From assembly GCF_000315545.1 (NCBI RefSeq), contig NZ_JH992902.1, forward strand, positions 159,280-223,279: a stretch of DNA of 64,000 nt, written 5' to 3'. The stretch's first letter is position 1. The number at the start of each line of letters is the position of its first letter. The translations under genes and the position numbers were made by a program. This DNA is from Selenomonas sp. F0473. Lineage in GTDB: Bacteria; Bacillota; Negativicutes; Selenomonadales; Selenomonadaceae. The notes beneath the pieces are model-generated. The model was given only the letters and a program-made list of their open reading frames with translations. It had not been told where the DNA came from and did not search any database. This document shows positions 1 to 64,000 of the stretch, piece by piece.

Positions 1-52
1 TCTAATATATATGTATTGACTGTATGAAAATATCAAGATGTTGTATCTATCG

Positions 53-123
53 TTGTGCTTCATGCACTTGCATAGTTATAATAAATGCGTTAGAATAGGG
101 GAGCCTAAAAAGGGCTTTCCTAT
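53..123 (+). promoter_or_regulatory. Putative promoter and leader hairpin of the activase-like gene
   Basis: A weak -35 (TTGTGC, 53-58) lies 18 bases before a consensus -10 (TATAAT, 77-82). The downstream leader can fold into a hairpin: ATAGG (95-99) pairs with CCTAT (119-123) and AGCC (102-105) with GGCT (113-116). No U-run follows, so it is not a plain terminator. What the hairpin does is unknown. Confidence 0.45.
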
Positions 124-137
124 TTAATATACATCAA

Positions 138-3100
138 ATGAAAAACTGCATTCTATTTGATACGGATATGACGGGTGGTGTTACTTTGGAATCCCCATTT
201 CGTGTCGGGGTGGATGTCGGATCGACGACCATCAAGCTGGTTGTGCTGGGCGAGGAACATGAGATCCTTTATAAGAACTACGCGCGCCACTTCTCGGAGA
301 TCGGCAGATCCCTGCAGGAAAACCTAACGCAGCTGAAAGAGCTCGTCGGCACGTCGAAGTTCTCGTTTGCGCTGACCGGCTCGGCTGGCATGGGTATCGC
401 GCAGCGCATCGGTCTGCCCTTCGTGCAGGAGGTCGTCGCGTGCGCCGCGGCGGTGCGGCGGCTCATCCCGCAGACGACCACCGCGGTGGAGCTTGGCGGC
501 GAGGATGCGAAGATTACCTATTTCGGCGATGCGCCGGAGCAGCGCATGAACGGCGTCTGTGCGGGCGGTACGGGATCGTTCATCGATCACATGGCGTCGC
601 TCCTCTCGACCGATCCCGTAGGACTGAACGCGCTTGCGGAAAAGGGCGAGCGCGTCTATGCCATCGCCTCGCGCTGCGGCGTGTTCGCCAAGACGGATAT
701 CCAAGCGCTCATGAACGACGGCGCGGAGAAAGCGGATATCGCGCTCTCCATCTTTCAGGCGGTCGTCAATCAGACCATCGGCAACCTCGCGCAGGGACGC
801 CCCATCGACGGCAACGTCGCATTCCTCGGCGGTCCTCTGCACTTTCTCCCCGAACTGAAAAAACGCTTTATCGAGACATTGAAACTCGACGAGGATCACG
901 TCGTCGATGTGGATTACGGCAATTATTTCGTCGCGGTCGGCGCGGCGCTTTCTGATGATGCCCGGACGATCGATATGCGGGAGATGGAACAGTGCGTCGC
1001 GCGCGCCGAGGAGGCTGCCGCCGCCGAGACGCGGACGGCGGACTTTACGCTGTTCCGCGATGCGGCGGACTACGCGGCGTTCAAGGCTCGCCATGACCGG
1101 GATAAGGTAAAGCGTGCGGAGCTTGCGGACTATCGCGGCGCGATCTGCATCGGTATCGACGCGGGATCGACGACGACGAAACTTGTCGCCATCGGCAGCG
1201 ATAAGCAGCTCCTCTATACCTCCTACGGCAGCAATCACGGTTCGCCGCTCCAGTCGGTCATTAGCGCCCTCCGTGAATTTTACAGCGTCATGCCCGCGGG
1301 CGCGCACATCGCGGGCGCAATGACGACGGGTTACGGCGAGGCGATTGTTAAGGCGGCGCTGCACGCGGACGGCGGCGAAGTCGAGACCTTTGCCCATCTG
1401 CGCGCGGCGCAGGAGTTCTGCCCCGACGTCAGCTTCGTGCTCGATATCGGCGGGCAGGATATGAAGTGTTTCTTCGTGCAGGACGGCAGCGTCGGCAATA
1501 TCACGCTGAACGAGGCGTGTTCGGCGGGCTGCGGCTCCTTTATCCAAAACTTCGCCGAGGGGCTGCACCTGACGCCCGGCGAGTTCGCGGCAAAGGCGAT
1601 CGACGCCAAAGCCCCCGTCGACCTCGGCACGCGCTGTACCGTCTTTATGAACTCAAAGGTCAAACAGGCGCAGAAGGAGGGCGCGGAGGTTGCCGACATC
1701 TCGGCGGGCATCGCCCTCTCGGTCGTTAAGAACGCGCTCTTTAAGGTCATGCAGCTCAAGGACGTGTCCACGCTCGGCGACAAGATCGTCGTGCAGGGCG
1801 GCACGTTCTACAACGACGCCGTTCTGCGCTCCCTTGAGAACCTGCTCGGCAAGGATGTCATCCGTCCCGACATCGCGGGGCTGATGGGCGCGTACGGCGC
1901 GGCGATCCTCGCCCTTGAGACCGGAACAGAGACGTCGACGCTGCTCGGCGCGGAGCAGCTTGGGAATTTTGAGACCAAGACGAGCTCCTATCGGTGCGGC
2001 AAATGCGGGAACAAATGCCTCATCACGATGCAGCAGTTCCCAAACGGCGAGCGCTACTTCACGGGCAACCGCTGCGAGCGCGGTATCGGCGGCGAGAAAC
2101 ACGAGGAGGACGCGCCGAACATCTACAAGTTCAAGTACCGGCGCGTGTTCAAGCATTACAAATCGCCCGCAGACCCGCGCCGCGGCAAGATCGGCATCCC
2201 GCGTACGCTCAATATGTACGAGGATTATCCGTTCTGGTTCACCTTCTTCGACAAACTCGGCTACGGCGTCGTCCTTTCGGGCAAATCCTCGCCGCAGCTC
2301 TTCTATAAGGGCATGGCGACCATCCCGTCGGACTCGCTCTGCTATCCCGCAAAGCTCGCGCACGGGCATATCGTCGACCTCGTCGAAAAGGGCGTCACGA
2401 CGATATTCTACCCCTGCGAGCCGCACAATATGGACGACAAGCCCGGCAGCGGCGCAAACAACTTCAACTGTCCGATCGTCACGTCCTACGCCGAGAACAT
2501 CCGCGGCAACATGGACATCCTGCGCGAGAAGAATATCCGCTTCCTCCAGCCGTTCCTGCCGATCAACGATCGCAATCGCATGATTGAGCGCCTAACTGAA
2601 GAGTTCGGTAAAATCGAGGGCATTGCGAAGAAGGAGATTGCCGCCGCCGTGGACGCGGGCTATGCAGAGATCGCGCAGTACCGGCAGGATGTGCGCGACT
2701 ACGGGCAGCAGATTCTCGACCGCATCGAGAAAACGGGCGAGCACGCCATACTCCTCGCGGGACGTCCCTATCATGTCGATCCCGAGATCAACCACGGCAT
2801 TCCGGAGATGATCCAGTCGTACAAGCTGCCGATCCTTTCCGAGGATGCGGTCTATCACATCCCCGTGCGAAAACGCCGCCTGCAGGTCGTCAACCAGTGG
2901 AGTTACCACGCGCGGCTCTATCATGCGGCGCAGTTCGTCGCGGAGCATCCGAACGTGACGCTCATCCAGCTCAGCTCGTTCGGCTGCGGCCTCGACGCGC
3001 TCACGACGACCGAGGTGCGCGAGATTCTCGAGTCGCACGAGCGTATCTATACGATGATCAAGCTCGACGAGGTGTCGAACCTCGGCGCAGCGCGGATTCG

Positions 3101-4448
3101 TCTGCGCTCGCTCATCGCCGCGCTCGCGCGGCGCGAGACGCCCGTCTATCATGAGGCTCCCGTCATCGAGCGGCCGCGGTTCACCGAGGACTGCAAAAAG
3201 ACGCACACCATCCTCGCGCCGCAGATGGCGCCGATTCATTTCGACCTTTTCCAAACGACCATGCGCAAGCACGGCTACAACGTCGTCATTCCGCCGATGC
3301 CGGATAAGGCGGCAATCGACATGGGACTGCGCTACGTTCACAACGACATGTGCTATCCCGCGATCGTCGTCATCGGACAGCTCATCTCAGCCCTCAAGGC
3401 GGGGATGTGCGACGCCGACCACACGAGCATCGCCCTCTTTCAGACCTGCGGCGCGTGCCGTGCGACGAACTACCTCGGCGTCCTGCGTAAAGCGTTGCGC
3501 GACGCGGGGTTCCCGAACGTCGCCGTCTTTGCCGTGCACGGCCTCCCGGAGGAGACCGACTCGTTCTCGTTCAGCCGCGAGATGATGGTCGACGCGGTGA
3601 AGGCCGCCGTCTACGGCGACCTCCTCATGAACGTCCGCAACCGCATGATGCCGTATGAGTTAGTCAAAGGTTCGACGCAGGCGGCATTTGATAAATGGAT
3701 GGCGCGCGCCAAGGACGAACTCGAACACGGCAATATCTTTAAGTTCCGCCGCACGGTGAAAGACATCGTGCGCGACTTCGACCACATCCCCATCGACGAA
3801 AATCTTTGGAAGCCAAAGGTCGGCATCGTCGGCGAAATTCTCGTCAAGTACCATCCCGTCGCGAACAACGATATCGAGACCGTGCTGATGAACGAGGGCG
3901 CGGAGGTCGTCATGCCCGACTTCATCGACTTTTTCCTCTACTCTGCGTACGACCCCATCGCGCAGCACAAACTGCTCGCGGGCTCGTACAAGGATAGGAT
4001 TTTTGGGCGTATGTTCATCAAGGTCATCGAGTTCTTCCGCGCGCCCATGCGAAAGGCGCTCGAATCGAGCTGTCACTTTCGCCCGCCGCAGTCCATCGAT
4101 CATACGGCGCAGCTCGCGGCGCGCCATGTCAGCCTCGGCAATATGGCGGGCGAGGGGTGGTTCCTCACGGGCGAGATGGTCAAGCTCATCGAAGAGGGCG
4201 TGCCGAACGTCATCTGCCTCCAGCCGTTCGGCTGCCTGCCGAACCACATCACGGGCAAAGGCGTCATGCACGACCTGCGCAAGGCCTATCGCGGCGCGAA
4301 CATCACCGCAATCGACTGCGACGCGGGATCGAGCGAAGTCAACCAGCTCAACCGCATCAAGCTTATGCTTGCCGTCGCGAAGGAGCGGCGGCCGCAGAGC
4401 GAAGCGCATACGGCGGAACGACACGCCGCAATGGAGTATGCGCACTGA
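138..4448 (+). CDS. 2-hydroxyacyl-CoA dehydratase activase-like fusion protein (double BadF ATPase + DUF2229 + HgdB-like)
   Basis: This 1436-residue protein joins two ASKHA (BadF/BadG/BcrA/BcrD) ATPase domains, a DUF2229 segment and a C-terminal region resembling the dehydratase subunit. The phosphate-binding motifs are DVGSTT near residue 26 and DAGSTTTK near 342. NEACSAGCGSF near 458 matches the Fe-S cysteine region of the HgdC activator, and RCGKCGNKC near 619 adds a cysteine cluster. FQTCGACR near 1100 lies in the HgdB-like part. HgdC-type activators use ATP to inject an electron into a dehydratase; the physiological substrate of these giant stand-alone fusions is not established. No Shine-Dalgarno sequence precedes ATG 138 or ATG 168. 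A TTG at 186 follows GGTGGTG at good spacing and fits the usual N-terminus better, so the true start is uncertain. It is probably monocistronic. Confidence 0.85.
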   Translation: MKNCILFDTDMTGGVTLESPFRVGVDVGSTTIKLVVLGEEHEILYKNYARHFSEIGRSLQENLTQLKELVGTSKFSFALTGSAGMGIAQRIGLPFVQEVVACAAAVRRLIPQTTTAVELGGEDAKITYFGDAPEQRMNGVCAGGTGSFIDHMASLLSTDPVGLNALAEKGERVYAIASRCGVFAKTDIQALMNDGAEKADIALSIFQAVVNQTIGNLAQGRPIDGNVAFLGGPLHFLPELKKRFIETLKLDEDHVVDVDYGNYFVAVGAALSDDARTIDMREMEQCVARAEEAAAAETRTADFTLFRDAADYAAFKARHDRDKVKRAELADYRGAICIGIDAGSTTTKLVAIGSDKQLLYTSYGSNHGSPLQSVISALREFYSVMPAGAHIAGAMTTGYGEAIVKAALHADGGEVETFAHLRAAQEFCPDVSFVLDIGGQDMKCFFVQDGSVGNITLNEACSAGCGSFIQNFAEGLHLTPGEFAAKAIDAKAPVDLGTRCTVFMNSKVKQAQKEGAEVADISAGIALSVVKNALFKVMQLKDVSTLGDKIVVQGGTFYNDAVLRSLENLLGKDVIRPDIAGLMGAYGAAILALETGTETSTLLGAEQLGNFETKTSSYRCGKCGNKCLITMQQFPNGERYFTGNRCERGIGGEKHEEDAPNIYKFKYRRVFKHYKSPADPRRGKIGIPRTLNMYEDYPFWFTFFDKLGYGVVLSGKSSPQLFYKGMATIPSDSLCYPAKLAHGHIVDLVEKGVTTIFYPCEPHNMDDKPGSGANNFNCPIVTSYAENIRGNMDILREKNIRFLQPFLPINDRNRMIERLTEEFGKIEGIAKKEIAAAVDAGYAEIAQYRQDVRDYGQQILDRIEKTGEHAILLAGRPYHVDPEINHGIPEMIQSYKLPILSEDAVYHIPVRKRRLQVVNQWSYHARLYHAAQFVAEHPNVTLIQLSSFGCGLDALTTTEVREILESHERIYTMIKLDEVSNLGAARIRLRSLIAALARRETPVYHEAPVIERPRFTEDCKKTHTILAPQMAPIHFDLFQTTMRKHGYNVVIPPMPDKAAIDMGLRYVHNDMCYPAIVVIGQLISALKAGMCDADHTSIALFQTCGACRATNYLGVLRKALRDAGFPNVAVFAVHGLPEETDSFSFSREMMVDAVKAAVYGDLLMNVRNRMMPYELVKGSTQAAFDKWMARAKDELEHGNIFKFRRTVKDIVRDFDHIPIDENLWKPKVGIVGEILVKYHPVANNDIETVLMNEGAEVVMPDFIDFFLYSAYDPIAQHKLLAGSYKDRIFGRMFIKVIEFFRAPMRKALESSCHFRPPQSIDHTAQLAARHVSLGNMAGEGWFLTGEMVKLIEEGVPNVICLQPFGCLPNHITGKGVMHDLRKAYRGANITAIDCDAGSSEVNQLNRIKLMLAVAKERRPQSEAHTAERHAAMEYAH

Positions 4449-4511
4449 TATAGAAAGATCCAAAACGCAGAATTGCGTGCTCTAAAATTGATTACCGCGG
4501 ATACGGCGTAT

Positions 4512-4531
4512 CATGTCCCCACGAGGACATG
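4512..4531 (+). other. Short hairpin in the intergenic region
   Basis: CATGTCC (4512-4518) pairs perfectly with GGACATG (4525-4531) over a six-base loop. It has no U-tract and lies between the activase stop codon and the terminator at 4564. It may stabilise the 3' end of the transcript. Apart from this, the terminator and the promoter listed below, I see nothing else in the 304-base gap 4449-4752. Confidence 0.4.
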
Positions 4532-4563
4532 TAAACGCGGCGCACAGCGGGGATCATCATAGG

Positions 4564-4606
4564 AACTATTGCATTGACGCATCATGGCGTTTGTGCAATA
4601 GTTTTT
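4564..4606 (+). terminator. Rho-independent terminator after the activase-like gene
   Basis: A ten-base stem (AACTATTGCA, 4564-4573, with TGCAATAGTT, 4594-4603) encloses a second small stem (ACGC, 4577-4580, with GCGT, 4587-4590). A T-run starts inside the right arm, at 4602-4606. It separates the activase transcript from the LexA-type promoter that follows. Confidence 0.75.
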
Positions 4607-4663
4607 CTTTGCAAAAATACGTTCTTCGAACAAAAAAACGCGAAAAATATGTTCGTAAAAGTA

Positions 4664-4711
4664 TTGACAGAACATATTTTCTGTGCTATATTATATCCGA
4701 ACAGAGGTTTT
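4664..4711 (+). promoter_or_regulatory. Promoter with two LexA (DinR-type) operator-like boxes
   Basis: A consensus -35 (TTGACA, 4664-4669) and a TGC-extended -10 (TATATT, 4687-4692) are 17 bases apart. Between them lies GAAC-ATAT-TTTC (4670-4681), inside the inverted repeat CAGAA-N6-TTCTG. Just after the -10 lies CGAAC-AGAG-GTTTT (4698-4711). Both resemble the Gram-positive LexA box CGAAC-N4-GTTCG, with one core mismatch each. The positions, inside and just after the promoter, suit repression. The match is read by eye; LexA is not in this window. Confidence 0.65.
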
Positions 4712-4752
4712 AAGAATGTATATACGAAATTACTCTGAACGGAGGGATATAT

Positions 4753-5103
4753 ATGAAACGTATCGGTCTTGCGATCGGCACATTTGCGCTCCTGTGGATG
4801 GTCGTCTCGTCTCTTCATTTGACGAATCCTTATCTGCGGTCGGCGGAGTTTATGGAGATATCGGTGACGCGCGGCGACAGTGTCTGGACGATCGCGCGCA
4901 AATATGCGTCTAAGGAATCGATGGCGCGAGAGCTTGAGGAAGCGATCATCGAGGTAAACGATCTCCCGCCGGACGGCGCGCTCTATGCGGGCCGCCGCCT
5001 GCGCATTCCCGTGATCGAACCCGCGGAGCAGTTACAAGCGATGGCGGAACACAAAGCCCTTGACACACCCGCACGCGCGCCTTATAATGGCGTTACCGAG
5101 TAG
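4753..5103 (+). CDS. LysM-domain membrane-anchored small protein, YneA-like
   Basis: The 116-residue protein has one N-terminal membrane segment (about residues 4-22) and an extracytoplasmic LysM fold (about 35-92, from ISVTRGDSVWTIARKY to LYAGRRLRIPV). This is the architecture of YneA, the SOS-induced cell-division inhibitor of Bacillus, which is likewise a short membrane protein with a LysM domain. A clear GGAGGG (4741-4746) sets the start. LexA-like boxes in its promoter support the same role, but yneA usually sits beside lexA and here it does not. The promoter of thrS lies inside its last codons. A general peptidoglycan-binding role without SOS control remains possible. Confidence 0.7.
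   Translation: MKRIGLAIGTFALLWMVVSSLHLTNPYLRSAEFMEISVTRGDSVWTIARKYASKESMARELEEAIIEVNDLPPDGALYAGRRLRIPVIEPAEQLQAMAEHKALDTPARAPYNGVTE
5060..5088 (+). promoter_or_regulatory. Consensus promoter for thrS inside the end of the LysM gene
   Basis: TTGACA (5060-5065) and TATAAT (5083-5088) are separated by exactly 17 bases, a perfect sigma-A/70-type promoter. Transcription should start near A5095, at the very end of the LysM gene. The thrS leader would then be only about 100 bases. Confidence 0.75.
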
Positions 5104-5174
5104 GGTGGAATCATAACAGCCTTGTCCCTAGCGATAGATTTCCTATCCCGTGGGGCGGGGCTTTTCTTTGTTTT
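5102..5174 (+). promoter_or_regulatory. Attenuator-like leader of thrS with a partial T-box motif
   Basis: A strong hairpin lies between promoter and gene: AGCCTTGTCCC (5118-5128) pairs with GGGGCGGGGCT (5152-5162), allowing three G-U pairs. An inner GATAG/CTATC stem (5133-5147) sits within it and a T-rich tail follows. Upstream, AGGGTGGAA (5102-5110) matches the first part of the T-box consensus, and AGGG could pair with CCCT (5126-5129) as a competing fold. TGGA would suit a tRNA-Thr end with discriminator U. There is no room for a T-box stem I after the predicted start site, so this is not a canonical T-box. Confidence 0.5.
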
Positions 5175-5197
5175 CCAGATTGGGAGGAGAGCGTCTT

Positions 5198-7117
5198 ATG
5201 GTAAAGCTGACACTGCCGGACGGATCCGTTCGCGAGGCAGAGCGCGGAACGACATTGCTCGATGTCGTGAAACAGATGAGCAACTCGCTGGCCAAGAAGG
5301 CATTGGCGGCGAGCCTTGACGGAAAGACCGTGGATCTCATGACGCCCGTGACAAAGGATGCCGTTTTTCAGGTGCTGACCTTTGAGGATGCGGGCGGACG
5401 GCTTGCGCTGCGGCATACCTGCTCTCATATCATGGCACAGGCGGTGAAGCGGCTTTACAAGGACTGCAGCGTGCAGCTCGCCATCGGTCCCGCGATCGAG
5501 AACGGCTTCTACTATGACTTCGATATGGAGCGGCAGCTGACGGATGCGGATCTGCGCGACATTGAAAAGGAAATGAAGAAGATCGTCAAGGAGAACCTGA
5601 AACTCGAGCGCCGGGAGATCCCGCGGAGCGAGGCGATCGCATACTTCAAGGAAAAGGGCGAAAACTATAAGGTAGAGCTGATCGAGGACCTGCCCGAGGA
5701 TGCGACGATCTCGACCTATACGCAGGGGGAATTCACCGATCTCTGCGCGGGGCCTCACGTACTGTCGACGGGTAAGGTTAAGGCGCTCAAGCTGCAGAGC
5801 ATCGCAGGCGCCTATTGGCGCGGCAGCGAGAAGAATAAGATGTTGCAGCGCATTTACGGTACGGCGTTCGAAAAGCAGGAAGAACTGGACGCTTACCTTC
5901 ACATGCTTGAGGAGGCGGCAAAGCGCGACCATCGAAAACTCGGACGCGAGCTCGATCTTTTCAGTCTGCATGAGGAGGGCCCGGGCTTCCCGTTCTTCCA
6001 TCCGAACGGCATGATTCTGCGCAACGAACTGTTGAACTACTGGCGCGAAGTCCATCGCCGCTACGGCTATCAAGAGATTAGTACCCCAGTCATTCTGAGC
6101 CGAAAGCTATGGGAAACCTCCGGCCACTGGTTCCACTACCGTGAGAATATGTATACGACCACGATCGATGACGAGGACTATGCGATCAAGCCGATGAACT
6201 GCCCCGGCGGCATGCTCGTCTACAAATCGCAGCTGCACAGCTACCGCGATCTGCCGCTGCGCCTCGCGGAACTCGGTCTCGTCCATCGGCACGAGCTCTC
6301 GGGCGCGTTGCACGGGCTCTTTCGCGTACGCAACTTCACACAGGACGACGCGCATCTCTTCGTAACGCCCGATCAGATCGAGGGAGAGATTCAGCATACG
6401 ATTGATCTCTTCGACGAGGTGTACCGTACGTTTGGACTTTCGTATAAGGCCGAACTTTCCACGCGCCCGGAGGACTCGATGGGATCGGACGAGATGTGGG
6501 AACTCGCGACGAACGGGCTGCAGAAGGCTCTTGAGAACCGCAATCTCGACTACATTGTCAACGAAGGGGACGGCGCGTTCTACGGTCCGAAGATCGACTT
6601 CCACCTGCGCGACTCGATCGGGCGGACATGGCAGTGCGGTACGATCCAGCTCGATATGAGCCTGCCCGAGAAATTCGATTTGACTTATGTCGGCGAGGAT
6701 GGGGAGAAGCATCGCCCCGTCATGCTCCACCGCGTCGTTTACGGCTCAATTGAGCGCTTCATCGGTATTCTGATCGAGAACTTTGCGGGCGCGTTCCCCG
6801 TGTGGATGGCGCCCGTGCAGGTGCGTATCCTGCCGATTACCGAGCGCCATGCGGACTATGCGGAGCGGCTGCGCCGCGAAATGTTCGACCGCGGCATCCG
6901 CGTGGAGGTCGACGACCGCAACGAGAAGACGGGGTACAAGATCCGCGAGAGTCAGGTCAAGAAAACCCCGTATACGCTCGTCGTCGGAGATCAGGAGCAG
7001 GAAGGAAATACGGTGGCCGTACGCAAATACGGCGAGAAGGACAGCGCGGTCATGTCCGCCGCAGAGTTCATCGCGTTCGTGGAGAAAAAGATCGCGGAAC
7101 GCGCATCCTCGTATTGA
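5198..7117 (+). CDS. thrS: Threonyl-tRNA synthetase
   Basis: The 639-residue enzyme charges tRNA-Thr with threonine. It has the full class II layout: N-terminal TGS domain (about 1-62), editing domain with HTCSHIMAQAV (near 75), the catalytic core with motif 2 (LVHRHELSGALHGLFRVRNF) and motif 3, and a C-terminal anticodon-binding domain ending about residue 637. The frame is open further upstream, but ATG 5198 follows GGGAGGAG at good spacing and gives the usual MVKLTLPDG start. It has its own promoter and leader hairpin, so expression is probably controlled separately from the LysM gene upstream. Confidence 0.97.
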   Translation: MVKLTLPDGSVREAERGTTLLDVVKQMSNSLAKKALAASLDGKTVDLMTPVTKDAVFQVLTFEDAGGRLALRHTCSHIMAQAVKRLYKDCSVQLAIGPAIENGFYYDFDMERQLTDADLRDIEKEMKKIVKENLKLERREIPRSEAIAYFKEKGENYKVELIEDLPEDATISTYTQGEFTDLCAGPHVLSTGKVKALKLQSIAGAYWRGSEKNKMLQRIYGTAFEKQEELDAYLHMLEEAAKRDHRKLGRELDLFSLHEEGPGFPFFHPNGMILRNELLNYWREVHRRYGYQEISTPVILSRKLWETSGHWFHYRENMYTTTIDDEDYAIKPMNCPGGMLVYKSQLHSYRDLPLRLAELGLVHRHELSGALHGLFRVRNFTQDDAHLFVTPDQIEGEIQHTIDLFDEVYRTFGLSYKAELSTRPEDSMGSDEMWELATNGLQKALENRNLDYIVNEGDGAFYGPKIDFHLRDSIGRTWQCGTIQLDMSLPEKFDLTYVGEDGEKHRPVMLHRVVYGSIERFIGILIENFAGAFPVWMAPVQVRILPITERHADYAERLRREMFDRGIRVEVDDRNEKTGYKIRESQVKKTPYTLVVGDQEQEGNTVAVRKYGEKDSAVMSAAEFIAFVEKKIAERASSY

Positions 7118-7142
7118 CAATCGCGGAAAATTGTGATAGCAT
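7114..7142 (+). promoter_or_regulatory. Promoter of the infC-rpmI-rplT operon
   Basis: TTGACA (7114-7119) overlaps the thrS stop codon. Seventeen bases later is TAGCAT (7137-7142), preceded by TG at 7134-7135, giving an extended -10. This places the start of transcription near 7149, just ahead of the structured leader. Confidence 0.65.
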
Positions 7143-7160
7143 AATTTTCGTTGAAAGCAG

Positions 7161-7245
7161 AGGCCACCGCTTCTCACCTGCGGACACAGATGTCCGGCGG
7201 GTCGATATAGAACTTTTTAGGGTGGCTTTATGCCGCCCTTTTCTA
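7161..7245 (+). promoter_or_regulatory. L20-type leader with terminator/antiterminator upstream of infC
   Basis: The leader holds a stem-loop (ACCTGC-GGACA, 7176-7186, with TGTCC and GCGGGT, 7191-7202) and a terminator (AGGGTGGC, 7219-7226, with GCCGCCCT, 7232-7239, then T-rich). GCCACC (7163-7168) can instead pair with GGTGGC (7221-7226), which would break the terminator. This mutually exclusive layout before infC-rpmI-rplT is that of ribosomal protein L20 autoregulation in Firmicutes. L20 binding itself is inferred from the family. Confidence 0.7.
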
Positions 7246-7292
7246 TTGCCGGATGGCACTGCGGTGCATCCAAAACAGGAGGTGTTCTTGCC

Positions 7293-7874
7293 ATAAGCAG
7301 GGAATCTTTGCGAATCAATGAGGAAATCCGAATCCGTGAGGTGCGTGTCACCAGCGCGGCGGGGGAACAGCTCGGCATTATGCCGACAGTCGAGGCGCTT
7401 CGCATGGCGGAGGATCAGCATCTTGATTTGGTCGAAGTTGCGCCGAACGCAAGACCTCCCGTCTGCCGCATCATGGATTTTGGGAAATTCCGCTATGAGC
7501 AGCAGAAACGCGAAAAAGAAGCGAAAAAAAAGCAAAAGACCATCAGTATCAAAGAGGTCAAACTCCGTCCGAATATCGACGAGCACGACTTCAACGTCAA
7601 ACTGAAGAATGCGCTTCGCTTCGTTGAAGAGGGCAACAAGGTCAAAGTGACGATCATGTTCCGCGGGCGGGAGCTTTCCCATCCGGAACTCGGGCGCGCG
7701 GTTCTTGACCGCGTCTCCGAGCGCATGGGAGAACTTGTGACCATTGAGCGCGGCGCGAAGCTGGAGGGGAAGAACATGACCATGATTCTTTCACCGAAAG
7801 TACAGAAGCCCGCCAAGGCGCAAAAGCCCGCGAAGCAGCAGGATAAAGGAGGAAACGACGATGCCGAAGATTAA
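7293..7874 (+). CDS. infC: Translation initiation factor IF-3, probable ATA start
   Basis: IF-3 binds the 30S subunit, keeps it free of 50S and checks start-codon choice. The 193-residue product begins [12 protein letters not shown] after the start, the normal N-terminus of the family, and includes the [19 protein letters not shown] linker region. No ATG, GTG or TTG lies in frame near the AGGAGGTG (7277-7284). The best start is ATA 7293, ten bases downstream. IF-3 genes are known for non-standard ATT/ATA starts, which let IF-3 repress its own translation. An in-frame ATG at 7230 lies in the terminator loop and would add 21 unlike residues. The end overlaps rpmI by 14 bases. Confidence 0.9.
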
Positions 7875-8058
7875 GACGCGCCGTGCTGCGGCAAAACGCT
7901 TTACCGCCACGGGGAGCGGCGAGTTCCGCCGCAACAAGGCGTATAAGAGACATATCCTGGAGAAGAAGTCCCCGAAGCGCAAGCGTAACCTGCGCAAAGC
8001 TGCGCTTGCCGATACGTCGGATCACAAGCGCATCCGAAAGATGCTCCCCTACGCATAA
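7861..8058 (+). CDS. rpmI: 50S ribosomal protein L35
   Basis: The 65-residue, very basic protein starts [14 protein letters not shown] and contains [16 protein letters not shown], both typical of L35. It is a small component of the large ribosomal subunit. The start overlaps the end of infC by 14 bases, so translation is probably coupled. A GGAGG stands inside the infC coding end just upstream (7849-7853). The order infC-rpmI-rplT is the standard one. Confidence 0.97.
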
Positions 8059-8113
8059 TCGGGGTACAAATGAAACGCCCCGTATGTGCGGGTAGGAAAC
8101 AGGAGGAATCGAA

Positions 8114-8467
8114 ATGCCAAGAGTAAAGAGCGGTGTCACGGCGCACCGTCGACATAAGAAGATATTAAAACTTGCCAAGGGATACCGCGGCGCACGCAGC
8201 AAACAGTTCAAGAAGGCCAACGAGACGGTCATGAAGGCGCTCTACTACGCGCGCCGCGATCGCCGCGCGAAGAAGGGGACGTTCCGCCGCCTTTGGATCA
8301 CCCGCATCAACGCGGCGGCCCGTACCAACGGTATCTCGTACAGCCGGCTGATCGCAGGGCTGACGAAGGCCGGGGTCGAGGTCAACCGCAAGATGCTCGC
8401 CGACCTCGCCGTCGCGGATGCGGCTGCATTCACGCAGCTCGTTGCCGTGGCGAAGGAAAATCAGTAA
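8114..8467 (+). CDS. rplT: 50S ribosomal protein L20
   Basis: The 117-residue protein starts [19 protein letters not shown] and has the family length. L20 is needed early in 50S assembly and in Firmicutes is also the repressor that acts on the infC leader. A good AGGAGG (8102-8107) precedes the ATG. It is the last gene of the infC-rpmI-rplT operon; a terminator follows at 8474. Confidence 0.97.
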
Positions 8468-8473
8468 GACAGG

Positions 8474-8514
8474 AGCGCGTTCGATGAGTCGAGAGACTTA
8501 TCGGGCGCTTTTTT
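8474..8514 (+). terminator. Terminator after rplT, abutting the next start codon
   Basis: AGCGC (8474-8478) pairs with GCGCT (8505-8509), and CGATGAGTC (8482-8490) pairs with GACTTATCG (8495-8503) through one G-U pair. Six T's follow (8509-8514). The next gene starts only four bases later, at 8518, so some transcripts must read through or start elsewhere. Confidence 0.75.
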
Positions 8515-8517
8515 ACA

Positions 8518-9339
8518 ATGAAAAAAATCGAACGTATCGCAAGTCCCTCGAACCCGGCGCTGCGCCTCGCGCGCGCCGTCATGCGTACGGCAAAACGAGC
8601 GAAGAAAGAGGGGCTGTTTGCCGTCGAGGGACTTCGCCTTGCGGAGGCGGCGGCGGATTCCGGTTGGCAGATACGCTTTGCACTCTTTACGGAGCGCGGA
8701 AGCGAGGGAGGGCGCGCGCAAGCGCTGATAGAAAAACTCCACGCGCGGGAGACGCGCGTTTATCTCGTCCCCGATGAAAGCTTTGCCGCACTTGCGGAAA
8801 CGGATACGCCGCAGGGCGTCCTCCTCGTCGCGGAACGTTCGGCGGCGGCGAGATTGGAGGGGCTGCCGCATGTGCCGCGCCCTTTATATGTCGCGCTTGA
8901 CCGTATACGGGATCCCGGCAATGTCGGCGTTATTTTGCGCACGGCGGATGCCGCCGGGGCGTCGGGGGCAATCCTCCTGCACGGATGCGCGGACATTTAC
9001 GGAAATAAGCTCGTACGCGCAACGATGGGAGCTCTTTTCCATATGCCGTTTGTCGCGGATGTCGGGGAAGAAGATTTTTTGCATTGGGCGGCGGCACGGT
9101 CGCTTCGCGTTTATGCGGCCGCGTGCGACCCGACGGCGTGCGTGCATTTCGATACGGACTTCAGCGTCCCGGCCGTCGTCGTTCTCGGCAACGAGGCGAA
9201 CGGCGTGTCGCCGTCTTTGCTTGCAAAAGCGCGGCGCATTTTCGTTCCGATGCGCGGCTCCGGGGAGTCGCTTAACGTCTCCGCGGCTGCCGCCGCGATT
9301 CTCTATGAGGCTGTGCGTCAACGCGATTTTGCAAAATAA
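8518..9339 (+). CDS. TrmH/SpoU-family RNA 2'-O-methyltransferase
   Basis: The 273-residue protein has an N-terminal substrate-binding part (about 1-105) and a SPOUT knot domain (about 120-270). The family motifs are present: RDPGNVGVILRTADA near residue 140, VVVLGNEANGVS near 220 and GSGESLNVSAAAAIL near 248. It methylates a ribose in rRNA or tRNA with S-adenosylmethionine; the target cannot be told from sequence. ATG 8518 gives a normal N-terminus, but no Shine-Dalgarno precedes it: the terminator U-run does. An AGGAG (8471-8475) lies upstream of an out-of-frame ATG at 8484 within the hairpin. Confidence 0.9.
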   Translation: MKKIERIASPSNPALRLARAVMRTAKRAKKEGLFAVEGLRLAEAAADSGWQIRFALFTERGSEGGRAQALIEKLHARETRVYLVPDESFAALAETDTPQGVLLVAERSAAARLEGLPHVPRPLYVALDRIRDPGNVGVILRTADAAGASGAILLHGCADIYGNKLVRATMGALFHMPFVADVGEEDFLHWAAARSLRVYAAACDPTACVHFDTDFSVPAVVVLGNEANGVSPSLLAKARRIFVPMRGSGESLNVSAAAAAILYEAVRQRDFAK

Positions 9340-9340
9340 A

Positions 9341-9377
9341 AGAGAGCCCATCCTCAAAGAGCAGATGAGGCTCTCTT
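9341..9377. terminator. Bidirectional terminator between the methyltransferase and trxA
   Basis: AGAGAGCC (9341-9348) pairs perfectly with GGCTCTCT (9369-9376), with inner CATC/GATG pairing. A-rich and T-rich flanks on the two sides make it work for both convergent genes. Confidence 0.75.
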
Positions 9378-9404
9378 TCATACGTCGCATCCGGAACATA
9401 TTGA

Positions 9405-9713
9405 TTACGGCAGGAACGACAGGAGACGTTCTTTTGAGATGAGACCGATGCTCTCGTCCACCGCGTTGCCGTCCTTGAAAAAGAGGAGCGCGGGGATGCT
9501 CATAATACCGTATCTCTCGGCGATATCGGGCGTTTCGTCGATATTCAGCTTGCAGACCTTGATATCCGCACGCTCTTCCGCAACTTCCTCAAGAATCGGC
9601 GCCAGCATGCGGCAGGGCGTGCACCACGTTGCCCAAAAATCGACGACGACAAATTTTTTCTCCCGCAGAACTTCCGCTTCAAACGTTTCTTTCGTTAACT
9701 CAACCACACTCAT
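9405..9713 (-). CDS. trxA: Thioredoxin
   Basis: The 102-residue protein has the full thioredoxin fold, with VVDFWATWCTPCRML around residues 23-37 and the cis-proline segment SIPALLFF near 74. It reduces protein disulfides, normally recharged by thioredoxin reductase. The active site is WCTPC rather than the common WCGPC, a change that usually shifts the redox potential only modestly. The start follows GGGAGGAAG at good spacing. It is monocistronic, with a promoter at 9762-9789 on the minus strand and a bidirectional terminator behind. Confidence 0.95.
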   Translation of the reverse strand: MSVVELTKETFEAEVLREKKFVVVDFWATWCTPCRMLAPILEEVAEERADIKVCKLNIDETPDIAERYGIMSIPALLFFKDGNAVDESIGLISKERLLSFLP

Positions 9714-9761
9714 GCAGCCTTCCTCCCTTAATTATGCGGCGCTGTGGATATCGTTTCTTTC

Positions 9762-9789
9762 ATCATATCAGAGAATGCGGCTTTTTCAA
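9762..9789 (-). promoter_or_regulatory. trxA promoter
   Basis: On the minus strand TTGAAA (9784-9789) is followed after 16 bases by TATGAT (9762-9767), with a TGA extension. It is the only good promoter in the 244-base gap on that strand. Confidence 0.55.
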
Positions 9790-9867
9790 GAGGGCCGGGA
9801 AAATTTTAGGCAGAAAGGCTGCGCATATTATTTCCTCTGAACGGAGCGGGCAACGCGGATTGTGCGG

Positions 9868-9896
9868 TTGCGCGAACCGCAGATCCGTTATATAAT
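9868..9896 (+). promoter_or_regulatory. Promoter of the GGDEF-EAL/queF/pdxK operon
   Basis: TTGCGC (9868-9873) and TATAAT (9891-9896) are 17 bases apart. Transcription would begin near 9903, which excludes the upstream in-frame ATGs and favours ATG 9958 as the start of the first gene. Confidence 0.6.
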
Positions 9897-9957
9897 AATG
9901 AGAAATACGACGTTTTTATCGGACGGCATTTACGGACGGAAAAGAGAGGAAGGGATC

Positions 9958-11649
9958 ATGGGCGGGAAGAAGCGGATCGCATTGAGCCCCGCGCTCAAGC
10001 GTCATAAATTCGTCTATGACCTGATGAAAAATACGACTTCTGATTACGTGTTTATGATGGATCCGGCGGAGAACGTCTTTCTTGCCTCGCCTAATTTTGT
10101 TCAGGCATACGATCTCCCGGCGGAGACGATCGAGAATATTGGAGAGGTTCTCCGGCCGCTCGTCCATATGCAGGACCGAAAGCCGCTCGCCGCGCTCTTC
10201 GCTTCTTTGCACAGCGGCGCCGAAGGGCGGGAGCGGCAGCTCGACTTCCGGATGCGCGATGCGAAGGGGGATCTCGCGTGGCTGCGTATCAAGGGGAGAA
10301 TCGGTCTATCCGCGGACGGATTACCGAATCTTTTTGTCGGGACGATTAGTCAGCTTGCGCGGCGCAACTCCGCCGACTCCGTGACGGGGCTGCTCAACCG
10401 CTACCAGTTTGTCGAGGATCTCGCCGCGGCGCTGCGGACGGCACGCGAGACCGGCAGGGGCGGCGGTCTGCTCGTCATGGGCATCGACAACTTCCGCACG
10501 GTCAACGAGGCGTTCAATCACGAGGTGGGCGACGTTATCCTGCGTCAGATCTCGGAGCGCATCCTGCAGAATATTCCGCCCGGATGCGTGCTTTACCGTC
10601 TCGACGGCGACGAGTTCGGACTCATCTATCCCGATGCGGATGAGGAGATGCTGACGGACTTCTTCATCCGCGTACAGAGGGAGTTCGCACATCCGCAGGT
10701 CTACGACGGGCGGCAGTATATCGTCACCGTTTCGGCGGGTATGGTGTTCTATCCGCAGTCGGCGCGCGATCCGCTCGTTCTGCACAAATACGCGCAGGCA
10801 GCGCTCGACGCGGCTAAGTCGGGCGGAAAGAATCGGATCAGCACGTTCTCTAAGGAACTCTATAACCGCTGGCTGCGCTCGATGACGATCCAGGAGCAGA
10901 TCCTCGAGGATGTCAAATCGGGCTGCCGTAATTTTGAACTCTATTTCCAGCCTCAAGTGGCGGGGGACGATCGGCATCTCGTCGGTGCGGAGACCCTGCT
11001 CCGCTGGAAGAACGGCAAGGGGCGCATGGTCGCGCCGATGGAGTTCATCAAGATCCTTGAGGATACGAAGACGATTGTGCCTGTGGGCCGTTGGGTCTTT
11101 GAGCAGTCGCTCCGCACATGCAAGGAGTGGCGGCGCCGCATCCCAAATTTTCGCATCAGCGTCAATATGAGTTATGAGCAGATCAAAGATCTCTCGTTCC
11201 TCGAATTTATCGACGACTGCCTAAAGCGGCACGATATGCCGTCGGACGCCGTAGTGCTCGAGCTGACGGAGAGCAGGATCGTCGGCGATCTCAAATTCGT
11301 CAATATGCAGTTCGATGCGTTCCGCCGTCACGGGGTTAAGGTGGCGATGGACGATTTCGGCACGGGCTATTCGTCGCTTTCGTCCCTCAAAAATCTGAAC
11401 TGCGATATCGTAAAGATCGACCGCGCATTTGTGATTCGGATTCTCGAAAATCATTTCGATCAGAAACTCGTCGAGTACACGGTGGATCTCTGTCACAGCA
11501 TCGGCATGACCACATGCATCGAAGGGGTCGAGCGGCAGGAGGAGTACGATTGTCTCGTCAAGCTCTGCAAGACGGATACGATACAGGGGTATCTCTTCGG
11601 TCGTCCCGAGCCGCAGGAAGCGTTTGAAAAAAAGTTTTTAGGTATGTAA
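9958..11649 (+). CDS. PAS-GGDEF-EAL cyclic-di-GMP signalling protein
   Basis: The 563-residue protein has an N-terminal PAS-like domain (about 15-135), a GGDEF domain (about 140-300) and an EAL domain (about 315-560). It lacks membrane segments, so it is cytoplasmic. The GGDEF signature reads DGDEF near residue 218; the Gly-to-Asp change in the first position casts doubt on cyclase activity. The EAL domain looks active: ETLLRW near 344, [23 protein letters not shown] and CIEGVE are all present. It is probably a c-di-GMP phosphodiesterase whose GGDEF part is regulatory. ATG 9958 follows AGGAAGGG. Its stop overlaps the start of queF by one base. Confidence 0.9.
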
Positions 11650-12140
11650 TGGCTAGAGAAAAGACACAGGAAGGCCTCACACTTCTCGGCGCGCAGCGCA
11701 CCGACTACGGCTACGACTACGCGCCCGAAGCGCTCGAGACCTTCGCAAATAAACATACGGATCACGATTACTGGGTGCGGTTCAACTGCCCGGAATTTAC
11801 GACGCTCTGTCCCATTACGGGACAGCCGGACTATGGGACGATCTACATCTCCTATATGCCGGGGGAGCGCATGGTGGAGAGCAAATCGCTGAAACTCTAC
11901 CTCGTCAGTTTCCGCAATCACGGCGACTTCCACGAGGACGTCGTGAACGTCATCATGCGGGACCTGATCGCGCTCACGGCGCCGAAATACATCGAGGTGC
12001 AGGGGAAATTCCTCCCGCGCGGCGGCATCTCCATCGACCCCTATGTGAACTACGGCATGCCGGGGTCGAAGTACGAGGCGCTCGCATGGGAGCGTCTCTC
12101 CATGCATGACCGCGTGCCGGAACGGGTGGACAACCGGTGA
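11649..12140 (+). CDS. queF: NADPH-dependent 7-cyano-7-deazaguanine reductase
   Basis: The 163-residue enzyme reduces preQ0 to preQ1 in queuosine synthesis. It carries the QueF signature ESKSLKLYL near residue 77 and the cysteine nucleophile in [11 protein letters not shown] near 55. The length is that of the short, unimodular QueF. It starts on the stop codon of the GGDEF-EAL gene (TAATG) and its end overlaps the GTG of the kinase gene, so the three genes are transcribed and perhaps translated together. The queuosine enzyme Tgt is encoded at 46973. Confidence 0.96.
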
Positions 12141-12967
12141 CAGGGCGGCAGAAGCGCATCGCCCTCATCAACGACATTACGGGATTCGGGCGCTGTTCGG
12201 TCACGGTGCAGCTGCCGCTCATCTCCGCGATGCGTGTGCAGGCATGTCCGCTGCCGACGGCAATCCTCTCGGTGCATACGGGGTTCCCGAACCATTATTT
12301 CGACGACTACACGGACCGTATGCGCCCCTACATGGAGAACTGGCAGGCGAACGGACTCGCATTTGATGCGGTCCTAACGGGCTTCCTTGGTTCCGAGGCG
12401 CAGATTGAGGTCGTACTGGACTGTATCGGGCGGTTCAAGAAAAAGGAGACGATCGTCGTCGTCGATCCCGTGATGGGGGATAACGGCAAGCTTTACTCGT
12501 CCTATACGCCTGCCCTATGCGCAAAGATGCGCCAACTCCTCCCGCATGCGGACGTTGTGACGCCGAACCTCACGGAGGCGTGCCGGCTGCTGGACATTCC
12601 GTATCCCGCCGACGGATATGCGGACGACGTGGCATTGCTGCGCATGGCGGCGGATATTGCGGCGATGGGACCGCGCGATGTCGTCATTACGGGGCTGTAT
12701 GAGGGCGACAGAATCAAGACTTATCTCTATGAGAACGGCGCGGAGCGTTCTTTCGACAATGAAAAGGTCGGTCATGACCGATCGGGGGCGGGCGATGCCT
12801 TCGCGGCGATCGTCGCGGCATCGCTCGTGCAGGGGATATCGCTGGAGGAAGGTGCACGCCGTGCGGCGGACTTTATCGGGAGGTGCCTCGGTTATGCGGA
12901 AGCGTTGGATCTGCCGTGGAACTGGGGGCTGCCGTTTGAGGAGTATCTAGGAGAACTTGCTATGTGA
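12137..12967 (+). CDS. pdxK: Pyridoxal/pyridoxamine kinase
   Basis: The 276-residue protein is a ribokinase-fold kinase of the PdxK/PdxY group and should phosphorylate vitamin B6 vitamers with ATP. Signs include [11 protein letters not shown] at the N-terminus, [13 protein letters not shown] near residue 41, [13 protein letters not shown] near 107 and the anion-hole motif [11 protein letters not shown] near 214. The GTG start at 12137 overlaps the queF stop. No other vitamin B6 gene is nearby, so the link with queF and the c-di-GMP gene may only be co-expression. Confidence 0.92.
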
Positions 12968-13018
12968 TGCGGGATTTTCGCACCCAACGTGTTTTTCCCG
13001 AACAACAATAAAATCATC

Positions 13019-13055
13019 GGAATCGGGGCTGCCGTGCGGCGTCCGATTCCTTTCT
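13019..13055 (+). terminator. Terminator after the pyridoxal kinase gene
   Basis: GGAATCGG (13019-13026) pairs with CCGATTCC (13043-13050), with inner GCC/GGC pairing, and is followed by TTTCTC. It ends the GGDEF-EAL/queF/pdxK unit. Confidence 0.7.
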
Positions 13056-13084
13056 CATTTTGCGTATGATTTTAGGAGTATATT

Positions 13085-13744
13085 ATGATTGTCTATGCGA
13101 CGCACGCGGGGGGGCGCTACCTCTCGATGGAGGCGAGCCTGCGCGAGCGGCCGGAGGGGAAACGCAGCATCTACGTCAACATCACAAATGACTGCAACTG
13201 CGACTGCGTGTTTTGCCTGCGCAGCATGAAGGAGATGGCGAAGGAGTCTTCTCTCTGGGTGGAGCATGACCCGAGCATTGCGGAGATCATTGCGGAATTG
13301 GAAAAAGTGCCGTGGGATTACGTGGGCGAAGTCGTATGCTGCGGCTTCGGCGAACCTCTGATGCGGCTTGAGACGGTGCTCGGCGTGCTTCGTTATGTGA
13401 AGGAGAAGCATCCGGATGTGTCGACGCGCGTTAATTCGAACGGCCTCGGCGAGTTGGAGCACGGCTGCGTGTTTGCGGAGCGTTTCGCGGGGATTCTCGA
13501 TACGATTTCCATCAGCCTCAACGCGTCCAATGCGGAGCGCTATCTCGCGCTCACACAGTCGCGGTTTGGCATCCAATCCTTTGAGGCGATGCTCACTTTC
13601 GCGGAGCACTGCAAGCCCTATGTGCCGAATGTCGTTCTCACCGTTGTGGAGAAGGTGGAGGATGCGGAGGAGATCGCGCTCTGCCGGAAGATTTGTGCCG
13701 ACCGCGGCTTAACCCTGCGGGTACGGCCGTATGAGGACAGCTGA
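13085..13744 (+). CDS. TatD-associated-type radical SAM protein
   Basis: The 219-residue protein has the radical SAM cluster motif as C37-x3-C41-x2-C44, with an additional C39 within it, followed by GFGEPLMR near 92 that binds S-adenosylmethionine. It is shorter than most family members and resembles the TatD-linked radical SAM group, of unknown reaction. In other Firmicutes this gene often sits next to tatD; here its neighbours are a pyridoxal kinase and pheS. The start follows TTAGGAG at suitable distance. The function assignment stays at superfamily level. Confidence 0.8.
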   Translation: MIVYATHAGGRYLSMEASLRERPEGKRSIYVNITNDCNCDCVFCLRSMKEMAKESSLWVEHDPSIAEIIAELEKVPWDYVGEVVCCGFGEPLMRLETVLGVLRYVKEKHPDVSTRVNSNGLGELEHGCVFAERFAGILDTISISLNASNAERYLALTQSRFGIQSFEAMLTFAEHCKPYVPNVVLTVVEKVEDAEEIALCRKICADRGLTLRVRPYEDS

Positions 13745-13862
13745 GCTCGAAAGTAGATTTTTTTCCACGGATATGATAAACTAATTTTTGATATTTTTTA
13801 TGATAGAAAACGGAGCGTATATGCAAACGACCCATGATTCCGCCCCGATACAGGAGGACGAT

Positions 13863-14891
13863 ATGGACGAAAAGATCAGAGAACTCCGGGACCGCGCCCG
13901 CGCGGCGATTACGGACAAGGCGACGAGTCTCAGCGAGCTCAACGATTTACGTGTAAAATTCTTGGGGAAGAAGGGCGAGATGACGTCCCTCCTGCGCAGC
14001 ATGAGCGCCCTTGTCGCCGAGGAGCGTCCGCGCATCGGCAGGATCGTCAACGAGGCGCGCGCGGAACTCGAGGAACTGCTCGCGGCAAAGTCCGAGGAAC
14101 TTGCGTATCGGGAACTTGAGGAGCGGATGGCGAGCGAGCGCATCGACGTCACCCTTCCCGGGCGTACGGCGCAGGTCGGACACCTGCACCCGCTCACGAT
14201 CACGCTCAACCGCATCAAGAAGATCTTCCTGCAGATGGGCTTTGCCATCGAAGAAGGTCCCGAAATCGAGAGCGACTATTTCAACTTCGAAGCGCTGAAT
14301 CTGCCGAAGGATCATCCTGCACGCGATATGCAGGATTCTTTCTATATCGCGGAGGACGTTCTGCTCCGCTCGCAGACGTCGCCCGTACAGGCGCGCACCA
14401 TGCAGAAGCAGGAGCCGAACGCGCCGATCCGCATGATTGCGCCCGGCCGCGTTTATCGGCGCGACGCCTACGACGCGACCCATTCGCCGATGTTTACGCA
14501 GGTCGAGGGACTTGTCATCGATAAGGGGATTTCCTTTGCCGACCTCAAGGGCACGCTCGAACTGTGCCTGCATCAAATTTTTGATGCCAATGTGAAAGTG
14601 CGGTTTCGTCCGAGCTTTTTCCCGTTTACGGAGCCGTCGACGGAGGTCGACATCTCCTGTTCTTCCTGTCACGGTACAGGCTGCCGCGTGTGCAAGGGGA
14701 CCGGCTGGCTGGAGATCCTCGGCGCGGGCATGGTGCATCCGAACGTCCTCTCGATGAGCGGCTACGATCCGTTTGTGGCCTCGGGATTTGCGTTCGGCAT
14801 GGGGGTCGAACGCATCGCGATGCTTGCCTACGGCGTAGACGATTTGCGCCTGTTCTATGACAACGACGTGCGCTTTTTGCATCAGTTCTAA
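13863..14891 (+). CDS. pheS: Phenylalanyl-tRNA synthetase, alpha subunit
   Basis: The 342-residue catalytic subunit joins phenylalanine to tRNA-Phe as an alpha2-beta2 enzyme with PheT. It has the N-terminal coiled-coil arm (about 1-85) and the class II core with [16 protein letters not shown] near residue 198. A cysteine-rich insert ([17 protein letters not shown], near 263) could bind zinc. Motif 3 is [14 protein letters not shown] near 309. The frame is open to 13788, but ATG 13863 follows CAGGAGG and matches the family N-terminus; ATG 13821 is a possible alternative. It is followed after 12 bases by pheT. Confidence 0.96.
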
Positions 14892-14903
14892 GGAGGCGTA
14901 AGG

Positions 14904-17339
14904 ATGCAGGTTTCCATCAAATGGCTGAAAGACTATGTGGATATTGACGAGACGGCGGAGGAAATCGCGGATCGCCTCACGATGGCGGGCGTGCCCGTGG
15001 AGCGTGTCGTGCGCGCCGACGAGGGGCTGGACAAGGTCGTCACGGGGCGCATCGAGCGGGTTGTGCCGCATCCGGATTCGGATCATCTGCGTATCTGTGA
15101 GCTGAATATCGGTAAAGAAGAGCTGCTGCAGATCGTCACGGGTGCGCAGAATGTGCAGGAGGGGGACGTCGTTCCCGCCGCGATGGTCGGGGCGCTTTTG
15201 CCGGACGGCAAAAAGATATCGAAGGGCAAGCTGCGCGGCGTACCCTCCAACGGCATGATGTGTTCGGCGGGCGAGCTTGCGATCGATACCGAGGGCCTGC
15301 CCGAAGAGCAGGTCAGCGGCATCTACATTCTGCCCGCGGATACGCCCGCAGGCATTCCCGCGGCGCAGGCGCTGGGACTTGACGATGTGGTGCTGGAGTT
15401 TGAGCTCACGGCGAACCGCGCGGACTGTTTCAGCGTGATCGGCATCGCGCGCGAGATCGCGGCGCTGACCGGAAAGCCGCTGCGCGTTCCGAATATTGAA
15501 GTATCTGAGTCGGCCCCGGAACATGCGGAGGATCTTGTCACAGTCAAAATCGAGGCGAAGGAACTGTGCCGCCGATTCTCCGCGCGCGTCCTGCGCGATG
15601 TGAAGGTCGCGCCCTCTCCCGCATGGATGGTCGAGCGTCTGCAGGGGGCGGGAATTCGCGCCATCAACAATGTCGTTGATGTGACGAATTTCGTCATGCT
15701 CGAACTCGGTCAGCCGCTCCATGCTTACGATTATGACGCCGTCGCGGGGCATACGCTGACGGCGCGCCGCGCGCGCGAGGGAGAACTGCTCCATACGCTT
15801 GACGATTCGTCCCGCGTTGCCGCGGGGGACGAGCTCGTCATCGCGGACAGTGAGAAACCTGCCGGGCTCGCGGGCATCATGGGCGGGCTGGAATCCGAGA
15901 TTACGGAGAATACGACCTCGGTCATTCTTGAGGCGGCCTCGTTCCACAGCGCGACGATTCGCCGTACGGCGCGTCGGATCGGTCTGCACTCCGAATCCTC
16001 GGGACGGTTTGAACGCGGCGTTGACGAGACGGGGACGGTGCGCGCCGTGACGCGCGCGGCGCAGCTTCTTGCAGAGATGGGGGCGTGCGCCGTGACGCGG
16101 GGGGTCGTAGACGTTTATCCCGTGCCCAAGGAGAAGACCGTATTCGAGTTCGGCGCGCGCGCCGTCGGCGAGCGAATCGGCGCGAATATTCCCGGGGATT
16201 GGATGGCGTCGGCACTCCGCTCGCTCGGTTTTACCGTCGAGGAGCGGGAACTCGAGACGTATCGCGTCACCGTGCCCTCGTGGCGCGGCGACGTGACGCT
16301 CATGGAGGATATCTCCGAGGAAGTCGCGCGGCTCTACGGCTATGACAATATCGCATCGCGGCTTCCGTCGGGCACGGTACGGCAGGGGCGGCAGAGCGAG
16401 ATGCAGGACTTTGCGGACACGATGCGCGACGCGCTCGCCGCGCTCGGCATGACGGAAGAACTTTCGTTCAGCTTTACGAGTGAAAAGGCGCTCGATCACC
16501 TCTGCGTTCCGTCGGAGAGTCCGCTTCGCCGGGCAATCCCGATCCTCAATCCGCTGACGGACGAGTATCCGCTCATTCGGACGACGCTCCTCACGAGCAT
16601 CCTCGAAAATGCCGCCCGCAATATTGCGCGCAAGAACATGGACCTGCGCCTGTTCGATATCGCACCGGTCTTTTCACCCAAAGCGCTGCCCGTGACGGAG
16701 CCGGCGGACGAACGTCTGATGGTTGCGGGACTCATGACGGGGCGGCGCAGCCCCGTCGCATGGGATACGGACAATGAGAACGTGGATTTCTACGATCTGA
16801 AGGGCGTCGTCGAGCGATTCTTCGCGGCGATCGGCGTCCGGAAATATACGGTCGAGGAGGGCGCTCACTTCGCCATGCACCCGGGGAAGACCGCGTTCTT
16901 TAAAAAGGGCCGCGAGGTCATTGCCGTGCTGGGGGAGATCCATCCGACGGTTGCCGAGAATTTCGGCATTTCACAGAGCGTTTACGTTTTTGAGATGGAT
17001 GCGGCGACGCTCATGCGTTATCGCAAAAAGAAGAGTGCGATCGAGCCTCTGCCGAAATATCCCGCGTCGACGCGCGACCTCGCTGTTCTTGTGGGCGCGG
17101 ATCTGACGACGGCCGAGATCGAGCGCGTCATTGCAAAGAAGGGCGGGAAGTTCTTCCGCGGGGCGACCCTCTTTGACGTTTATACGGGAAAGCAGGTCGA
17201 GCGCGGGAAGAAGAGCATGGCGTTCCATCTGCATTTTCAGTCCGACGAGAAGACCCTAACGGATGAGGAAGTGGATGCGGCGTTTGCGAATATCCTGCAG
17301 GCCGCGGAGCAGGAGCTTCATGCGCAGCTGCGCGGATAA
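14904..17339 (+). CDS. pheT: Phenylalanyl-tRNA synthetase, beta subunit
   Basis: The 811-residue subunit partners PheS and carries editing of mischarged Tyr-tRNA-Phe. Domains in order are an EMAP-type tRNA-binding domain (about 40-150), B3/B4 editing region (about 210-380), B5 (about 405-480), the catalytic-like core (about 495-700) and the C-terminal ferredoxin-fold anticodon-binding domain (about 715-810, starting PKYPASTRDLAVLV). The length is normal. AAGGAGG precedes the ATG. It is followed by zapA within a few bases, an arrangement common in Firmicutes. Confidence 0.97.
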   Translation: MQVSIKWLKDYVDIDETAEEIADRLTMAGVPVERVVRADEGLDKVVTGRIERVVPHPDSDHLRICELNIGKEELLQIVTGAQNVQEGDVVPAAMVGALLPDGKKISKGKLRGVPSNGMMCSAGELAIDTEGLPEEQVSGIYILPADTPAGIPAAQALGLDDVVLEFELTANRADCFSVIGIAREIAALTGKPLRVPNIEVSESAPEHAEDLVTVKIEAKELCRRFSARVLRDVKVAPSPAWMVERLQGAGIRAINNVVDVTNFVMLELGQPLHAYDYDAVAGHTLTARRAREGELLHTLDDSSRVAAGDELVIADSEKPAGLAGIMGGLESEITENTTSVILEAASFHSATIRRTARRIGLHSESSGRFERGVDETGTVRAVTRAAQLLAEMGACAVTRGVVDVYPVPKEKTVFEFGARAVGERIGANIPGDWMASALRSLGFTVEERELETYRVTVPSWRGDVTLMEDISEEVARLYGYDNIASRLPSGTVRQGRQSEMQDFADTMRDALAALGMTEELSFSFTSEKALDHLCVPSESPLRRAIPILNPLTDEYPLIRTTLLTSILENAARNIARKNMDLRLFDIAPVFSPKALPVTEPADERLMVAGLMTGRRSPVAWDTDNENVDFYDLKGVVERFFAAIGVRKYTVEEGAHFAMHPGKTAFFKKGREVIAVLGEIHPTVAENFGISQSVYVFEMDAATLMRYRKKKSAIEPLPKYPASTRDLAVLVGADLTTAEIERVIAKKGGKFFRGATLFDVYTGKQVERGKKSMAFHLHFQSDEKTLTDEEVDAAFANILQAAEQELHAQLRG

Positions 17340-17354
17340 AAGGCGGTGAGAGCC

Positions 17355-17612
17355 ATGGCAGAGGAAAAAAAGGCGACGCAGCGCGTTGTCGTAGAGATGT
17401 TCGGGCTGACCTATCAGCTCAAGACGGATGACCCCGAGCGCCTCAAGCGCCTTGCGGCGGAAGGGGACCGCCGTATTAAGGAGATGTCACGCAAGGTGCG
17501 GAGTTTCGATGTGAAGCGGATCGCCGCGCTGACCGTCCTGCAAATGATGGACGACTACGATCAGCTGCGGCGCGACTACGACGAGCTCGTGCAGCTGCTC
17601 GAAGAAAAGTAA
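17355..17612 (+). CDS. zapA: Cell division protein ZapA
   Basis: The 85-residue protein has the ZapA N-terminal fold (VVVEMFGLTYQLKTDDPERLKRLA) and a C-terminal coiled coil. ZapA bundles FtsZ filaments at the division ring. ATG 17355 follows GGCGGTGA at normal spacing and is preferred over GTG 17346. It is the last gene of the pheS-pheT-zapA unit and ends at a bidirectional terminator. Confidence 0.9.
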   Translation: MAEEKKATQRVVVEMFGLTYQLKTDDPERLKRLAAEGDRRIKEMSRKVRSFDVKRIAALTVLQMMDDYDQLRRDYDELVQLLEEK

Positions 17613-17630
17613 ACGGATGATATCATAAAA

Positions 17631-17658
17631 GGCCACGGTGTTTTGCCGTGGCCTTTTT
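17631..17658. terminator. Bidirectional terminator between zapA and tonB
   Basis: GGCCACGG (17631-17638) pairs with CCGTGGCC (17646-17653). It is preceded by ATAAAA and followed by TTTTT, so it should end both the zapA transcript and the convergent tonB operon. Confidence 0.85.
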
Positions 17659-17681
17659 GTAAAGCCGTGTATCGTATCGTG

Positions 17682-18470
17682 TCAGCGCAGGGTAAAGGAT
17701 ACGCCGGTGTTGACCGTAATCGCGGCGCCCGTCGGATTCGGATAGGAGCCGACGGCATAGGCCGCCGCAACCGCCGCATCGTCCAGAATACTGTGTCCCG
17801 ACGAAGAATTAACGACGACACTTGTAATCGCACCCGAGGCGGAGAGTGTGACGGAAATGCCCGTACGGCCCTCAAGACGGCGTTTCGTCGCCATATAGGG
17901 GTATTGTTTATGCGCGTCGATGGCGAGGCGGAATCCCTCCGCATCGAAGGGAATATTGCCCTTGCCCTGCACATCTCCGTCGCCGCTACCCTCACCCGTG
18001 CCCGTACCGCTGCCGCTACCGCGTCCATCGCCCTCACCGTCGCCGCTGCCTGTCCCCGTGCCCGTACCCGTGCCGGATCCGCCCGCATTGCTGCCCGTCT
18101 CGGAGCCCCCTGTCGGGGCGGACGGCGCCGTTGCGGAGCCTTGTGTGGGGAGCGTGACGGCGTCGGGGGTCGGTGTCGTCGCCTGTGTTTCCTTCGTTGT
18201 GACGGGTGTCGGTACAGTCTGCTGTACCGCTTCGACACGTTTGGCGACTTCCTCGGCTTTGAGCGGTTCGGGGAAGAGGGACTCGCTGCTCCCGCCGCCC
18301 GCATGTCCGCTGCCCTGTTCGAAATCGGATGTGGTGAGGTCGATGACATAGACCTGCTGTTCCTGCTGTTTGACGACAACCGTCAGACCGAGCGCTAATA
18401 AGCCGAACAGTGCGAGGTGCAAGAGGGCGGAGACGATATAGGCCTTACTCCATGAGAGTTGTCGCTCCAT
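17682..18470 (-). CDS. tonB: TonB energy-transducing protein with a Gly/Ser/Thr/Asp-rich linker
   Basis: The 262-residue protein has an N-terminal membrane helix (about 10-32), a long periplasmic linker and a C-terminal TonB domain (about 175-262) with YPYMATKRRLEGRTGISVTLS. TonB carries proton-motive energy from ExbB/ExbD to outer-membrane receptors. The linker lacks the usual Pro-Glu/Pro-Lys repeats and instead contains runs such as GSGTGTGTGTGSGDGEGDG. ATG 18470 follows AAGAAGGGA. It is the last gene of the receptor-exbB-exbD-tonB operon. The gene could be called a TonB-family protein more cautiously. Confidence 0.9.
   Translation of the reverse strand: MERQLSWSKAYIVSALLHLALFGLLALGLTVVVKQQEQQVYVIDLTTSDFEQGSGHAGGGSSESLFPEPLKAEEVAKRVEAVQQTVPTPVTTKETQATTPTPDAVTLPTQGSATAPSAPTGGSETGSNAGGSGTGTGTGTGSGDGEGDGRGSGSGTGTGEGSGDGDVQGKGNIPFDAEGFRLAIDAHKQYPYMATKRRLEGRTGISVTLSASGAITSVVVNSSSGHSILDDAAVAAAYAVGSYPNPTGAAITVNTGVSFTLR
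17985..18085 (-). repeat. Low-complexity repeat encoding the TonB linker
   Basis: Short GC-rich units encoding Gly-Ser, Gly-Thr and Gly-Asp pairs are repeated in tandem (on the plus strand CCCGTGCCCGTACC-like units). Such tracts change length readily by slippage, so linker length may vary between strains. Confidence 0.7.
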
Positions 18471-18474
18471 ATAT

Positions 18475-18885
18475 CTATCCCTTCTTTTGTTCTGCGGCAA
18501 TCGAGAGCCGTTTTACCCCCGCTCCTTTGAGCATGTCCATGACCGCGACGACCTGACCGTGCGCCGTACGCTTGTCCGCTTGCAGGATCACCGCCGCATT
18601 GGGGTTTGCCTGCATGCGGTCCTTCATGATCGCTGCGGACTCCGTGATGCTCACGGGCTTGTTGTCGATCGTAATATGTCCCTGTTCATCGAGCGTCATG
18701 ATGATCGGCAGCTGTGCGGGGGCCGAGGCGCTCTGCGCCTGCGGAAGCTGTACGGCGAGCGCCTTCTGCGCGACTGTCTGCAGACTGTTCATCATGAAGA
18801 AGACGAGCAGGAAGAAGATGATATCGATCATCGGGATAATCATAAATTCCGGCTTTTTTTTCAGCCGATGACTGCCAAAATTCAT
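18475..18885 (-). CDS. exbD: ExbD/TolR-family biopolymer transport protein
   Basis: The 136-residue protein has a short cytoplasmic N-terminus, one membrane helix (about 14-36) with the proton-carrying Asp in PMIDIIFFLLVFF, and a periplasmic domain ending VAVMDMLKGAGVKRLSIA. With ExbB it forms the proton-driven motor that powers TonB. The chosen ATG at 18885 overlaps the exbB stop codon (ATGA); four residues upstream is another in-frame ATG (18897). The tonB start follows its stop within five bases. Confidence 0.93.
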   Translation of the reverse strand: MNFGSHRLKKKPEFMIIPMIDIIFFLLVFFMMNSLQTVAQKALAVQLPQAQSASAPAQLPIIMTLDEQGHITIDNKPVSITESAAIMKDRMQANPNAAVILQADKRTAHGQVVAVMDMLKGAGVKRLSIAAEQKKG

Positions 18886-19505
18886 TGTGCATCCCAACTT
18901 TCTTTCTTTGCCGTGACAACCGTCGCACAGAGACGTTCCGTATCGGTGACAATCGCGTCGAGCTGATGGCTGAAGTAGGTGTAGACGCAGAATGCGATGA
19001 TCGCGACACAGAGACCGGTTGCTGTCGCAACGAGCGCCTCGCCGACGCCGCCCGTGATCGCGCCGGCACCGCCGCCCTCATCGAGCACGCTGAACGTCTG
19101 GATCATACCCGTGACCGTACCCAGAAGGCCGAGCAGCGGAGCGATGGTGACGATCGCGCTCAGATAGTCGAGATAGCGGCGGAAATTGATCGCCTCCAAC
19201 GCCATGCGATCGGAGAACGCCCCCTTCATCGCCGTTTCCGTATCCGCGTTTTCCAGACCGCTCCCGATGACGCGGCTGATGGCTGAGGGGAACTCCGTAC
19301 AGAGTTTTTCGACCGTATCCCAGTCTTTCTGGACTGCCGCGTGGTAAACGCCGTGGAAGAATACCCGCGCGCCTTTGCGGTTGATGCGGTAATAGTAGAA
19401 ACGCTCCACCGCGATTGCGAGCGTGATCAGCGAGAGCAGAAGCAGCGGGTACATGACGAGTCCGCCGCTTTTAAAGAGATGCATTGCGCTAGAAAAACCT
19501 TCCAT
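18882..19505 (-). CDS. exbB: ExbB/TolQ-family proton channel protein
   Basis: The 207-residue protein belongs to the MotA/TolQ/ExbB family and has three membrane segments: about 14-34, 112-138 and 155-178. The conserved core ATAPLLGLLGTVTGMI-like stretch (APLLGLLGTVTGMIQTF) near residue 122 is present, as is GEALVATATGLCVAI. It forms the pentameric stator with ExbD. It follows the receptor gene by 57 bases with AAAGGAG before the ATG, so it is likely co-transcribed with the receptor under the Fur box. Confidence 0.93.
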   Translation of the reverse strand: MEGFSSAMHLFKSGGLVMYPLLLLSLITLAIAVERFYYYRINRKGARVFFHGVYHAAVQKDWDTVEKLCTEFPSAISRVIGSGLENADTETAMKGAFSDRMALEAINFRRYLDYLSAIVTIAPLLGLLGTVTGMIQTFSVLDEGGGAGAITGGVGEALVATATGLCVAIIAFCVYTYFSHQLDAIVTDTERLCATVVTAKKESWDAQ

Positions 19506-19562
19506 ATGATTTTACTCCTTTACATAGACTGCCGGCCCTTTTCACCCCGGGACCGACAAAAA

Positions 19563-21992
19563 TTAGAAACTCATGCGCATACCGAAACGGTAAATACGCC
19601 CGCCCATACCGAGGTACGGGTCATATTGGTTGAATAAATTCGTCACACCGGCATAGAGCGTGCCTCCTTTCATTATATCCTTTTCAATCATCAGATTCCA
19701 TAGTCCGTAATTTTTTTCGCGCGCGACTTTTTCACGGGTGAAGCCGTGTTCAAAATCGCCTTTCATATATAATTTAGCATCGGATTCATTTTTAAACAAG
19801 CGATATACCTTTCCCGTGTTGGGATCGGTAAAGGTGAACTGCTCCAGGTTACCCGCGCCGCCGACGATGCGTCCCGTGGCGATGCGGTCGCGGAGATCGA
19901 GATAGTTCCGCGTGTAGTCGCCCCAGAATGTCGCGCGCCAGCCGTGCCTGCGGTCATTGTAGCTAAAGGTGAGGTTGATCATATGGCGTCCGCGTCCTTC
20001 AAGCCGCTTGTTCGTCTGCCGGTCCCGCGCATCGAGGTAGGTGTAGCCCGCCTTGACGCTGAAATCCCGTGCAAACTGATGCGTTACCTCCGCCTCGACG
20101 CCCTGCGTGCGCGCCTTGGAAATATTTTTGTAAGTATAAACATCGTCCGTTGCGGGAACGCTCTTTACATAATCCGTTTGATCATCGTCGAAAATGTTAT
20201 CTTCAATATACTGCCAATTGGGGGCCGTTTTGATCGCGTCGACGATCTCGTCGTAACTCATCGTTCCCAACCAAGCGTTCGGATATAGAATCTGCGGATC
20301 GAAATAACTGCGCCCGTAGAGATTTTTGCTCTCTTTTTCACCGTCGTACACGATCTGCATATAGTCTTTGAAATCATTGCGGAATATGGTGAACTTGGCG
20401 CTCGTTTTTTTGCCGAAATCCGCCTCGAGTGAGACATCCATATTGACCGCTTTTTCAGGCTTGAGCGCGGGATTTCCCTCGAACAGCCACCCGTTGCGGA
20501 TGGGCGGTTTAGGATTCAGCGACGGTTCGTACATTTCCCAGTCGTGGTAGAGTTCCGCGATGCCGGGCGTTGAGAAGCTAGTTCTGATATTCGCCTTCAT
20601 GCGCAGATTATTGCGCGCCTTATAGGTCGCGCCGATGGAGGGGGACAGGTGCGCGCCGAATCGGCTGTGATTCGTATAGCGCAGCGCGGGGATCAGCAAA
20701 AGTTTTTTGCCGACCTGCCAGTTGTCCATCGCGTAGGCACTGTAGTAGCTGAGAGAGGTCTCGTACACGTTGCCGATGTAGGTCCGCTTATTCGGATCGT
20801 TGGGATCATCAGGGTTTGGGAATACGTACAGGCGCGACTGTTCTCGCGGTATTTGCCCCGGCACAGTGATACGCGTCCCCTCGCCGCTCTCGTCATGGTA
20901 ATCCGCACCGACGGTCACATAGTGTTTGTCATGCGCCATCAGCCCTATGGATGCCTCAACGACGCGATCCTCGCGCTTGAGGTAATCAAAATAGAAATGA
21001 TGGTAGGGAATGCTCCTCGGCACAATCGGACCGACCTCGAAATCCACGTCGGAACTGTACTTGGTCGTATAGGTGCGCACACGGAAATCCGCGCGATCCG
21101 TTTGTTTTTTCCAATCGATGTTGAAATTGTTGCGCCACGCGTCTTCCCGTGCATTCATCTTCAGCATCGTGCCGAGAGAGGTGTCTTTCTGCAGATCTTC
21201 TGCGAGCCGGTCCGCGGACAGCGTGAGCGTTTCTCCCTTTCCGAGACTGAACTCCACGCGTGCGCTCATCGGGATCCGCTTCCCGTAATACTGCATGGAC
21301 GTGTTGTCGCGATCGTAGAGGAACGGCGCCGTTTTGCTTCTTCCATACGAGAAGTCCATCCAGATGCCTTTCCCCAGTTCACCGGTGGCATAACTGATAC
21401 CGTGGTTGTACTGGCTGCCGCCTTGGCCGATCCAAGAGCGTTCGAGCGTGACGCTTCCGCCTTGTTGGTGCGGGATCTTCGTGACGATATTGAGCACGCC
21501 GCCAATGGCGTCCGCACCATAGCGCGCCGTGCCCGCACCCCGGATGATCTCGACATGGTCGATGTTATCCATGCCGATCCGGTTCACCTCGTCCGTTGCG
21601 CCGTAGAATTTACTGAGACCGCCTGCAAGTCTGCGCCCGTCGATGAGAATCAGCGTATGACGCGCTTCTGCACCGCGAAGAGCGACAGTCTGCCGTCCCA
21701 TGTTGTCGCGCCCCATCTGGATGTCCTGCTCTCCGGCAAGCGCGTCGGAGAGCGTACGCGCCCCTTTGCGGTCGAGATCCTCACGGGTGATGATGGCCTT
21801 AGTCTCGGGTTCCTCTCGAAGCAGCTCTTTGTCATAGTTTGCTTCGACGCTGATATCAGAAGTTGTGACTTCCGCTCCCTCCGCGTTGGCTCTATTCTCC
21901 TCAGACGCATATGTATGTGTATTGAGGCATGCAAGTATACATGCCGTTAGAACGGTATATCTTCCTTGATGAAATTTTCCTTTCAACGACAT
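19563..21992 (-). CDS. TonB-dependent outer-membrane receptor
   Basis: The 809-residue protein has a signal peptide (cleavage probably after THTYA, about residue 29), a plug domain (about 60-175, with ALRGAEARHTLILIDGRR and GADAIGGVLNIVTK) and a C-terminal 22-strand beta barrel that ends in phenylalanine, the outer-membrane sorting signal. It should import an iron complex or another scarce nutrient; the ligand cannot be read from sequence. ATG 21992 follows AAAGGAGG. A Fur box covers its promoter, and exbB, exbD and tonB follow on the same strand, so receptor and energising system form one iron-regulated unit. By eye the gene is less GC-rich than its neighbours. Confidence 0.94.
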   Translation of the reverse strand: MSLKGKFHQGRYTVLTACILACLNTHTYASEENRANAEGAEVTTSDISVEANYDKELLREEPETKAIITREDLDRKGARTLSDALAGEQDIQMGRDNMGRQTVALRGAEARHTLILIDGRRLAGGLSKFYGATDEVNRIGMDNIDHVEIIRGAGTARYGADAIGGVLNIVTKIPHQQGGSVTLERSWIGQGGSQYNHGISYATGELGKGIWMDFSYGRSKTAPFLYDRDNTSMQYYGKRIPMSARVEFSLGKGETLTLSADRLAEDLQKDTSLGTMLKMNAREDAWRNNFNIDWKKQTDRADFRVRTYTTKYSSDVDFEVGPIVPRSIPYHHFYFDYLKREDRVVEASIGLMAHDKHYVTVGADYHDESGEGTRITVPGQIPREQSRLYVFPNPDDPNDPNKRTYIGNVYETSLSYYSAYAMDNWQVGKKLLLIPALRYTNHSRFGAHLSPSIGATYKARNNLRMKANIRTSFSTPGIAELYHDWEMYEPSLNPKPPIRNGWLFEGNPALKPEKAVNMDVSLEADFGKKTSAKFTIFRNDFKDYMQIVYDGEKESKNLYGRSYFDPQILYPNAWLGTMSYDEIVDAIKTAPNWQYIEDNIFDDDQTDYVKSVPATDDVYTYKNISKARTQGVEAEVTHQFARDFSVKAGYTYLDARDRQTNKRLEGRGRHMINLTFSYNDRRHGWRATFWGDYTRNYLDLRDRIATGRIVGGAGNLEQFTFTDPNTGKVYRLFKNESDAKLYMKGDFEHGFTREKVAREKNYGLWNLMIEKDIMKGGTLYAGVTNLFNQYDPYLGMGGRIYRFGMRMSF

Positions 21993-22039
21993 CTTTTGAC
22001 GACACCTCCTTTTATGAAAGCAAACGGAAAGAATAAAAT

Positions 22040-22080
22040 GAATACGATTATCATTATAGAGGCTAAGATTTATATGTCAA
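22040..22080 (-). promoter_or_regulatory. Promoter with Fur box for the TonB-dependent receptor operon
   Basis: On the minus strand TTGACA (22075-22080) is followed after 16 bases by TATAAT (22053-22058). A 19-base site at 22040-22058, reading TATAATGATAATCGTATTC, matches the classical Fur box at 15 of 19 positions and overlaps the -10. Binding of Fur with iron would block the promoter, so the operon should be switched on by iron starvation. Confidence 0.8.
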
Positions 22081-22132
22081 TAGAAAAATGAATATTTAGA
22101 ATGAGCTTTCTTTGATTCTCTCAATGTGTCTT

Positions 22133-22161
22133 TTGACAACATGCAAGTTTTTTATTATACT
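22133..22161 (+). promoter_or_regulatory. Promoter of the yacL-like/ispD/ispF unit
   Basis: TTGACA (22133-22138) and TATACT (22156-22161) are 17 bases apart, close to consensus. It points away from the Fur-controlled promoter, with about 50 bases between the two -35 boxes. Confidence 0.75.
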
Positions 22162-22207
22162 GAGAACGTGAATTGTTCATTTCTATCGTAGGGAAGGAGG
22201 TGAATAT

Positions 22208-23362
22208 TTGTTATTCGAACGCGTATTGCGGTTTTTCATCGTTCTCATCACTGCAATCATCGGCGGAACCCTCTTTGAACTGCTTGTGCCGACCGCGAAC
22301 GCCTACCTTTCGGCGCCCCTCTGGCAGACGGAACTGGGGCTGTTCGGGCTCTCGCTTGCGGGGCTGATCTGTATCCTCGTAGGGACCCTGCTCGGCGGTT
22401 TTATCGGATATCCGCTCGCTCCCTTCTTCACGGGACGTCTTAGACGCTTCTCCGTATGGGTGGAGGGACAACTCGGCAAGATGCCGATCCGCGAAGTGAT
22501 TGCGGGGGCGATAGGGCTTATCATCGGACTTATCATAGCGCGCCTTTTGGGCGATTCGTTTTCTACGATTCCTATCGTCGGCGATTATATTCCCATCGTG
22601 TTCAGCATTGTGCTCGGCTATCTCGGCGTCCATATCATGGTCAAAAAACAGCCGGAGATCGCGGAGGCTTTCGATTTTTTCCCACGGCTTCTCCGCGAGA
22701 TGGCACGCAGCCGCGAAGGGCGCACAGCAGCCCCCGTACAGGCGCCGCCGCGTGACGGACAAACGGGGCGCGGATACAAGGTGCTCGATACGAGCGTCAT
22801 CATCGACGGGCGCATTGCGGATATCTGTGAGACGGGGTTTCTCGAAGGAACGCTGCTCATTCCCGTGTTCGTTCTCGAAGAGCTCCAACACATCGCAGAT
22901 TCGCCGGACGCACTGAAACGTGTCCGCGGACGCCGCGGTCTCGACATCCTGCAAAAAATTCGTAAGGAATCCCGTATGAAGGTAGAGATCACAGAGGCGG
23001 ACTTTGAGGATATCACGGAAGTGGATTCGAAGCTCCTCCAGCTTGCACAGGAGGTCGGCGGGAAGATCATCACGAACGATTTTAACCTGAACAAGGTCGC
23101 GCAGCTGCGCGGGGTCTCCGTCCTGAACATCAACGCCCTTTCAAACGCCGTCAAACCGGTCGCCATTCCCGGCGATATGATGACGGTCCAGATTGTTCGC
23201 CCGGGCAAAGAGCACGGGCAGGGGCTCGCATATCTCGACGACGGTACGATGATTGTCGTGGACGGCGGGTTCCGCTGCATGAACGAAATCGTCCCCGTAG
23301 AGGTGACGTCTGCACTCCAAACGGCTGCGGGTCGTATGATCTTCGCGAAACTAACACGCTGA
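22208..23362 (+). CDS. Membrane PIN/TRAM-domain protein (YacL-like)
   Basis: The 384-residue protein has four N-terminal membrane helices (about 5-25, 38-62, 94-115 and 119-140), then a PIN nuclease domain (about 190-310) with acidic residues in LDTSVIIDGR and ITNDFNLN, and a C-terminal TRAM domain (about 320-380) that may bind RNA. Members occur in many Firmicutes next to ispD, as here; a membrane-tethered RNase role is inferred. The start is TTG 22208, five bases after a strong AAGGAGGTG. No ATG is close by. Confidence 0.88.
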   Translation: MLFERVLRFFIVLITAIIGGTLFELLVPTANAYLSAPLWQTELGLFGLSLAGLICILVGTLLGGFIGYPLAPFFTGRLRRFSVWVEGQLGKMPIREVIAGAIGLIIGLIIARLLGDSFSTIPIVGDYIPIVFSIVLGYLGVHIMVKKQPEIAEAFDFFPRLLREMARSREGRTAAPVQAPPRDGQTGRGYKVLDTSVIIDGRIADICETGFLEGTLLIPVFVLEELQHIADSPDALKRVRGRRGLDILQKIRKESRMKVEITEADFEDITEVDSKLLQLAQEVGGKIITNDFNLNKVAQLRGVSVLNINALSNAVKPVAIPGDMMTVQIVRPGKEHGQGLAYLDDGTMIVVDGGFRCMNEIVPVEVTSALQTAAGRMIFAKLTR

Positions 23363-23390
23363 TCCGAGCGGAGCACAGGAAGGAAGAGAC

Positions 23391-24161
23391 ATGGTTAGTG
23401 TGGTTTTTCCCGCCGCAGGGCAGGCGCATCGGATGCAGGTGGGGCTTAATAAGGTCTTTTTGACGCTTGCCGGCAAGCCGATGCTCCTCCGGACACTGCT
23501 TACGTTTTCCAAGGTGCCCGATGTCGGGGAACTCATCGTCGCCGTGGGCCCGGACGAGGTGGAGCCCGTGACGAACCTCCTCGGCCGTGTCAAGGGACTC
23601 GCGCCGTGGCATGTGGTGGAGGGAGGTTCCGAGCGGCAGTATTCGATTCGCAATGGACTCGCTCTTGTCTCGGAGAAGGCGGATATCGTGCTCGTACACG
23701 ATGCGGCGCGTCCCCTCATTCGCCTCGATACGATTGAGGAACTCATCCGTGTCGTACGCGCCGAAGGCGCGGCGATTGTCGCCGTGCCTGAGAAAAATAC
23801 CATTAAGATTGCGGCGGAGGATGGCATGGTCGCGTCCACTCCGCCGCGGAGATCCCTTTGGCAGGTGCAGACGCCGCAGGGGTTCCGAAAGGACATCCTG
23901 CTGGAGGCGAACCGCAAGGCGGACGAGGACGGCTTTCTCGGAACGGACGATGCGAGCCTCGTGGAGCGTCTCGGTGTTCCGGTTCGCATCGTCAAAGGCG
24001 AATATAGTAATATCAAGGTGACGACACCCGAGGATATGGTGGTTGCGGAGGCGATCCTGCGCAGCGACATGGGGGCGGGCGAGCTAATGCGGACGGCTGT
24101 CCACGAGGCGAAGCGACTGCTCGGCGGCGTCGTTTGTCGGCGCAGGGGGGAGGAAGAATGA
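23391..24161 (+). CDS. ispD: 2-C-methyl-D-erythritol 4-phosphate cytidylyltransferase
   Basis: The 256-residue enzyme makes CDP-methylerythritol from MEP and CTP in the non-mevalonate isoprenoid pathway. It shows the nucleotidyltransferase loop ([10 protein letters not shown], near residue 6), [10 protein letters not shown] near 100 and the C-terminal ITTPEDM-type motif ([11 protein letters not shown], near 208). The tail after residue 232 is longer than usual. It follows the yacL-like gene by 28 bases with GGAAGG before the ATG and its stop overlaps the ispF start (ATGA). Confidence 0.95.
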
Positions 24162-24634
24162 CGCGGTTCGGTATCGGCTACGATGTGCATCGGCTGGTTG
24201 CGGGGCGGCGCCTGATCATCGGCGGAGTGGATATCCCCTATGAGAAGGGCCTGCTCGGTCACTCGGATGCGGATGTGCTGCTGCATGCCGTCTCCGACGC
24301 GCTCCTCGGGGCCGCGGCACTCGGCGATATCGGGCTGCACTTCCCGGACACGGACGAGCGCTACGCCGGTGCGGACAGCGGCGTATTGCTGGCAGAGGTT
24401 GCACGCCGTATACGCGCGGCGGGCTTTGCCATCGGCAATATCGATGCAACGGTCGTCGCGCAGGTGCCGAAACTCCGACCCTATATCGATCAAATGCGCG
24501 ACCGTATTGCGCGCCTCCTCGATATTGCGCCGGGGGATGTCAACGTCAAGGCGACCACGGAAGAACGGCTCGGTTTTACGGGCGCGGGGGAAGGAATGTC
24601 CGCTTATGCCATTGCAGGCGTAGAGCGCATTTAA
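24158..24634 (+). CDS. ispF: 2-C-methyl-D-erythritol 2,4-cyclodiphosphate synthase
   Basis: The 158-residue enzyme cyclises CDP-ME-2-phosphate, a later step of the same pathway as IspD. The metal-binding GYDVHRL near residue 6, [12 protein letters not shown] near 34 and the [17 protein letters not shown] end are all present. ATG 24158 overlaps the ispD stop and follows GGAGGAAG; the frame extends upstream but without need. IspD and IspF are separate here, not fused. Confidence 0.97.
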
Positions 24635-24655
24635 TAGAAAATTGGAGGTATCAAC

Positions 24656-25600
24656 ATGGCAAATCAGCTGAAGAAACTGCTCGGGATAGAGGTTCCCATT
24701 CTGCAGGGAGGTATGGCGTGGATTTCGGAGGCAAACCTCGCCTCGGCAGTTTCAAACGCGGGCGGTGCCGGCATCATCTCAACGGGCGGGCGCACGACGG
24801 AGTACACGCGCGATGAGATCCGCCGCTGCCGCAGCCTGACGGATCGCCCGTTCGGCGTGAATGTGATGCTCATGGCGCCAAATAAGGATGAGATCGTGGA
24901 TGTGATCTGCGAAGAGAAGCCCGCATTCGTGACGCTCGGGGCGGGGAATCCCGTGCCGTATTTTGAAAAACTGCACGCGGCGGGGGTCAAGGCGATTCCC
25001 GTTGTGCCGAGTGTGAAGCTCGCAAAGCGCGTCGAGGAAAAGGGCGCGGATGCCATCGTTGTCGAGGGCATGGAAGCGGGCGGACACATCGGCGTACTCT
25101 CGACGATGCCGCTCATGGAGCAGGTCATTCCGGAGGTCTCTCTCCCCGTGGTCATGGCGGGCGGATTCGGCGACGGACGCGGGCTCGCGGCCGCGCTCCT
25201 CATGGGTGCTTCGGGCGTACAGATGGGAACGCGCTTCCTCGTTGCAGAAGAGTGCGTCGTGCATCCGAATGTAAAGGCGAAACTGATTGCCTCCGTGGAT
25301 ACGGATACGATCGTGACGGGGAGCACGATCGGCGGATCCGTGCGCGGCGTGAAGAATAAATTCTCCGAGGAGTTTGTTGCGCTCGAGTTTTCCGGAAAGG
25401 CGACGAAGCAGGAACTGCTCGATCGTGCAACGGGAACCAATAAACTTGCGGCAGTGGACGGCGACGTCGTCAACGGGATGGTGCAGGCGGGGGAGACGTT
25501 GACGCTCCTGCGCGAGATCGAGCCGGTGCGCACGATCATCGAGCATATTGTCCGCGAGGCGAAGGAGACGCTTGCGCACGCGCAGAAGATCGAAGTCTAA
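24656..25600 (+). CDS. fabK: Enoyl-[acyl-carrier-protein] reductase II (FMN type)
   Basis: The 314-residue TIM-barrel flavoprotein reduces enoyl-ACP in the last step of each fatty acid elongation cycle. It begins KKLLGIEVPILQGGMAWIS and contains VEGMEAGGHIG near residue 139, PVVMAGGFGDGRGLAAAL near 166 and GVQMGTRF near 193, the FMN-binding pattern. FabK replaces FabI in many Firmicutes. It belongs to the nitronate monooxygenase superfamily, which is the main alternative. It is not beside other fab genes: ispF precedes and an unrecognised gene follows. TTGGAGG sets the start. Confidence 0.88.
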   Translation: MANQLKKLLGIEVPILQGGMAWISEANLASAVSNAGGAGIISTGGRTTEYTRDEIRRCRSLTDRPFGVNVMLMAPNKDEIVDVICEEKPAFVTLGAGNPVPYFEKLHAAGVKAIPVVPSVKLAKRVEEKGADAIVVEGMEAGGHIGVLSTMPLMEQVIPEVSLPVVMAGGFGDGRGLAAALLMGASGVQMGTRFLVAEECVVHPNVKAKLIASVDTDTIVTGSTIGGSVRGVKNKFSEEFVALEFSGKATKQELLDRATGTNKLAAVDGDVVNGMVQAGETLTLLREIEPVRTIIEHIVREAKETLAHAQKIEV

Positions 25601-25620
25601 TCAGTCGACAGGGGCGGAGC

Positions 25621-26529
25621 ATGGGGACGGACGAATTAACGCGGATTCATGAACTGGCAAAGCGGGTGACTCTGCTCGAAAAGCTGGTTCTGCGCCAGCA
25701 GAGCCGTATGGACGAGCTCCTGCAGCGTCTCGAGCAAACGGAGCGTGTCGATCGTCCGCATGCTGCGGAAAAAGATCCGTCCGCGGCGGCTGCGGCACGG
25801 GAAAACGAAGCTGCCGAACGCGCCGTCCCGTCCGTGAGCGATCTGTTGGACGAGGAGATGAAGACCGATTTGGCACGCGCCTACGGTGCGCCGCCGCCGC
25901 GCGAACAACCTACGGAAGGCGCGCAGGATCGGCCGCCGTCCGCAATGGCGCGGGCTGCCGGCAGCTATGCGCGCGCGACGGGCGGGAAAGAACCCGTGCG
26001 GAGCGATCGCGCAAAACAGAACGAAGCCGCACGAAAAAAGACCGCAGACGCTGCGGCGCTCGCGCAGATTCCGACGCATGAACTGCGGGAGAAGACGCCT
26101 GCGGAGCGTGCCGCAGATTACATTGCGGACTATAATGCGCTCTATGAAGTACAGGGGACAATGTTCCAAAAGAAGAAGGCGCAGGACGACTTCATCAAGC
26201 AGTATGAAGTGCAGGGGATGAAGTGTACGAATATGCGGCTGCGCCTCAGTCGTCCGGAGCTTGAGCCGCGCTTTGTGGCGGTGGCACCGCCGCGCGATGC
26301 GGATTTTTGGGGGATGCCGCTCGGCAATAATCTCTTTGCCGTTGTGCCGAACCCGTTTCTCGTCTACGGCGAGGAGATGCATACGGCCGGCGGTATGCGC
26401 GAGGCGTTCAACTCGAACTATCGCCCGGGTACGGTTTACGGGCACTTTACGGTGAAAGAAGCGGCGACGTTCCAGTTCGGTACGATCGGCAAGGTCTTTC
26501 GGAGAGGACAGCTCAAGGCTGAGGTGTAG
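25621..26529 (+). CDS. Unrecognised protein with coiled coil, disordered middle and conserved-looking C-terminal domain
   Basis: I do not recognise this 302-residue protein. Residues 4-42 form a leucine-rich coiled coil (ELAKRVTLLEKLVLRQQSRM). Residues 45-165 are rich in Ala, Glu, Pro, Arg and Lys and look disordered. Residues 166-302 look folded, with two copies of YEVQG about 25 residues apart (ALYEVQGTM and KQYEVQGMK), then GNNLFAVVPNPFLVYGEEMH. There is no signal peptide or membrane helix. It starts 20 bases after fabK, with GGGGCGGAG before the ATG, so it is probably co-transcribed. A very strong terminator follows. Confidence 0.75.
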   Translation: MGTDELTRIHELAKRVTLLEKLVLRQQSRMDELLQRLEQTERVDRPHAAEKDPSAAAAARENEAAERAVPSVSDLLDEEMKTDLARAYGAPPPREQPTEGAQDRPPSAMARAAGSYARATGGKEPVRSDRAKQNEAARKKTADAAALAQIPTHELREKTPAERAADYIADYNALYEVQGTMFQKKKAQDDFIKQYEVQGMKCTNMRLRLSRPELEPRFVAVAPPRDADFWGMPLGNNLFAVVPNPFLVYGEEMHTAGGMREAFNSNYRPGTVYGHFTVKEAATFQFGTIGKVFRRGQLKAEV

Positions 26530-26554
26530 TGCGCTTAAAATTTTATCCGATAAG

Positions 26555-26592
26555 AAACGGGACTGCTGCATATGTCTGCAGCAGTCCCGTTT
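26555..26592. terminator. Very strong bidirectional terminator
   Basis: A perfect 16-base stem (AAACGGGACTGCTGCA, 26555-26570, with its complement at 26577-26592) closes a six-base loop, and is flanked by A's and T's on the two sides. It separates the fabK unit from the convergent CobT-like gene. Confidence 0.9.
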
Positions 26593-26606
26593 TACGTTCC
26601 TTTGGG

Positions 26607-28400
26607 TTAACGGACCTGTCTGCCGGCCCCTGCGCCGTCGATGGCGACGGCGACGTTTGCCTCGGTGAAGGTCTTCATGTCGTTGAGGGTGTGGAGCGCG
26701 GCGCGAACGATGCTGCAAGCGAGCAGTCCTGCCGTGCCTGCGGGAGGCTCTGCGCCGAGGTCAAGCATATCGGGGAGAATATGCAGGATGTAGGGAGCGA
26801 CGGCGGGGGATGATTCCTCTATATGATGTACGATGGCATCCGTTGCGGCGTCGGCGGGCAGGATGAGGGCGCCGCACGCGGCGGCGGTGCGGACGGCCTC
26901 CGAGACGGCATGCGGAAGGGGCTCTTTTGCCGCGTCATTCTCCGGCGTGCCGAGGAGGAGGATGGGATGTGTTGCGGCAGTTCTTTTTACGGCATGCTGC
27001 AGCGCGCGGAACTGCGCCTCAGACCTATCCTGCGGGAGGGACAGGAGACGTATTGGAATCCCTCCATGCGCGGCCATTGCTCCAAGGACTCTCGTATATG
27101 TTCGGGAGAGCCGATCCTCTCGTGCGATGAGGAGGAGCGCGGCCTTCGTATCTGCGGGCGGCTGCGGATTCCGCATCGTACCCGCAAGGCGCACGGCGAT
27201 TTGTTCGAGATAACCGAGGCTGTGGATGGGTTTGGCGAGGTTGTCCAGACGATATTGGCAGGCCTCCATTGCCGCACTGTTCGGTACGGGAATGCGCGGC
27301 ATCGGCTTTCGTTCTGCGGTCGTGTCATTTGTTGGGGGCAGAAGGTATGGCGCGGGGGAATCAGTAGTGCCCTGTCGGCCGTCAATGACTTCCCATACGC
27401 GCAGCATTTGCCCCAGCAGATCGAGCGCGATGGAGGAACCGGCGGCCTCGCTCAGGCGAATATCCAGCCGCAGCATGGGCGTGAGACCGAGGCGGCGGAG
27501 CGCGTGGGGCTGAGAATGTTCAGAGAGAGAGCCGTGGGAGGCGAGCAGATAATACGCGCAGTTGGGGGCGAGCGCGTGGGCGATGAGCGCGGCGGAGGTT
27601 GTGTTTGCTCCGTCGAGGACGACGAGCATCCGCCGTGCCGCGGCGCCGAGGATGATGCCGGCGATGCAGCCGAGTTCAAAGCCGCCGACCTTTGCGAGGA
27701 CATCGAGGCCATCCGCTGCGTCGGGGCGATTGACCGCAAGCGCACGCCGAACGATTTCAATTTTATGCGCGAGACGCGCATCGGAGATGTTCGCGCCGCG
27801 TCCTGTGACCTCTTCGGGCGCGAGGCCGAGGATGGCGGCGACAATGGCGGCGCTGGAGGTCGTATTGGAGATGCCCATCTCCCCGGGGAGAATGCAGCGA
27901 TCGCCGCGGTCGGCGCATAGCCCCGCGAGTTCGATGCCGGTCTCAACCGCCTGCACGGCCTGCGCGCGCGTCATAGCAGGCCCCTTGGTCATGTTTGCCG
28001 TACCGCGCGCAATGCTGCGGTGCAGGAGCCCCTCTATATGCGCCGTATCTGCATCCACGCCGAGGTCGGCGACGATGAGACGGGCATGCGCATAGTTCGC
28101 GACCGCATTGGCAGCCCCGCCGTGTGCGATGAGGTAGTTGCACATCATGTTGAGCGTGGTCTCGGGCGGATAGGCGCTGACGCTCTCCGCCGCGACGCCG
28201 TGGTCGGCGCAGGAGATGACGACGCTCGTCTGCGGGGGGCGCGGGTGACGCTCTCCCGTCATGCGGATATAGCGGAGCAGGGCGTCGCCGAGACGGCCGA
28301 AATCCATGTCTTGATGGGCTGAAAGCGATTTTTCTGCGGCATCGGAGAGCGTGCTGTCCGGAACCTCTATCGCAGCGATTGTTTTTTCCAAAAGTGTCAT
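26607..28400 (-). CDS. Double CobT-like phosphoribosyltransferase (possible fused ArsA/ArsB type)
   Basis: The 597-residue protein holds two CobT-like parts. Residues 1-342 carry CADHGVAAESVSAYP, GEMGISNTTSSAA, KVGGFELG and the catalytic-type glutamate E318 (LSEAAGSS), but lack the usual N-terminal DNLxKPxGSLG. Residues 370-597 supply DNLAKPIHSLG (386-396) and end LDLG...NDMKTFTEANV like CobT, but have Ala554 where the glutamate belongs. CobT activates the lower-ligand base of cobamides. A catalytic plus a non-catalytic CobT homologue is the known layout of ArsA/ArsB of Sporomusa, which attaches phenolic bases; here both would be in one chain. That last step is inference. The ATG overlaps the tex stop (ATGA). 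Confidence 0.85.
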   Translation of the reverse strand: MTLLEKTIAAIEVPDSTLSDAAEKSLSAHQDMDFGRLGDALLRYIRMTGERHPRPPQTSVVISCADHGVAAESVSAYPPETTLNMMCNYLIAHGGAANAVANYAHARLIVADLGVDADTAHIEGLLHRSIARGTANMTKGPAMTRAQAVQAVETGIELAGLCADRGDRCILPGEMGISNTTSSAAIVAAILGLAPEEVTGRGANISDARLAHKIEIVRRALAVNRPDAADGLDVLAKVGGFELGCIAGIILGAAARRMLVVLDGANTTSAALIAHALAPNCAYYLLASHGSLSEHSQPHALRRLGLTPMLRLDIRLSEAAGSSIALDLLGQMLRVWEVIDGRQGTTDSPAPYLLPPTNDTTAERKPMPRIPVPNSAAMEACQYRLDNLAKPIHSLGYLEQIAVRLAGTMRNPQPPADTKAALLLIAREDRLSRTYTRVLGAMAAHGGIPIRLLSLPQDRSEAQFRALQHAVKRTAATHPILLLGTPENDAAKEPLPHAVSEAVRTAAACGALILPADAATDAIVHHIEESSPAVAPYILHILPDMLDLGAEPPAGTAGLLACSIVRAALHTLNDMKTFTEANVAVAIDGAGAGRQVR

Positions 28401-28655
28401 GCGCGTTTCTTTTCCTTTGCTAGCTGTTTCAGCGAGAGACCGATGCGGCCGCGCGCCTCGTCGATGCTGATAATCATAACGTCGAGAGTGTCGCCGACGG
28501 ACAGAACGTCGAGCGGATGGCGGACGCGCCGCGCGCTCATCTCCGAGATGTGGAGCAGTCCCGCCTGCTTGAGGCCGATATCAATGAATGCTCCAAAATC
28601 CGTAATGTTGCGCACGGTACCGCGCAGGATGCTGTCGACGGCGAGGTCGGAGAGC
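28397..28655 (-). pseudogene. tex: Detached S1 domain of tex, out of frame with the main ORF
   Basis: This reading frame encodes the C-terminal S1 RNA-binding domain of Tex: KLSDLAVDSILRGTVRN, then ITDFGAFIDIGLKQAGLLHISEMS and IGLSLKQLAKEKK. It is one frame away from the 682-residue ORF upstream. Restoring one A in the GAAAG run at 28654-28656 (plus-strand TTT) would join NIE to KLSDLAV and give a normal Tex. An internal ATG (28615) is unlikely to be a real start. The cause is either a sequencing error or a true one-base deletion. Confidence 0.8.
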
Positions 28656-30585
28656 TTTCAATGTTCTGCCGTGTGAGCGGCGCGGGCAGGTCTTCGCGCG
28701 GGTCGCGTCCCGGGCGCGCGAGGGCTTTTAGAATATCCGTGACCGTCGGAACGCCCGCGTCCAGTTTCCTCGCAAGTGCCGCAGCGTCGACCTGTGCCGT
28801 CTTGAGGGCGAGGGCAGGGAGGTTCGAACGATTCGTGAGGTCAGATTCATCAGCACCGATTTCTCCGAGGATTGCGCGCGCGAGCGGATAGGATTCGGGA
28901 TGGACGGAAGTTGCGTCGAGCGGCGTTTCCCCTTCGCGAATGCGCAGAAAGCCTGCGCATTGGGTGAACGCGGTATCGCCGAGCCGAGAGACCTTGCGCA
29001 GGGATTTTCTGTCGGTGAATCTGCCGTGCTCGTTGCGGTAGGCGACGATGTTCTTTGCGATGGCGGCGTTGATGCCCGCGATGCGGTTCAGGAGTGCGGG
29101 AGAGGCTGTGTTGAGGTCGACGCCGACATGGTTGACCGCGTCCTCGACTGTGGCGTCGAGCGTCTCCTTGAGCTCTTTTTGGCTGACGTCGTGCTGGTAC
29201 TGACCGACGCCGATGGACTGCGGGTCGATTTTCACGAGTTCGGCCATAGGGTCCTGCACGCGGCGTGCGATGGAGACGGCACCGCGGATTGTCACGTCGT
29301 AATCGGGCAGTTCTTCTTTTGCGAGTGCGGAGGCGGAGTAGACGGAGGCGCCCGCCTCGTTCGTAATGAGGTAATGGACGTGCGCCAGATGATTGTCGCG
29401 GATGAGCGCGGCGGCGAACTGCTCCGTCTCGTAGGATGCCGTGCCGTTGCCGATGGAGATGAGCGTTATATTATGCGCCTTGATGAGTTTCAGCAGCGCA
29501 TCGGCGGCAGAGCGGCGGGCGTTTTCGCTCTGCGTTACTTGAATGACGCCGCTTGCAAGGACGTGTCCCGTCGCGTCGACGACGGCGACCTTGCAGCCGG
29601 TGCGGTAGCCGGGGTCGAGCCCCATGACGACATGCCCCGAGAGGGGGGGCTGGAGCAGCAGCTGTCGGAGGTTGTGTCCGAATACCTTGATTGCCTTTGT
29701 TTCGGCCTCTTCGGTCAGGCGCGTGCGCAGTTCCCGCTCAAGCGCGGGGACGAGAAGGCGCTTGTAACCGTCCTCCACGGCCGTGCGCAGTTCGGCGGCA
29801 AAGATGGAGGGGCGGCGGAAGATACGCCGATAAATCCAATCGATATTTTCTTCGTGGTCGATATTGATGCGAACCGCAAGGCATCCTTTCTTCTCGCCGC
29901 GGTTGACGGCAAGGATGCGGTGCGAGGGCAGGGTACGGACGGGTTCCGCGTACGCGTCGTACATCTGAAAGGTCTGCGCATCCTCCGCCTCCGTGTTCAG
30001 CGTGGTCTCTAGGGTCGCCCGTTTCCAAAAGCGCTCCCGCATCAGTCGGCGGAGCTCCGCATCGTCCGTGACGGTCTCGGCGAGAATATCGCGTGCGCCA
30101 GCTAGGGCGTCGGCGGCGGTAGGAACCTCCCGCGCATCGCTCACATATGCGGCGGCGTAGTCCCCGGGCATGCCGCTTGTCTCCGTTTGCAGGAGCATCG
30201 CGTTTGCGAGCGGCTCCAGGCCGCGCGCCCGCGCGATGGAGGCGCGCGTCTTTTTCTTTTGTTTGTAAGGACGATAGAGGCCTTCAAGGGTCTGGAGTTT
30301 CTCCGCGGCATCGACGGAGGCGCGGAGTTCGTCCGTCAGTTTTCCCTGCTCTTCGATGCGGGCTAGAATTTCCTCCTGCCGTTTTATCAGACTGCGCAGA
30401 TAGGCGAGGCGCGTCTCAACCTGCCGCAGGACTTCATCCTCGAGAGAGCCCGTTGCCTCCTTGCGGTAGCGGGCGATGAAGGGAATCGTATTGCCGCCGT
30501 CGAGCAGGGTGATAACGGATTCTACCTGCTGCGGACGGATGGAGAGTTCTTTCGCAATTACGGCCGGGATATCGGAAATACGCAT
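28537..30585 (-). CDS. tex: Tex-family RNA-binding transcription accessory protein, frameshifted before its S1 domain
   Basis: Tex is a conserved multidomain nucleic-acid-binding protein linked to transcription. Present are the N-terminal helical region (IPFIARYRKEATGSLEDE near residue 34), the YqgF-like nuclease fold (VVMGLDPGYRTGCKVAVVD near 316), the helix-hairpin-helix region (LDTAVEDAVNHVGVDLNTASPALLNRIAGI-like, near 490) and the linker to the S1 domain (PGRDPREDLPAPL). From about residue 644 the sequence turns nonsensical and stops at 682 because of the shift at 28654-28656. The true gene spans 28397-30585. Its promoter is at 30620-30647 on the minus strand, and the CobT-like gene overlaps its end. 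Confidence 0.88.
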   Translation of the reverse strand: MRISDIPAVIAKELSIRPQQVESVITLLDGGNTIPFIARYRKEATGSLEDEVLRQVETRLAYLRSLIKRQEEILARIEEQGKLTDELRASVDAAEKLQTLEGLYRPYKQKKKTRASIARARGLEPLANAMLLQTETSGMPGDYAAAYVSDAREVPTAADALAGARDILAETVTDDAELRRLMRERFWKRATLETTLNTEAEDAQTFQMYDAYAEPVRTLPSHRILAVNRGEKKGCLAVRINIDHEENIDWIYRRIFRRPSIFAAELRTAVEDGYKRLLVPALERELRTRLTEEAETKAIKVFGHNLRQLLLQPPLSGHVVMGLDPGYRTGCKVAVVDATGHVLASGVIQVTQSENARRSAADALLKLIKAHNITLISIGNGTASYETEQFAAALIRDNHLAHVHYLITNEAGASVYSASALAKEELPDYDVTIRGAVSIARRVQDPMAELVKIDPQSIGVGQYQHDVSQKELKETLDATVEDAVNHVGVDLNTASPALLNRIAGINAAIAKNIVAYRNEHGRFTDRKSLRKVSRLGDTAFTQCAGFLRIREGETPLDATSVHPESYPLARAILGEIGADESDLTNRSNLPALALKTAQVDAAALARKLDAGVPTVTDILKALARPGRDPREDLPAPLTRQNIESSPTSPSTASCAVPCATLRILEHSLISASSRRDCSTSRR

Positions 30586-30619
30586 GAAATCAACCTTTCT
30601 TGTTCAGCAATGCTTTTCA

Positions 30620-30647
30620 TTATAACATGATTTTTCCGTAGAACAAA
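30620..30647 (-). promoter_or_regulatory. tex promoter
   Basis: On the minus strand TTGTTC (30642-30647) lies 16 bases before a TGT-extended TATAAT (30620-30625). It sits about 35 bases upstream of the tex start codon and probably also serves the CobT-like gene. Confidence 0.55.
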
Positions 30648-30688
30648 AGGAGGAAATGAGTTCTATATCGGAAGATGAAATAGGACTA

Positions 30689-30726
30689 TTGACAGGAATT
30701 TTAGAATAGAGTATTATAATATATAA
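30689..30726 (+). promoter_or_regulatory. Promoter of the PerR-like gene with a Per/Fur-type box
   Basis: TTGACA (30689-30694) and TATTAT (30712-30717) are 17 bases apart. TTATAATATATAA (30714-30726), an AT-rich inverted repeat with TTATA/TATAA arms, overlaps the -10 and resembles half or more of the Per box TTATAAT-N-ATTATAA. Autoregulation by the encoded protein is likely but not shown. Confidence 0.55.
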
Positions 30727-30772
30727 GTAATAATGATTTTAGTTTTGATATGATTGAAAAGTAGGAACGATT

Positions 30773-31225
30773 ATGCATGCAGATTCGATGTTGACGATCA
30801 GCGAGGTCACGGATATTCTCCGTCAGAATAAGAAGAAGGTAACGCCGCAGCGGCTTGCCGTCTATACGGCGCTTGCCGCGACCAAAGAGCATCCGACGGC
30901 GGAGACCCTCTATAAGGAGCTGCGCCCGAATTATCCGACGATGAGCCTTGCGACGGTCTATAAATCTTTGGATGCGTTCTGCGAGATCGGCATCGTACGA
31001 GAGCTGAATGTCGGCGAGGAGGCGTTCCGCTACGATGCGGATATCTCGCAGCATCCGCATGTGCGCTGCATTGCCTGCGATAAGGTTGCGGACGTTCCCA
31101 TTACCTCGCTGCCCGCACTGGATAAAAATGTCGCGTCCTTGACGGGCTATCGCGTCGTCGCACAGCAGATGTACTTCTTCGGCTACTGCCCGGAGTGCCA
31201 GAAGAAAAAGATCAGTCAAAACTAA
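30773..31225 (+). CDS. Fur-family metalloregulator, PerR-like
   Basis: The 150-residue protein has a winged-helix DNA-binding domain (about 8-88, with KVTPQRLAVYTAL and LATVYKSLDAFCEIG) and a metal-binding dimer domain. Two CxxC pairs, CIAC near residue 101 and CPEC near 141, make the structural zinc site found in PerR and Fur. The recognition helix and short length fit PerR, the peroxide sensor, more than Fur, but the difference cannot be settled by eye. Iron or manganese and peroxide are the expected signals. The promoter carries a Per-type box. It is a single-gene unit. Confidence 0.85.
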   Translation: MHADSMLTISEVTDILRQNKKKVTPQRLAVYTALAATKEHPTAETLYKELRPNYPTMSLATVYKSLDAFCEIGIVRELNVGEEAFRYDADISQHPHVRCIACDKVADVPITSLPALDKNVASLTGYRVVAQQMYFFGYCPECQKKKISQN

Positions 31226-31231
31226 GCGCAT

Positions 31232-31263
31232 AAAAAGCCCGTCTGATGCGGCGGGCTTTTTTT
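31232..31263 (+). terminator. Terminator after the PerR-like gene
   Basis: AAAAAGCCCG (31232-31241) pairs with CGGGCTTTTT (31252-31261), giving a stable stem with a T-run on the plus strand and A's on the other side. Confidence 0.85.
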
Positions 31264-31280
31264 ATGCGGCGCGCAGGGCA

Positions 31281-31314
31281 AAAGAAAAGCACCCGCTGCC
31301 GGGCGCTTTTCTTT
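31281..31314. terminator. Second bidirectional terminator, before the SpeD-like gene
   Basis: AAAGAAAAGC-A-CCCG (31281-31295) pairs with CGGG-C-GCTTTTCTTT (31300-31314) over a CTGC loop. Its orientation serves the minus-strand gene that ends at 31322 and backs up the preceding terminator. Confidence 0.8.
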
Positions 31315-31321
31315 CGAGGCG

Positions 31322-31780
31322 TTATCTGCGCGTTCTTCGTGCGAGGATACGGATCACCTTGGCGCCCGTACTCTTGATCCTACGGATGGGGGCGACGCGC
31401 GTTGTGGTCTTTGGACGAATCTCTGCCGGTGCGCGGAAATCGCCGCGGCGCAGATGCGTGCTCTTGGTCTTATCCGGCTGGAATGCCCTGCGCAGATCTG
31501 CGGCGATGGGCTCGAGTACCGCGTCCTCCATACAGAGATAGATATCGAGGGAGACATGGCGGAGATCCGGATGTACGTGCAGTGCCAGATGACCGTCCGG
31601 CAGCAGCGCCATCAGCGAGATATGACCGTTCTCCCGTACATCGCTGACGATCTGTAGGGGAGGCAGATTGATTTCCGTAAGCACTTCCGAAACTTTTATA
31701 CGGAGCGTTTCCTCGTCGCCGCATTTTTCACCTTTACAGTTATAAAAATCCACCGCCAGCAATCTCGATTGAATGGTCAT
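31322..31780 (-). CDS. SpeD-like protein lacking the pyruvoyl serine, with a basic tail
   Basis: Residues 5-115 resemble S-adenosylmethionine decarboxylase (SpeD): VDFYNCKGE near 10, then LLPDGHLALHVHP and VSLDIYLCMED. In active SpeD the motif ESH supplies the serine that is cut from the preceding Glu and becomes the pyruvoyl cofactor. Here it reads D62-G63-H64, so self-cleavage and cofactor formation cannot occur as known. The other active-site residues, H68 and C83, are kept. Residues 110-152 form a tail rich in Arg and Lys (LRRGDF...ILARRTRR) not usual in SpeD. A binding or regulatory role is possible. No other polyamine gene is nearby. Confidence 0.75.
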   Translation of the reverse strand: MTIQSRLLAVDFYNCKGEKCGDEETLRIKVSEVLTEINLPPLQIVSDVRENGHISLMALLPDGHLALHVHPDLRHVSLDIYLCMEDAVLEPIAADLRRAFQPDKTKSTHLRRGDFRAPAEIRPKTTTRVAPIRRIKSTGAKVIRILARRTRR

Positions 31781-31823
31781 TCGATTCTGTCTCCTCGTAC
31801 AATTTCATACTATTCTAGCATCC

Positions 31824-31852
31824 ATTATAGAGGAAAGGCTGCCGGGCGTCAA
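31824..31852 (-). promoter_or_regulatory. Promoter of the SpeD-like gene
   Basis: On the minus strand TTGACG (31847-31852) and TATAAT (31824-31829) are 17 bases apart. With GAGGAG before the start codon this suggests a well-expressed gene despite the missing catalytic serine. Confidence 0.7.
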
Positions 31853-31944
31853 GGAATCTAGTTAAATCGTCCTAACGCATATGAATTCTTAGTATAGAAT
31901 GAAGCCTTTTCAGATAAAATCTCATGGAAAAATAAACTTCCTTA

Positions 31945-31953
31945 TGTTATACT
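31945..31953 (+). promoter_or_regulatory. Extended -10 promoter of the mre-min-rodA cluster
   Basis: TGT-TATACT (31945-31953) is a good extended -10, about 80 bases before mreB. No recognisable -35 precedes it at normal spacing. It is the only promoter I can point to for the eight-gene cluster. The rest of the 254-base gap holds only the divergent SpeD-like promoter. Confidence 0.45.
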
Positions 31954-32034
31954 GAGTCCTGCATACTGTGCGTATGCATATGGAATTATATCCGCCGCAC
32001 TCAGCTTTTTGAATGGAAGGAGACTCCTTTAACA

Positions 32035-33069
32035 ATGTTTGGTCTTTTTGGTGGACACGATATGGGTATCGATCTTGGCACGGCAAATACGCTGGTGCAT
32101 GTGAAGGGCAGGGGAATCGTACTGCGCGAGCCCTCCGTCGTTGCGATCAAGAACGATACGGGCGATGTGCTCGCCGTCGGCGAGGAGGCAAAACAGATGA
32201 TCGGGCGCACGCCCGGCAATATCGTTGCGATCCGACCGATGAAAGACGGCGTTATCGCCGACTTTGACGTGACGCAGGCGATGCTGAAATATTTCATCCA
32301 CAAGGCGATGCGTTCGAAGTCGTTCGTGCGTCCGCGCGTTGTCGTCGGCGTGCCGTCGGGCGTCACGGAGGTCGAGAAGCGCGCGGTCATCGATGCGGCG
32401 CAGCAGGCGGGCGCACGCGAAGCGTATCTCATTGAGGAACCGATGGCGGCTGCCATCGGCGCGGGTCTTCCGGTGGAAGAGGCGACGGGCAGTATGGTCG
32501 TAGATATCGGCGGCGGTACGACGGAGATTGCGATCATCTCACTCGGCGGCATCGTGACGAGCCGTTCGATTCGTATCGGCGGCGACGAGATGGACTCCGC
32601 CATTGTGCAGTATATTAAGCGTATGTATAATCTCATGATCGGCGAGCGTACGGCGGAAGAGATTAAGATTTCAATCGGCACGGCGATTGTGACGCCGGAT
32701 ACGGATCGTACGATGGATATTCGCGGACGGGATCTCGTCAGCGGACTGCCCAAAACGTTGAATATCCACGCGAAGGAAATTCGCGAGGCGCTGAACGAGC
32801 CGATTTATAAGATCATCGACGCCGTGAAGAGTACCCTTGAAAAGACGCCGCCGGAACTCGCCGCTGACGTCATGGATCACGGGATTATGATGACGGGCGG
32901 CGGCGCGCTCCTTACGAACCTCGACAAGCTGCTCTCACATGAAACGGGGATGCCCGTACTGGTGTCGGAGGACGCTCTTTCCTGTGTCGGCGAGGGGACG
33001 GGGCGGACGCTTGAGAACATCGGCCTCCTCAAAAGCGTCGTCATGTCGTCGAAGAAATTAAGGCAATGA
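32035..33069 (+). CDS. mreB: Rod-shape-determining protein MreB
   Basis: The 344-residue actin homologue forms membrane-bound filaments that organise lateral wall synthesis. Actin-type nucleotide motifs are clear: [11 protein letters not shown] near residue 9, [18 protein letters not shown] near 157 and [15 protein letters not shown] near 283. The length is standard. AAGGAG lies 12 bases before the ATG. The stop overlaps the mreC start by four bases (ATGA), which begins a chain of tightly packed shape genes. Confidence 0.98.
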
Positions 33070-34007
33070 TTGATCGGCTCGGACGGGCAAGACGGTCGGG
33101 ACCTAAGATATGGGCGCTGCTTTTTGTTCTGCTGGCCCTTTTTTGCGTTATTTTCTTTGCCGCACGCGGGCGGTTTCAGGCGACTGCGTCCACAACGACG
33201 GTGGGCACTGTGCTTGCTCCGTTCGAGATGGCGTTTTCCTGGTGTGCCGGGCAGATCCGCTCTGTGACGTCGAATATCTGGGAAATTGCGACGGTGCACG
33301 AGCAGAATAAAATGCTTAAAAATGAGATTGAGCAGCTGCGTCGGGAAAATACGATGGCGGAGGAATATGCGGCAGAAAATGTGCGGCTGCGCGAGCTTCT
33401 TTCATACAAACAGTCGGCGCATCAGTTCGATCTTCTAGCCGCACGTGTGATAGGGCGCGATGCGGCGCTTTGGACAAGCATGATCGTGGTGGATCGCGGC
33501 GCGAGGGACGGGGTCCGTGAGAATATGCCCGTCGTCACGGGCAACGGACTCGTGGGGCGCGTGACGGACGTCAGCCCGCTCTCGTCCAAGGTACAGCTGA
33601 TCCTCGATGTTCGCTCCTCGGTCGGAACGCTCATCCAGCGCTCCGACTCGCGCGTGACCGGGATCGTCACGGGGACTATCGATAACCCCTATATGCCGCA
33701 GATGGTCAATATCCCGCGCAATGCGGACGTCGAGGACGGCGATGCCGTCGTCACGTCCGGGTTCGGCGGCATATACCCCAAGGGGATCATGGTCGGGCGC
33801 GTTGCGGCACAGCGCGGCGACGACAGCGGGCTCCTCAAGATCGCCGTCATTGAGACGGCGGTGGACTTCCAGCGGCTCGAGGACGTGGCGATTATCACGG
33901 CATCGCGGGAGGCTCCGCCGGAACCGATCCGGGCGGTTCCGCTGAGTCCCGGTGCGGCTGCCGCCGCGGAGATCTCGGCGACACAGATAAAGGCGGCGGC
34001 ACAGTGA
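33066..34007 (+). CDS. mreC: Rod-shape-determining protein MreC
   Basis: The 313-residue protein has one N-terminal membrane helix (about 13-33), a coiled coil (about 70-120) and the extracytoplasmic MreC beta domains (about 120-280, with [21 protein letters not shown]). It links MreB and MreD to penicillin-binding proteins. The C-terminal tail after residue 285 is Ala/Pro-rich. It starts on the mreB stop and its own stop overlaps the GTG start of mreD. Confidence 0.96.
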
Positions 34008-34501
34008 AGCGATATCGGTTTTTTATCCTCTTTTTCATTGTGCTGTTTATATTGCAGTTTTCTTTTCTGCCGCTCATTGCGGTGTACGGAGTGATCCCGG
34101 ATCTTCTCCTCTTAGTCACCGTGTCCTATGCGTTCCTGCGCGGGAGCAAGCTGGGCGGGCTGGTTGGATTCGCACTCGGGTTACTGCAGGATCTCAGCGT
34201 AGGTTCCTTTTTCGGACTGCATGCGTTTACGTTGACGCTGATTGGGCTCTTCTTCGGACGTTTCTCCGACCGCGTCTTTAAGGAGCAGTTTTTCTTGCCG
34301 ATCACCGCGTCGGTCGCCGCGACATTTGCCCAGTACGTGATCTCGGCCGTGATTGTCTATCTGCTCGGCTATCGTTTCAATCCGTTTTTGCATATGGGGC
34401 GCGTGCTTATTCTCCTGCTGATATTTCAGCTGATCTTTGCTTATCCGATTCATTGGGCAACCTTTCATTTGGATAAGCGCGTGAGTGAACCGAAACGTTA
34501 G
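34004..34501 (+). CDS. mreD: Rod-shape-determining protein MreD
   Basis: The 165-residue integral membrane protein has five to six membrane helices and matches MreD in length and in position after mreC. The segment GGLVGFALGLLQDLSVGSFFGLHAFTLTLIG-like (shown in part: FALGLLQDLSVG near residue 57) is typical. It acts with MreB and MreC in the elongation machinery. The start is GTG 34004, overlapping the mreC stop codon. Confidence 0.92.
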   Translation: MKRYRFFILFFIVLFILQFSFLPLIAVYGVIPDLLLLVTVSYAFLRGSKLGGLVGFALGLLQDLSVGSFFGLHAFTLTLIGLFFGRFSDRVFKEQFFLPITASVAATFAQYVISAVIVYLLGYRFNPFLHMGRVLILLLIFQLIFAYPIHWATFHLDKRVSEPKR

Positions 34502-34526
34502 GGAAGGATATTCTCGGAGTCTAATT

Positions 34527-36335
34527 GTGAACGAAAACGAAGATTTCAGCGGGCGGCTGCAGTTCCTGAGTGCGGTGATCGTATGCATCATCCTTGTGCT
34601 CATCGGCCGTGCAGGATATCTCCAAGTGTATGACGGAGCGCTCTACGCGCGTCTGGCGGAGGGGAACCGCATCCGTATCATCCCTGCGGAGGCGGCGCGC
34701 GGGACGTTTTACGACCGCAACGGCGCGCTCTTGGTGACGAACCGTCCCGGTTTCACCGTTTCTCTGCTGCCGCTGACGGAGCCTATTTCACCCGAGGTGA
34801 TCGCGCGCGTTTCAACGCTGATCCATGTGCCTGTGGAGGAGATCCAAAAAAAGATTGACGCGCATGTGGGTTTTGATCCCATCCGCATCAAAAATGACGT
34901 GCTGCCGGATGTCGTCTCCGTCATTGAAGAACAGAAGGATCAGTATCCCGGCGTCGTGGTCGAGGTACTGCCGGTTCGCGACTATATCTTCGGCGAATAC
35001 GCGGCACACGTATTCGGTTATGTGAGCGAGATTAACGAGGAGGAACTTGAACGGCGCAAAGGAGAAGAGTATAAGTCCGGCGATATCATCGGTAAGTTCG
35101 GCCTTGAGCGCATTTATGATAAAGACGTACGCGGGATCAAGGGCGGCGAGCAAGTTGAGGTCGACGTATCCGGACGGCCCGTGCAGATCCTCGGCCGGCA
35201 ATCGCCCGTTCCCGGCAACGACCTGATCCTGACAATCGATCAGCATATTCAAGAGGCGGCCGAGCGCGCGGTGGACGATCAGCTCGCCGCCATCCATGCA
35301 AATGCGGCGGCCGTCGTGGTTATGAACCCGCAGACGGGCGAGATTCTCGCGATGCTCAGTCGCCCCGCCTTTAACCCGAACCTCTTCGCAGGCGGGATCT
35401 CAACGGCGAATTGGAATGTGCTGAACAACAATCCCTATCATCCGATGGATAATAAGGCGATTACAGGAGAGTACCCCCCGGGCTCTACGTTTAAAATCAT
35501 AACGGGAACGGCGGCGCTCGCGGAACATAAGGTTACGGCACAGGAACAGATCTTCGATTCCGGACGTCACTGGATCATTCCTAAGACGAACGCGGCCGGC
35601 GAGGCCCTCGGCTGGATCAATTTTGAGCAGGCGATGGCACACTCGGATAACGTTTACTTCTACGAGATGGGCAACCGTCTCGGCATCGATACCATCGAAC
35701 GCTATGCGCGCATGTTCGGTCTCGGCGCACGGACGGGCATCGATCTCCCCTATGAGGCGGAGGGCCTTGCACCGAACCGTAAGTATAAGGCGGACAATTA
35801 CGAGGACGGCGAGTGGTACCTCTCCGAGACCTTTGACGCGGCGATCGGGCAGGGGTTCAATCTCGTAACGCCCCTGCAGGCCGCGATGGTTGTGGCCGAG
35901 ATTGCGGCGGATGGGAAGCGCTATAAGCCGCATCTCGTGCAGCGTATCGTAGACGTCAACGGGAAAACCGTGCGCGAGATCCGCCCCGAACTGCTCTCCA
36001 CGCTGGATGTCGATCCGAGCGTGATCCGCCATGTGCAGGAAGGACTGCACAGCGTGACAAAGGTCGGCACGGGAACGGCGCTCTTTGCGGGATTTCCGGT
36101 TGATATTGCCGGTAAAACGGGCACGGCGGAGAACTCACAGGGCAGAGATCACAGCTGGTTTGTCGTCTATGGGCCGTATACGAATCCGAATGTCGTGGTG
36201 GCGGTGATCGTCGAGCAGGGCGGATTCGGCTCGGTCGCGGCGGGGCCGATTGCGCGCCGGATTCTCGAGGCGGCCTTCGGACTCGATAAAGCCGCGCCTC
36301 AGGATCCGCGAGGGAAGAGTGAGGGAAAGCAATGA
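34527..36335 (+). CDS. mrdA: Penicillin-binding protein 2 (elongation transpeptidase)
   Basis: The 602-residue class B PBP cross-links peptidoglycan during elongation. It has an N-terminal membrane helix (about 12-32), a dimerisation domain and a transpeptidase domain. The catalytic motifs are STFK near residue 320, SDN near 373 and KTGT near 530. GTG 34527 follows CGGAG at good spacing and is preferred to ATG 34485, which lies inside mreD. The stop overlaps the minC start. RodA, its glycosyltransferase partner, is encoded four genes on. Confidence 0.95.
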   Translation: MNENEDFSGRLQFLSAVIVCIILVLIGRAGYLQVYDGALYARLAEGNRIRIIPAEAARGTFYDRNGALLVTNRPGFTVSLLPLTEPISPEVIARVSTLIHVPVEEIQKKIDAHVGFDPIRIKNDVLPDVVSVIEEQKDQYPGVVVEVLPVRDYIFGEYAAHVFGYVSEINEEELERRKGEEYKSGDIIGKFGLERIYDKDVRGIKGGEQVEVDVSGRPVQILGRQSPVPGNDLILTIDQHIQEAAERAVDDQLAAIHANAAAVVVMNPQTGEILAMLSRPAFNPNLFAGGISTANWNVLNNNPYHPMDNKAITGEYPPGSTFKIITGTAALAEHKVTAQEQIFDSGRHWIIPKTNAAGEALGWINFEQAMAHSDNVYFYEMGNRLGIDTIERYARMFGLGARTGIDLPYEAEGLAPNRKYKADNYEDGEWYLSETFDAAIGQGFNLVTPLQAAMVVAEIAADGKRYKPHLVQRIVDVNGKTVREIRPELLSTLDVDPSVIRHVQEGLHSVTKVGTGTALFAGFPVDIAGKTGTAENSQGRDHSWFVVYGPYTNPNVVVAVIVEQGGFGSVAAGPIARRILEAAFGLDKAAPQDPRGKSEGKQ

Positions 36336-37000
36336 GTGAGGATAAAATCAAAATCAAAGGGGAAAACGACGGGCTGATGCTTGCCTTCCCGGCAGATATG
36401 TCCTTTGCGGAAATTATGGAGGAACTTGGGAAAAAACTCGAGTCCGGTTCCGGGTTCTTCCTGCGGGGCACGCTCGTCTACGTTCCGCGCGATCGTTTCC
36501 CGAAGGAGGAGCTTCACGAACTCCAGGAACTGTTTCGCACGCACGGGTTGATCTGCCGACAGGAAAGACCGCTGCCCGCCATGCCGATCGTTCCGGAGCG
36601 GCCGCCTGCGGAACGCAAGCCGCCGCGCCGGAAGGAAGCGTCTCCGGCCGGAGCGGCGGAGCAGCCGGAACTCAGGCAAATGCTCGTCATCGATAAGACG
36701 CTGCGCGGCGGACAGGAGGTTGAGACCGAGGGATCGGTCATTGTGTTCGGCAACGTCAATCCCGGCGCACAGATTACCGCCGGCGGCAGTGTGGATATCC
36801 GCGGCACGTGCCGCGGGGTCGTTCACGCGGGTGCCGCGGGGGATTCGACCGCATTTATTATCGCGGATCATTTGATGCCGACGCAGATTCGCATCGCGAA
36901 CTACGTCGCGCGTTCCCCGGATGAGCCGGAGGATTCCGGCAAGGCGGAACGCGCCTATGTGAAGGATGGTCAGATTGTTATTGAGCCAATAGAGAGGTAG
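36332..37000 (+). CDS. minC: Septum site-determining protein MinC
   Basis: The 222-residue inhibitor of FtsZ assembly has an N-terminal domain (about 1-90), a charged linker (about 85-110, rich in Arg and Pro) and the C-terminal beta-helix (about 110-215) with GQEVETEGSVIVFGNVNPGAQI. The last part binds MinD. It overlaps the mrdA stop (ATGA) and is followed by minD and minE, the full oscillator set. Confidence 0.95.
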   Translation: MSEDKIKIKGENDGLMLAFPADMSFAEIMEELGKKLESGSGFFLRGTLVYVPRDRFPKEELHELQELFRTHGLICRQERPLPAMPIVPERPPAERKPPRRKEASPAGAAEQPELRQMLVIDKTLRGGQEVETEGSVIVFGNVNPGAQITAGGSVDIRGTCRGVVHAGAAGDSTAFIIADHLMPTQIRIANYVARSPDEPEDSGKAERAYVKDGQIVIEPIER

Positions 37001-37008
37001 GACAGCAT

Positions 37009-37803
37009 ATGAGTGAGATCTATGTGGTGACATCGGGTAAAGGAGGCGTCGGCAAGACGACGACAACGGCGAATATCGGCGTCGGTTTTGCGATGCGCGG
37101 CAAGAGTGTCGTCCTCATCGACACCGATACGGGCCTGCGGAATCTTGACCTCTTGTTGGGCCTCGAGAATCGCATCATGTACGATTTGGTAGATGTGACG
37201 ACGGGACGCGTGCCGTATAAAAAGGCGCTCGTTCGTCATAAAAAATACGATTCCCTCTATCTTCTCCCGACCTCCCAGGTCAAGGACAAGAGCGCGGTGA
37301 ATCCGGAGGAGCTTGCAACGCTCTGTGAGGAGCTGCGCCGCGCCTATGATGTGATCATCATCGACTGCCCCGCAGGCATCGAGCAGGGGTTCAAGACGGC
37401 GATTGCCGCCGCCGACACCGCGATTGTGGTGACCATGCCGGAGATCTCGGCCGTACGCGATGCGGACAAGATCATCGGCGAACTCGGGCGAGCGGATAAA
37501 GAGGATATTCGCCTCGTCGTCAACCGTATCCGGCCGAAGATGGTAGAGAAGGGCGATATGCTCGATATGAGCGATATCGACGAAATCCTCTCCGTCGGCT
37601 GTATCGGCCAAATCCCGGACGACGAGAGCGTCGTCACAAGCACGAACCGGGGCGAACCTTGCGTCACCATGCCGGACTCCCCCGCTGGACAAGCCTATCT
37701 CGATGTGGTCGGCCGTCTCTGCGGCGAGGAGATACCGTTCCGCGAACTCACGAAGGAAGGCTTCTGGGAATCGCTCAAGGGCAAAATTTTTGGGAAAAAG
37801 TAA
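37009..37803 (+). CDS. minD: Septum site-determining ATPase MinD
   Basis: The 264-residue ParA/MinD-type ATPase has the deviant Walker A motif GKGGVGKTTT near residue 10 and a C-terminal amphipathic helix (about 250-264, EGFWESLKGKIFGKK) for membrane binding. It recruits MinC to the membrane away from midcell. The start follows GAGGTAGGA. Its co-location with minE points to pole-to-pole oscillation as in Gram-negative rods. Confidence 0.98.
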   Translation: MSEIYVVTSGKGGVGKTTTTANIGVGFAMRGKSVVLIDTDTGLRNLDLLLGLENRIMYDLVDVTTGRVPYKKALVRHKKYDSLYLLPTSQVKDKSAVNPEELATLCEELRRAYDVIIIDCPAGIEQGFKTAIAAADTAIVVTMPEISAVRDADKIIGELGRADKEDIRLVVNRIRPKMVEKGDMLDMSDIDEILSVGCIGQIPDDESVVTSTNRGEPCVTMPDSPAGQAYLDVVGRLCGEEIPFRELTKEGFWESLKGKIFGKK

Positions 37804-37815
37804 GGAGGGGTTGGC

Positions 37816-38091
37816 GTGATTGATGCACTGAAAAGACTTCTCGGCAAGAAGGAAAGCTCCGGCTCCGTTGCGCGCCGTCGCCTCCAACTCGTCATTATCA
37901 ACGATCGGGCGAACGTCTCGCCGGAGATCATGGATAATATGCGAGCGGAGATTATCCAGGTGATCTCGAAATATATGTATATCGACACACAGGAGATGGA
38001 ATTCGCGCTCGAGAACGAGAACGATACGATGGCGCTCGTCGTCAACATCCCCGTCGTCAGCGTACAGCACGGCGGATCCGGCGGGCGATGA
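37816..38091 (+). CDS. minE: Cell division topological specificity factor MinE
   Basis: The 91-residue protein starts with a membrane-targeting helix (MIDALKRLLGKKES) and continues with the MinD-activating and dimer region (RLQLVIINDRANVSPEIMDNM in part: LQLVIINDRANVSPE). It stimulates MinD ATPase and drives oscillation. The start is GTG 37816 after a strong AAGGAGGGG. The stop overlaps the rodA start by four bases. Confidence 0.96.
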   Translation: MIDALKRLLGKKESSGSVARRRLQLVIINDRANVSPEIMDNMRAEIIQVISKYMYIDTQEMEFALENENDTMALVVNIPVVSVQHGGSGGR

Positions 38092-39197
38092 TACTCTCGA
38101 AACGCCTGCTGCGCCGCACGGATATCACATTGATTGCGGCGGCGGCGGCCATTGTCATCATGAGTCTCGTGATCATCGGCAGCGCGACGCATGCCAATGC
38201 GCCGACGGACGACCGCTACTGGTTCGTGCAGCGGCAGGGCATTTCGATCCTTGTGGACGTCGCGATTGCGGCGTTTTTGATGAACTTCGACTATAAGATG
38301 CTGCAGCCCTACGGCAACCGTTTTTATATCTTTAACTTGGTGCTGCTCATTTTGGTCATGTTGGTCGGGCAGACGGCGCTCGGCGCACAGCGGTGGATCG
38401 CGCTCGGTCCGATCAGCATACAGCCGTCCGAGTTCTCAAAGCTCATTATGATTATTGCGCTCGCGGCGATGCTCGAAAAGCGCGGCGGCAAGATCAATAC
38501 GATCGGAGAACTCCTCCCCGTTGCTGCCTATGTCGGCGTACCGTTCCTGCTCGTCCTGAAACAGCCGGATCTCGGTACGTCGCTGGTCTTTGTCGCGATT
38601 TTCTTCGGCATGGTATTCGTCGCCGGGATCCGCCTGCGTATGCTGGCATGGATCTTCGGCATCGGTCTTGCGGCGATGCCCGTCATTTGGCATTTTCTGA
38701 AGGAGTATCAGAAGATGCGCATCATGGTTTTTATGGATCCAAACGTGGATCCGCTCGGCGCGGGCTATCACATCATCCAGTCGAAGATCGCCATCGGATC
38801 GGGGATGCTGTTCGGCAAGGGACTCTTTAGCGGGACGCAGAGTCAGCTGAACTTCCTGCCGGAGAATCATACGGACTTTATCTTCTCCGTCGTGGGAGAG
38901 GAACTCGGTTTCGTCGGCTGCACCGTACTGCTGCTCCTCTATCTCGTGATCCTTTGGCGCGGCATACGGATCGCGCAGGATGCGAGCGATATGTTCGGCC
39001 GTTTGCTGGCAGTGGGCATCACTTCGATGATCGCTTTCCACGTGCTTGTGAATGCGGGCATGACGATGGGCATTATGCCCGTCACGGGCATCCCGCTGCC
39101 GCTGATGAGCTACGGCGTCAGCTCGCTCACGACGAATATTATGGCGATCGCCATTCTGTTGAATATTCAGCTGCGGCGGCAAAAACTGCTTTTTTAG
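38088..39197 (+). CDS. rodA: Rod-shape glycosyltransferase RodA (SEDS family)
   Basis: The 369-residue SEDS protein has about ten membrane helices and polymerises glycan strands with PBP2. Family segments include LGAQRWIALGPISIQPSEFSK near residue 98, QPDLGTSLVF near 160 and the end motif TGIPLPLMSYGVSS near 340. It lacks the marks that set FtsW apart and sits in the mre-mrdA-min cluster, which supports RodA. The ATG overlaps the minE stop. Confidence 0.93.
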   Translation: MILSKRLLRRTDITLIAAAAAIVIMSLVIIGSATHANAPTDDRYWFVQRQGISILVDVAIAAFLMNFDYKMLQPYGNRFYIFNLVLLILVMLVGQTALGAQRWIALGPISIQPSEFSKLIMIIALAAMLEKRGGKINTIGELLPVAAYVGVPFLLVLKQPDLGTSLVFVAIFFGMVFVAGIRLRMLAWIFGIGLAAMPVIWHFLKEYQKMRIMVFMDPNVDPLGAGYHIIQSKIAIGSGMLFGKGLFSGTQSQLNFLPENHTDFIFSVVGEELGFVGCTVLLLLYLVILWRGIRIAQDASDMFGRLLAVGITSMIAFHVLVNAGMTMGIMPVTGIPLPLMSYGVSSLTTNIMAIAILLNIQLRRQKLLF

Positions 39198-39220
39198 AGG
39201 AACGATGCAATCTGTGGGGC

Positions 39221-39256
39221 TGCTTGCCTGCGCGCGGCAGTCTCTTTTATTTTAGG
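39221..39256 (+). terminator. Possible weak terminator after rodA
   Basis: GGCTGC (39221-39226) can pair with GCAGTC (39237-39242) through one G-U pair, followed by TCTTTTATTTT. The stem is short. It may end the mre-min-rodA transcript, otherwise the next gene is co-transcribed. Confidence 0.35.
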
Positions 39257-39279
39257 GTTTTCGGAGGGAATCGGAACCG

Positions 39280-41907
39280 ATGGTGCAGCTTGATCACAGC
39301 ATCCTGCAGTCTGTGTTAAAACCGGCACGATACACAGGCGGCGAATGGAATGCCGTCCGCAAGGACTGGGATTCCGTACGCTGCCGTTTTGCGCTGGCGC
39401 TGCCCGACGTCTACGAGGTCGGTATGAGCAATCTCGGACTCGCCATCCTCTATGAAATCCTAAACCGTAGGGACGATATTCTCGCCGAGCGCGTTTACGC
39501 GCCGTGGGTGGATATGGAGGAAAAGATGCGGGCGCGCGGTATCCCGCTCTTTTCTCTCGAATCGCGCCGGGAGATCCGAGATTTTGATTTTTTCGGATTC
39601 TCTCTCCAATACGAAATGATCTATTCCAACGTCCTTAACATGTTGGATCTTGCGGGGATTCCCGTATATGCTTCCGCCCGCGGCGAGGATATGCCGTTTG
39701 TTGTGGGCGGCGGCCCCTGTGTTTACAATGTGGAGCCGATTGCGGACTTTTTTGATTTCTTCGTGATCGGGGAGGCGGAGGAAGTCATCCTTGAGATTGC
39801 GGATGCCTTTATCGTGTGGAGTGCGGCGGGCCGACCGGACGGGCGGTGCGGGTTCCTCACGCGTCTGCTTGCTGTGGACGGAATCTATGTGCCGTCGTTT
39901 TACGATGCGGTCTATGATGCGGCGGGGAACTTTGCGGAACTTCGTCCGCTGCATCCCGCGGCGCGTCCCGTTATTTATAAGCGCGTTGTGAAGGATATGG
40001 ACGACGTGATGTCCGTGGAGCATCCGATCGTCCCCTATATGGACATCGTGCACAACCGTTTGATGCTGGATCTTTTCCGGGGCTGCTCGCGCGGCTGCCG
40101 GTTCTGCCAGGCGGGAATCGCTTATCGTCCCGCGCGTGAGCGGACGGAGGCGCGGCTGCGCCGGATGGCCCGCGGTCTCACGGAGGCAACCGGCTACGAC
40201 GAGATGAGCCTCACCTCGCTCTCTTCGGCGGACTATTCCTGCCTCGGGCGGCTTGTGGACGATCTCATGGAGGATTACCGTGACGAGAAGATTAGTTTCT
40301 CCCTGCCGTCGCTGCGGATCGACAGCTTTTCCATCGATCTCGCGCATAAGATGCAGCAGGTACGGAAGTCCGGACTCACCTTTGCGCCCGAGGCGGGGAC
40401 GCAGCGTCTGCGCGATGTGATCAACAAGGGCGTGACAGAAGAAAATCTGATGGACGCGTGCGGTGCGGCGTTCCGGCACGGATGGAAACAGGTGAAACTC
40501 TACTTCATGATGGGGCTGCCGACCGAGACGGACGAGGACATCGTCGGCATCGCGCGGCTGGCGAAGAAGGTCGTCGATCTCTATACAAAGATCCGCGGCA
40601 GACGCGGCGTCAAGGTAACGGTCTCCGTCTCTTGTTTCGTGCCGAAGCCCTATACGCCGTTCCAGTGGTTTGGGCAGCTCTCCATCGAGGAGTTCCAGCG
40701 GCGGCAGCAGCTGCTCAAGGAGCATATCACCGATCGGTCTATCTCGTTCCACTATCATGACGCGCGGCTCTCGGTGATCGAGGGGGTATTCGCGCGCGGC
40801 GATCGTCGGCTGGCTCCCGCACTCTACGAGGCGTGGAAGAACGGGGCGAAATTTGACGGCTGGTCGGATCTTTTCGACGATGCGCGGTATTTTGCCGCAT
40901 TTGAAACATGCGGCATCGATTGGGCCTATTTCAGCAGACGGACGCGTACGATCGGCGAGCCGCTGCCGTGGGCGCATACGTCGCCCGGCGTGCTCGAGCG
41001 GTTCCTTCGGCAGGAGTGGCAGAAGGCGCTTGCCGCGGCGCTGACGGTCGACTGCCGCCGCACACACTGCACGGGCTGCGGCATCTGCCCGACGCTCGGC
41101 GTCGATATCGTCGACTATGAGGCGGCGGAACGGAGGCGTATGGAGGAGAATCGGGACAGCGCATCTATCCAGAGCCCCGCTGCGGAGCAGCCGCAGAACG
41201 CCAAAAATCCCCCGCAGGAACGTACGCTGACGACCTATCGGGGGTTGATTACGAAGGGGGAGGAGCTGCGCTATGTCTCCCATCTCGACTATGCAAATCT
41301 CTTCGTACGGGCATGCAAGCGCGCGCATCTGCCCATGGCGTACTCGGAGGGATTCAATCCGCATATGAAGGTGGCGTTCGCCTCTGCGCTGTCCCTCGGC
41401 GCGGCGAGTGACGCGGAGTATGTGGACTTCGAAATGACGGAAGCGCTTCCCGCGGCGGAGGTGGTGACGAGGCTGCGACGGCATCTTCCGAAAGGCGCGG
41501 ATATAATTCGGCTGCGCATGCTCGCCGGCAAATATAAGGCGCTTATGGCGGATGTGGACGAGGCGCGCTACCGCATCACCGTTTCCTATGCGGGAGCTGC
41601 GGCGCCGGTGCGGGAGAGCGTGCGCCGCTATAACGAAGCGGAGACTGCCGTGTGGCGCCGCGTCACGCCGAAGAAGAGCCGAGAGATTGAGACAAAGGCG
41701 TTTTTGAAAGCACCCGTGACCGTCCGGCAAGAGGGTGCGCGGCTGATCTTTTGGATGAATCTTATAGTGACGCCTGCGGGCAGTGTGAAGCCCGTCGAAA
41801 TCCTCAGCCTCATGGTGCGGGATTTCGATCTGCCCGTTGACCCGAGCGAGGCCTATGTGACCCGCATCGGGCTTTTCTCAGAGGGAAAGGCGCTCATCGA
41901 CCGTTAG
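39280..41907 (+). CDS. Radical SAM protein (TIGR03960 type) fused to a DUF2344 domain
   Basis: The 875-residue protein joins two families usually encoded by adjacent genes. The N-terminal part (about 1-610) has a B12-binding-like region (about 25-170), then the radical SAM core with CSRGCRFC near residue 268. A cysteine-rich link (THCTGCGICPTLG, near 594) follows. The C-terminal part (about 645-875) is the radical SAM-linked DUF2344 domain (YVSHLDYANLFVRAC and SEGFNPHMKVAFASALSLG). The reaction is unknown; both families often lie near ribosomal or RNase genes. CGGAGGG precedes the ATG. Its stop codon overlaps that of the convergent GT51 gene. Confidence 0.88.
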   Translation: MVQLDHSILQSVLKPARYTGGEWNAVRKDWDSVRCRFALALPDVYEVGMSNLGLAILYEILNRRDDILAERVYAPWVDMEEKMRARGIPLFSLESRREIRDFDFFGFSLQYEMIYSNVLNMLDLAGIPVYASARGEDMPFVVGGGPCVYNVEPIADFFDFFVIGEAEEVILEIADAFIVWSAAGRPDGRCGFLTRLLAVDGIYVPSFYDAVYDAAGNFAELRPLHPAARPVIYKRVVKDMDDVMSVEHPIVPYMDIVHNRLMLDLFRGCSRGCRFCQAGIAYRPARERTEARLRRMARGLTEATGYDEMSLTSLSSADYSCLGRLVDDLMEDYRDEKISFSLPSLRIDSFSIDLAHKMQQVRKSGLTFAPEAGTQRLRDVINKGVTEENLMDACGAAFRHGWKQVKLYFMMGLPTETDEDIVGIARLAKKVVDLYTKIRGRRGVKVTVSVSCFVPKPYTPFQWFGQLSIEEFQRRQQLLKEHITDRSISFHYHDARLSVIEGVFARGDRRLAPALYEAWKNGAKFDGWSDLFDDARYFAAFETCGIDWAYFSRRTRTIGEPLPWAHTSPGVLERFLRQEWQKALAAALTVDCRRTHCTGCGICPTLGVDIVDYEAAERRRMEENRDSASIQSPAAEQPQNAKNPPQERTLTTYRGLITKGEELRYVSHLDYANLFVRACKRAHLPMAYSEGFNPHMKVAFASALSLGAASDAEYVDFEMTEALPAAEVVTRLRRHLPKGADIIRLRMLAGKYKALMADVDEARYRITVSYAGAAAPVRESVRRYNEAETAVWRRVTPKKSREIETKAFLKAPVTVRQEGARLIFWMNLIVTPAGSVKPVEILSLMVRDFDLPVDPSEAYVTRIGLFSEGKALIDR

Positions 41908-42815
41908 AAATTTTGTTTCGGACGCAGGATGAGCGGCTGGATCTTCGCATCCTCCGCCGTACGTCGATCGATATAGTTCTGCGCCTCCATTGCGTCAAGC
42001 ACGACCGCTTGGCGCTTTTTTGCCGCAATGAAATCGACGAAGGGGGAGAGCTCGGACGGTGCGTTCGGGATCCCCGCGAGCATCGATGCCTCCGGGAGGT
42101 CGAGCATGGCGGGCTCTTTCCCATAGTACCCCTCGGATGCCGCGCCGACGCCGTAGTATCCCGCGCCGTAGTAGACGACGTTCAAATACATTTCGAGGAT
42201 TTCGGGTTTGGTGTACGCGATCTCGATATCGAGGGCGAGCAGGATTTCCTCCGCCTTACGCGTAAAGGACCGGTCATTTTCGAGGAAAAGATTTTTGACG
42301 AGCTGCTGCGTGATCGTGCTGGCGCCTTCTTCGATGCGTCCGTGCTGGATGTTGACGAGCGTCGCGCGCGCCATCCCCGTCATATCGAAGCCGATGTGCT
42401 CGTAGAACCGCCGGTCCTCGACGGCGACGACGGCGCGCTGCAGGTCGGGCGAGATGCGGCTGATGGGAACGTAATCCGCACTGTCGATGCGGGCCTCGAC
42501 GGCACGACGCACAAAGAGGATGCGTGCGATCCGCTCCGCGGCTTCGGGCTCTCGCATATCGTGCAGCCGGTTTGCGGGCTTTTGAGGTTCCGCATCGGGA
42601 AGCAGCATACCGATGCCCTGCCACGTGTGAGGGAAGAACAGGAATGTTCCGGCGCACGTCGTCAGTCCGATGAGTACAAGGATCATGAATAAGCGCCCCA
42701 TCCGTTTCGGCGCGCCCGTTTTTCTCCTTGCCGTACGTTTTTTTGAGCGCCGCGTTCCCGTCGGCTTGCGCCGTCGCCGTTTGCCCGACGCGCCTTCGTT
42801 TTGTTCGTCTGTCAT
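41904..42815 (-). CDS. Membrane glycosyltransferase of family GT51 (monofunctional transglycosylase)
   Basis: The 303-residue protein polymerises lipid II into glycan strands without a transpeptidase domain. It has a very basic cytoplasmic N-terminus (about 10-45), one membrane helix (about 46-65) and the GT51 domain (about 110-290) with catalytic EDRRFYEHIGFD near residue 132 and GASTITQQLVKNLFL near 165. Length and domain content fit MtgA-like enzymes. ATG 42815 follows GAAGAGGGA and is preferred to the in-frame ATG at 42878 inside the preceding gene. It is the second gene of a pair with the DUF4931 gene. Confidence 0.9.
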   Translation of the reverse strand: MTDEQNEGASGKRRRRKPTGTRRSKKRTARRKTGAPKRMGRLFMILVLIGLTTCAGTFLFFPHTWQGIGMLLPDAEPQKPANRLHDMREPEAAERIARILFVRRAVEARIDSADYVPISRISPDLQRAVVAVEDRRFYEHIGFDMTGMARATLVNIQHGRIEEGASTITQQLVKNLFLENDRSFTRKAEEILLALDIEIAYTKPEILEMYLNVVYYGAGYYGVGAASEGYYGKEPAMLDLPEASMLAGIPNAPSELSPFVDFIAAKKRQAVVLDAMEAQNYIDRRTAEDAKIQPLILRPKQNF

Positions 42816-42828
42816 GGATGTCCCTCTT

Positions 42829-43596
42829 CTATTTCCCCATAAAATAAATCGATTGGATGCGCTCCCGAATCTCCTCAAGATTGGACGGCACGAGGTGAAT
42901 GTTGTAGCCGACGAACATCGGGGATGTGGCGAACCGCGGCATCACTTTGACGAACACGTCGTCGCCGTCGTTGTAGAAGAAGATGTTGTAGCTGTCGAGC
43001 CGCCGATGAAACCTATGCATCAGGAAATCCACGGCAATCTGGATGTAGTCGGCGATGGCGTCGGTCTCTGCCGCATCCCGCGGCACGATGTTCAGCTCCC
43101 AAAAGCCGATGCGCGGCCGCGTCGAGAGATTCAGCGTAACCCCGTCCTTTTCCGCGACCGTGAGCCCGTCGAATTCGCTGCGTTGGAAGAGAAGCTCCGG
43201 GCGCAGATGGGGGAACCCGACGAGCTGCATATGCGGATGGCGGATGGTGCCGCCGGAATAGTGTCCGTAGTTCTTGAAAAAAAGAACGGTATTGTATTTC
43301 CCGCTTGTGCGCATCTGCGCCCAATGACGCATGCCGAAGGCAATGAGCCGATGCATATGCGCGGGGGGATAGTCCGGCATGTCCGCCCAGCAGTCCTTGC
43401 CCTCGATGAGGACAAATTGATCCGCTTCGTCGAGGACATTGTATTTATTTTTCAGCAGGATGATGTCGCCGTCCGTCGCGATGATATCCGTGAGTTTATC
43501 CGGCTCGCAAAAGGGACAGGCGGCTTCGCTGTGAACGATATTCTCCGGCTTTTGCCGGCCGATGTTCGTGTTAAAGCGGGCGAGATTGATGTCCAT
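42829..43596 (-). CDS. DUF4931 protein, HIT/GalT-like nucleotide transferase fold
   Basis: The 255-residue protein resembles galactose-1-phosphate uridylyltransferase-like HIT proteins. It has a zinc-type CPFC near residue 27 and the HIT-like HPHMQLVGFP near 119. Members of DUF4931 have no fixed role; a nucleotidyl transferase or hydrolase acting on a sugar or nucleotide phosphate is plausible. It has no signal peptide. It lies 13 bases ahead of the GT51 gene on the same strand, which hints at co-expression but does not prove a cell-wall function. Confidence 0.75.
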   Translation of the reverse strand: MDINLARFNTNIGRQKPENIVHSEAACPFCEPDKLTDIIATDGDIILLKNKYNVLDEADQFVLIEGKDCWADMPDYPPAHMHRLIAFGMRHWAQMRTSGKYNTVLFFKNYGHYSGGTIRHPHMQLVGFPHLRPELLFQRSEFDGLTVAEKDGVTLNLSTRPRIGFWELNIVPRDAAETDAIADYIQIAVDFLMHRFHRRLDSYNIFFYNDGDDVFVKVMPRFATSPMFVGYNIHLVPSNLEEIRERIQSIYFMGK

Positions 43597-43642
43597 AAAA
43601 CTGCTCCAAAATGTACGGGGGATTGTTCGACTGTTCTATTAT

Positions 43643-43655
43643 AACGCAAAGCGTT
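43643..43655. promoter_or_regulatory. Inverted repeat in the divergent DUF4931/trmD promoter region
   Basis: AACGC-AAA-GCGTT (43643-43655) is a perfect inverted repeat next to a minus-strand TATAAT (43637-43642) that would serve the DUF4931 gene. The place suits an operator. No known regulator site is matched. Confidence 0.35.
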
Positions 43656-43707
43656 CATTTTCTGTAGAGATTTAGGAAAATTTCTATGGGGCAGCGCGTC
43701 TGCGGTG

Positions 43708-43716
43708 TGTTATACT
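43708..43716 (+). promoter_or_regulatory. Extended -10 promoter of trmD
   Basis: TGT-TATACT (43708-43716) lies 37 bases before the trmD start codon. A -35 is not evident at normal spacing. Confidence 0.45.
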
Positions 43717-43752
43717 ATACAAAATCACTAATTAGGAGTAAGAGGAATTTAT

Positions 43753-44499
43753 ATGAGGATCGATCTGGTAACGCTGTTCCCGGAGATGTTCGCGGGCGCC
43801 TTTGGCAGCAGCATCATCGGCAGAGCGGCAGCGTGCGGCATCCTGGATATTCACTATACGAATTTCCGCGATTACGCGACGGACAAGCATCGGCATGTCG
43901 ACGATGCGCCGTTCGGCGGCGGCGCGGGGATGGTGCTGAAACCGGAACCGGTGTACGCGGCTGTGCGCGCTGTGCAGAAGGAGACGGCGGCATACGAGGG
44001 AAAACGGCGCACGATCCTTTTTGATCCCGCGGGGGAAGTATTCACGCAGGAGACGGCAAAAGAACTCGCCTCCTGTGAACAGCTCATTTTGATTTGCGGG
44101 CACTACGAGGGATTCGACGCGCGCATCTGCGATCTTGCCGACCGTCTGATTTCCGTCGGTGATTTCGTACTGACGGGCGGGGAGATCCCCGCGATGCTCC
44201 TTGTCGATGCGACGGCGCGGATGCTGCCCGGCGTGCTCGGCGACGATATGTCCGCGCCGACGGACTCCTTCTATGGCGGCCTGCTCGGATATCCGCAGTA
44301 CACGCGCCCGCGCTCCTTCGAGGGGAAAGAGGTGCCGGACGTCCTGCTCTCCGGCAACCACGCGGAGATCGCGCGCTGGCGCCGCGAGCAGTCGCTGCTC
44401 ACGACGCTCCGCCGGCGTCCGGAACTGCTTTCGCGTGCGGAACTTTCGGAGCGCGACCGTGTGTTTTTGAAAAGTCGGGAAGAAAATGGAATCTCTTAA
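43753..44499 (+). CDS. trmD: tRNA (guanine-N1)-methyltransferase
   Basis: The 248-residue SPOUT enzyme methylates G37 next to the anticodon of certain tRNAs and prevents frameshifting. It shows MRIDLVTLFPEMF at the start, DDAPFGGGAGMVLKPEP near residue 53, LICGHYEGFDARI near 114 and DFVLTGGEIPAM near 137, the knot that binds S-adenosylmethionine. In many bacteria trmD sits with rpsP and rimM; here it stands alone with its own promoter. Confidence 0.97.
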   Translation: MRIDLVTLFPEMFAGAFGSSIIGRAAACGILDIHYTNFRDYATDKHRHVDDAPFGGGAGMVLKPEPVYAAVRAVQKETAAYEGKRRTILFDPAGEVFTQETAKELASCEQLILICGHYEGFDARICDLADRLISVGDFVLTGGEIPAMLLVDATARMLPGVLGDDMSAPTDSFYGGLLGYPQYTRPRSFEGKEVPDVLLSGNHAEIARWRREQSLLTTLRRRPELLSRAELSERDRVFLKSREENGIS

Positions 44500-44506
44500 A
44501 GTTCTT

Positions 44507-44535
44507 TTGCGCGGGGGCGGGGGAAATGCTATAAT
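44507..44535 (+). promoter_or_regulatory. Promoter of pncB
   Basis: TTGCGC (44507-44512) and TATAAT (44530-44535) are 17 bases apart, with a TGC extension. The leader of about 45 bases contains GGGGGG close to the start codon as ribosome-binding site. Confidence 0.7.
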
Positions 44536-44586
44536 AGGCGGTATATTCCTATCGTTTGATACGGCACGAGCAAAGGGGGGCCTCCG

Positions 44587-46044
44587 ATGACGCAGTTTGA
44601 CAAGCGCAATCTGTCCATGATGATGGATTTCTATGAGATGACGATGTCCTACGGATATTTTGAGCAAGGAGGAGGCGAACGGCGCGCTGCCTTTGACGTT
44701 TTCTTCCGTGCGGTGCCGGATAAGGGCGGCTACGCGATATTCGCGGGGCTGGAGCATGTGATCGAGTTTGTGGAGAACCTCTCGTTTTCGGACGACGACA
44801 TCGCGTTCTTCCGTGCGCAGCATTTGTTCTCCGAGGAGTTCCTATGCTTCCTGCGCGACTTTCGGTTCCGCGGGGATATCTATGCGGTGCCCGAGGGGAC
44901 GATCATCTATCCAGACGAGCCGATTATGACGATTGTGGGACCGATGATCGACGCGCAGCTCCTCGAGACGGCGATTTTGACGCAGATCAACCATCAGTCG
45001 CTGGTCGCAACAAAGGCGTCGCGCATCGTGCGTGCCGCCGAGGGCCGCACGGTCTCGGATTTCGGCGCGCGGCGTGCGCACAACATGGATGCGGCAACCT
45101 ACGGCGCACGCGCGGCGTATATCGGCGGCGTCGATATGACGGCGACGGTCTCGGCGGCGCAGCAGTTCGGCATCCCGGTTTCCGGGACGATGGCGCACAG
45201 CTGGGTGATGTTCTTTGACGATGAGTTCGAGTCGTTCCGGTATTATGCCGAGACCTATCCGCAGGCAACGGTTCTTCTCATCGATACCTACGATGTAATG
45301 CATTCGGGACTGCCCAACGCCGTTCGCACGGCACATGAGGTGCTCGAACCGCAGGGACGGCGCCTCGCGGGCGTCCGTATCGACTCGGGCGACCTCGCCT
45401 ATCTCTCGAAACGCGTCCGTACGGTACTCGACGAGGAGGGGCTCTCTGACTGTAAGATCATCCTATCGAACAGCCTCGACGAATGGACGATCTCTTCGCT
45501 CCTTTTGCAGGGGGCGCAGGTAGATAGTTTCGGCGTCGGCGAGCGGCTGATTACGGCGAAGTCCGATCCTGTCTTCGGCGCGGTATATAAGCTTGTCGCC
45601 GTCGAGCGGGAGGGGGCCTTCCTGCCGCGCATAAAAATGTCGGAGAACGTGGAAAAACTGACCAATCCGGGGCTGAAGGATATCTACCGCGTTTACGATG
45701 AAGCCGGCAACGCCGTTGCGGATATGCTCGCGATCCGCGGCGAGACGGTCGACTTAACGCGTCCGTTCCGCTATGTGGATCCGCAGAAGCCGTGGAAGAA
45801 CAGATTCTTCGAGGGCTTTCGAGCGGTTAACCTCCACCGTCTATATGTCCGGGAGGGACGGCGTGTGGAGCAGCTGCCGACGCTCGAGGAAATCCGCGCC
45901 CATGTCCGTGCGCAGCTCACGCACGAAATATGGCAGGAGGAACAGCGCTTTGAGAATCCGCATCGGCACTATCTCGACATGACGCCGGATTACTATGATC
46001 TAAAGATGAGCCTGCTCGAAGAGGTGCGCGGGAAGCACAGCTAG
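44587..46044 (+). CDS. pncB: Nicotinate phosphoribosyltransferase
   Basis: The 485-residue enzyme joins nicotinate to PRPP in NAD salvage. The long bacterial form is recognised by MMDFYEMTMSYGYFEQG near residue 10, SDFGARRAHNMDAATYGARAAYIGG in part (FGARRAHNMDAATYG near 159), the phosphorylation-site region GTMAHSWVMFF near 200 and GVRIDSGDLAYLSK near 262. It is transcribed from its own promoter and followed eight bases later by aroE. Confidence 0.95.
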   Translation: MTQFDKRNLSMMMDFYEMTMSYGYFEQGGGERRAAFDVFFRAVPDKGGYAIFAGLEHVIEFVENLSFSDDDIAFFRAQHLFSEEFLCFLRDFRFRGDIYAVPEGTIIYPDEPIMTIVGPMIDAQLLETAILTQINHQSLVATKASRIVRAAEGRTVSDFGARRAHNMDAATYGARAAYIGGVDMTATVSAAQQFGIPVSGTMAHSWVMFFDDEFESFRYYAETYPQATVLLIDTYDVMHSGLPNAVRTAHEVLEPQGRRLAGVRIDSGDLAYLSKRVRTVLDEEGLSDCKIILSNSLDEWTISSLLLQGAQVDSFGVGERLITAKSDPVFGAVYKLVAVEREGAFLPRIKMSENVEKLTNPGLKDIYRVYDEAGNAVADMLAIRGETVDLTRPFRYVDPQKPWKNRFFEGFRAVNLHRLYVREGRRVEQLPTLEEIRAHVRAQLTHEIWQEEQRFENPHRHYLDMTPDYYDLKMSLLEEVRGKHS

Positions 46045-46052
46045 GAGATGCG

Positions 46053-46904
46053 ATGATTACAGGCGGAACGAAACTGCTCGGCGTGATCGGCGCGCCCGTA
46101 ACGCATAGTCTATCGCCTGTTCTGCAAAACGCCGCGCTGCGAGCGGCGGGACTGGACTATGTGTATGTCGCGCTCCCCGTGCGGCGGGACGCGCTGCCGT
46201 CGGCCGTGGCGGGCCTGCGCGATGCGGGGTTCTGCGGGTGGAATGTAACGGTTCCCTTTAAGACGGAGATCATTCCACTGCTCGATGAACTGGACGAGGA
46301 TGCGCGGCGCATCGGGGCGGTCAATACGGTGGTCGTCCGTGCGGACGGCGGCCTCGCCGGATATAATACGGATGCCGCCGGATTTTTGGCGGGATTTGCG
46401 GCATGCGGAATTTCTCTGCGCGGCGCGCATGCCGCCGTGCTCGGTGCGGGCGGCGCGGCGCGCGCCGTTTTGTGGGGGCTCCTCAAAGCGGGCGCGGCGC
46501 GCATCGATATCGGCGTGCGCAGTCCCCGAAAGGGGGCGGCGCTGTGCGCGGACTTTGCGGCGGACGGCGGTGTGCGGGCGCTTCACTTTGCAGACGATGC
46601 GTTTGCCGCCTGCCTGCGCACCGCCGATGTCATCGTGCAGACGACGCCGCTCGGTATGGCGCCGCATGTGGCGGAGATGCCGCCCGTGGATTGGGCGGCG
46701 GTGCACCCCGCGGCGCTTGCCTATGACCTCATCTATACGCCTGCCGAAACACGGTTCCTACGAGAGGCGGCGCGGTATGGACACCGAACGATCAACGGAG
46801 AGACAATGCTCGCGGCGCAGGGGGCGGAGGCGTTCTTCCTCTGGACGGGCGTGCGTCCCGACGCCGGTCTCATGCGGCAGGCGCTGCGCGACGCGCTCGC
46901 ATAG
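46053..46904 (+). CDS. aroE: Shikimate dehydrogenase
   Basis: The 283-residue enzyme reduces 3-dehydroshikimate with NADPH. Shikimate-binding SLSPVLQNAALRAAGLDY near residue 18, NVTVPFKTEIIP near 66 and the catalytic Lys in the latter are present; the NADPH loop is VLGAGGAARAVLWGL near 129. AGGAG precedes the ATG. It lies directly behind pncB; another shikimate gene, aroQ, is at 60030. Confidence 0.95.
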   Translation: MITGGTKLLGVIGAPVTHSLSPVLQNAALRAAGLDYVYVALPVRRDALPSAVAGLRDAGFCGWNVTVPFKTEIIPLLDELDEDARRIGAVNTVVVRADGGLAGYNTDAAGFLAGFAACGISLRGAHAAVLGAGGAARAVLWGLLKAGAARIDIGVRSPRKGAALCADFAADGGVRALHFADDAFAACLRTADVIVQTTPLGMAPHVAEMPPVDWAAVHPAALAYDLIYTPAETRFLREAARYGHRTINGETMLAAQGAEAFFLWTGVRPDAGLMRQALRDALA

Positions 46905-46913
46905 TTTTGTATT

Positions 46914-46942
46914 TTGAAAATCTTTCGCTTTTGTGTTATGAT
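46914..46942 (+). promoter_or_regulatory. Promoter of the tgt-yajC-secDF unit
   Basis: TTGAAA (46914-46919) and TATGAT (46937-46942) are 17 bases apart, with a TGT extension of the -10. It starts ten bases after the aroE stop. Confidence 0.7.
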
Positions 46943-46972
46943 ATGGAATGCTTTGAGAAGGGCGGTGCGTGA

Positions 46973-48097
<1,125 letters not shown>

Positions 48098-48114
48098 ATA
48101 AAGGAGTTGTACGT

Positions 48115-48399
48115 ATGGATGAACAAATGATCGCACAGTTGAGTTCCTGGGGACCCATCATCATCTTGGTGGTCTTCTTTTACTTCCTGCTCTATCGTCC
48201 GCAAAAACAGGCGCAGAAGAAACGCGAAGAGATGCTCGGCCGGCTGAAGACCGGCGACGCCGTGGTGACCCTCGGCGGCATGCACGGAACGATTATGTTG
48301 CTCGATGAAAAAACGGTGACCCTGCGCGCCGCCGAAGGGGTCGACATCGTATTCGAGCGGTCGGCGATCAGCGCCGTCCTCACACGGGAAGAGGAGTAA
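48115..48399 (+). CDS. yajC: Preprotein translocase subunit YajC
   Basis: The 94-residue protein has one N-terminal membrane helix (about 11-29, IIILVVFFYFLLYRPQKKQ-like) and a cytoplasmic domain with GDAVVTLGGMHGTI. It associates with SecD and SecF in protein export. AAAGGAG sets the start. The 5-formyltetrahydrofolate cyclo-ligase gene is inserted between it and secD. Confidence 0.95.
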   Translation: MDEQMIAQLSSWGPIIILVVFFYFLLYRPQKQAQKKREEMLGRLKTGDAVVTLGGMHGTIMLLDEKTVTLRAAEGVDIVFERSAISAVLTREEE

Positions 48400-48402
48400 T
48401 CG

Positions 48403-49041
48403 GTGCCCGCAGAGGCGGATACGGAGCTGCATCTGCTGTCGGAACAAAAACGTGTGCTGCGGCGGGAAATGCTGAAGCTTCGCCGCGCGGTTCCCGCTGA
48501 AGGACGGGCGCGGGCGGATGAGACAATCCGTACAAAAGCGATGGCGCTGACGCCTCTGCGGGAGGCCGAGACCGTTATGCTCTACGCATCCACACCGGAA
48601 GAGATCGATCTCTTTCCGATGATGGAGGCACTTCTCCGGCAGGGGAAGCGTGTCGTCCTTCCGTACATCGTGGGGAAGGGACTGATGGAAGTGCGGTCGA
48701 TTCCGAGGGCGGACGCGCTTGTGGAGGGGGCGTTCGGCATTCCCGCGCCCGATCTCGCCCGCAGCGCGCCCGTTTCCCCCGAGGAGATCGACGTCGTCAT
48801 CGTGCCCGGGGCGGCGTTTACCCCGGACGGCGGCCGTCTGGGACTGGGCGGCGGATATTACGATCGGTTCCTGCCCCGTGCGGCAAACGCGCTGCGGATC
48901 GCGCTTGCCTATGACGTTCAAATTGTTACCGAGGTTCCGACGGCGCCGTACGACGCGTATGTGGACTATATTCTCACGGAGCGGCGTCTCATGCGCCGCA
49001 AAATGTGCAATGATAATCTGACCTTTGAGGAAGAGGTGTGA
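48403..49041 (+). CDS. 5-formyltetrahydrofolate cyclo-ligase family protein
   Basis: The 212-residue protein matches the enzyme that converts 5-formyl-THF to 5,10-methenyl-THF with ATP. It has KRVLRREMLKLRRAVP near residue 13, VMLYASTPEEIDLFPM near 60, the VIVPGAAFTPDGGRLGLGGGYYDRFL stretch near 130 (glycine-rich GLGGGYYD at 147) and an end like ETDVILTER. The start is GTG 48403, three bases after the yajC stop. Its place between yajC and secD breaks the usual sec order. Confidence 0.9.
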   Translation: MPAEADTELHLLSEQKRVLRREMLKLRRAVPAEGRARADETIRTKAMALTPLREAETVMLYASTPEEIDLFPMMEALLRQGKRVVLPYIVGKGLMEVRSIPRADALVEGAFGIPAPDLARSAPVSPEEIDVVIVPGAAFTPDGGRLGLGGGYYDRFLPRAANALRIALAYDVQIVTEVPTAPYDAYVDYILTERRLMRRKMCNDNLTFEEEV

Positions 49042-49047
49042 GGACTG

Positions 49048-50304
49048 TTGAGACAACATAGTTTGCTCAAACTGGCGGTCGCAGTCGCCGTCATTATCGG
49101 CGTGTTCTTCGCGTTCGTTCAGCCGCTCGCGAGTTCCATCCGGCAAGGGCTTGACCTGCAGGGCGGGACGCACGTTGTGCTCGAGGCCGTAGATACGGAG
49201 CAGGCACAGGTCAACGACGATGCGATGAACCGCGTTGTGGCGATTATGGAAAAGCGCGTCAACGCGCTCGGTCTGACCGAACCGATTATTCAGCGCGAGG
49301 GAGAGCGGCGCGTCATCATCGAGCTGCCGGGCATCAAAGACCCCGACGCGGCGATTCAGACCATCGGCAAAACTGCGATGCTCGAGTTCCGCGACGAGGA
49401 CGGCAATACGGTTCTCACGGGAACCGATCTGAAAGACGCGCAGGCGTCCACCAATCCGCAGACGGGACAGAATGTCGTCAATCTCGAGTTCTCCGACGAG
49501 GGCGCGCAGAAATTTGCCGATCTTACGATGCGTAACGTGGGGCGCACGATTGCGATCCTGCTCGACGGCGAGGTGCTGACCGCGCCGAATGTCCGCGAGC
49601 CGATTCTCGGCGGACGCGCGGAGATCACGGGGCAGAAGACGCTCGAGGAGGCGCAGAACCTTGCGGTCGTCCTGCGCAGCGGCGCCCTACCCGTGAAGGT
49701 GGAGATCATCGAGACGCGCACCGTCGGCCCGACGCTCGGTCAGGACTCCAAGGATAAGTCCGAGTTCGCATTTGCCGTCGGCCTCGGCGCGGTTGTTCTC
49801 TTCATGATTCTCTTTTATCATCTCTCGGGCTTTATTGCGGACGTGGCACTCATGGCGTATACGATGCTGCTGCTCGGTATCCTCTATCTGATGGATGCGA
49901 CCCTGACGCTGCCGGGCGTGGCGGGGATCATCCTCTCGATCGGGATGGCGGTCGACGCGAACGTGCTGATCTTTGAGCATTTCAAAGAAGAGTATCAGGT
50001 GCAGCACAAATCGCTGCGCCTTGCGATGGATGCGGGATTTAAGCGCGCCTTCACAACGATTTTCGATTCGAACGTCACGACGCTGATCGCTGCGGGGGTG
50101 CTTTTCTTCCTCGGAACGGGGACGATTCGAGGATTTGCGATTACACTCGGCGTCGGGACGATCCTGTCGATGTTTACGGCGATTACGCTGACGCAGTATC
50201 TGCTGAAGCTGATGATCAGCGCCAAAATTTCGGAAAAGCCGGCGATGTACGGTGCGAGCGGGTTTATGCTGGGCGTGAAGAAGGGAGATGAGAAGAATGC
50301 CTAA
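49048..50304 (+). CDS. secD: Protein translocase subunit SecD
   Basis: The 418-residue protein has an N-terminal helix, a periplasmic region (with GLDLQGGTHVVLEA near residue 35) and five C-terminal helices (about 240-400) including GIILSIGMAVDANVLIFEHFKEE. With SecF it uses the proton gradient to pull proteins across the inner membrane. The periplasmic domain is short, as in Firmicutes. The start is TTG 49048 after GAGGTGTGAGGAC. The end overlaps secF by eight bases. Confidence 0.96.
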   Translation: MRQHSLLKLAVAVAVIIGVFFAFVQPLASSIRQGLDLQGGTHVVLEAVDTEQAQVNDDAMNRVVAIMEKRVNALGLTEPIIQREGERRVIIELPGIKDPDAAIQTIGKTAMLEFRDEDGNTVLTGTDLKDAQASTNPQTGQNVVNLEFSDEGAQKFADLTMRNVGRTIAILLDGEVLTAPNVREPILGGRAEITGQKTLEEAQNLAVVLRSGALPVKVEIIETRTVGPTLGQDSKDKSEFAFAVGLGAVVLFMILFYHLSGFIADVALMAYTMLLLGILYLMDATLTLPGVAGIILSIGMAVDANVLIFEHFKEEYQVQHKSLRLAMDAGFKRAFTTIFDSNVTTLIAAGVLFFLGTGTIRGFAITLGVGTILSMFTAITLTQYLLKLMISAKISEKPAMYGASGFMLGVKKGDEKNA

Positions 50305-51223
50305 GTTTGATATTGCGGGGCATCGGAGAATATTTTTTCTCATCTCGATCATTTTCATCATTCCGGGCTTTATCTGCATGGGTGTGCGCGGATTTAACTT
50401 CGGCATCGACTTCACGGGCGGTACGATCATGGATCTGCGGTTCGAACGGCCGGTGACGCTTGCCGATGTTCGCACAAGCCTCGCAAAGTATGATCTCGAC
50501 GGGAGTACGATCCAGCTCTCGGGTACGGAATCCGGTGTGGAATCCTCTGAGAATGTCATGATCCGCACGGTGGATCTTGAGGAAAACCAGCGCAAAGAGG
50601 TGATGGCGGCGCTCGCACACGATGTCGGTCCGTATTCCGTGCTGCGCGAGGAGAAGGTCGGCGCGACGATCGGCGGAGAACTGATTACGAACGCCGTACT
50701 CGCGCTTGTGATCTCATGGGCCCTCATCATCCTCTATGTGGCTTATCGCTTCGAATGGCGCTTCGGCGTATCCGCGGTGCTGGCGCTCGTGCACGACATC
50801 ATCATCGTACTCGCCGTATTTTCGTTCACACAACGGCAGATCGACTCGTCCTTTATCGCCGCGCTGCTGACGATCGTCGGATATTCCATCAACGATACCA
50901 TCGTTATTTTTGACCGTATCCGTGAAAATCTGAAACTCCATTTCCGCCGCGGCGGGGATATCGAGGAACTTGTCAATCGATCGATTTATCAAACGCTGAC
51001 ACGCTCGCTCTACACGGTCTTTACGGTGCTCTTCACCACGGCGGCGCTCTACTGGTTCGGCGGCGAGACGACGAAGGACTTTGCGTTCGCGCTGCTCGTC
51101 GGATTTGCCGTCGGCTGCTACTCCTCAATATTTATCGCGAGCCAGCTCTGGATTGAACTGCGCAATCATACGGAGCGGCGGCCGAACGTGCCGAAGGCAA
51201 AGGCGGTGCCGGCGGAGGCATAA
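50297..51223 (+). CDS. secF: Protein translocase subunit SecF
   Basis: The 308-residue partner of SecD has six membrane helices and the marks FNFGIDFTGGTIMDLRF near residue 34 and GYSINDTIVIFDRIRENL near 194. ATG 50297 lies at proper distance from AAGGGAG; the in-frame ATG at 50288 is too close to it. It overlaps the last codons of secD and is followed by a terminator. Confidence 0.96.
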   Translation: MPKFDIAGHRRIFFLISIIFIIPGFICMGVRGFNFGIDFTGGTIMDLRFERPVTLADVRTSLAKYDLDGSTIQLSGTESGVESSENVMIRTVDLEENQRKEVMAALAHDVGPYSVLREEKVGATIGGELITNAVLALVISWALIILYVAYRFEWRFGVSAVLALVHDIIIVLAVFSFTQRQIDSSFIAALLTIVGYSINDTIVIFDRIRENLKLHFRRGGDIEELVNRSIYQTLTRSLYTVFTVLFTTAALYWFGGETTKDFAFALLVGFAVGCYSSIFIASQLWIELRNHTERRPNVPKAKAVPAEA

Positions 51224-51230
51224 GAAAGAG

Positions 51231-51262
51231 AGAGCCTGCTTTTGAACGGAGCGGGCTCTTTT
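51231..51262 (+). terminator. Terminator after secF
   Basis: AGAGCCTGC (51231-51239) pairs with GCGGGCTCT (51251-51259) through one G-U pair, followed by TTTT. It ends the tgt-secF unit. Confidence 0.8.
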
Positions 51263-51285
51263 GCATTGCGGGAAAGGCGGAGTTC

Positions 51286-53277
51286 ATGCTGAAAGAATGG
51301 CTTGTTCACGAGGCGTCTGCGGAGGCGGAGCAGTTCGCGCGCGAGATTGGCATCGCCCCCGTCGTCGGGCAGATTCTATGGCGGCGCGGCATTCGTACGC
51401 GTGCGGCTGCAAACGATTTCCTGCACCCGGAGGAGGCGCCGTTTCACGATCCGTTCCTCATGGCGGATATGGAGCCCGCCGTTGACCGTATCCTGCGTGC
51501 GATTGCCGGGCGTGAGCCCATCGTGGTCTATGGGGACTACGATGTGGACGGCATGACCTCCACGGTGATTTTGACGAAGAATATCCGCGCATTGGGCGGA
51601 GATGTTTCCTATTATATCCCGAACCGATTTACCGAAGGGTATGGAATCAACCTGCCGGCGCTCGAGGAACTCCATGCTGCGGGATGCGTCCTCCTCGTTA
51701 CGGTGGACTGCGGCATCGCCTCGGTCGACCCGGTTGCGGCAATGCGCGGCGAGATGGATATCATCGTCACCGACCATCATCTGCCCGGGGCGCAGCTCCC
51801 GCCCGCGCACGCCGTGCTCAACCCGCACCGTACGGGCTGTGCCTACCCGGAGAAGGAACTTGCCGGCGTCGGCGTTGCCTTTAAGCTGTGTCAGGCACTT
51901 TGGCGGCGGCATACGCAGCGCTCCTATGAGGATGATCTGGACATCGTTGCGCTCGGCACGGTCGCCGATCTCGTACCGCTAGTGGGGGAGAACCGTAAAA
52001 TCGTCCGGCACGGTCTGCGTGTGATGACGGAGGGACCGTGCGTCGGCATGCGTGCGCTGATCGCAGCTGCGGGACTTGAGGATAAGACAATCAATACGGG
52101 GCACGTCGGATTTCAGCTTGCGCCGCGGCTCAATGCCGCGGGGCGCCTTGAAACCGCACGGCGCGGCGTCGAACTGCTCTCATCCGAGCTGCCTGCGGAG
52201 GCGGAGCGCATTGCGGAGGCGCTGAATGCGCTCAATACGGAGCGCCGAGACCTAGAGTGGGAGATTCTCACCGCGGCGCGGCAGGAGCTGGCCGACTTCA
52301 CGCCGGATATGCCCGCGATTGTGGTTGCGGGGGAGGACTGGAACGCGGGTGTCATCGGGATTGTGGCCTCGCGTTTGGTTGACATATACTATCGTCCGAG
52401 CATTGTGCTGACGCGGCAGGATGACGTCTATAAAGGCTCCTGCCGAAGCATCGCCGGACTGCATATGTATGAGGCGCTTGCCGCCTGTCGGGATACGCTG
52501 ATTCAGTTCGGCGGGCATGCGATGGCGGCGGGGCTGTCGCTCCTGCCGGAGCGGCTGCCGGAGTTCCGCACGGCATTCTCGGACTATGTGCGCACGCATC
52601 TTACGCCCGCGGATTTTATGCCGAAAGTCGAGATTATGGCGCTCGTGCCGCCGACCGATTGGACGGTGCCGCTGATCGAGGAACTGGCGCTCATGGAGCC
52701 ATACGGCATGGGGAATCCGCGCCCCGTCTTCGGCGCGCGGGACATTCGCCCGCAGTCCGCCGCTGCGATCGGCGGGGAAGGAAAGCACCTGCGTCTGGAA
52801 CTCGGTTCCGATGCCGGCCGCGTGGCGGTGCTGTATTGGAACCACGGGGACCTCGCCGCGGTCCTTGCGGAGGAATCCGTAGATATCGCGTATATTCCGA
52901 ACATCAACGAGTGGCAGGGCGTGACCTCCGTGCAGTGCACGGCGGATTCTCTGCGCCCCGCGGCATGTGAACTCGTATTCCCGGAGCGGGAACTCCTCAA
53001 ACGCATCTATCGGCGGCTGCACGCGATGCAGTCGCCGACGGGAGCGGTTCCGTATGAACTGCCCGCGCTGACGTGTCGGCTCAGGAGCTTAGAGGGGCAT
53101 ATATCGCAGTATACCGTTGCGCGCGCAATGGATATTTTCCACGAGCTCGGCCTGCTCGAGCCGCTGCCGGACGGTACGTGGAAGCTGATCCCGTCCCGGC
53201 GGAAGATGGAACTGACGGAGGCGCCGACATATCGTCGATATAAGGAGAGAAAGGAGGATGAAGGTCATGTCAAGTGA
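51286..53277 (+). CDS. recJ: Single-stranded-DNA-specific exonuclease RecJ
   Basis: The 663-residue DHH-family 5'-3' exonuclease acts in recombination and repair. Its metal-binding motifs are VVYGDYDVDGMTSTVI near residue 80, VTVDCGIAS near 138 and IVTDHHLPG near 160; DHHA1 and OB-type domains follow (about 330-560), with GGHAMAAGLSL near 406. It has a C-terminal extension of about 90 residues (GAVPYELPALTCRLRSLE onward) seen in Firmicute RecJ. It lies just ahead of rel, as is common. Confidence 0.94.
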   Translation: MLKEWLVHEASAEAEQFAREIGIAPVVGQILWRRGIRTRAAANDFLHPEEAPFHDPFLMADMEPAVDRILRAIAGREPIVVYGDYDVDGMTSTVILTKNIRALGGDVSYYIPNRFTEGYGINLPALEELHAAGCVLLVTVDCGIASVDPVAAMRGEMDIIVTDHHLPGAQLPPAHAVLNPHRTGCAYPEKELAGVGVAFKLCQALWRRHTQRSYEDDLDIVALGTVADLVPLVGENRKIVRHGLRVMTEGPCVGMRALIAAAGLEDKTINTGHVGFQLAPRLNAAGRLETARRGVELLSSELPAEAERIAEALNALNTERRDLEWEILTAARQELADFTPDMPAIVVAGEDWNAGVIGIVASRLVDIYYRPSIVLTRQDDVYKGSCRSIAGLHMYEALAACRDTLIQFGGHAMAAGLSLLPERLPEFRTAFSDYVRTHLTPADFMPKVEIMALVPPTDWTVPLIEELALMEPYGMGNPRPVFGARDIRPQSAAAIGGEGKHLRLELGSDAGRVAVLYWNHGDLAAVLAEESVDIAYIPNINEWQGVTSVQCTADSLRPAACELVFPERELLKRIYRRLHAMQSPTGAVPYELPALTCRLRSLEGHISQYTVARAMDIFHELGLLEPLPDGTWKLIPSRRKMELTEAPTYRRYKERKEDEGHVK

Positions 53278-55495
53278 GATGCGGAAGGTAATCACGCTCG
53301 ATATCATTCTCGAAAAAGTCCGTTCGTACCAAGCGGATGCGGATGTCGACAAAATTGAGCGCGCCTATCGTTTTGCCGAAAAAGCGCATCGGGGACAGGC
53401 GCGCATTTCCGGCGAGGCCTACATTATTCACCCGCTGAACGTCGCCTATATCCTCACGGGGCTTCACATGGACGACGAGACGATCTGCGCGGCGCTCCTG
53501 CACGATGTCGTCGAGGACACGCATGCGACCATTGAGGAGATGGAGGAACTATTTGGCAAGAACATCGCGGCGCTGATCGACGGCGTGACGAAACTCGGAC
53601 GGATCCAGTATATGTCGAAGGAGGATGTCCAGCTCGAGAATTACCGCAAGATGTTTCTCGCGATGGCGAAGGACATCCGCGTTATCATGATCAAGCTCGC
53701 CGACCGGCTCCACAATATGCGCACGCTCAAATATATGCGCGAGGACAAGCGCCAGCGCATCGCGCACGAGACGCTCGAGGTCTACGCGCCGCTTGCCAAC
53801 CGCCTCGGTATCTCCAATATCAAGATCGAGCTCGAGGATCTCTGCCTGCGCTATCTTGAGCCGGAAGCCTATTACACGCTCGTAGAGGAGGTCAAGCACA
53901 AGCGGCAGGAGCGGCAGGAGTTTATTCTCGATTCGATCCGTCAAATCAAGGAAAAGCTTGAGGATGCGGGGATCGAAGCGGAGATCAAGGGGCGCGCGAA
54001 GCATTTCTACAGCATTTACCGCAAGATGAAGCGCGACAATAAGAGTGTGAACGAGATCTACGACCTCTCCGCCGTGCGCGTGCTCGTCTCATCCGTCAAG
54101 GACTGCTACGGTGTGCTCGGCGTCATCCATGCGATGTGGAAGCCGATCCCGGGGCGGTTCAAGGACTATATCGCAATGCCGAAATCCAACGGTTATCAGT
54201 CCCTGCATACGACAGTGATGACGCACGGCGATCCCCTCGAGATTCAGATACGCACGCACGCGATGCACCGGATCTCCGAGTTCGGGGTCGCCGCACACTG
54301 GAAGTATAAAGAGGCCGGAAAGAGCACCGGAGCGACCGATGAAAGCGATCAAAAGATGTCGTGGCTGCGCCAGATGGTCAGCCTCCAAAAGGAATATGAC
54401 GATCCGAAGGAGTTCTTCGAGGCGCTCAAACTGGATGTTTTTTCCGACGAGGTCTTTGTTTTTACCCCGCGCGGCGACGTGATCGACCTGCCGAAAGGCT
54501 CGAATCCCATCGACTTCGCCTATCACATCCACACGGAGATCGGGCATCATTGCGTCGGCGCGAAGGTCAACGGAAAGATCGTTCCGCTCGAGTATAAACT
54601 CAAAAACGGAGATATCGTTTCGATCGTCACGAACAAGGCGAGCGGCGGCCCCAGTCCGGATTGGCTCAATACCGTGGCGTCGTCCGCCACGCGCGGAAAG
54701 ATACGCGCATGGTTCAAAAAGGAAAACCGCGAGGCGAACATTGAACGCGGGATGAATCTCATCCGCGACGAGGCGAAACGGCTCGGCTACAGTCCCAAGG
54801 AACTATTTGCGGACGGGCGTATCGGCATCGTCGCGGAGAAGCTCAACGTGCAGACCGAGGACGATCTGCTCGCATCGCTCGGCTACGGCGGCGTCACCTT
54901 GCAGGGGATCATGACGAAGCTGATCGAGCTGCACCGCAAATCCGTGCAGGCGGAGACGCCCCCCGAGGTATCGCAGCTCCTCTCGGAGCTCAAAACGCCG
55001 CGGCGCGGCAAGCGCAAGAAGGCGAGCCACGGCATCCTCGTCGAGGGCGAGGGCGGCTATCTCGTGCGCCTTGCGCGCTGCTGCAATCCGATTCCGGGCG
55101 ATCCGATCACAGGCTATATTACGCGCGGCCGCGGTGTTTCCGTCCACCGCTCCGACTGTCCGAACGTGCTCAACGATACGGAGTTCTCGCGCATGATCGA
55201 GGTGGATTGGGACATCGGACTCGACAAAGAGTACACGGTCGGCATAGAGATCGTCTGCAACGACCGCAACGGCATGCTCTCCGAGATCCTCGCGGTTCCC
55301 TCCGAGATGAAGGTCAACATCCATACGATCAACGCGACGCCGAATCGGCGGAATAAGACCTCCACCGTGCATCTTGGGCTCAATGTCGGCAATATCGATC
55401 AGATCACGCAGGTCATGACGCGCGTGCGCCAACTGAAGGACGTTTATCGCGTCACGCGCACGCTCGGCAGCGCGCAGAGCGGCGTCGACGGATGA
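53267..55495 (+). CDS. rel: Bifunctional (p)ppGpp synthetase/hydrolase (RelA/SpoT homologue)
   Basis: The 742-residue Rel makes and degrades the alarmone (p)ppGpp. The hydrolase domain has the HD pair in CAALLHDVVEDTHATIEEM near residue 71. The synthetase domain has GRFKDYIAMPKSNGYQSLHT near 295. TGS (about 390-450), a zinc-finger/helical region and a C-terminal ACT domain (about 665-735) follow. Both active sites look intact. ATG 53267 follows AAAGGAGG at proper spacing; ATG 53258 is too close. The start overlaps the end of recJ. Confidence 0.95.
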   Translation: MSSEMRKVITLDIILEKVRSYQADADVDKIERAYRFAEKAHRGQARISGEAYIIHPLNVAYILTGLHMDDETICAALLHDVVEDTHATIEEMEELFGKNIAALIDGVTKLGRIQYMSKEDVQLENYRKMFLAMAKDIRVIMIKLADRLHNMRTLKYMREDKRQRIAHETLEVYAPLANRLGISNIKIELEDLCLRYLEPEAYYTLVEEVKHKRQERQEFILDSIRQIKEKLEDAGIEAEIKGRAKHFYSIYRKMKRDNKSVNEIYDLSAVRVLVSSVKDCYGVLGVIHAMWKPIPGRFKDYIAMPKSNGYQSLHTTVMTHGDPLEIQIRTHAMHRISEFGVAAHWKYKEAGKSTGATDESDQKMSWLRQMVSLQKEYDDPKEFFEALKLDVFSDEVFVFTPRGDVIDLPKGSNPIDFAYHIHTEIGHHCVGAKVNGKIVPLEYKLKNGDIVSIVTNKASGGPSPDWLNTVASSATRGKIRAWFKKENREANIERGMNLIRDEAKRLGYSPKELFADGRIGIVAEKLNVQTEDDLLASLGYGGVTLQGIMTKLIELHRKSVQAETPPEVSQLLSELKTPRRGKRKKASHGILVEGEGGYLVRLARCCNPIPGDPITGYITRGRGVSVHRSDCPNVLNDTEFSRMIEVDWDIGLDKEYTVGIEIVCNDRNGMLSEILAVPSEMKVNIHTINATPNRRNKTSTVHLGLNVGNIDQITQVMTRVRQLKDVYRVTRTLGSAQSGVDG

Positions 55496-55510
55496 GCGGC
55501 GGCGCCGCTC
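55494..55510 (+). other. GC hairpin at the end of rel
   Basis: GAGCGGC (55494-55500) pairs with GCCGCTC (55504-55510) over a three-base loop, directly at the rel stop codon. No U-run follows, so it is not a standard terminator. It may pause or stabilise the transcript. Confidence 0.4.
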
Positions 55511-55523
55511 TCGGCGTCGGTGA

Positions 55524-55552
55524 TTGTCTTTTGCACCGTTGTGTGGTAATAT
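55524..55552 (+). promoter_or_regulatory. Promoter of the HAD hydrolase gene
   Basis: TTGTCT (55524-55529) and TAATAT (55547-55552) are 17 bases apart, with a TGG extension. It lies 40 bases before the start codon. Confidence 0.5.
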
Positions 55553-55591
55553 TTGATTATATTTTTTCAGCGACAGACGAGCGGGGGATCC

Positions 55592-56242
55592 ATGAAAAGC
55601 GGGGCAATTTTCGATATGGACGGCGTGCTCTTTGACACGGAGATCTTTTATCAGAAAGGGTGGACGATTGTTGCCGACGATTTCGGTGTGCCGCGCAAGC
55701 CGGAGCTCGGCAAAGCCTGCTGCGGAACCTGCGGCGACCTGACCCTGCGGATCGTCAAGGAGTTTCATCCGACGGTAGACGCGCGGCTCTATATGGAGCG
55801 GGTGCTCGCCTATGTCGCGGCAGAGGCGGAGCAAAATCTTGTCGTTATGACAGGCGTCCGTGAAATCCTCTCGTATTTTCGCGCGCACGGGGTTCATATT
55901 TCCGCAGCCAGCAGCGCGGCGACCGAACAGATTGAAAAAAATCTTGTTCAAAGCCGTCTGCGCGATTACTTTGACGCAATCGTCGGCGGCAATCTCGTAG
56001 CGCATGGAAAACCGGCGCCCGATATTTTTTTGTCGGCGGCCGAGCGCATCGGCTTGGCGCCCGCGGATTGCTACGTCTTTGAGGACGGATATAACGGCCT
56101 GCGCGGAGCGGCCGCAGCGGGATGCAGTCCCGTGATGATTCCCGACACGCTGCCCGTGACGGAGGAAATGCGCGCGATTTGCAAGGGGATCTACCCCACG
56201 CTGCATGTCGCTCTGGCAGCCATACGGAGCGGCGAATTATAG
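55592..56242 (+). CDS. HAD-superfamily phosphatase/phosphomutase (beta-phosphoglucomutase-like)
   Basis: The 216-residue protein has the HAD motif I FDMDGVLFDTE near residue 6, a helical cap, motif II SAASSAATEQ near 105, the Lys of motif III in HGKPAPDIFLSAAERIG near 136 and the acidic motif IV FEDGYNGLRGA near 159. The pattern fits the subfamily with beta-phosphoglucomutase and small phosphatases; the substrate is unknown. ATG 55592 follows CGGGGGA. It seems to be a single-gene unit ahead of ireB. Confidence 0.85.
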   Translation: MKSGAIFDMDGVLFDTEIFYQKGWTIVADDFGVPRKPELGKACCGTCGDLTLRIVKEFHPTVDARLYMERVLAYVAAEAEQNLVVMTGVREILSYFRAHGVHISAASSAATEQIEKNLVQSRLRDYFDAIVGGNLVAHGKPAPDIFLSAAERIGLAPADCYVFEDGYNGLRGAAAAGCSPVMIPDTLPVTEEMRAICKGIYPTLHVALAAIRSGEL

Positions 56243-56281
56243 ACGTTATTATGGGACGTTTTCGTTAAGAGGTGAATCGGT

Positions 56282-56533
56282 ATGGATGAACAGAAAACAA
56301 TGATGTTTGCTTTCAATGAAGATAAGCCGAGAGCGAATACCGTGATACGAGAGGTCGGCGCAGCAATGCGTGAGAAGGGGTACAACCCCATCAACCAGCT
56401 GGTCGGTTATCTACTTTCGGGGGATCCTGCGTATGTGACCAGCCATAAGGATGCGCGGAGCAAGATCCGCAGCCTCGAGCGGGACGAACTGCTTGACGAG
56501 CTGGTGCGTTTCTACTTGGAGCACGAGCAGTGA
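56282..56533 (+). CDS. ireB: IreB family regulatory phosphoprotein
   Basis: The 83-residue protein matches the former DUF965 family ([29 protein letters not shown] in part: [24 protein letters not shown]). In Enterococcus IreB is phosphorylated by the kinase IreK and affects cephalosporin resistance. No kinase gene is in this window. AAGAGGTG precedes the ATG. The order ireB-ruvX-DUF1292-mltG is well kept in Firmicutes; its stop overlaps the GTG start of ruvX. Confidence 0.93.
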
Positions 56534-56958
56534 AACGTTACATGTCACTCGATATTGGCGACGCAACGATTGGCGTTGCCGTGAGCGATCTCCTTGGGAT
56601 TACCGCACAGGGCGTTGAGACGATTCGCCGCACAAGTCTTGCCGCGGATTTCGATCGCCTCGGCGCGGTGATACGGGAATATGAGGCGGAAGCGCTCGTC
56701 GCCGGCCTCCCGAAGCATATGAACGGCGATGAGGGCGAGCGCTGCGATATTGTGCGCGCATTTATGGCTGAGGCGGCGCGGCATTTTCCGGACGTGGAGA
56801 TCCACTACTGGGACGAACGTCTATCGACTGTTGCGGCCGAGCGTGCGCTGCTCGAAGCGGATATTTCCCGGAAGAAGCGCCGCAAGGTGATCGATAAGAT
56901 GGCGGCCGTTTATATTCTGCAGGGGTTTTTGGACCGCCGGCAGCATCTGAACGCATGA
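56530..56958 (+). CDS. ruvX: Holliday junction resolvase-like YqgF/RuvX
   Basis: The 142-residue RNase H-fold protein has the catalytic [15 protein letters not shown] near residue 5, [14 protein letters not shown] near 57 and [12 protein letters not shown] near 96. It is a putative resolvase also linked to 16S rRNA 5' maturation. The start is GTG 56530, overlapping ireB, and the frame of the next gene opens on its stop codon. Confidence 0.93.
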
Positions 56959-56984
56959 TACATATGGAAGAAGGAGTTATAGAC

Positions 56985-57290
56985 ATGGCAGAACATGAAG
57001 AATTTCACGATGAGGATGTTGTCGTCGTCATTGCGAATGAGGATGGAGAGGAGTCCTACTATCGCGAGGAGACGATCCTCACGGTAGGGGACGACCGCTT
57101 TGCCGTGCTCGTCGGCCTCTCCGCAGGCTCGGAAGAGGAACTCGAGGACGCCGAGGATGAGGATGAGGCGATCATCGCAAAGATTGTTACGGACGAGAAC
57201 GGTGAGGATATGTACGTGGATCCTTCGGACGAAGAGTTTGAAGAGGTTCGAAAGGCCTACGAACTCCTTCTGGAGAACGAGGAGGATTAA
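56985..57290 (+). CDS. DUF1292 acidic protein
   Basis: The 101-residue protein is highly acidic (runs of Glu and Asp such as EEELEDAEDEDEA) and matches DUF1292, a Firmicute family found beside ruvX and mltG. The function is unknown. ATG 56985 follows AAGAAGGAG; the open frame reaches back to 56955 without a good ribosome-binding site. A terminator follows. Confidence 0.88.
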   Translation: MAEHEEFHDEDVVVVIANEDGEESYYREETILTVGDDRFAVLVGLSAGSEEELEDAEDEDEAIIAKIVTDENGEDMYVDPSDEEFEEVRKAYELLLENEED

Positions 57291-57301
57291 AGCGCAGATG
57301 T

Positions 57302-57333
57302 GCTGTCATCGCCGGGGAAGATGACGGCTTTTT
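57302..57333 (+). terminator. Terminator after the DUF1292 gene
   Basis: GCTGTCATC (57302-57310) pairs with GATGACGGC (57320-57328) through one G-U pair, then TTTTT (57329-57333). It separates the ireB-ruvX-DUF1292 genes from mltG. Confidence 0.75.
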
Positions 57334-57366
57334 CATAAAGCCGGCGGTTTACATCAGAGAGGGAGG

Positions 57367-58467
57367 ATGCGCTTGAAGTGGACACGACGGGGGATGCGTG
57401 AGCTTTTGCGCATGCATGAACTGCGGGAGACCCTGCGCGCGGTGTACCGGGGGAAGGGAACGCCGCTTCAGAAAAAAATCGTCTTCGGCGTCGCCGGGCT
57501 GTCGATCGTACTGCTTCTGCTGGCGTTTGTCTCGATTTCACCGTCGGAGAAAACGTCGGTGCGGGGCGGCGGAGAGGCGCAGATTTATTTCACGGTGCGT
57601 CCCGGTATGACGGCCAGCGAGATCGGCAAAGAGCTGCATGCGCAGGGAGTCATTGACAGTGAACTTAAATTCTGGTGGATGGCTAAGCTGAACGGCTTTG
57701 AGAATAAAGTGAAGAGCGGAACCTTTGCGCTTTCCAAGGGAATGACGCCGCGCGATGCGCTCGAGACGCTCGTTTACGGCAATACGGTTGTCGTTCGATT
57801 TACCATTCCGGAGGGATTCGGCGTGCGCGATATCGCACGGCGGCTTGATGACGAAGGGCTTGTAAATGCGGACGAATTTATAGAGCGGGCAAAATACTAC
57901 AGACCTTATGATTATGTCGAGGATCATGAAGGCGTGCGCTATGCCGCCGAGGGGTTCCTATTTCCCGACACCTATGAGATCAACGGATCGTTTGATGTGA
58001 ACCGCATCCTCGAGATGATGGCGGAGAATTTTGACCGTCGTCTGACCCCGGAGATGCGGGAACGCGCTAAGGAAATGAACCTATCCATCTATGAGTTGGC
58101 GACGCTCGCCTCCATTGTCGAGAAAGAGGCGTATCACGAAGAGGATCGTCCGATCATCGCGCAGATTTTCTTAAAACGCCTGAAACTCGGGATGCCCCTG
58201 CAGGCGGATCCGACCGTGCAGTATCTCCTTGATACGCCGAAGGAGGATCTGCTCCTGCGCGATACGAAGATCGCGTCTCCCTATAACACCTATCAGAATA
58301 CGGGCCTGCCGCCCGGACCGATCGCGAATCCCGGTACGGCGTCCCTCACGGCTGTCCTCCATCCTGCGGACACGGACTACCTGTATTTCGTTGCCGACCG
58401 CAACGGAAACAATTACTATGCGACGACCTATGAGGAGCATTTGGCATTGGTCGATCGCGTGCGATAA
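57367..58467 (+). CDS. mltG: Endolytic murein transglycosylase MltG
   Basis: The 366-residue protein cuts nascent glycan strands and so ends their growth. It has a membrane helix (about 40-58), a LysM-like part (about 75-115) and the YceG catalytic domain with LASIVEKEA near residue 243, whose Glu is catalytic, and NTYQNTGLPPGPIANPG near 305. ATG 57367 abuts GGGAGG directly. TTG 57373, six bases downstream, has better spacing and may be the real start. Confidence 0.93.
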   Translation: MRLKWTRRGMRELLRMHELRETLRAVYRGKGTPLQKKIVFGVAGLSIVLLLLAFVSISPSEKTSVRGGGEAQIYFTVRPGMTASEIGKELHAQGVIDSELKFWWMAKLNGFENKVKSGTFALSKGMTPRDALETLVYGNTVVVRFTIPEGFGVRDIARRLDDEGLVNADEFIERAKYYRPYDYVEDHEGVRYAAEGFLFPDTYEINGSFDVNRILEMMAENFDRRLTPEMRERAKEMNLSIYELATLASIVEKEAYHEEDRPIIAQIFLKRLKLGMPLQADPTVQYLLDTPKEDLLLRDTKIASPYNTYQNTGLPPGPIANPGTASLTAVLHPADTDYLYFVADRNGNNYYATTYEEHLALVDRVR

Positions 58468-58502
58468 TTCTCTAATCGTTACGATGCTGTGGAGGCTGAT
58501 GC

Positions 58503-59726
58503 ATGAAACGCCGCATTGAGCTTTTGGCGCCTGCGGGGACGATGGAAAAACTTCGTATGGCGTTTGCCTACGGAGCAGACGCGGCTTATCTCGGCGGCCG
58601 GCAGTTCGGCCTGCGCGCATTTGGCGGCAACTTTTCACACGACGAGATTGCGGCGGCCGTTCAGTTCGCGCATGCGGCCGGGAAGAAGATCTATGTCACC
58701 GTCAACGTCTTTCCGCACAATGAGGATGTCGACGCATTGCCCGAGTATCTGCGCTTTCTCGCCGATGCCCGTGTTGACGCCGTGCTCGTTGCCGATCTCG
58801 GCGTTTTTATGCTGTGTCGGGAGACGGCGCCCCGGCTGCCCGTCCATATCAGCACGCAGGCAAACAATGTGAACTGGCGGACGGCGGCGGCTTGGAAGCA
58901 GCTTGGGGCGGAACGCGTCGTACTTGCGCGCGAGCTTTCTCGGGAGGAGATTCGCGAGATTCGTAGACATACCGATGTGGAACTAGAGATGTTTGTCCAC
59001 GGAGCCATGTGCATTTCCTATTCGGGGCGCTGCCTCCTCAGCAGTTATTTCACGGGCAGGGATGCGAATCGCGGCAGCTGCGCCCAGTCCTGCCGTTGGA
59101 AGTATGCGCTCGTCGAGGAGTCGCGTCCCGGCGAATATTACCCGATCGTCGAGGATGAACGCGGCACCTACATCATGAATTCCAAGGATCTGTGTCTCCT
59201 GCCGTATCTCGACGAGGTCGTTGCCTGCGGCATCGACAGTCTCAAGATCGAGGGGCGGATGAAAAGCGTGCATTACGCCGCCGGCGTGGTGAAGACATAT
59301 CGCGCGGCATTAGACGCCTGCATGACGGGCACGCCGTTTATGCCGCAGCCGGAGTGGCTGGCGGAACTTGAAAAGGTATCGCATCGTGCCTATACGACGG
59401 GCTTTTTCTTTGAGAAGCCGACGGAAAAAGATCAAATCTACGGGACGTCGTCCTACGAGCAGACATCGGATTTTATCGGCCTTGTACGTAGCTATGATGC
59501 CAATACGGGGCTGGCGACGGTAGAGCAGCGCAATCATATGAAGCTGGGGCAGGAGATTGAGGTGTTCCAACCGGAAGAGCGGGGGTTCCGCCAGGAACTT
59601 ACGGAGATGTGGGATGCGGCGGGGACGCCGATTGCAGCGGCACCGCATCCGCAGCAAATCGTACGTATACGGATGACCCGTCCTGTCGCGCCATACAGTA
59701 TTCTGCGCAGAGATGCAAAGCGTTAG
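58503..59726 (+). CDS. Peptidase U32 family protein
   Basis: The 407-residue protein matches the U32 family: ELLAPAGTMEKLRMAFAYGADAAYLGG in part (LLAPAGTMEKL near residue 5), VHISTQANNVN near 115 and the signature ELEMFVHGAMCISYSGRCLLSSY in part (EMFVHGAMCISYSGRC near 161), then NRGSCAQSCRWKY with cysteines that in related proteins hold an Fe-S cluster. U32 members modify tRNA or rRNA (TrhP/RlhA) or act as collagenases; a tRNA hydroxylation role is likely by family but unproven here. Acylphosphatase follows after 12 bases. Confidence 0.9.
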   Translation: MKRRIELLAPAGTMEKLRMAFAYGADAAYLGGRQFGLRAFGGNFSHDEIAAAVQFAHAAGKKIYVTVNVFPHNEDVDALPEYLRFLADARVDAVLVADLGVFMLCRETAPRLPVHISTQANNVNWRTAAAWKQLGAERVVLARELSREEIREIRRHTDVELEMFVHGAMCISYSGRCLLSSYFTGRDANRGSCAQSCRWKYALVEESRPGEYYPIVEDERGTYIMNSKDLCLLPYLDEVVACGIDSLKIEGRMKSVHYAAGVVKTYRAALDACMTGTPFMPQPEWLAELEKVSHRAYTTGFFFEKPTEKDQIYGTSSYEQTSDFIGLVRSYDANTGLATVEQRNHMKLGQEIEVFQPEERGFRQELTEMWDAAGTPIAAAPHPQQIVRIRMTRPVAPYSILRRDAKR

Positions 59727-59738
59727 GAGGGAATCACG

Positions 59739-60020
59739 ATGGAAGAGATCGTTCGTTATTATGCCTGTGCCGCGGGACGCGTACAGGGCGTCGGTTTCCG
59801 TATGTTCGTGCGCCAACAGGCGCTCGCACACGAGATTGCGGGCTGGGTGAAGAATATGCCCGACGGTACTGTGACAATGGAACTTCAAGGGACGCAGCGC
59901 GGCATCGACGCCGCGTTCGCGGCGATACGCGCCGGCAATATGTTCGTTCATGTCGAGCGGATGGACATCGCGCCGCGCGATACCGTTGCGGGTGATCGGG
60001 ATTTCTCTATTCGGTATTAG
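59739..60020 (+). CDS. acyP: Acylphosphatase
   Basis: The 93-residue enzyme hydrolyses acyl phosphates. The catalytic Arg lies in GRVQGVGFRMFVRQQA near residue 14 and the Asn in GWVKNMPDGTV near 36, both typical. GGAGGG precedes the ATG. It sits between a U32 peptidase gene and aroQ with short gaps, suggesting one transcript. Confidence 0.93.
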   Translation: MEEIVRYYACAAGRVQGVGFRMFVRQQALAHEIAGWVKNMPDGTVTMELQGTQRGIDAAFAAIRAGNMFVHVERMDIAPRDTVAGDRDFSIRY

Positions 60021-60029
60021 GAGCGGACA

Positions 60030-60473
60030 ATGACAAAAATACTTGTGCTGAACGGCCCAAATCTCAACCTGCTCGGGACGCGTGAGCCGGAGATTTACGG
60101 ACGACTGACGCTCGACGATATCAACGAGCGTATGCGTCTTCGTGCGGAGGCGGCGGGCGCTTCGATAGCGTTTGCCCAGTCCAATCATGAGGGCGCCTTG
60201 GTGGATGCGATACAGGCGGCGCGCGGCAAAGCGGATTACATTATCCTCAATGCGGCCGCTTTCACGCATTACAGCATCGCGATCCGCGATGCGATCGCGG
60301 CCGCGGGCGTTCCCGTGATCGAGGTGCATCTATCGAATATTCATCGGCGGGAAGAATTCCGGCACACATCGGTCATCGCTCCCGTTGTGCAGGGGCAGAT
60401 CTGCGGATTCGGCGCGGAGAGTTATATGGCTGCGCTTGCGGTGATTATCTGCCGCATGGAGGAGCATCAATGA
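60030..60473 (+). CDS. aroQ: 3-dehydroquinate dehydratase, type II
   Basis: The 147-residue enzyme makes 3-dehydroshikimate in aromatic amino acid synthesis. It begins with LVLNGPNLNLLGTREPEIYG in part (NGPNLNLLGTREP near 8, with the catalytic lid Arg and Tyr) and has QSNHEGALVDAI near 51, NAAAFTHYSIAIRDA near 76 and VHLSNIHRREEFRH near 100. Its stop overlaps the M24 gene start (ATGA). Confidence 0.96.
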   Translation: MTKILVLNGPNLNLLGTREPEIYGRLTLDDINERMRLRAEAAGASIAFAQSNHEGALVDAIQAARGKADYIILNAAAFTHYSIAIRDAIAAAGVPVIEVHLSNIHRREEFRHTSVIAPVVQGQICGFGAESYMAALAVIICRMEEHQ

Positions 60474-61546
60474 ATATGAAGTCGCGCGTCACACATCTGC
60501 GGTCGCTGCTGTCAGAGAAGCGGCTGGATGCCGTTCTTGTGACGAAAGAAGTCAACCTTCACTATTTCAGCGGATTCCGCGGCGATTCCACCGTACTCGT
60601 TGTGACGGAGGATCGGCTCACACTCGTCACGGACGGCCGTTATACGGAGCAGGCGGCGGATCAGGCGCCCGCGTTTGAAATCGTCGAGCAGAAGGACGGC
60701 CTCTATCGAAAGACGGCGGCGCTGCTCAAGCAATACGGCGTGAAACGCATCGGTTTCGAGGGCAACGTGCTCACCTACAGTCTCTATATGGAACTGAAGA
60801 AGATGCTGGACGGCGTCGCCTTTGATACGGCGCTGAATCTCGATGCGCTGCGGCAGGTGAAGGATGCGGAGGAGATCGCCTGCATTCGCCGCGCCTGTGA
60901 GATCGCGGATGCGGCGTTTGCACATATCGCTGCATATATTCGTCCCGGTATGACGGAGCTTGCCGTTGCGGCTGAAATGGAAGACTTTATGCGGCGTTCC
61001 GGTTCCGAACGCCCCGCGTTTCAGACCATCCTTGCCTCCGGTGTGCGCGGCAGCCTGCCGCACGGAACGGCGACGGAGAAGGAAATTGCGCGCGGCGAAC
61101 TCCTGACGATGGACTTCGGCGCCGTGTACTGCGGCTATCATTCGGATATTACGCGGACCATCTGCGTCGGTCGCGCGGATGAACGGCAAAAGGAACTCTA
61201 CGATGCGGTGCTGACGGCGCAGAAGAAAGCCCTTGCGGCGATTCGCCCGGGGATTACGGGCCGTGACGTCGATATTGTCGCGCGCGATTATCTCAAGCAG
61301 CGCGGTGTCGAACAGTATTTCGGACACGGGCTGGGGCACAGTCTCGGGCTTGAGATCCATGAGGAACCGCGCCTCTCGAAATTCGGCATGGAGACGCTGC
61401 GGGAGAATATGCTCGTCACGGACGAGCCTGGCGTTTATATTCCCGATTGGGGCGGCATCCGCATCGAGGATACTGTGCTCGTCACCGCGGTCGGCGGCGA
61501 GCCGCTGACGCGCGCGCCAAAAGAATTTATTGAAATCTGCATATAA
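60470..61546 (+). CDS. M24 family metallopeptidase (Xaa-Pro aminopeptidase-like)
   Basis: The 358-residue protein has an N-terminal creatinase-like domain (about 1-130) and a pita-bread catalytic domain (about 135-355). Metal ligands lie in TMDFGAVYCGYHSDITR near residue 212, GHGLGHSLGLEIHE near 285, TDEPGVYIPDWGGIRIED in part (TDEPGVYIP near 319 and GIRIED near 330). It should release N-terminal residues before proline. The start overlaps the aroQ stop and follows GGAGG. The efp promoter lies in its last codons. Confidence 0.93.
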   Translation: MNMKSRVTHLRSLLSEKRLDAVLVTKEVNLHYFSGFRGDSTVLVVTEDRLTLVTDGRYTEQAADQAPAFEIVEQKDGLYRKTAALLKQYGVKRIGFEGNVLTYSLYMELKKMLDGVAFDTALNLDALRQVKDAEEIACIRRACEIADAAFAHIAAYIRPGMTELAVAAEMEDFMRRSGSERPAFQTILASGVRGSLPHGTATEKEIARGELLTMDFGAVYCGYHSDITRTICVGRADERQKELYDAVLTAQKKALAAIRPGITGRDVDIVARDYLKQRGVEQYFGHGLGHSLGLEIHEEPRLSKFGMETLRENMLVTDEPGVYIPDWGGIRIEDTVLVTAVGGEPLTRAPKEFIEICI

Positions 61547-61558
61547 AACCGCTATAAT
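61530..61558 (+). promoter_or_regulatory. Promoter of efp
   Basis: TTGAAA (61530-61535) and TATAAT (61553-61558) are 17 bases apart. The -35 lies in the last codons of the M24 gene, so efp has its own transcription start in addition to any read-through. Confidence 0.75.
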
Positions 61559-61595
61559 AGCAAGAGACGATTGATTGTATGGAGGACTGAACAAT

Positions 61596-62153
61596 ATGAT
61601 TAACAGCACCGATTTTCGCACAGGTCTCACGATTGAATACGATGGAGGCGTCTGGCAGATTGTCGATTTCCAGCATGTGAAGCCGGGAAAAGGTGCTGCG
61701 TTTGTCCGTACCAAGATCAAAAACGTTGAGACGGGCGCTGTGGTCGAGCGCACGTTCAACCCGAACGAGAAGATGCCGGCGGCGCACCTAGAGACGCATA
61801 CGATGCAGTATCTGTATGAGGCGGACGGGGTCTATACGTTCATGAATACGGAGACCTATGAGCAGACGGAACTGACGCGCGCGCAACTCGGCGACGCGCT
61901 GAACTACCTCATGGAGAATATGGAGGTTGCCCTCCAGCAGTTCAAAGGGCGTATCATCGGGATTCAGCTGCCGAACTCCGTTAGCCTCAAGGTCGTCGAG
62001 TGCGAGCCGAGCGTCAAGGGCAATACCGCGACGGGCGCGACAAAGATGGCAAAAGTTGAGACCGGTTATGAGGTGCGCGTTCCCCTCTTTATCAACGAGG
62101 GCGATGTACTCCGTATCGATACGCGGACGGGAAATTACATTGAGCGCGCATAA
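61596..62153 (+). CDS. efp: Elongation factor P
   Basis: The 185-residue factor relieves ribosome stalling at polyproline stretches. The length is exactly that of the family, and the loop FQHVKPGKGAAFVRTK near residue 28 carries the Lys that many bacteria modify. ATG 61596 follows GGAGG; the frame upstream to 61575 adds nothing conserved. The modification genes are not in the window. Confidence 0.97.
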   Translation: MINSTDFRTGLTIEYDGGVWQIVDFQHVKPGKGAAFVRTKIKNVETGAVVERTFNPNEKMPAAHLETHTMQYLYEADGVYTFMNTETYEQTELTRAQLGDALNYLMENMEVALQQFKGRIIGIQLPNSVSLKVVECEPSVKGNTATGATKMAKVETGYEVRVPLFINEGDVLRIDTRTGNYIERA

Positions 62154-62195
62154 AAATACAAAAGACGATTTCACTTCGGAATGGAGGATATGAAC

Positions 62196-62597
62196 ATGGA
62201 GAACACAAAAGAAGCCGTAAAGAAGCAAACGGGGCTTGGAACGATTCGCGTGGCCGACGAGGTCGTCAGCATTATCGCGGGCCTTGCGACGACCGAGGTT
62301 GAGGGCATCGCCGGAATGAGCGGCGGTATCGCGGGGGGCATCGCGGAGATGCTCGGCCGCAAGAATTTCTCGAAGGGGGTCAAGGTCGAGGTCGGCGAGA
62401 AGGAAGCAGCCGTCGATCTTTATATCATCGTGAAATACGGCATCCGTATTCCCGAGGTTGCCCTTGCCGCGCAGGAGAATGTTAAGCGTGCGATCGAGAC
62501 GATGACCGGGCTCACCGTCGTGGAAGTCAACGTGCATGTGCAGGGCGTCGGATTCCCCGAAGAGGAGCCCAAGGTCGAGGAAGTCCGCGTTCACTGA
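62196..62597 (+). CDS. Asp23/Gls24 family envelope stress protein
   Basis: The 133-residue protein matches the Asp23/YqhY family: GTIRVADEVVSIIAGLATTEVEGIAGM in part (VADEVVSIIAGLATTEVEG near residue 20) and VNVHVQGVGF near 112. In Staphylococcus, Asp23 is held at the membrane by AmaP; here an AmaP-like gene follows at once, so the same pair may form. ATG 62196 follows TGGAGG at good distance. The N-terminus is basic and short. Confidence 0.9.
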   Translation: MENTKEAVKKQTGLGTIRVADEVVSIIAGLATTEVEGIAGMSGGIAGGIAEMLGRKNFSKGVKVEVGEKEAAVDLYIIVKYGIRIPEVALAAQENVKRAIETMTGLTVVEVNVHVQGVGFPEEEPKVEEVRVH

Positions 62598-62618
62598 ACG
62601 CGGACGAGGCACTGAACG

Positions 62619-63194
62619 ATGGGGATATTGAATCGCTTGCTGCTGCTGCCGCTTACTCTGCTCACAATGGCGCTTGCAGTTGTGGCAGCCGCTGCGGCAC
62701 TCCAGTTGATCCCGGAGAGTATTTGGCTTAACGAACTGCACTACGCGTTGTCCCGTGAAGAATTTTTGGCGGTCTGCATCGTCGTATTTCTGCTTGGGCT
62801 CAAGTTATTCTTTGCGGTGTTTGCCGTACGTTCCCATGGCGGAAGAGCACACGGCGAGATCATGGTGATCGATACGCCCGCGGGTGCGGTGCAGGTGGAG
62901 CTTTCCGCCATCCGCGGCATTGTCGAGCGTGTGGCGCTCGGCGTTTCCGGCGTACGTGAGGCGTCCGCCCATGTGTCCGTTCCAGCACGGCAAACCGAGG
63001 GGACCGTTCCGCTTCAGGTCGAACTGAAGCTGGTTCTTGCCGCGCAGGCACATCTCTCGGCGGTTTCGGCGCAGCTAACGGAGCGCATCCGCCAGGATCT
63101 CTTGAATCTGCTCGGTATCGAGGGCGTTCCCGTTGCAATTCGGGTGACCGGCGTTTCCAATGTCACGGCGCAGTCGAAAAAGCGCGTTGTATAG
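62619..63194 (+). CDS. amaP: AmaP-like alkaline shock response membrane anchor protein
   Basis: The 191-residue protein has two N-terminal membrane helices (about 5-30 and 46-68) and a cytoplasmic part (about 85-185) resembling the Asp23 fold, the layout of AmaP, which anchors Asp23 at the membrane. It lies 21 bases after the Asp23-family gene and just before the DUF2273 gene, its usual company. Confidence 0.85.
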   Translation: MGILNRLLLLPLTLLTMALAVVAAAAALQLIPESIWLNELHYALSREEFLAVCIVVFLLGLKLFFAVFAVRSHGGRAHGEIMVIDTPAGAVQVELSAIRGIVERVALGVSGVREASAHVSVPARQTEGTVPLQVELKLVLAAQAHLSAVSAQLTERIRQDLLNLLGIEGVPVAIRVTGVSNVTAQSKKRVV

Positions 63195-63206
63195 TAGGTG
63201 ATGGAT

Positions 63207-63464
63207 ATGAAAGAACAAATCATCCGTTTCCTGCAGGAAGAATGGCAGAATAACCGCGGGCGTTCAATGGGGCTCCTGCTCGGAGCAGCCTTTGGCATTG
63301 CCGTGCTCGTCTTTGGATTTTGGCGGACGGTATTCTTTATTGCCTGTGCGCTCCTCGGCATGTGTATCGGTCGATGGATCGAGCGCAGAGGCACCTGGGC
63401 GGGGATGCGTGCGGATATGATGGAAAGCGCCTTTATGCAGCGCTTGTTTCGGAGGATCAGATGA
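63207..63464 (+). CDS. DUF2273 small membrane protein
   Basis: The 85-residue protein has two closely spaced membrane helices (about 20-38 and 42-58, with GLLLGAAFGIAVLVFGFW) and charged ends, as in DUF2273 proteins found next to asp23 and amaP. The function is unknown. ATG 63207 follows GTAGGTGATGG; GTG 63198 is an alternative. Its stop overlaps the nusB start (ATGA). Confidence 0.85.
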   Translation: MKEQIIRFLQEEWQNNRGRSMGLLLGAAFGIAVLVFGFWRTVFFIACALLGMCIGRWIERRGTWAGMRADMMESAFMQRLFRRIR

Positions 63465-63874
63465 GCCGCAGGAATGCGCGTGAAGCGGCTCTTTTGACCC
63501 TGTTTCAGATGGATTTTGCTGCGGACGGAGACATGCCGCGCGATGTGAGCGAACTTGCCGTCGATACGGTAGGAGATCTGAAAAAAAAAGATCTTCCCTA
63601 TGCGCGGGGGCTCGTCGCCGGAACGTGTGCCGCGCGCGCCGATATTGACGCCGCAATTGAGCGATCTGCGAAAGAGTGGAAGCTTGAGCGCATGGCGGGG
63701 GTCGACCGCAATCTGATCCGCATGGCGTTCTACGAAATGTATTACCAGGAAGAGCGCATCGATCCCGGAACGGCGATCAACGAAGCCGTAGAGCTTGCGA
63801 AAAAATACGGTTCGGAAGATGCGGGCCGTTATGTAAACGGTATCTTGTCCGCGATGCAAAAGTCTCTGTCTTGA
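63461..63874 (+). CDS. nusB: Transcription antitermination factor NusB
   Basis: The 137-residue protein begins SRRNAREAALLTLFQMDF and ends with INEAVELAKKYGSEDAGRYVNGIL in part (AINEAVELAKKYG near residue 108), both clear NusB marks. With NusE it binds boxA RNA and supports rRNA transcription. ATG 63461 overlaps the DUF2273 stop; the long upstream extension of the frame is not real. It is followed by a terminator and xseA. Confidence 0.96.
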   Translation: MSRRNAREAALLTLFQMDFAADGDMPRDVSELAVDTVGDLKKKDLPYARGLVAGTCAARADIDAAIERSAKEWKLERMAGVDRNLIRMAFYEMYYQEERIDPGTAINEAVELAKKYGSEDAGRYVNGILSAMQKSLS

Positions 63875-63881
63875 AGAAAAT

Positions 63882-63919
63882 CCGTTGCGCGATATTTTTC
63901 GCGCACCGGGTCTTTTTTT
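63882..63919 (+). terminator. Terminator between nusB and xseA
   Basis: TGCGCGA (63886-63892) pairs with TCGCGCA (63899-63905), extended by CCG (63882-63884) with CGG (63907-63909) across a mismatch. A run of T's follows (63911-63919). Confidence 0.7.
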
Positions 63920-63945
63920 ATCAAGTATACGCATAGAAGGTAGTT

Positions 63946-64000
63946 ATGGCAGTTCATAGTGTCAGCGACGTAACGCGTTATATTAAGAGCATGTTCGAGG
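63946..64000 (+). CDS. xseA: Exodeoxyribonuclease VII large subunit, start only
   Basis: Only the first 18 codons are in the window. They read MAVHSVSDVTRYIKSMFE, which resembles the N-terminal OB-fold start of XseA (VSxLTRYIKxLLE). The position after nusB is the usual one in Firmicutes. GAAGGTAG precedes the ATG. The gene runs off the right edge. Confidence 0.7.
   Translation, partial: MAVHSVSDVTRYIKSMFE

Follow-up and report, generated by a model that had tools for sequence, protein, structure and literature searches.

The window, by which we mean the whole stretch of 64,000 nucleotides analyzed here, encodes a short SpeD-like protein that lacks the pyruvoyl serine of the enzyme and carries a basic C-terminal tail. 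With a probability of roughly 0.6, we consider that this protein represents a class-specific, non-catalytic derivative of SpeD, in which a tailed ancestor acquired a second function borne by the tail and Ser63 was lost repeatedly, while the fold and the tail were kept. The family itself is real: a conserved, class-specific group of pseudoenzymes whose intact relatives carry this tail as well.

The open reading frame lies on the minus strand and runs from an ATG at 31780 to 31322, encoding 152 amino acids. The plus strand of the same interval (31322-31780) is interrupted by a stop codon. The features are listed below, with the evidence for each in parentheses.

31322-31780, minus strand: SpeD-like pseudoenzyme with a basic tail, 152 amino acids, stop codon at 31322-31324 (open reading frame, Pfam, phmmer, structure model, and Foldseek)
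31466-31780, minus strand: SpeD-fold core, residues 1-105 (Pfam AdoMet_dc, residues 8-113; Foldseek to 1tlu)
31589-31597, minus strand: Asp62-Gly63-His64, at the position of the self-cleaving Glu-Ser-His (codons, phmmer alignment, and family alignment)
31577-31579, minus strand: His68, kept (phmmer and family alignments)
31532-31534, minus strand: Cys83, kept (phmmer and family alignments)
31325-31465, minus strand: conserved basic tail, residues 106-152 (alignments and tail-profile searches)
31394-31411, minus strand: predicted beta strand of the tail, residues 124-129 (AlphaFold2 model)
31331-31369, minus strand: predicted C-terminal helix of the tail, residues 138-150, basic and amphipathic, of lower confidence (model and hydrophobic moment)
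31824-31852, minus strand: promoter-like site TTGACG-17-TATAAT (sequence match)

The gene is flanked by those for a Fur-family regulator (30773-31225, plus strand) and mreB (32035-33069, plus strand). The promoter-like site, read from 31852 to 31824, agrees with the consensus at 11 of 12 positions, in line with the near-consensus promoter of the preliminary description, and an AGGAGA was recognized by eye upstream of the ATG.

Pfam AdoMet_dc matched residues 8-113 of the protein with 59.1 bits (cut-off, 25), and phmmer aligned it with the AdoMet decarboxylase (AdoMetDC) of T. maritima over 6-113, gaplessly but weakly (E = 0.007). A model predicted by AlphaFold2 from 63 family sequences had a mean pLDDT of 87.2, and its best match among solved structures in Foldseek was the T. 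maritima enzyme, 1tlu (E = 1.6e-8, TM-score of 0.86 by target). The objection that the fold might not be SpeD-like is thereby removed. In the alignment, Glu62-Ser63-His64 of the T. maritima enzyme are replaced by Asp-Gly-His (codons GAC GGT CAT, 31597-31589), and His68 and Cys83 are retained, both as first read from the letters of the window. The residues S63, H68, and C83 are stated to be essential for the self-processing of SpeD in PMC10407285. The normal pyruvoyl group cannot form without Ser63, as the preliminary description held, and the pyruvoyl serine is absent throughout the genomes examined in the family of the window's organism. The protein scored 45 bits against TIGR03330, the NCBIfam equivalog for adenosylmethionine decarboxylase, below the cut-off of 75.65. 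The fold, the family match, His68, and Cys83 are thus those of a functioning AdoMetDC, but residue 63 and the TIGR03330 score are not. The window protein is SpeD by fold and descent but, judging from its sequence, which lacks the defining serine, probably does not function as an AdoMetDC.

Class 1b AdoMetDC/SpeD (T. maritima 1tlu and the B. subtilis type) shares with the window protein the fold, the ungapped 6-113 alignment, H64, H68, and C83. However, the window protein lacks Ser63 and has the class-specific tail, and positions 49 and 72 are mostly changed in its Gly63-bearing relatives. The non-processing S63A mutant of the T. maritima enzyme (1tmi), an uncut proenzyme with position 63 replaced, has a natural counterpart in the window protein. 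That mutant was engineered from an active enzyme, whereas the change in the Negativicutes protein is old and fixed.

Gly63 was present in all 49 genomes of the family of the window's organism (group f1, Selenomonadaceae by inference), a count that includes the frameshifted L037, which is excluded from the set of 103 sequences described below. A lone mutation, as considered beforehand, is not what was found. Over the 103 sequences, residues 62-64 read EGH in 31, DGH in 13, ESH in 12, QGH in 11, RGH in 7, and other triplets in fewer, and residue 63 was G, S, T, A, C, F, V, or H. Of the DGH motif, whose conservation had been the question, the glycine held within the family, and the spelling is not conserved over the 103 sequences, EGH being the commonest. 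The close homologs all have Gly63 and do not retain Glu-Ser-His, whereas distant ones, including some Sporomusaceae, keep it together with the tail. Before these counts, we removed L053 (tail cut by a contig end), L037, L089 (a tail-less SpeD), T. maritima, and duplicate loci of one genome. In L037 (4381-4992), from the congener G005, the tail lies in a different frame from the core, which reflects a frameshifted gene or an assembly error.

The tail follows the distribution of the class. In a set of 80 genomes, comprising the window's own genome, its relatives, and the class, 79 had a SpeD match, and the short tailed copy was read in 75 of these. A tail-only profile of 53 positions matched 283 of 300 Negativicutes genomes, including 223 of 227 of high quality, with a single match per genome in every case but one; the conservation of the tail in Negativicutes, raised in the preliminary description, is thus confirmed. 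Four high-quality genomes (G062, G147, G204, and G277) lack the gene, which is therefore not indispensable. When 398 genomes sampled from the phylum were searched, the same profile matched 16 of 17 class members and only 3 of 381 other genomes, weakly and partially (E = 0.001-0.006); 359 of the unmatched genomes are counted among these others because of their order of listing. The DNA pattern for RGDFG-x3-DMKP, searched in GTDB contigs, lay in frame within an ORF of the family in all 80 loci listed out of at least 120, one of these ORFs being cut by the locus end. By title, the 80 listed loci are Negativicutes except four, namely three "Acholeplasmataceae" MAGs and one "Bacillota bacterium". 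The proteins of the three MAGs (L168, L180, and L191) are 100% identical over at least 152 residues to those of class genomes of group f15, and their titles are probably wrong labels. The tailed protein of the fourth locus shares 78% identity with its Sporomusa counterpart. On the samples examined, we thus take the tail to be class-specific.

The added basic tail of the preliminary description corresponds to about residues 106-152, and its median net charge over 103 family members is +12, compared with -4 for the core. The class consensus is KTTxLKRGDFGxxxDMKPKxKTxVAPLRRIxNTGAKVIRxLARR. In an alignment of 59 sequences, T108, R112, and P123 are invariant, and G113, D114, F115, T138, and G139 are nearly so. 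The mean information per column is 2.93 bits in the tail and 2.20 bits in the core (61 rows with a single member of the window's genus, 12 others being excluded from the table). In 84 of 103 rows, the C-terminal helix had a greater hydrophobic moment than 95% of the shuffled versions of that same helix. The tail of the window protein was modeled as a strand (residues 124-129) followed by a helix (residues 138-150). That of Veillonella parvula SKV38 (L151:1007-1510, minus strand), whose protein reads GFH at residues 62-64 and has Phe at 83, was predicted as a single basic helix of 34 residues, with TG-K motifs that appear by eye to be repeated, a pattern that would fit growth of the tail by duplication. 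In both models confidence is lowest in the helix, with block means of about 62-81. Pfam and NCBIfam cover residues 7-113 only, and neither has a known domain in the tail. A match of the tail to one PDB chain (PLZ2.3, E = 0.0024) had no stretch significant alone and was judged to be a chance match.

Some Sporomusaceae carry the identical type of tail on an intact Glu-Ser-His enzyme. In a tree rooted on tail-less canonical SpeD, built with column 63 left out and with the state scored as Ser or not, these rows branch first and on short branches. Because distant relatives keep both Glu-Ser-His and the tail, the tail seems, from the sequences, to be older than the loss of catalysis. At least 8 changes of state at residue 63 are needed in the tree of 104 rows, and 5 in a smaller tree of 32 rows chosen from among these, most of the long branches being left out. 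When the non-Ser rows were all constrained to a single clade in the smaller tree, the cost was 21.9 log units (p-AU = 0.018, in a test devised after the larger tree had been seen), and a single loss of Ser63 alone is accordingly disfavored by the sequences. The backbone is weak, with 36 of 101 inner branches open in the larger tree; one Ser row (L083), with a long branch, is nested among Gly rows; and Ser63 occurs in several f28 and f35 rows that lack both Glu62 and Cys83. Therefore, the number and direction of the changes are uncertain, and losses and regains may be mixed.

The core and the tail have diverged differently in the intact and altered forms. In the fully intact form (9 rows, having Cys83 as well as Glu-Ser-His), the core identity is 0.78 and the tail identity 0.66, with the proviso that these rows are mutually close relatives and that the tail serves as the only, inner, control for relatedness. 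Among the 74 Gly63 rows the values are 0.32 and 0.51, and the tail is more similar than the core in 2614 of 2701 pairs; the remaining 20 rows gave 0.32 and 0.45 (183 of 190 pairs). Position 49 is F in 9 of 9 intact rows but in 8 of 74 Gly63 rows, and position 72 is E in 9 of 9 and 25 of 74, respectively. We take F49 and E72 to be residues of the AdoMet pocket in the T. maritima enzyme. D11, H64, H68, and D79 stay in the Gly63 rows, which retain H64 in 72, H68 in 68, and C83 in 64 of 74 cases; judged from this conservation, some chemistry or ligand binding could remain.

Selection on the protein is still visible within the genus. Over 13 members, the median dN/dS was 0.115 for the core (77 of 78 pairs) and 0.042 for the tail (69 of 78 pairs), both rough values since the synonymous sites are near saturation (mean pS of 0.6). 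By this measure the tailed protein is under purifying selection, strongest in the tail. The repeated loss of the catalytic residue might suggest a decaying relic without function, but this reading is contradicted by the sequences, with the gene present in nearly all high-quality genomes of the class (223 of 227), a dN/dS of about 0.1, and invariant residues across the rows examined; it has next to no probability.

A catalytic role might nevertheless be sought, either as an AdoMet, arginine, or ornithine decarboxylase, like SpeDA and SpeDC, or in another reaction of the pocket. The Glu-Ser-His tailed rows look intact, and the two of them that were scored (L011 and L092) reached 144 bits in TIGR03330; moreover, H68 and C83 are mostly kept in the Gly63 rows. 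According to PMC10407285, two SpeDs in one genome served as a flag for neofunctional SpeDs, and some SpeD-SpeDC fusions have lost the active-site residues of their C-terminal part. SpeDA, SpeDC, and the degraded fusions thus resemble the tailed protein as SpeD paralogs of new or lost activity, but in the same source they are active enzymes or fused domains. The diagnostic residues of these decarboxylases are a Pro that separates AdoMetDC from the arginine enzyme (ADC), and Gln, Thr, Phe, and Tyr for the ornithine enzyme (ODC). The pyruvoyl serine that marks such decarboxylases is replaced by Gly63 in the window protein and found only in the Ser-bearing tailed relatives. With the normal pyruvoyl precluded, the residues at positions 49 and 72 changed, and the conservation of the core relaxed in the Gly63 rows, catalysis by the altered forms is hardly to be expected. 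The non-catalytic derivative described at the outset remains the preferred reading.

The genome of the window has one SpeE and one long SpeD of the E. coli type (276 amino acids, Lys-Ser-His, 409.7 bits in TIGR03331), which we take to be the active enzyme. An active-type SpeD accompanies the tailed copy in 65 of the 80 genomes, including that of the window (in G050, the tailed copy was seen only as a tail match), and all 9 genomes with intact tailed rows hold a second SpeD match. This arrangement recalls the prozyme of trypanosomatids, a catalytically dead AdoMetDC paralog beside an active one, and the tailed protein could be a bacterial prozyme, which would pair with the active SpeD to regulate it. 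The clearest precedent, the AdoMetDC/prozyme pair of trypanosomes (PMC5201418), was also among the Foldseek matches of the window protein (5tvm). However, the tailed copy is the only SpeD match in 11 of the 80 genomes, three of which are 82-84% complete, and 13 of 30 tail-bearing genomes of a second set have no other SpeD over the cut-off. Four of the 80 (G016, G023, G026, and G037; 94-99% complete) kept the tailed gene without another SpeD and without SpeE, that is, on the sequences, without the spermidine pathway. Given such persistence in the absence of another SpeD, acting on SpeD as a prozyme cannot be the general function of the gene product, and we consider this explanation improbable. 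The trypanosomatid prozyme, moreover, is a eukaryotic class 2 protein that acts on its partner, whereas the tailed gene survives without any other SpeD. As a separate observation, SpeE matches (269-311 bits) without an active-type SpeD occur in G021, G028, G044, G077, and G062; the only SpeD of the first four is the tailed Gly63 form, and G062 has none.

The surroundings of the gene differ between families. In many Sporomusaceae and related loci, it is divergent from a nitronate monooxygenase-like gene, beyond which genes that we read as ctsR, mcsA, and mcsB often lie; ctsR itself is the direct divergent neighbor in Veillonella and group f28. CtsR, McsA, and ClpC in these neighborhoods, and GlmS below, are names recognized by eye from the sequences. 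This position beside the nitronate monooxygenase-like gene and ctsR is probably the ancestral place of the tailed gene. In most Selenomonadaceae read, the gene is elsewhere, for example, by an lgt-type gene, a glmS-type gene, or, in the window's genus, mreB; Propionispira retains the old order. A nitronate monooxygenase-like gene is also found in the window at 24656-25600 (plus strand), 5.7 kb from the tailed gene, and is likely a remnant of the old order.

These neighborhoods bear on a further explanation, in which the product would be a peripheral membrane protein whose basic amphipathic helix binds anionic lipid, perhaps in connection with the diderm envelope. Such a helix is predicted, at 34 residues in the Veillonella parvula model, and the restriction of the tail matches the diderm class. 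In 14 distinct genomes, the tailed gene is immediately preceded on its own strand by an lgt-type gene, of which one member was named by Pfam, and in the window's genus it has mreB as its divergent neighbor. However, the neighbors change from family to family, and the invariant and nearly invariant residues of the tail suggest a specific docking site and not a broad affinity for lipid; we therefore regard a membrane protein as rather unlikely.

Candidate companions and foreign origins were rejected. No constant operon partner was found across the neighborhoods compared. Coupling to the arginine kinase McsB, suggested by the Veillonella and Sporomusaceae neighborhoods, was discarded because a match to PF00217, which we assume to represent McsB, is missing in 10 of 37 genomes, eight with the tail (G016, G023, G031, G054, G077, G086, G133, and G198) and two without (G062 and G147). 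Coupling to an AR-fold ornithine/lysine decarboxylase showed no pattern: PF02784 matched in 15 of 20 genomes (E < 1e-50), in all three tail-less genomes of this set, yet not strongly in the window's own. A phage or plasmid origin was likewise rejected. The scanned viral contigs held no close relative of the window protein, and the plasmid records gave one weak match, to speD of Azospirillum (E = 4e-4). The intact form matched 149 phage records, of which the best 20 were cyanophage SpeDs. Two records of one phage, S-SM2, seemed to cover 94% of this query, but the S-SM2 speD has 336 bases and the alignment extends into the adjacent gene. Even at E = 1, the tail alone (51 amino acids) had no match among 50,697 records of phages and 72,556 of plasmids.

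For the preferred, non-catalytic derivative, we propose the following course. An ancestral SpeD of the Negativicutes would have gained the basic tail while it was still an intact pyruvoyl enzyme, and the tail would have carried a second function. Decarboxylation would have been covered by a separate SpeD, either the long E. coli-type enzyme or a short SpeD without a tail, as seen in two genomes. Ser63 could then have been lost several times, with the fold and the tail retained. Bacterial SpeDs pair face to face (PMC5201418), and the SpeD domain may now be a scaffold that, paired in this manner, presents two tails. Because H64 and H68 remain, the pocket may still hold a small ligand, perhaps via D11, H64, H68, and D79. 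The tail, with its beta strand and basic amphipathic helix, would dock on a specific acidic partner. The missing serine, the relaxed core, and the conserved tail are seen in the sequences; the scaffold role, the retained ligand, and this docking are what we infer.

As the partner of the tail, RNA or the ribosome is the likeliest candidate, named tentatively as a first guess because the fixed R112, P123, T138, and G139 go beyond mere charge. An acidic protein surface comes second, as a possible but doubtful partner, and the membrane third, as an unlikely one. It is conceivable, if speculative, that a tailed SpeD assumed an important regulatory task in the ancestor of the Negativicutes, for instance as a ligand sensor that docks on the ribosome or RNA by means of its tail, and that several families later lost catalysis independently of one another, the regulatory half remaining near-universal.

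No paper on a tailed SpeD-like protein was found in the literature searched; the one paper there that names both Negativicutes and adenosylmethionine decarboxylase is a study of OmpM, with the enzyme appearing in the title of a reference. In the main text of PMC10407285, the terms Negativicutes, Firmicutes, Bacillota, Selenomon-, Sporomus-, Veillonell-, and Dialister are all absent. Annotation of the family calls for caution, for the "speD" label need not mean spermidine synthesis. An EGH member (L082:4661-5125, minus strand) scored 79.0 bits against the TIGR03330 cut-off of 75.65, and some dead members would thus be named adenosylmethionine decarboxylase by the NCBIfam equivalog. Since intact and dead versions with the same tail occur in living species, the step from enzyme to non-enzyme is directly testable. 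The gene is nearly class-wide in these diderm Firmicutes, and the name SpeD implies a pyruvoyl enzyme, which most of the 103 members read cannot be. The near class-wide retention of a dead SpeD with its tail suggests an undescribed, non-enzymatic job.
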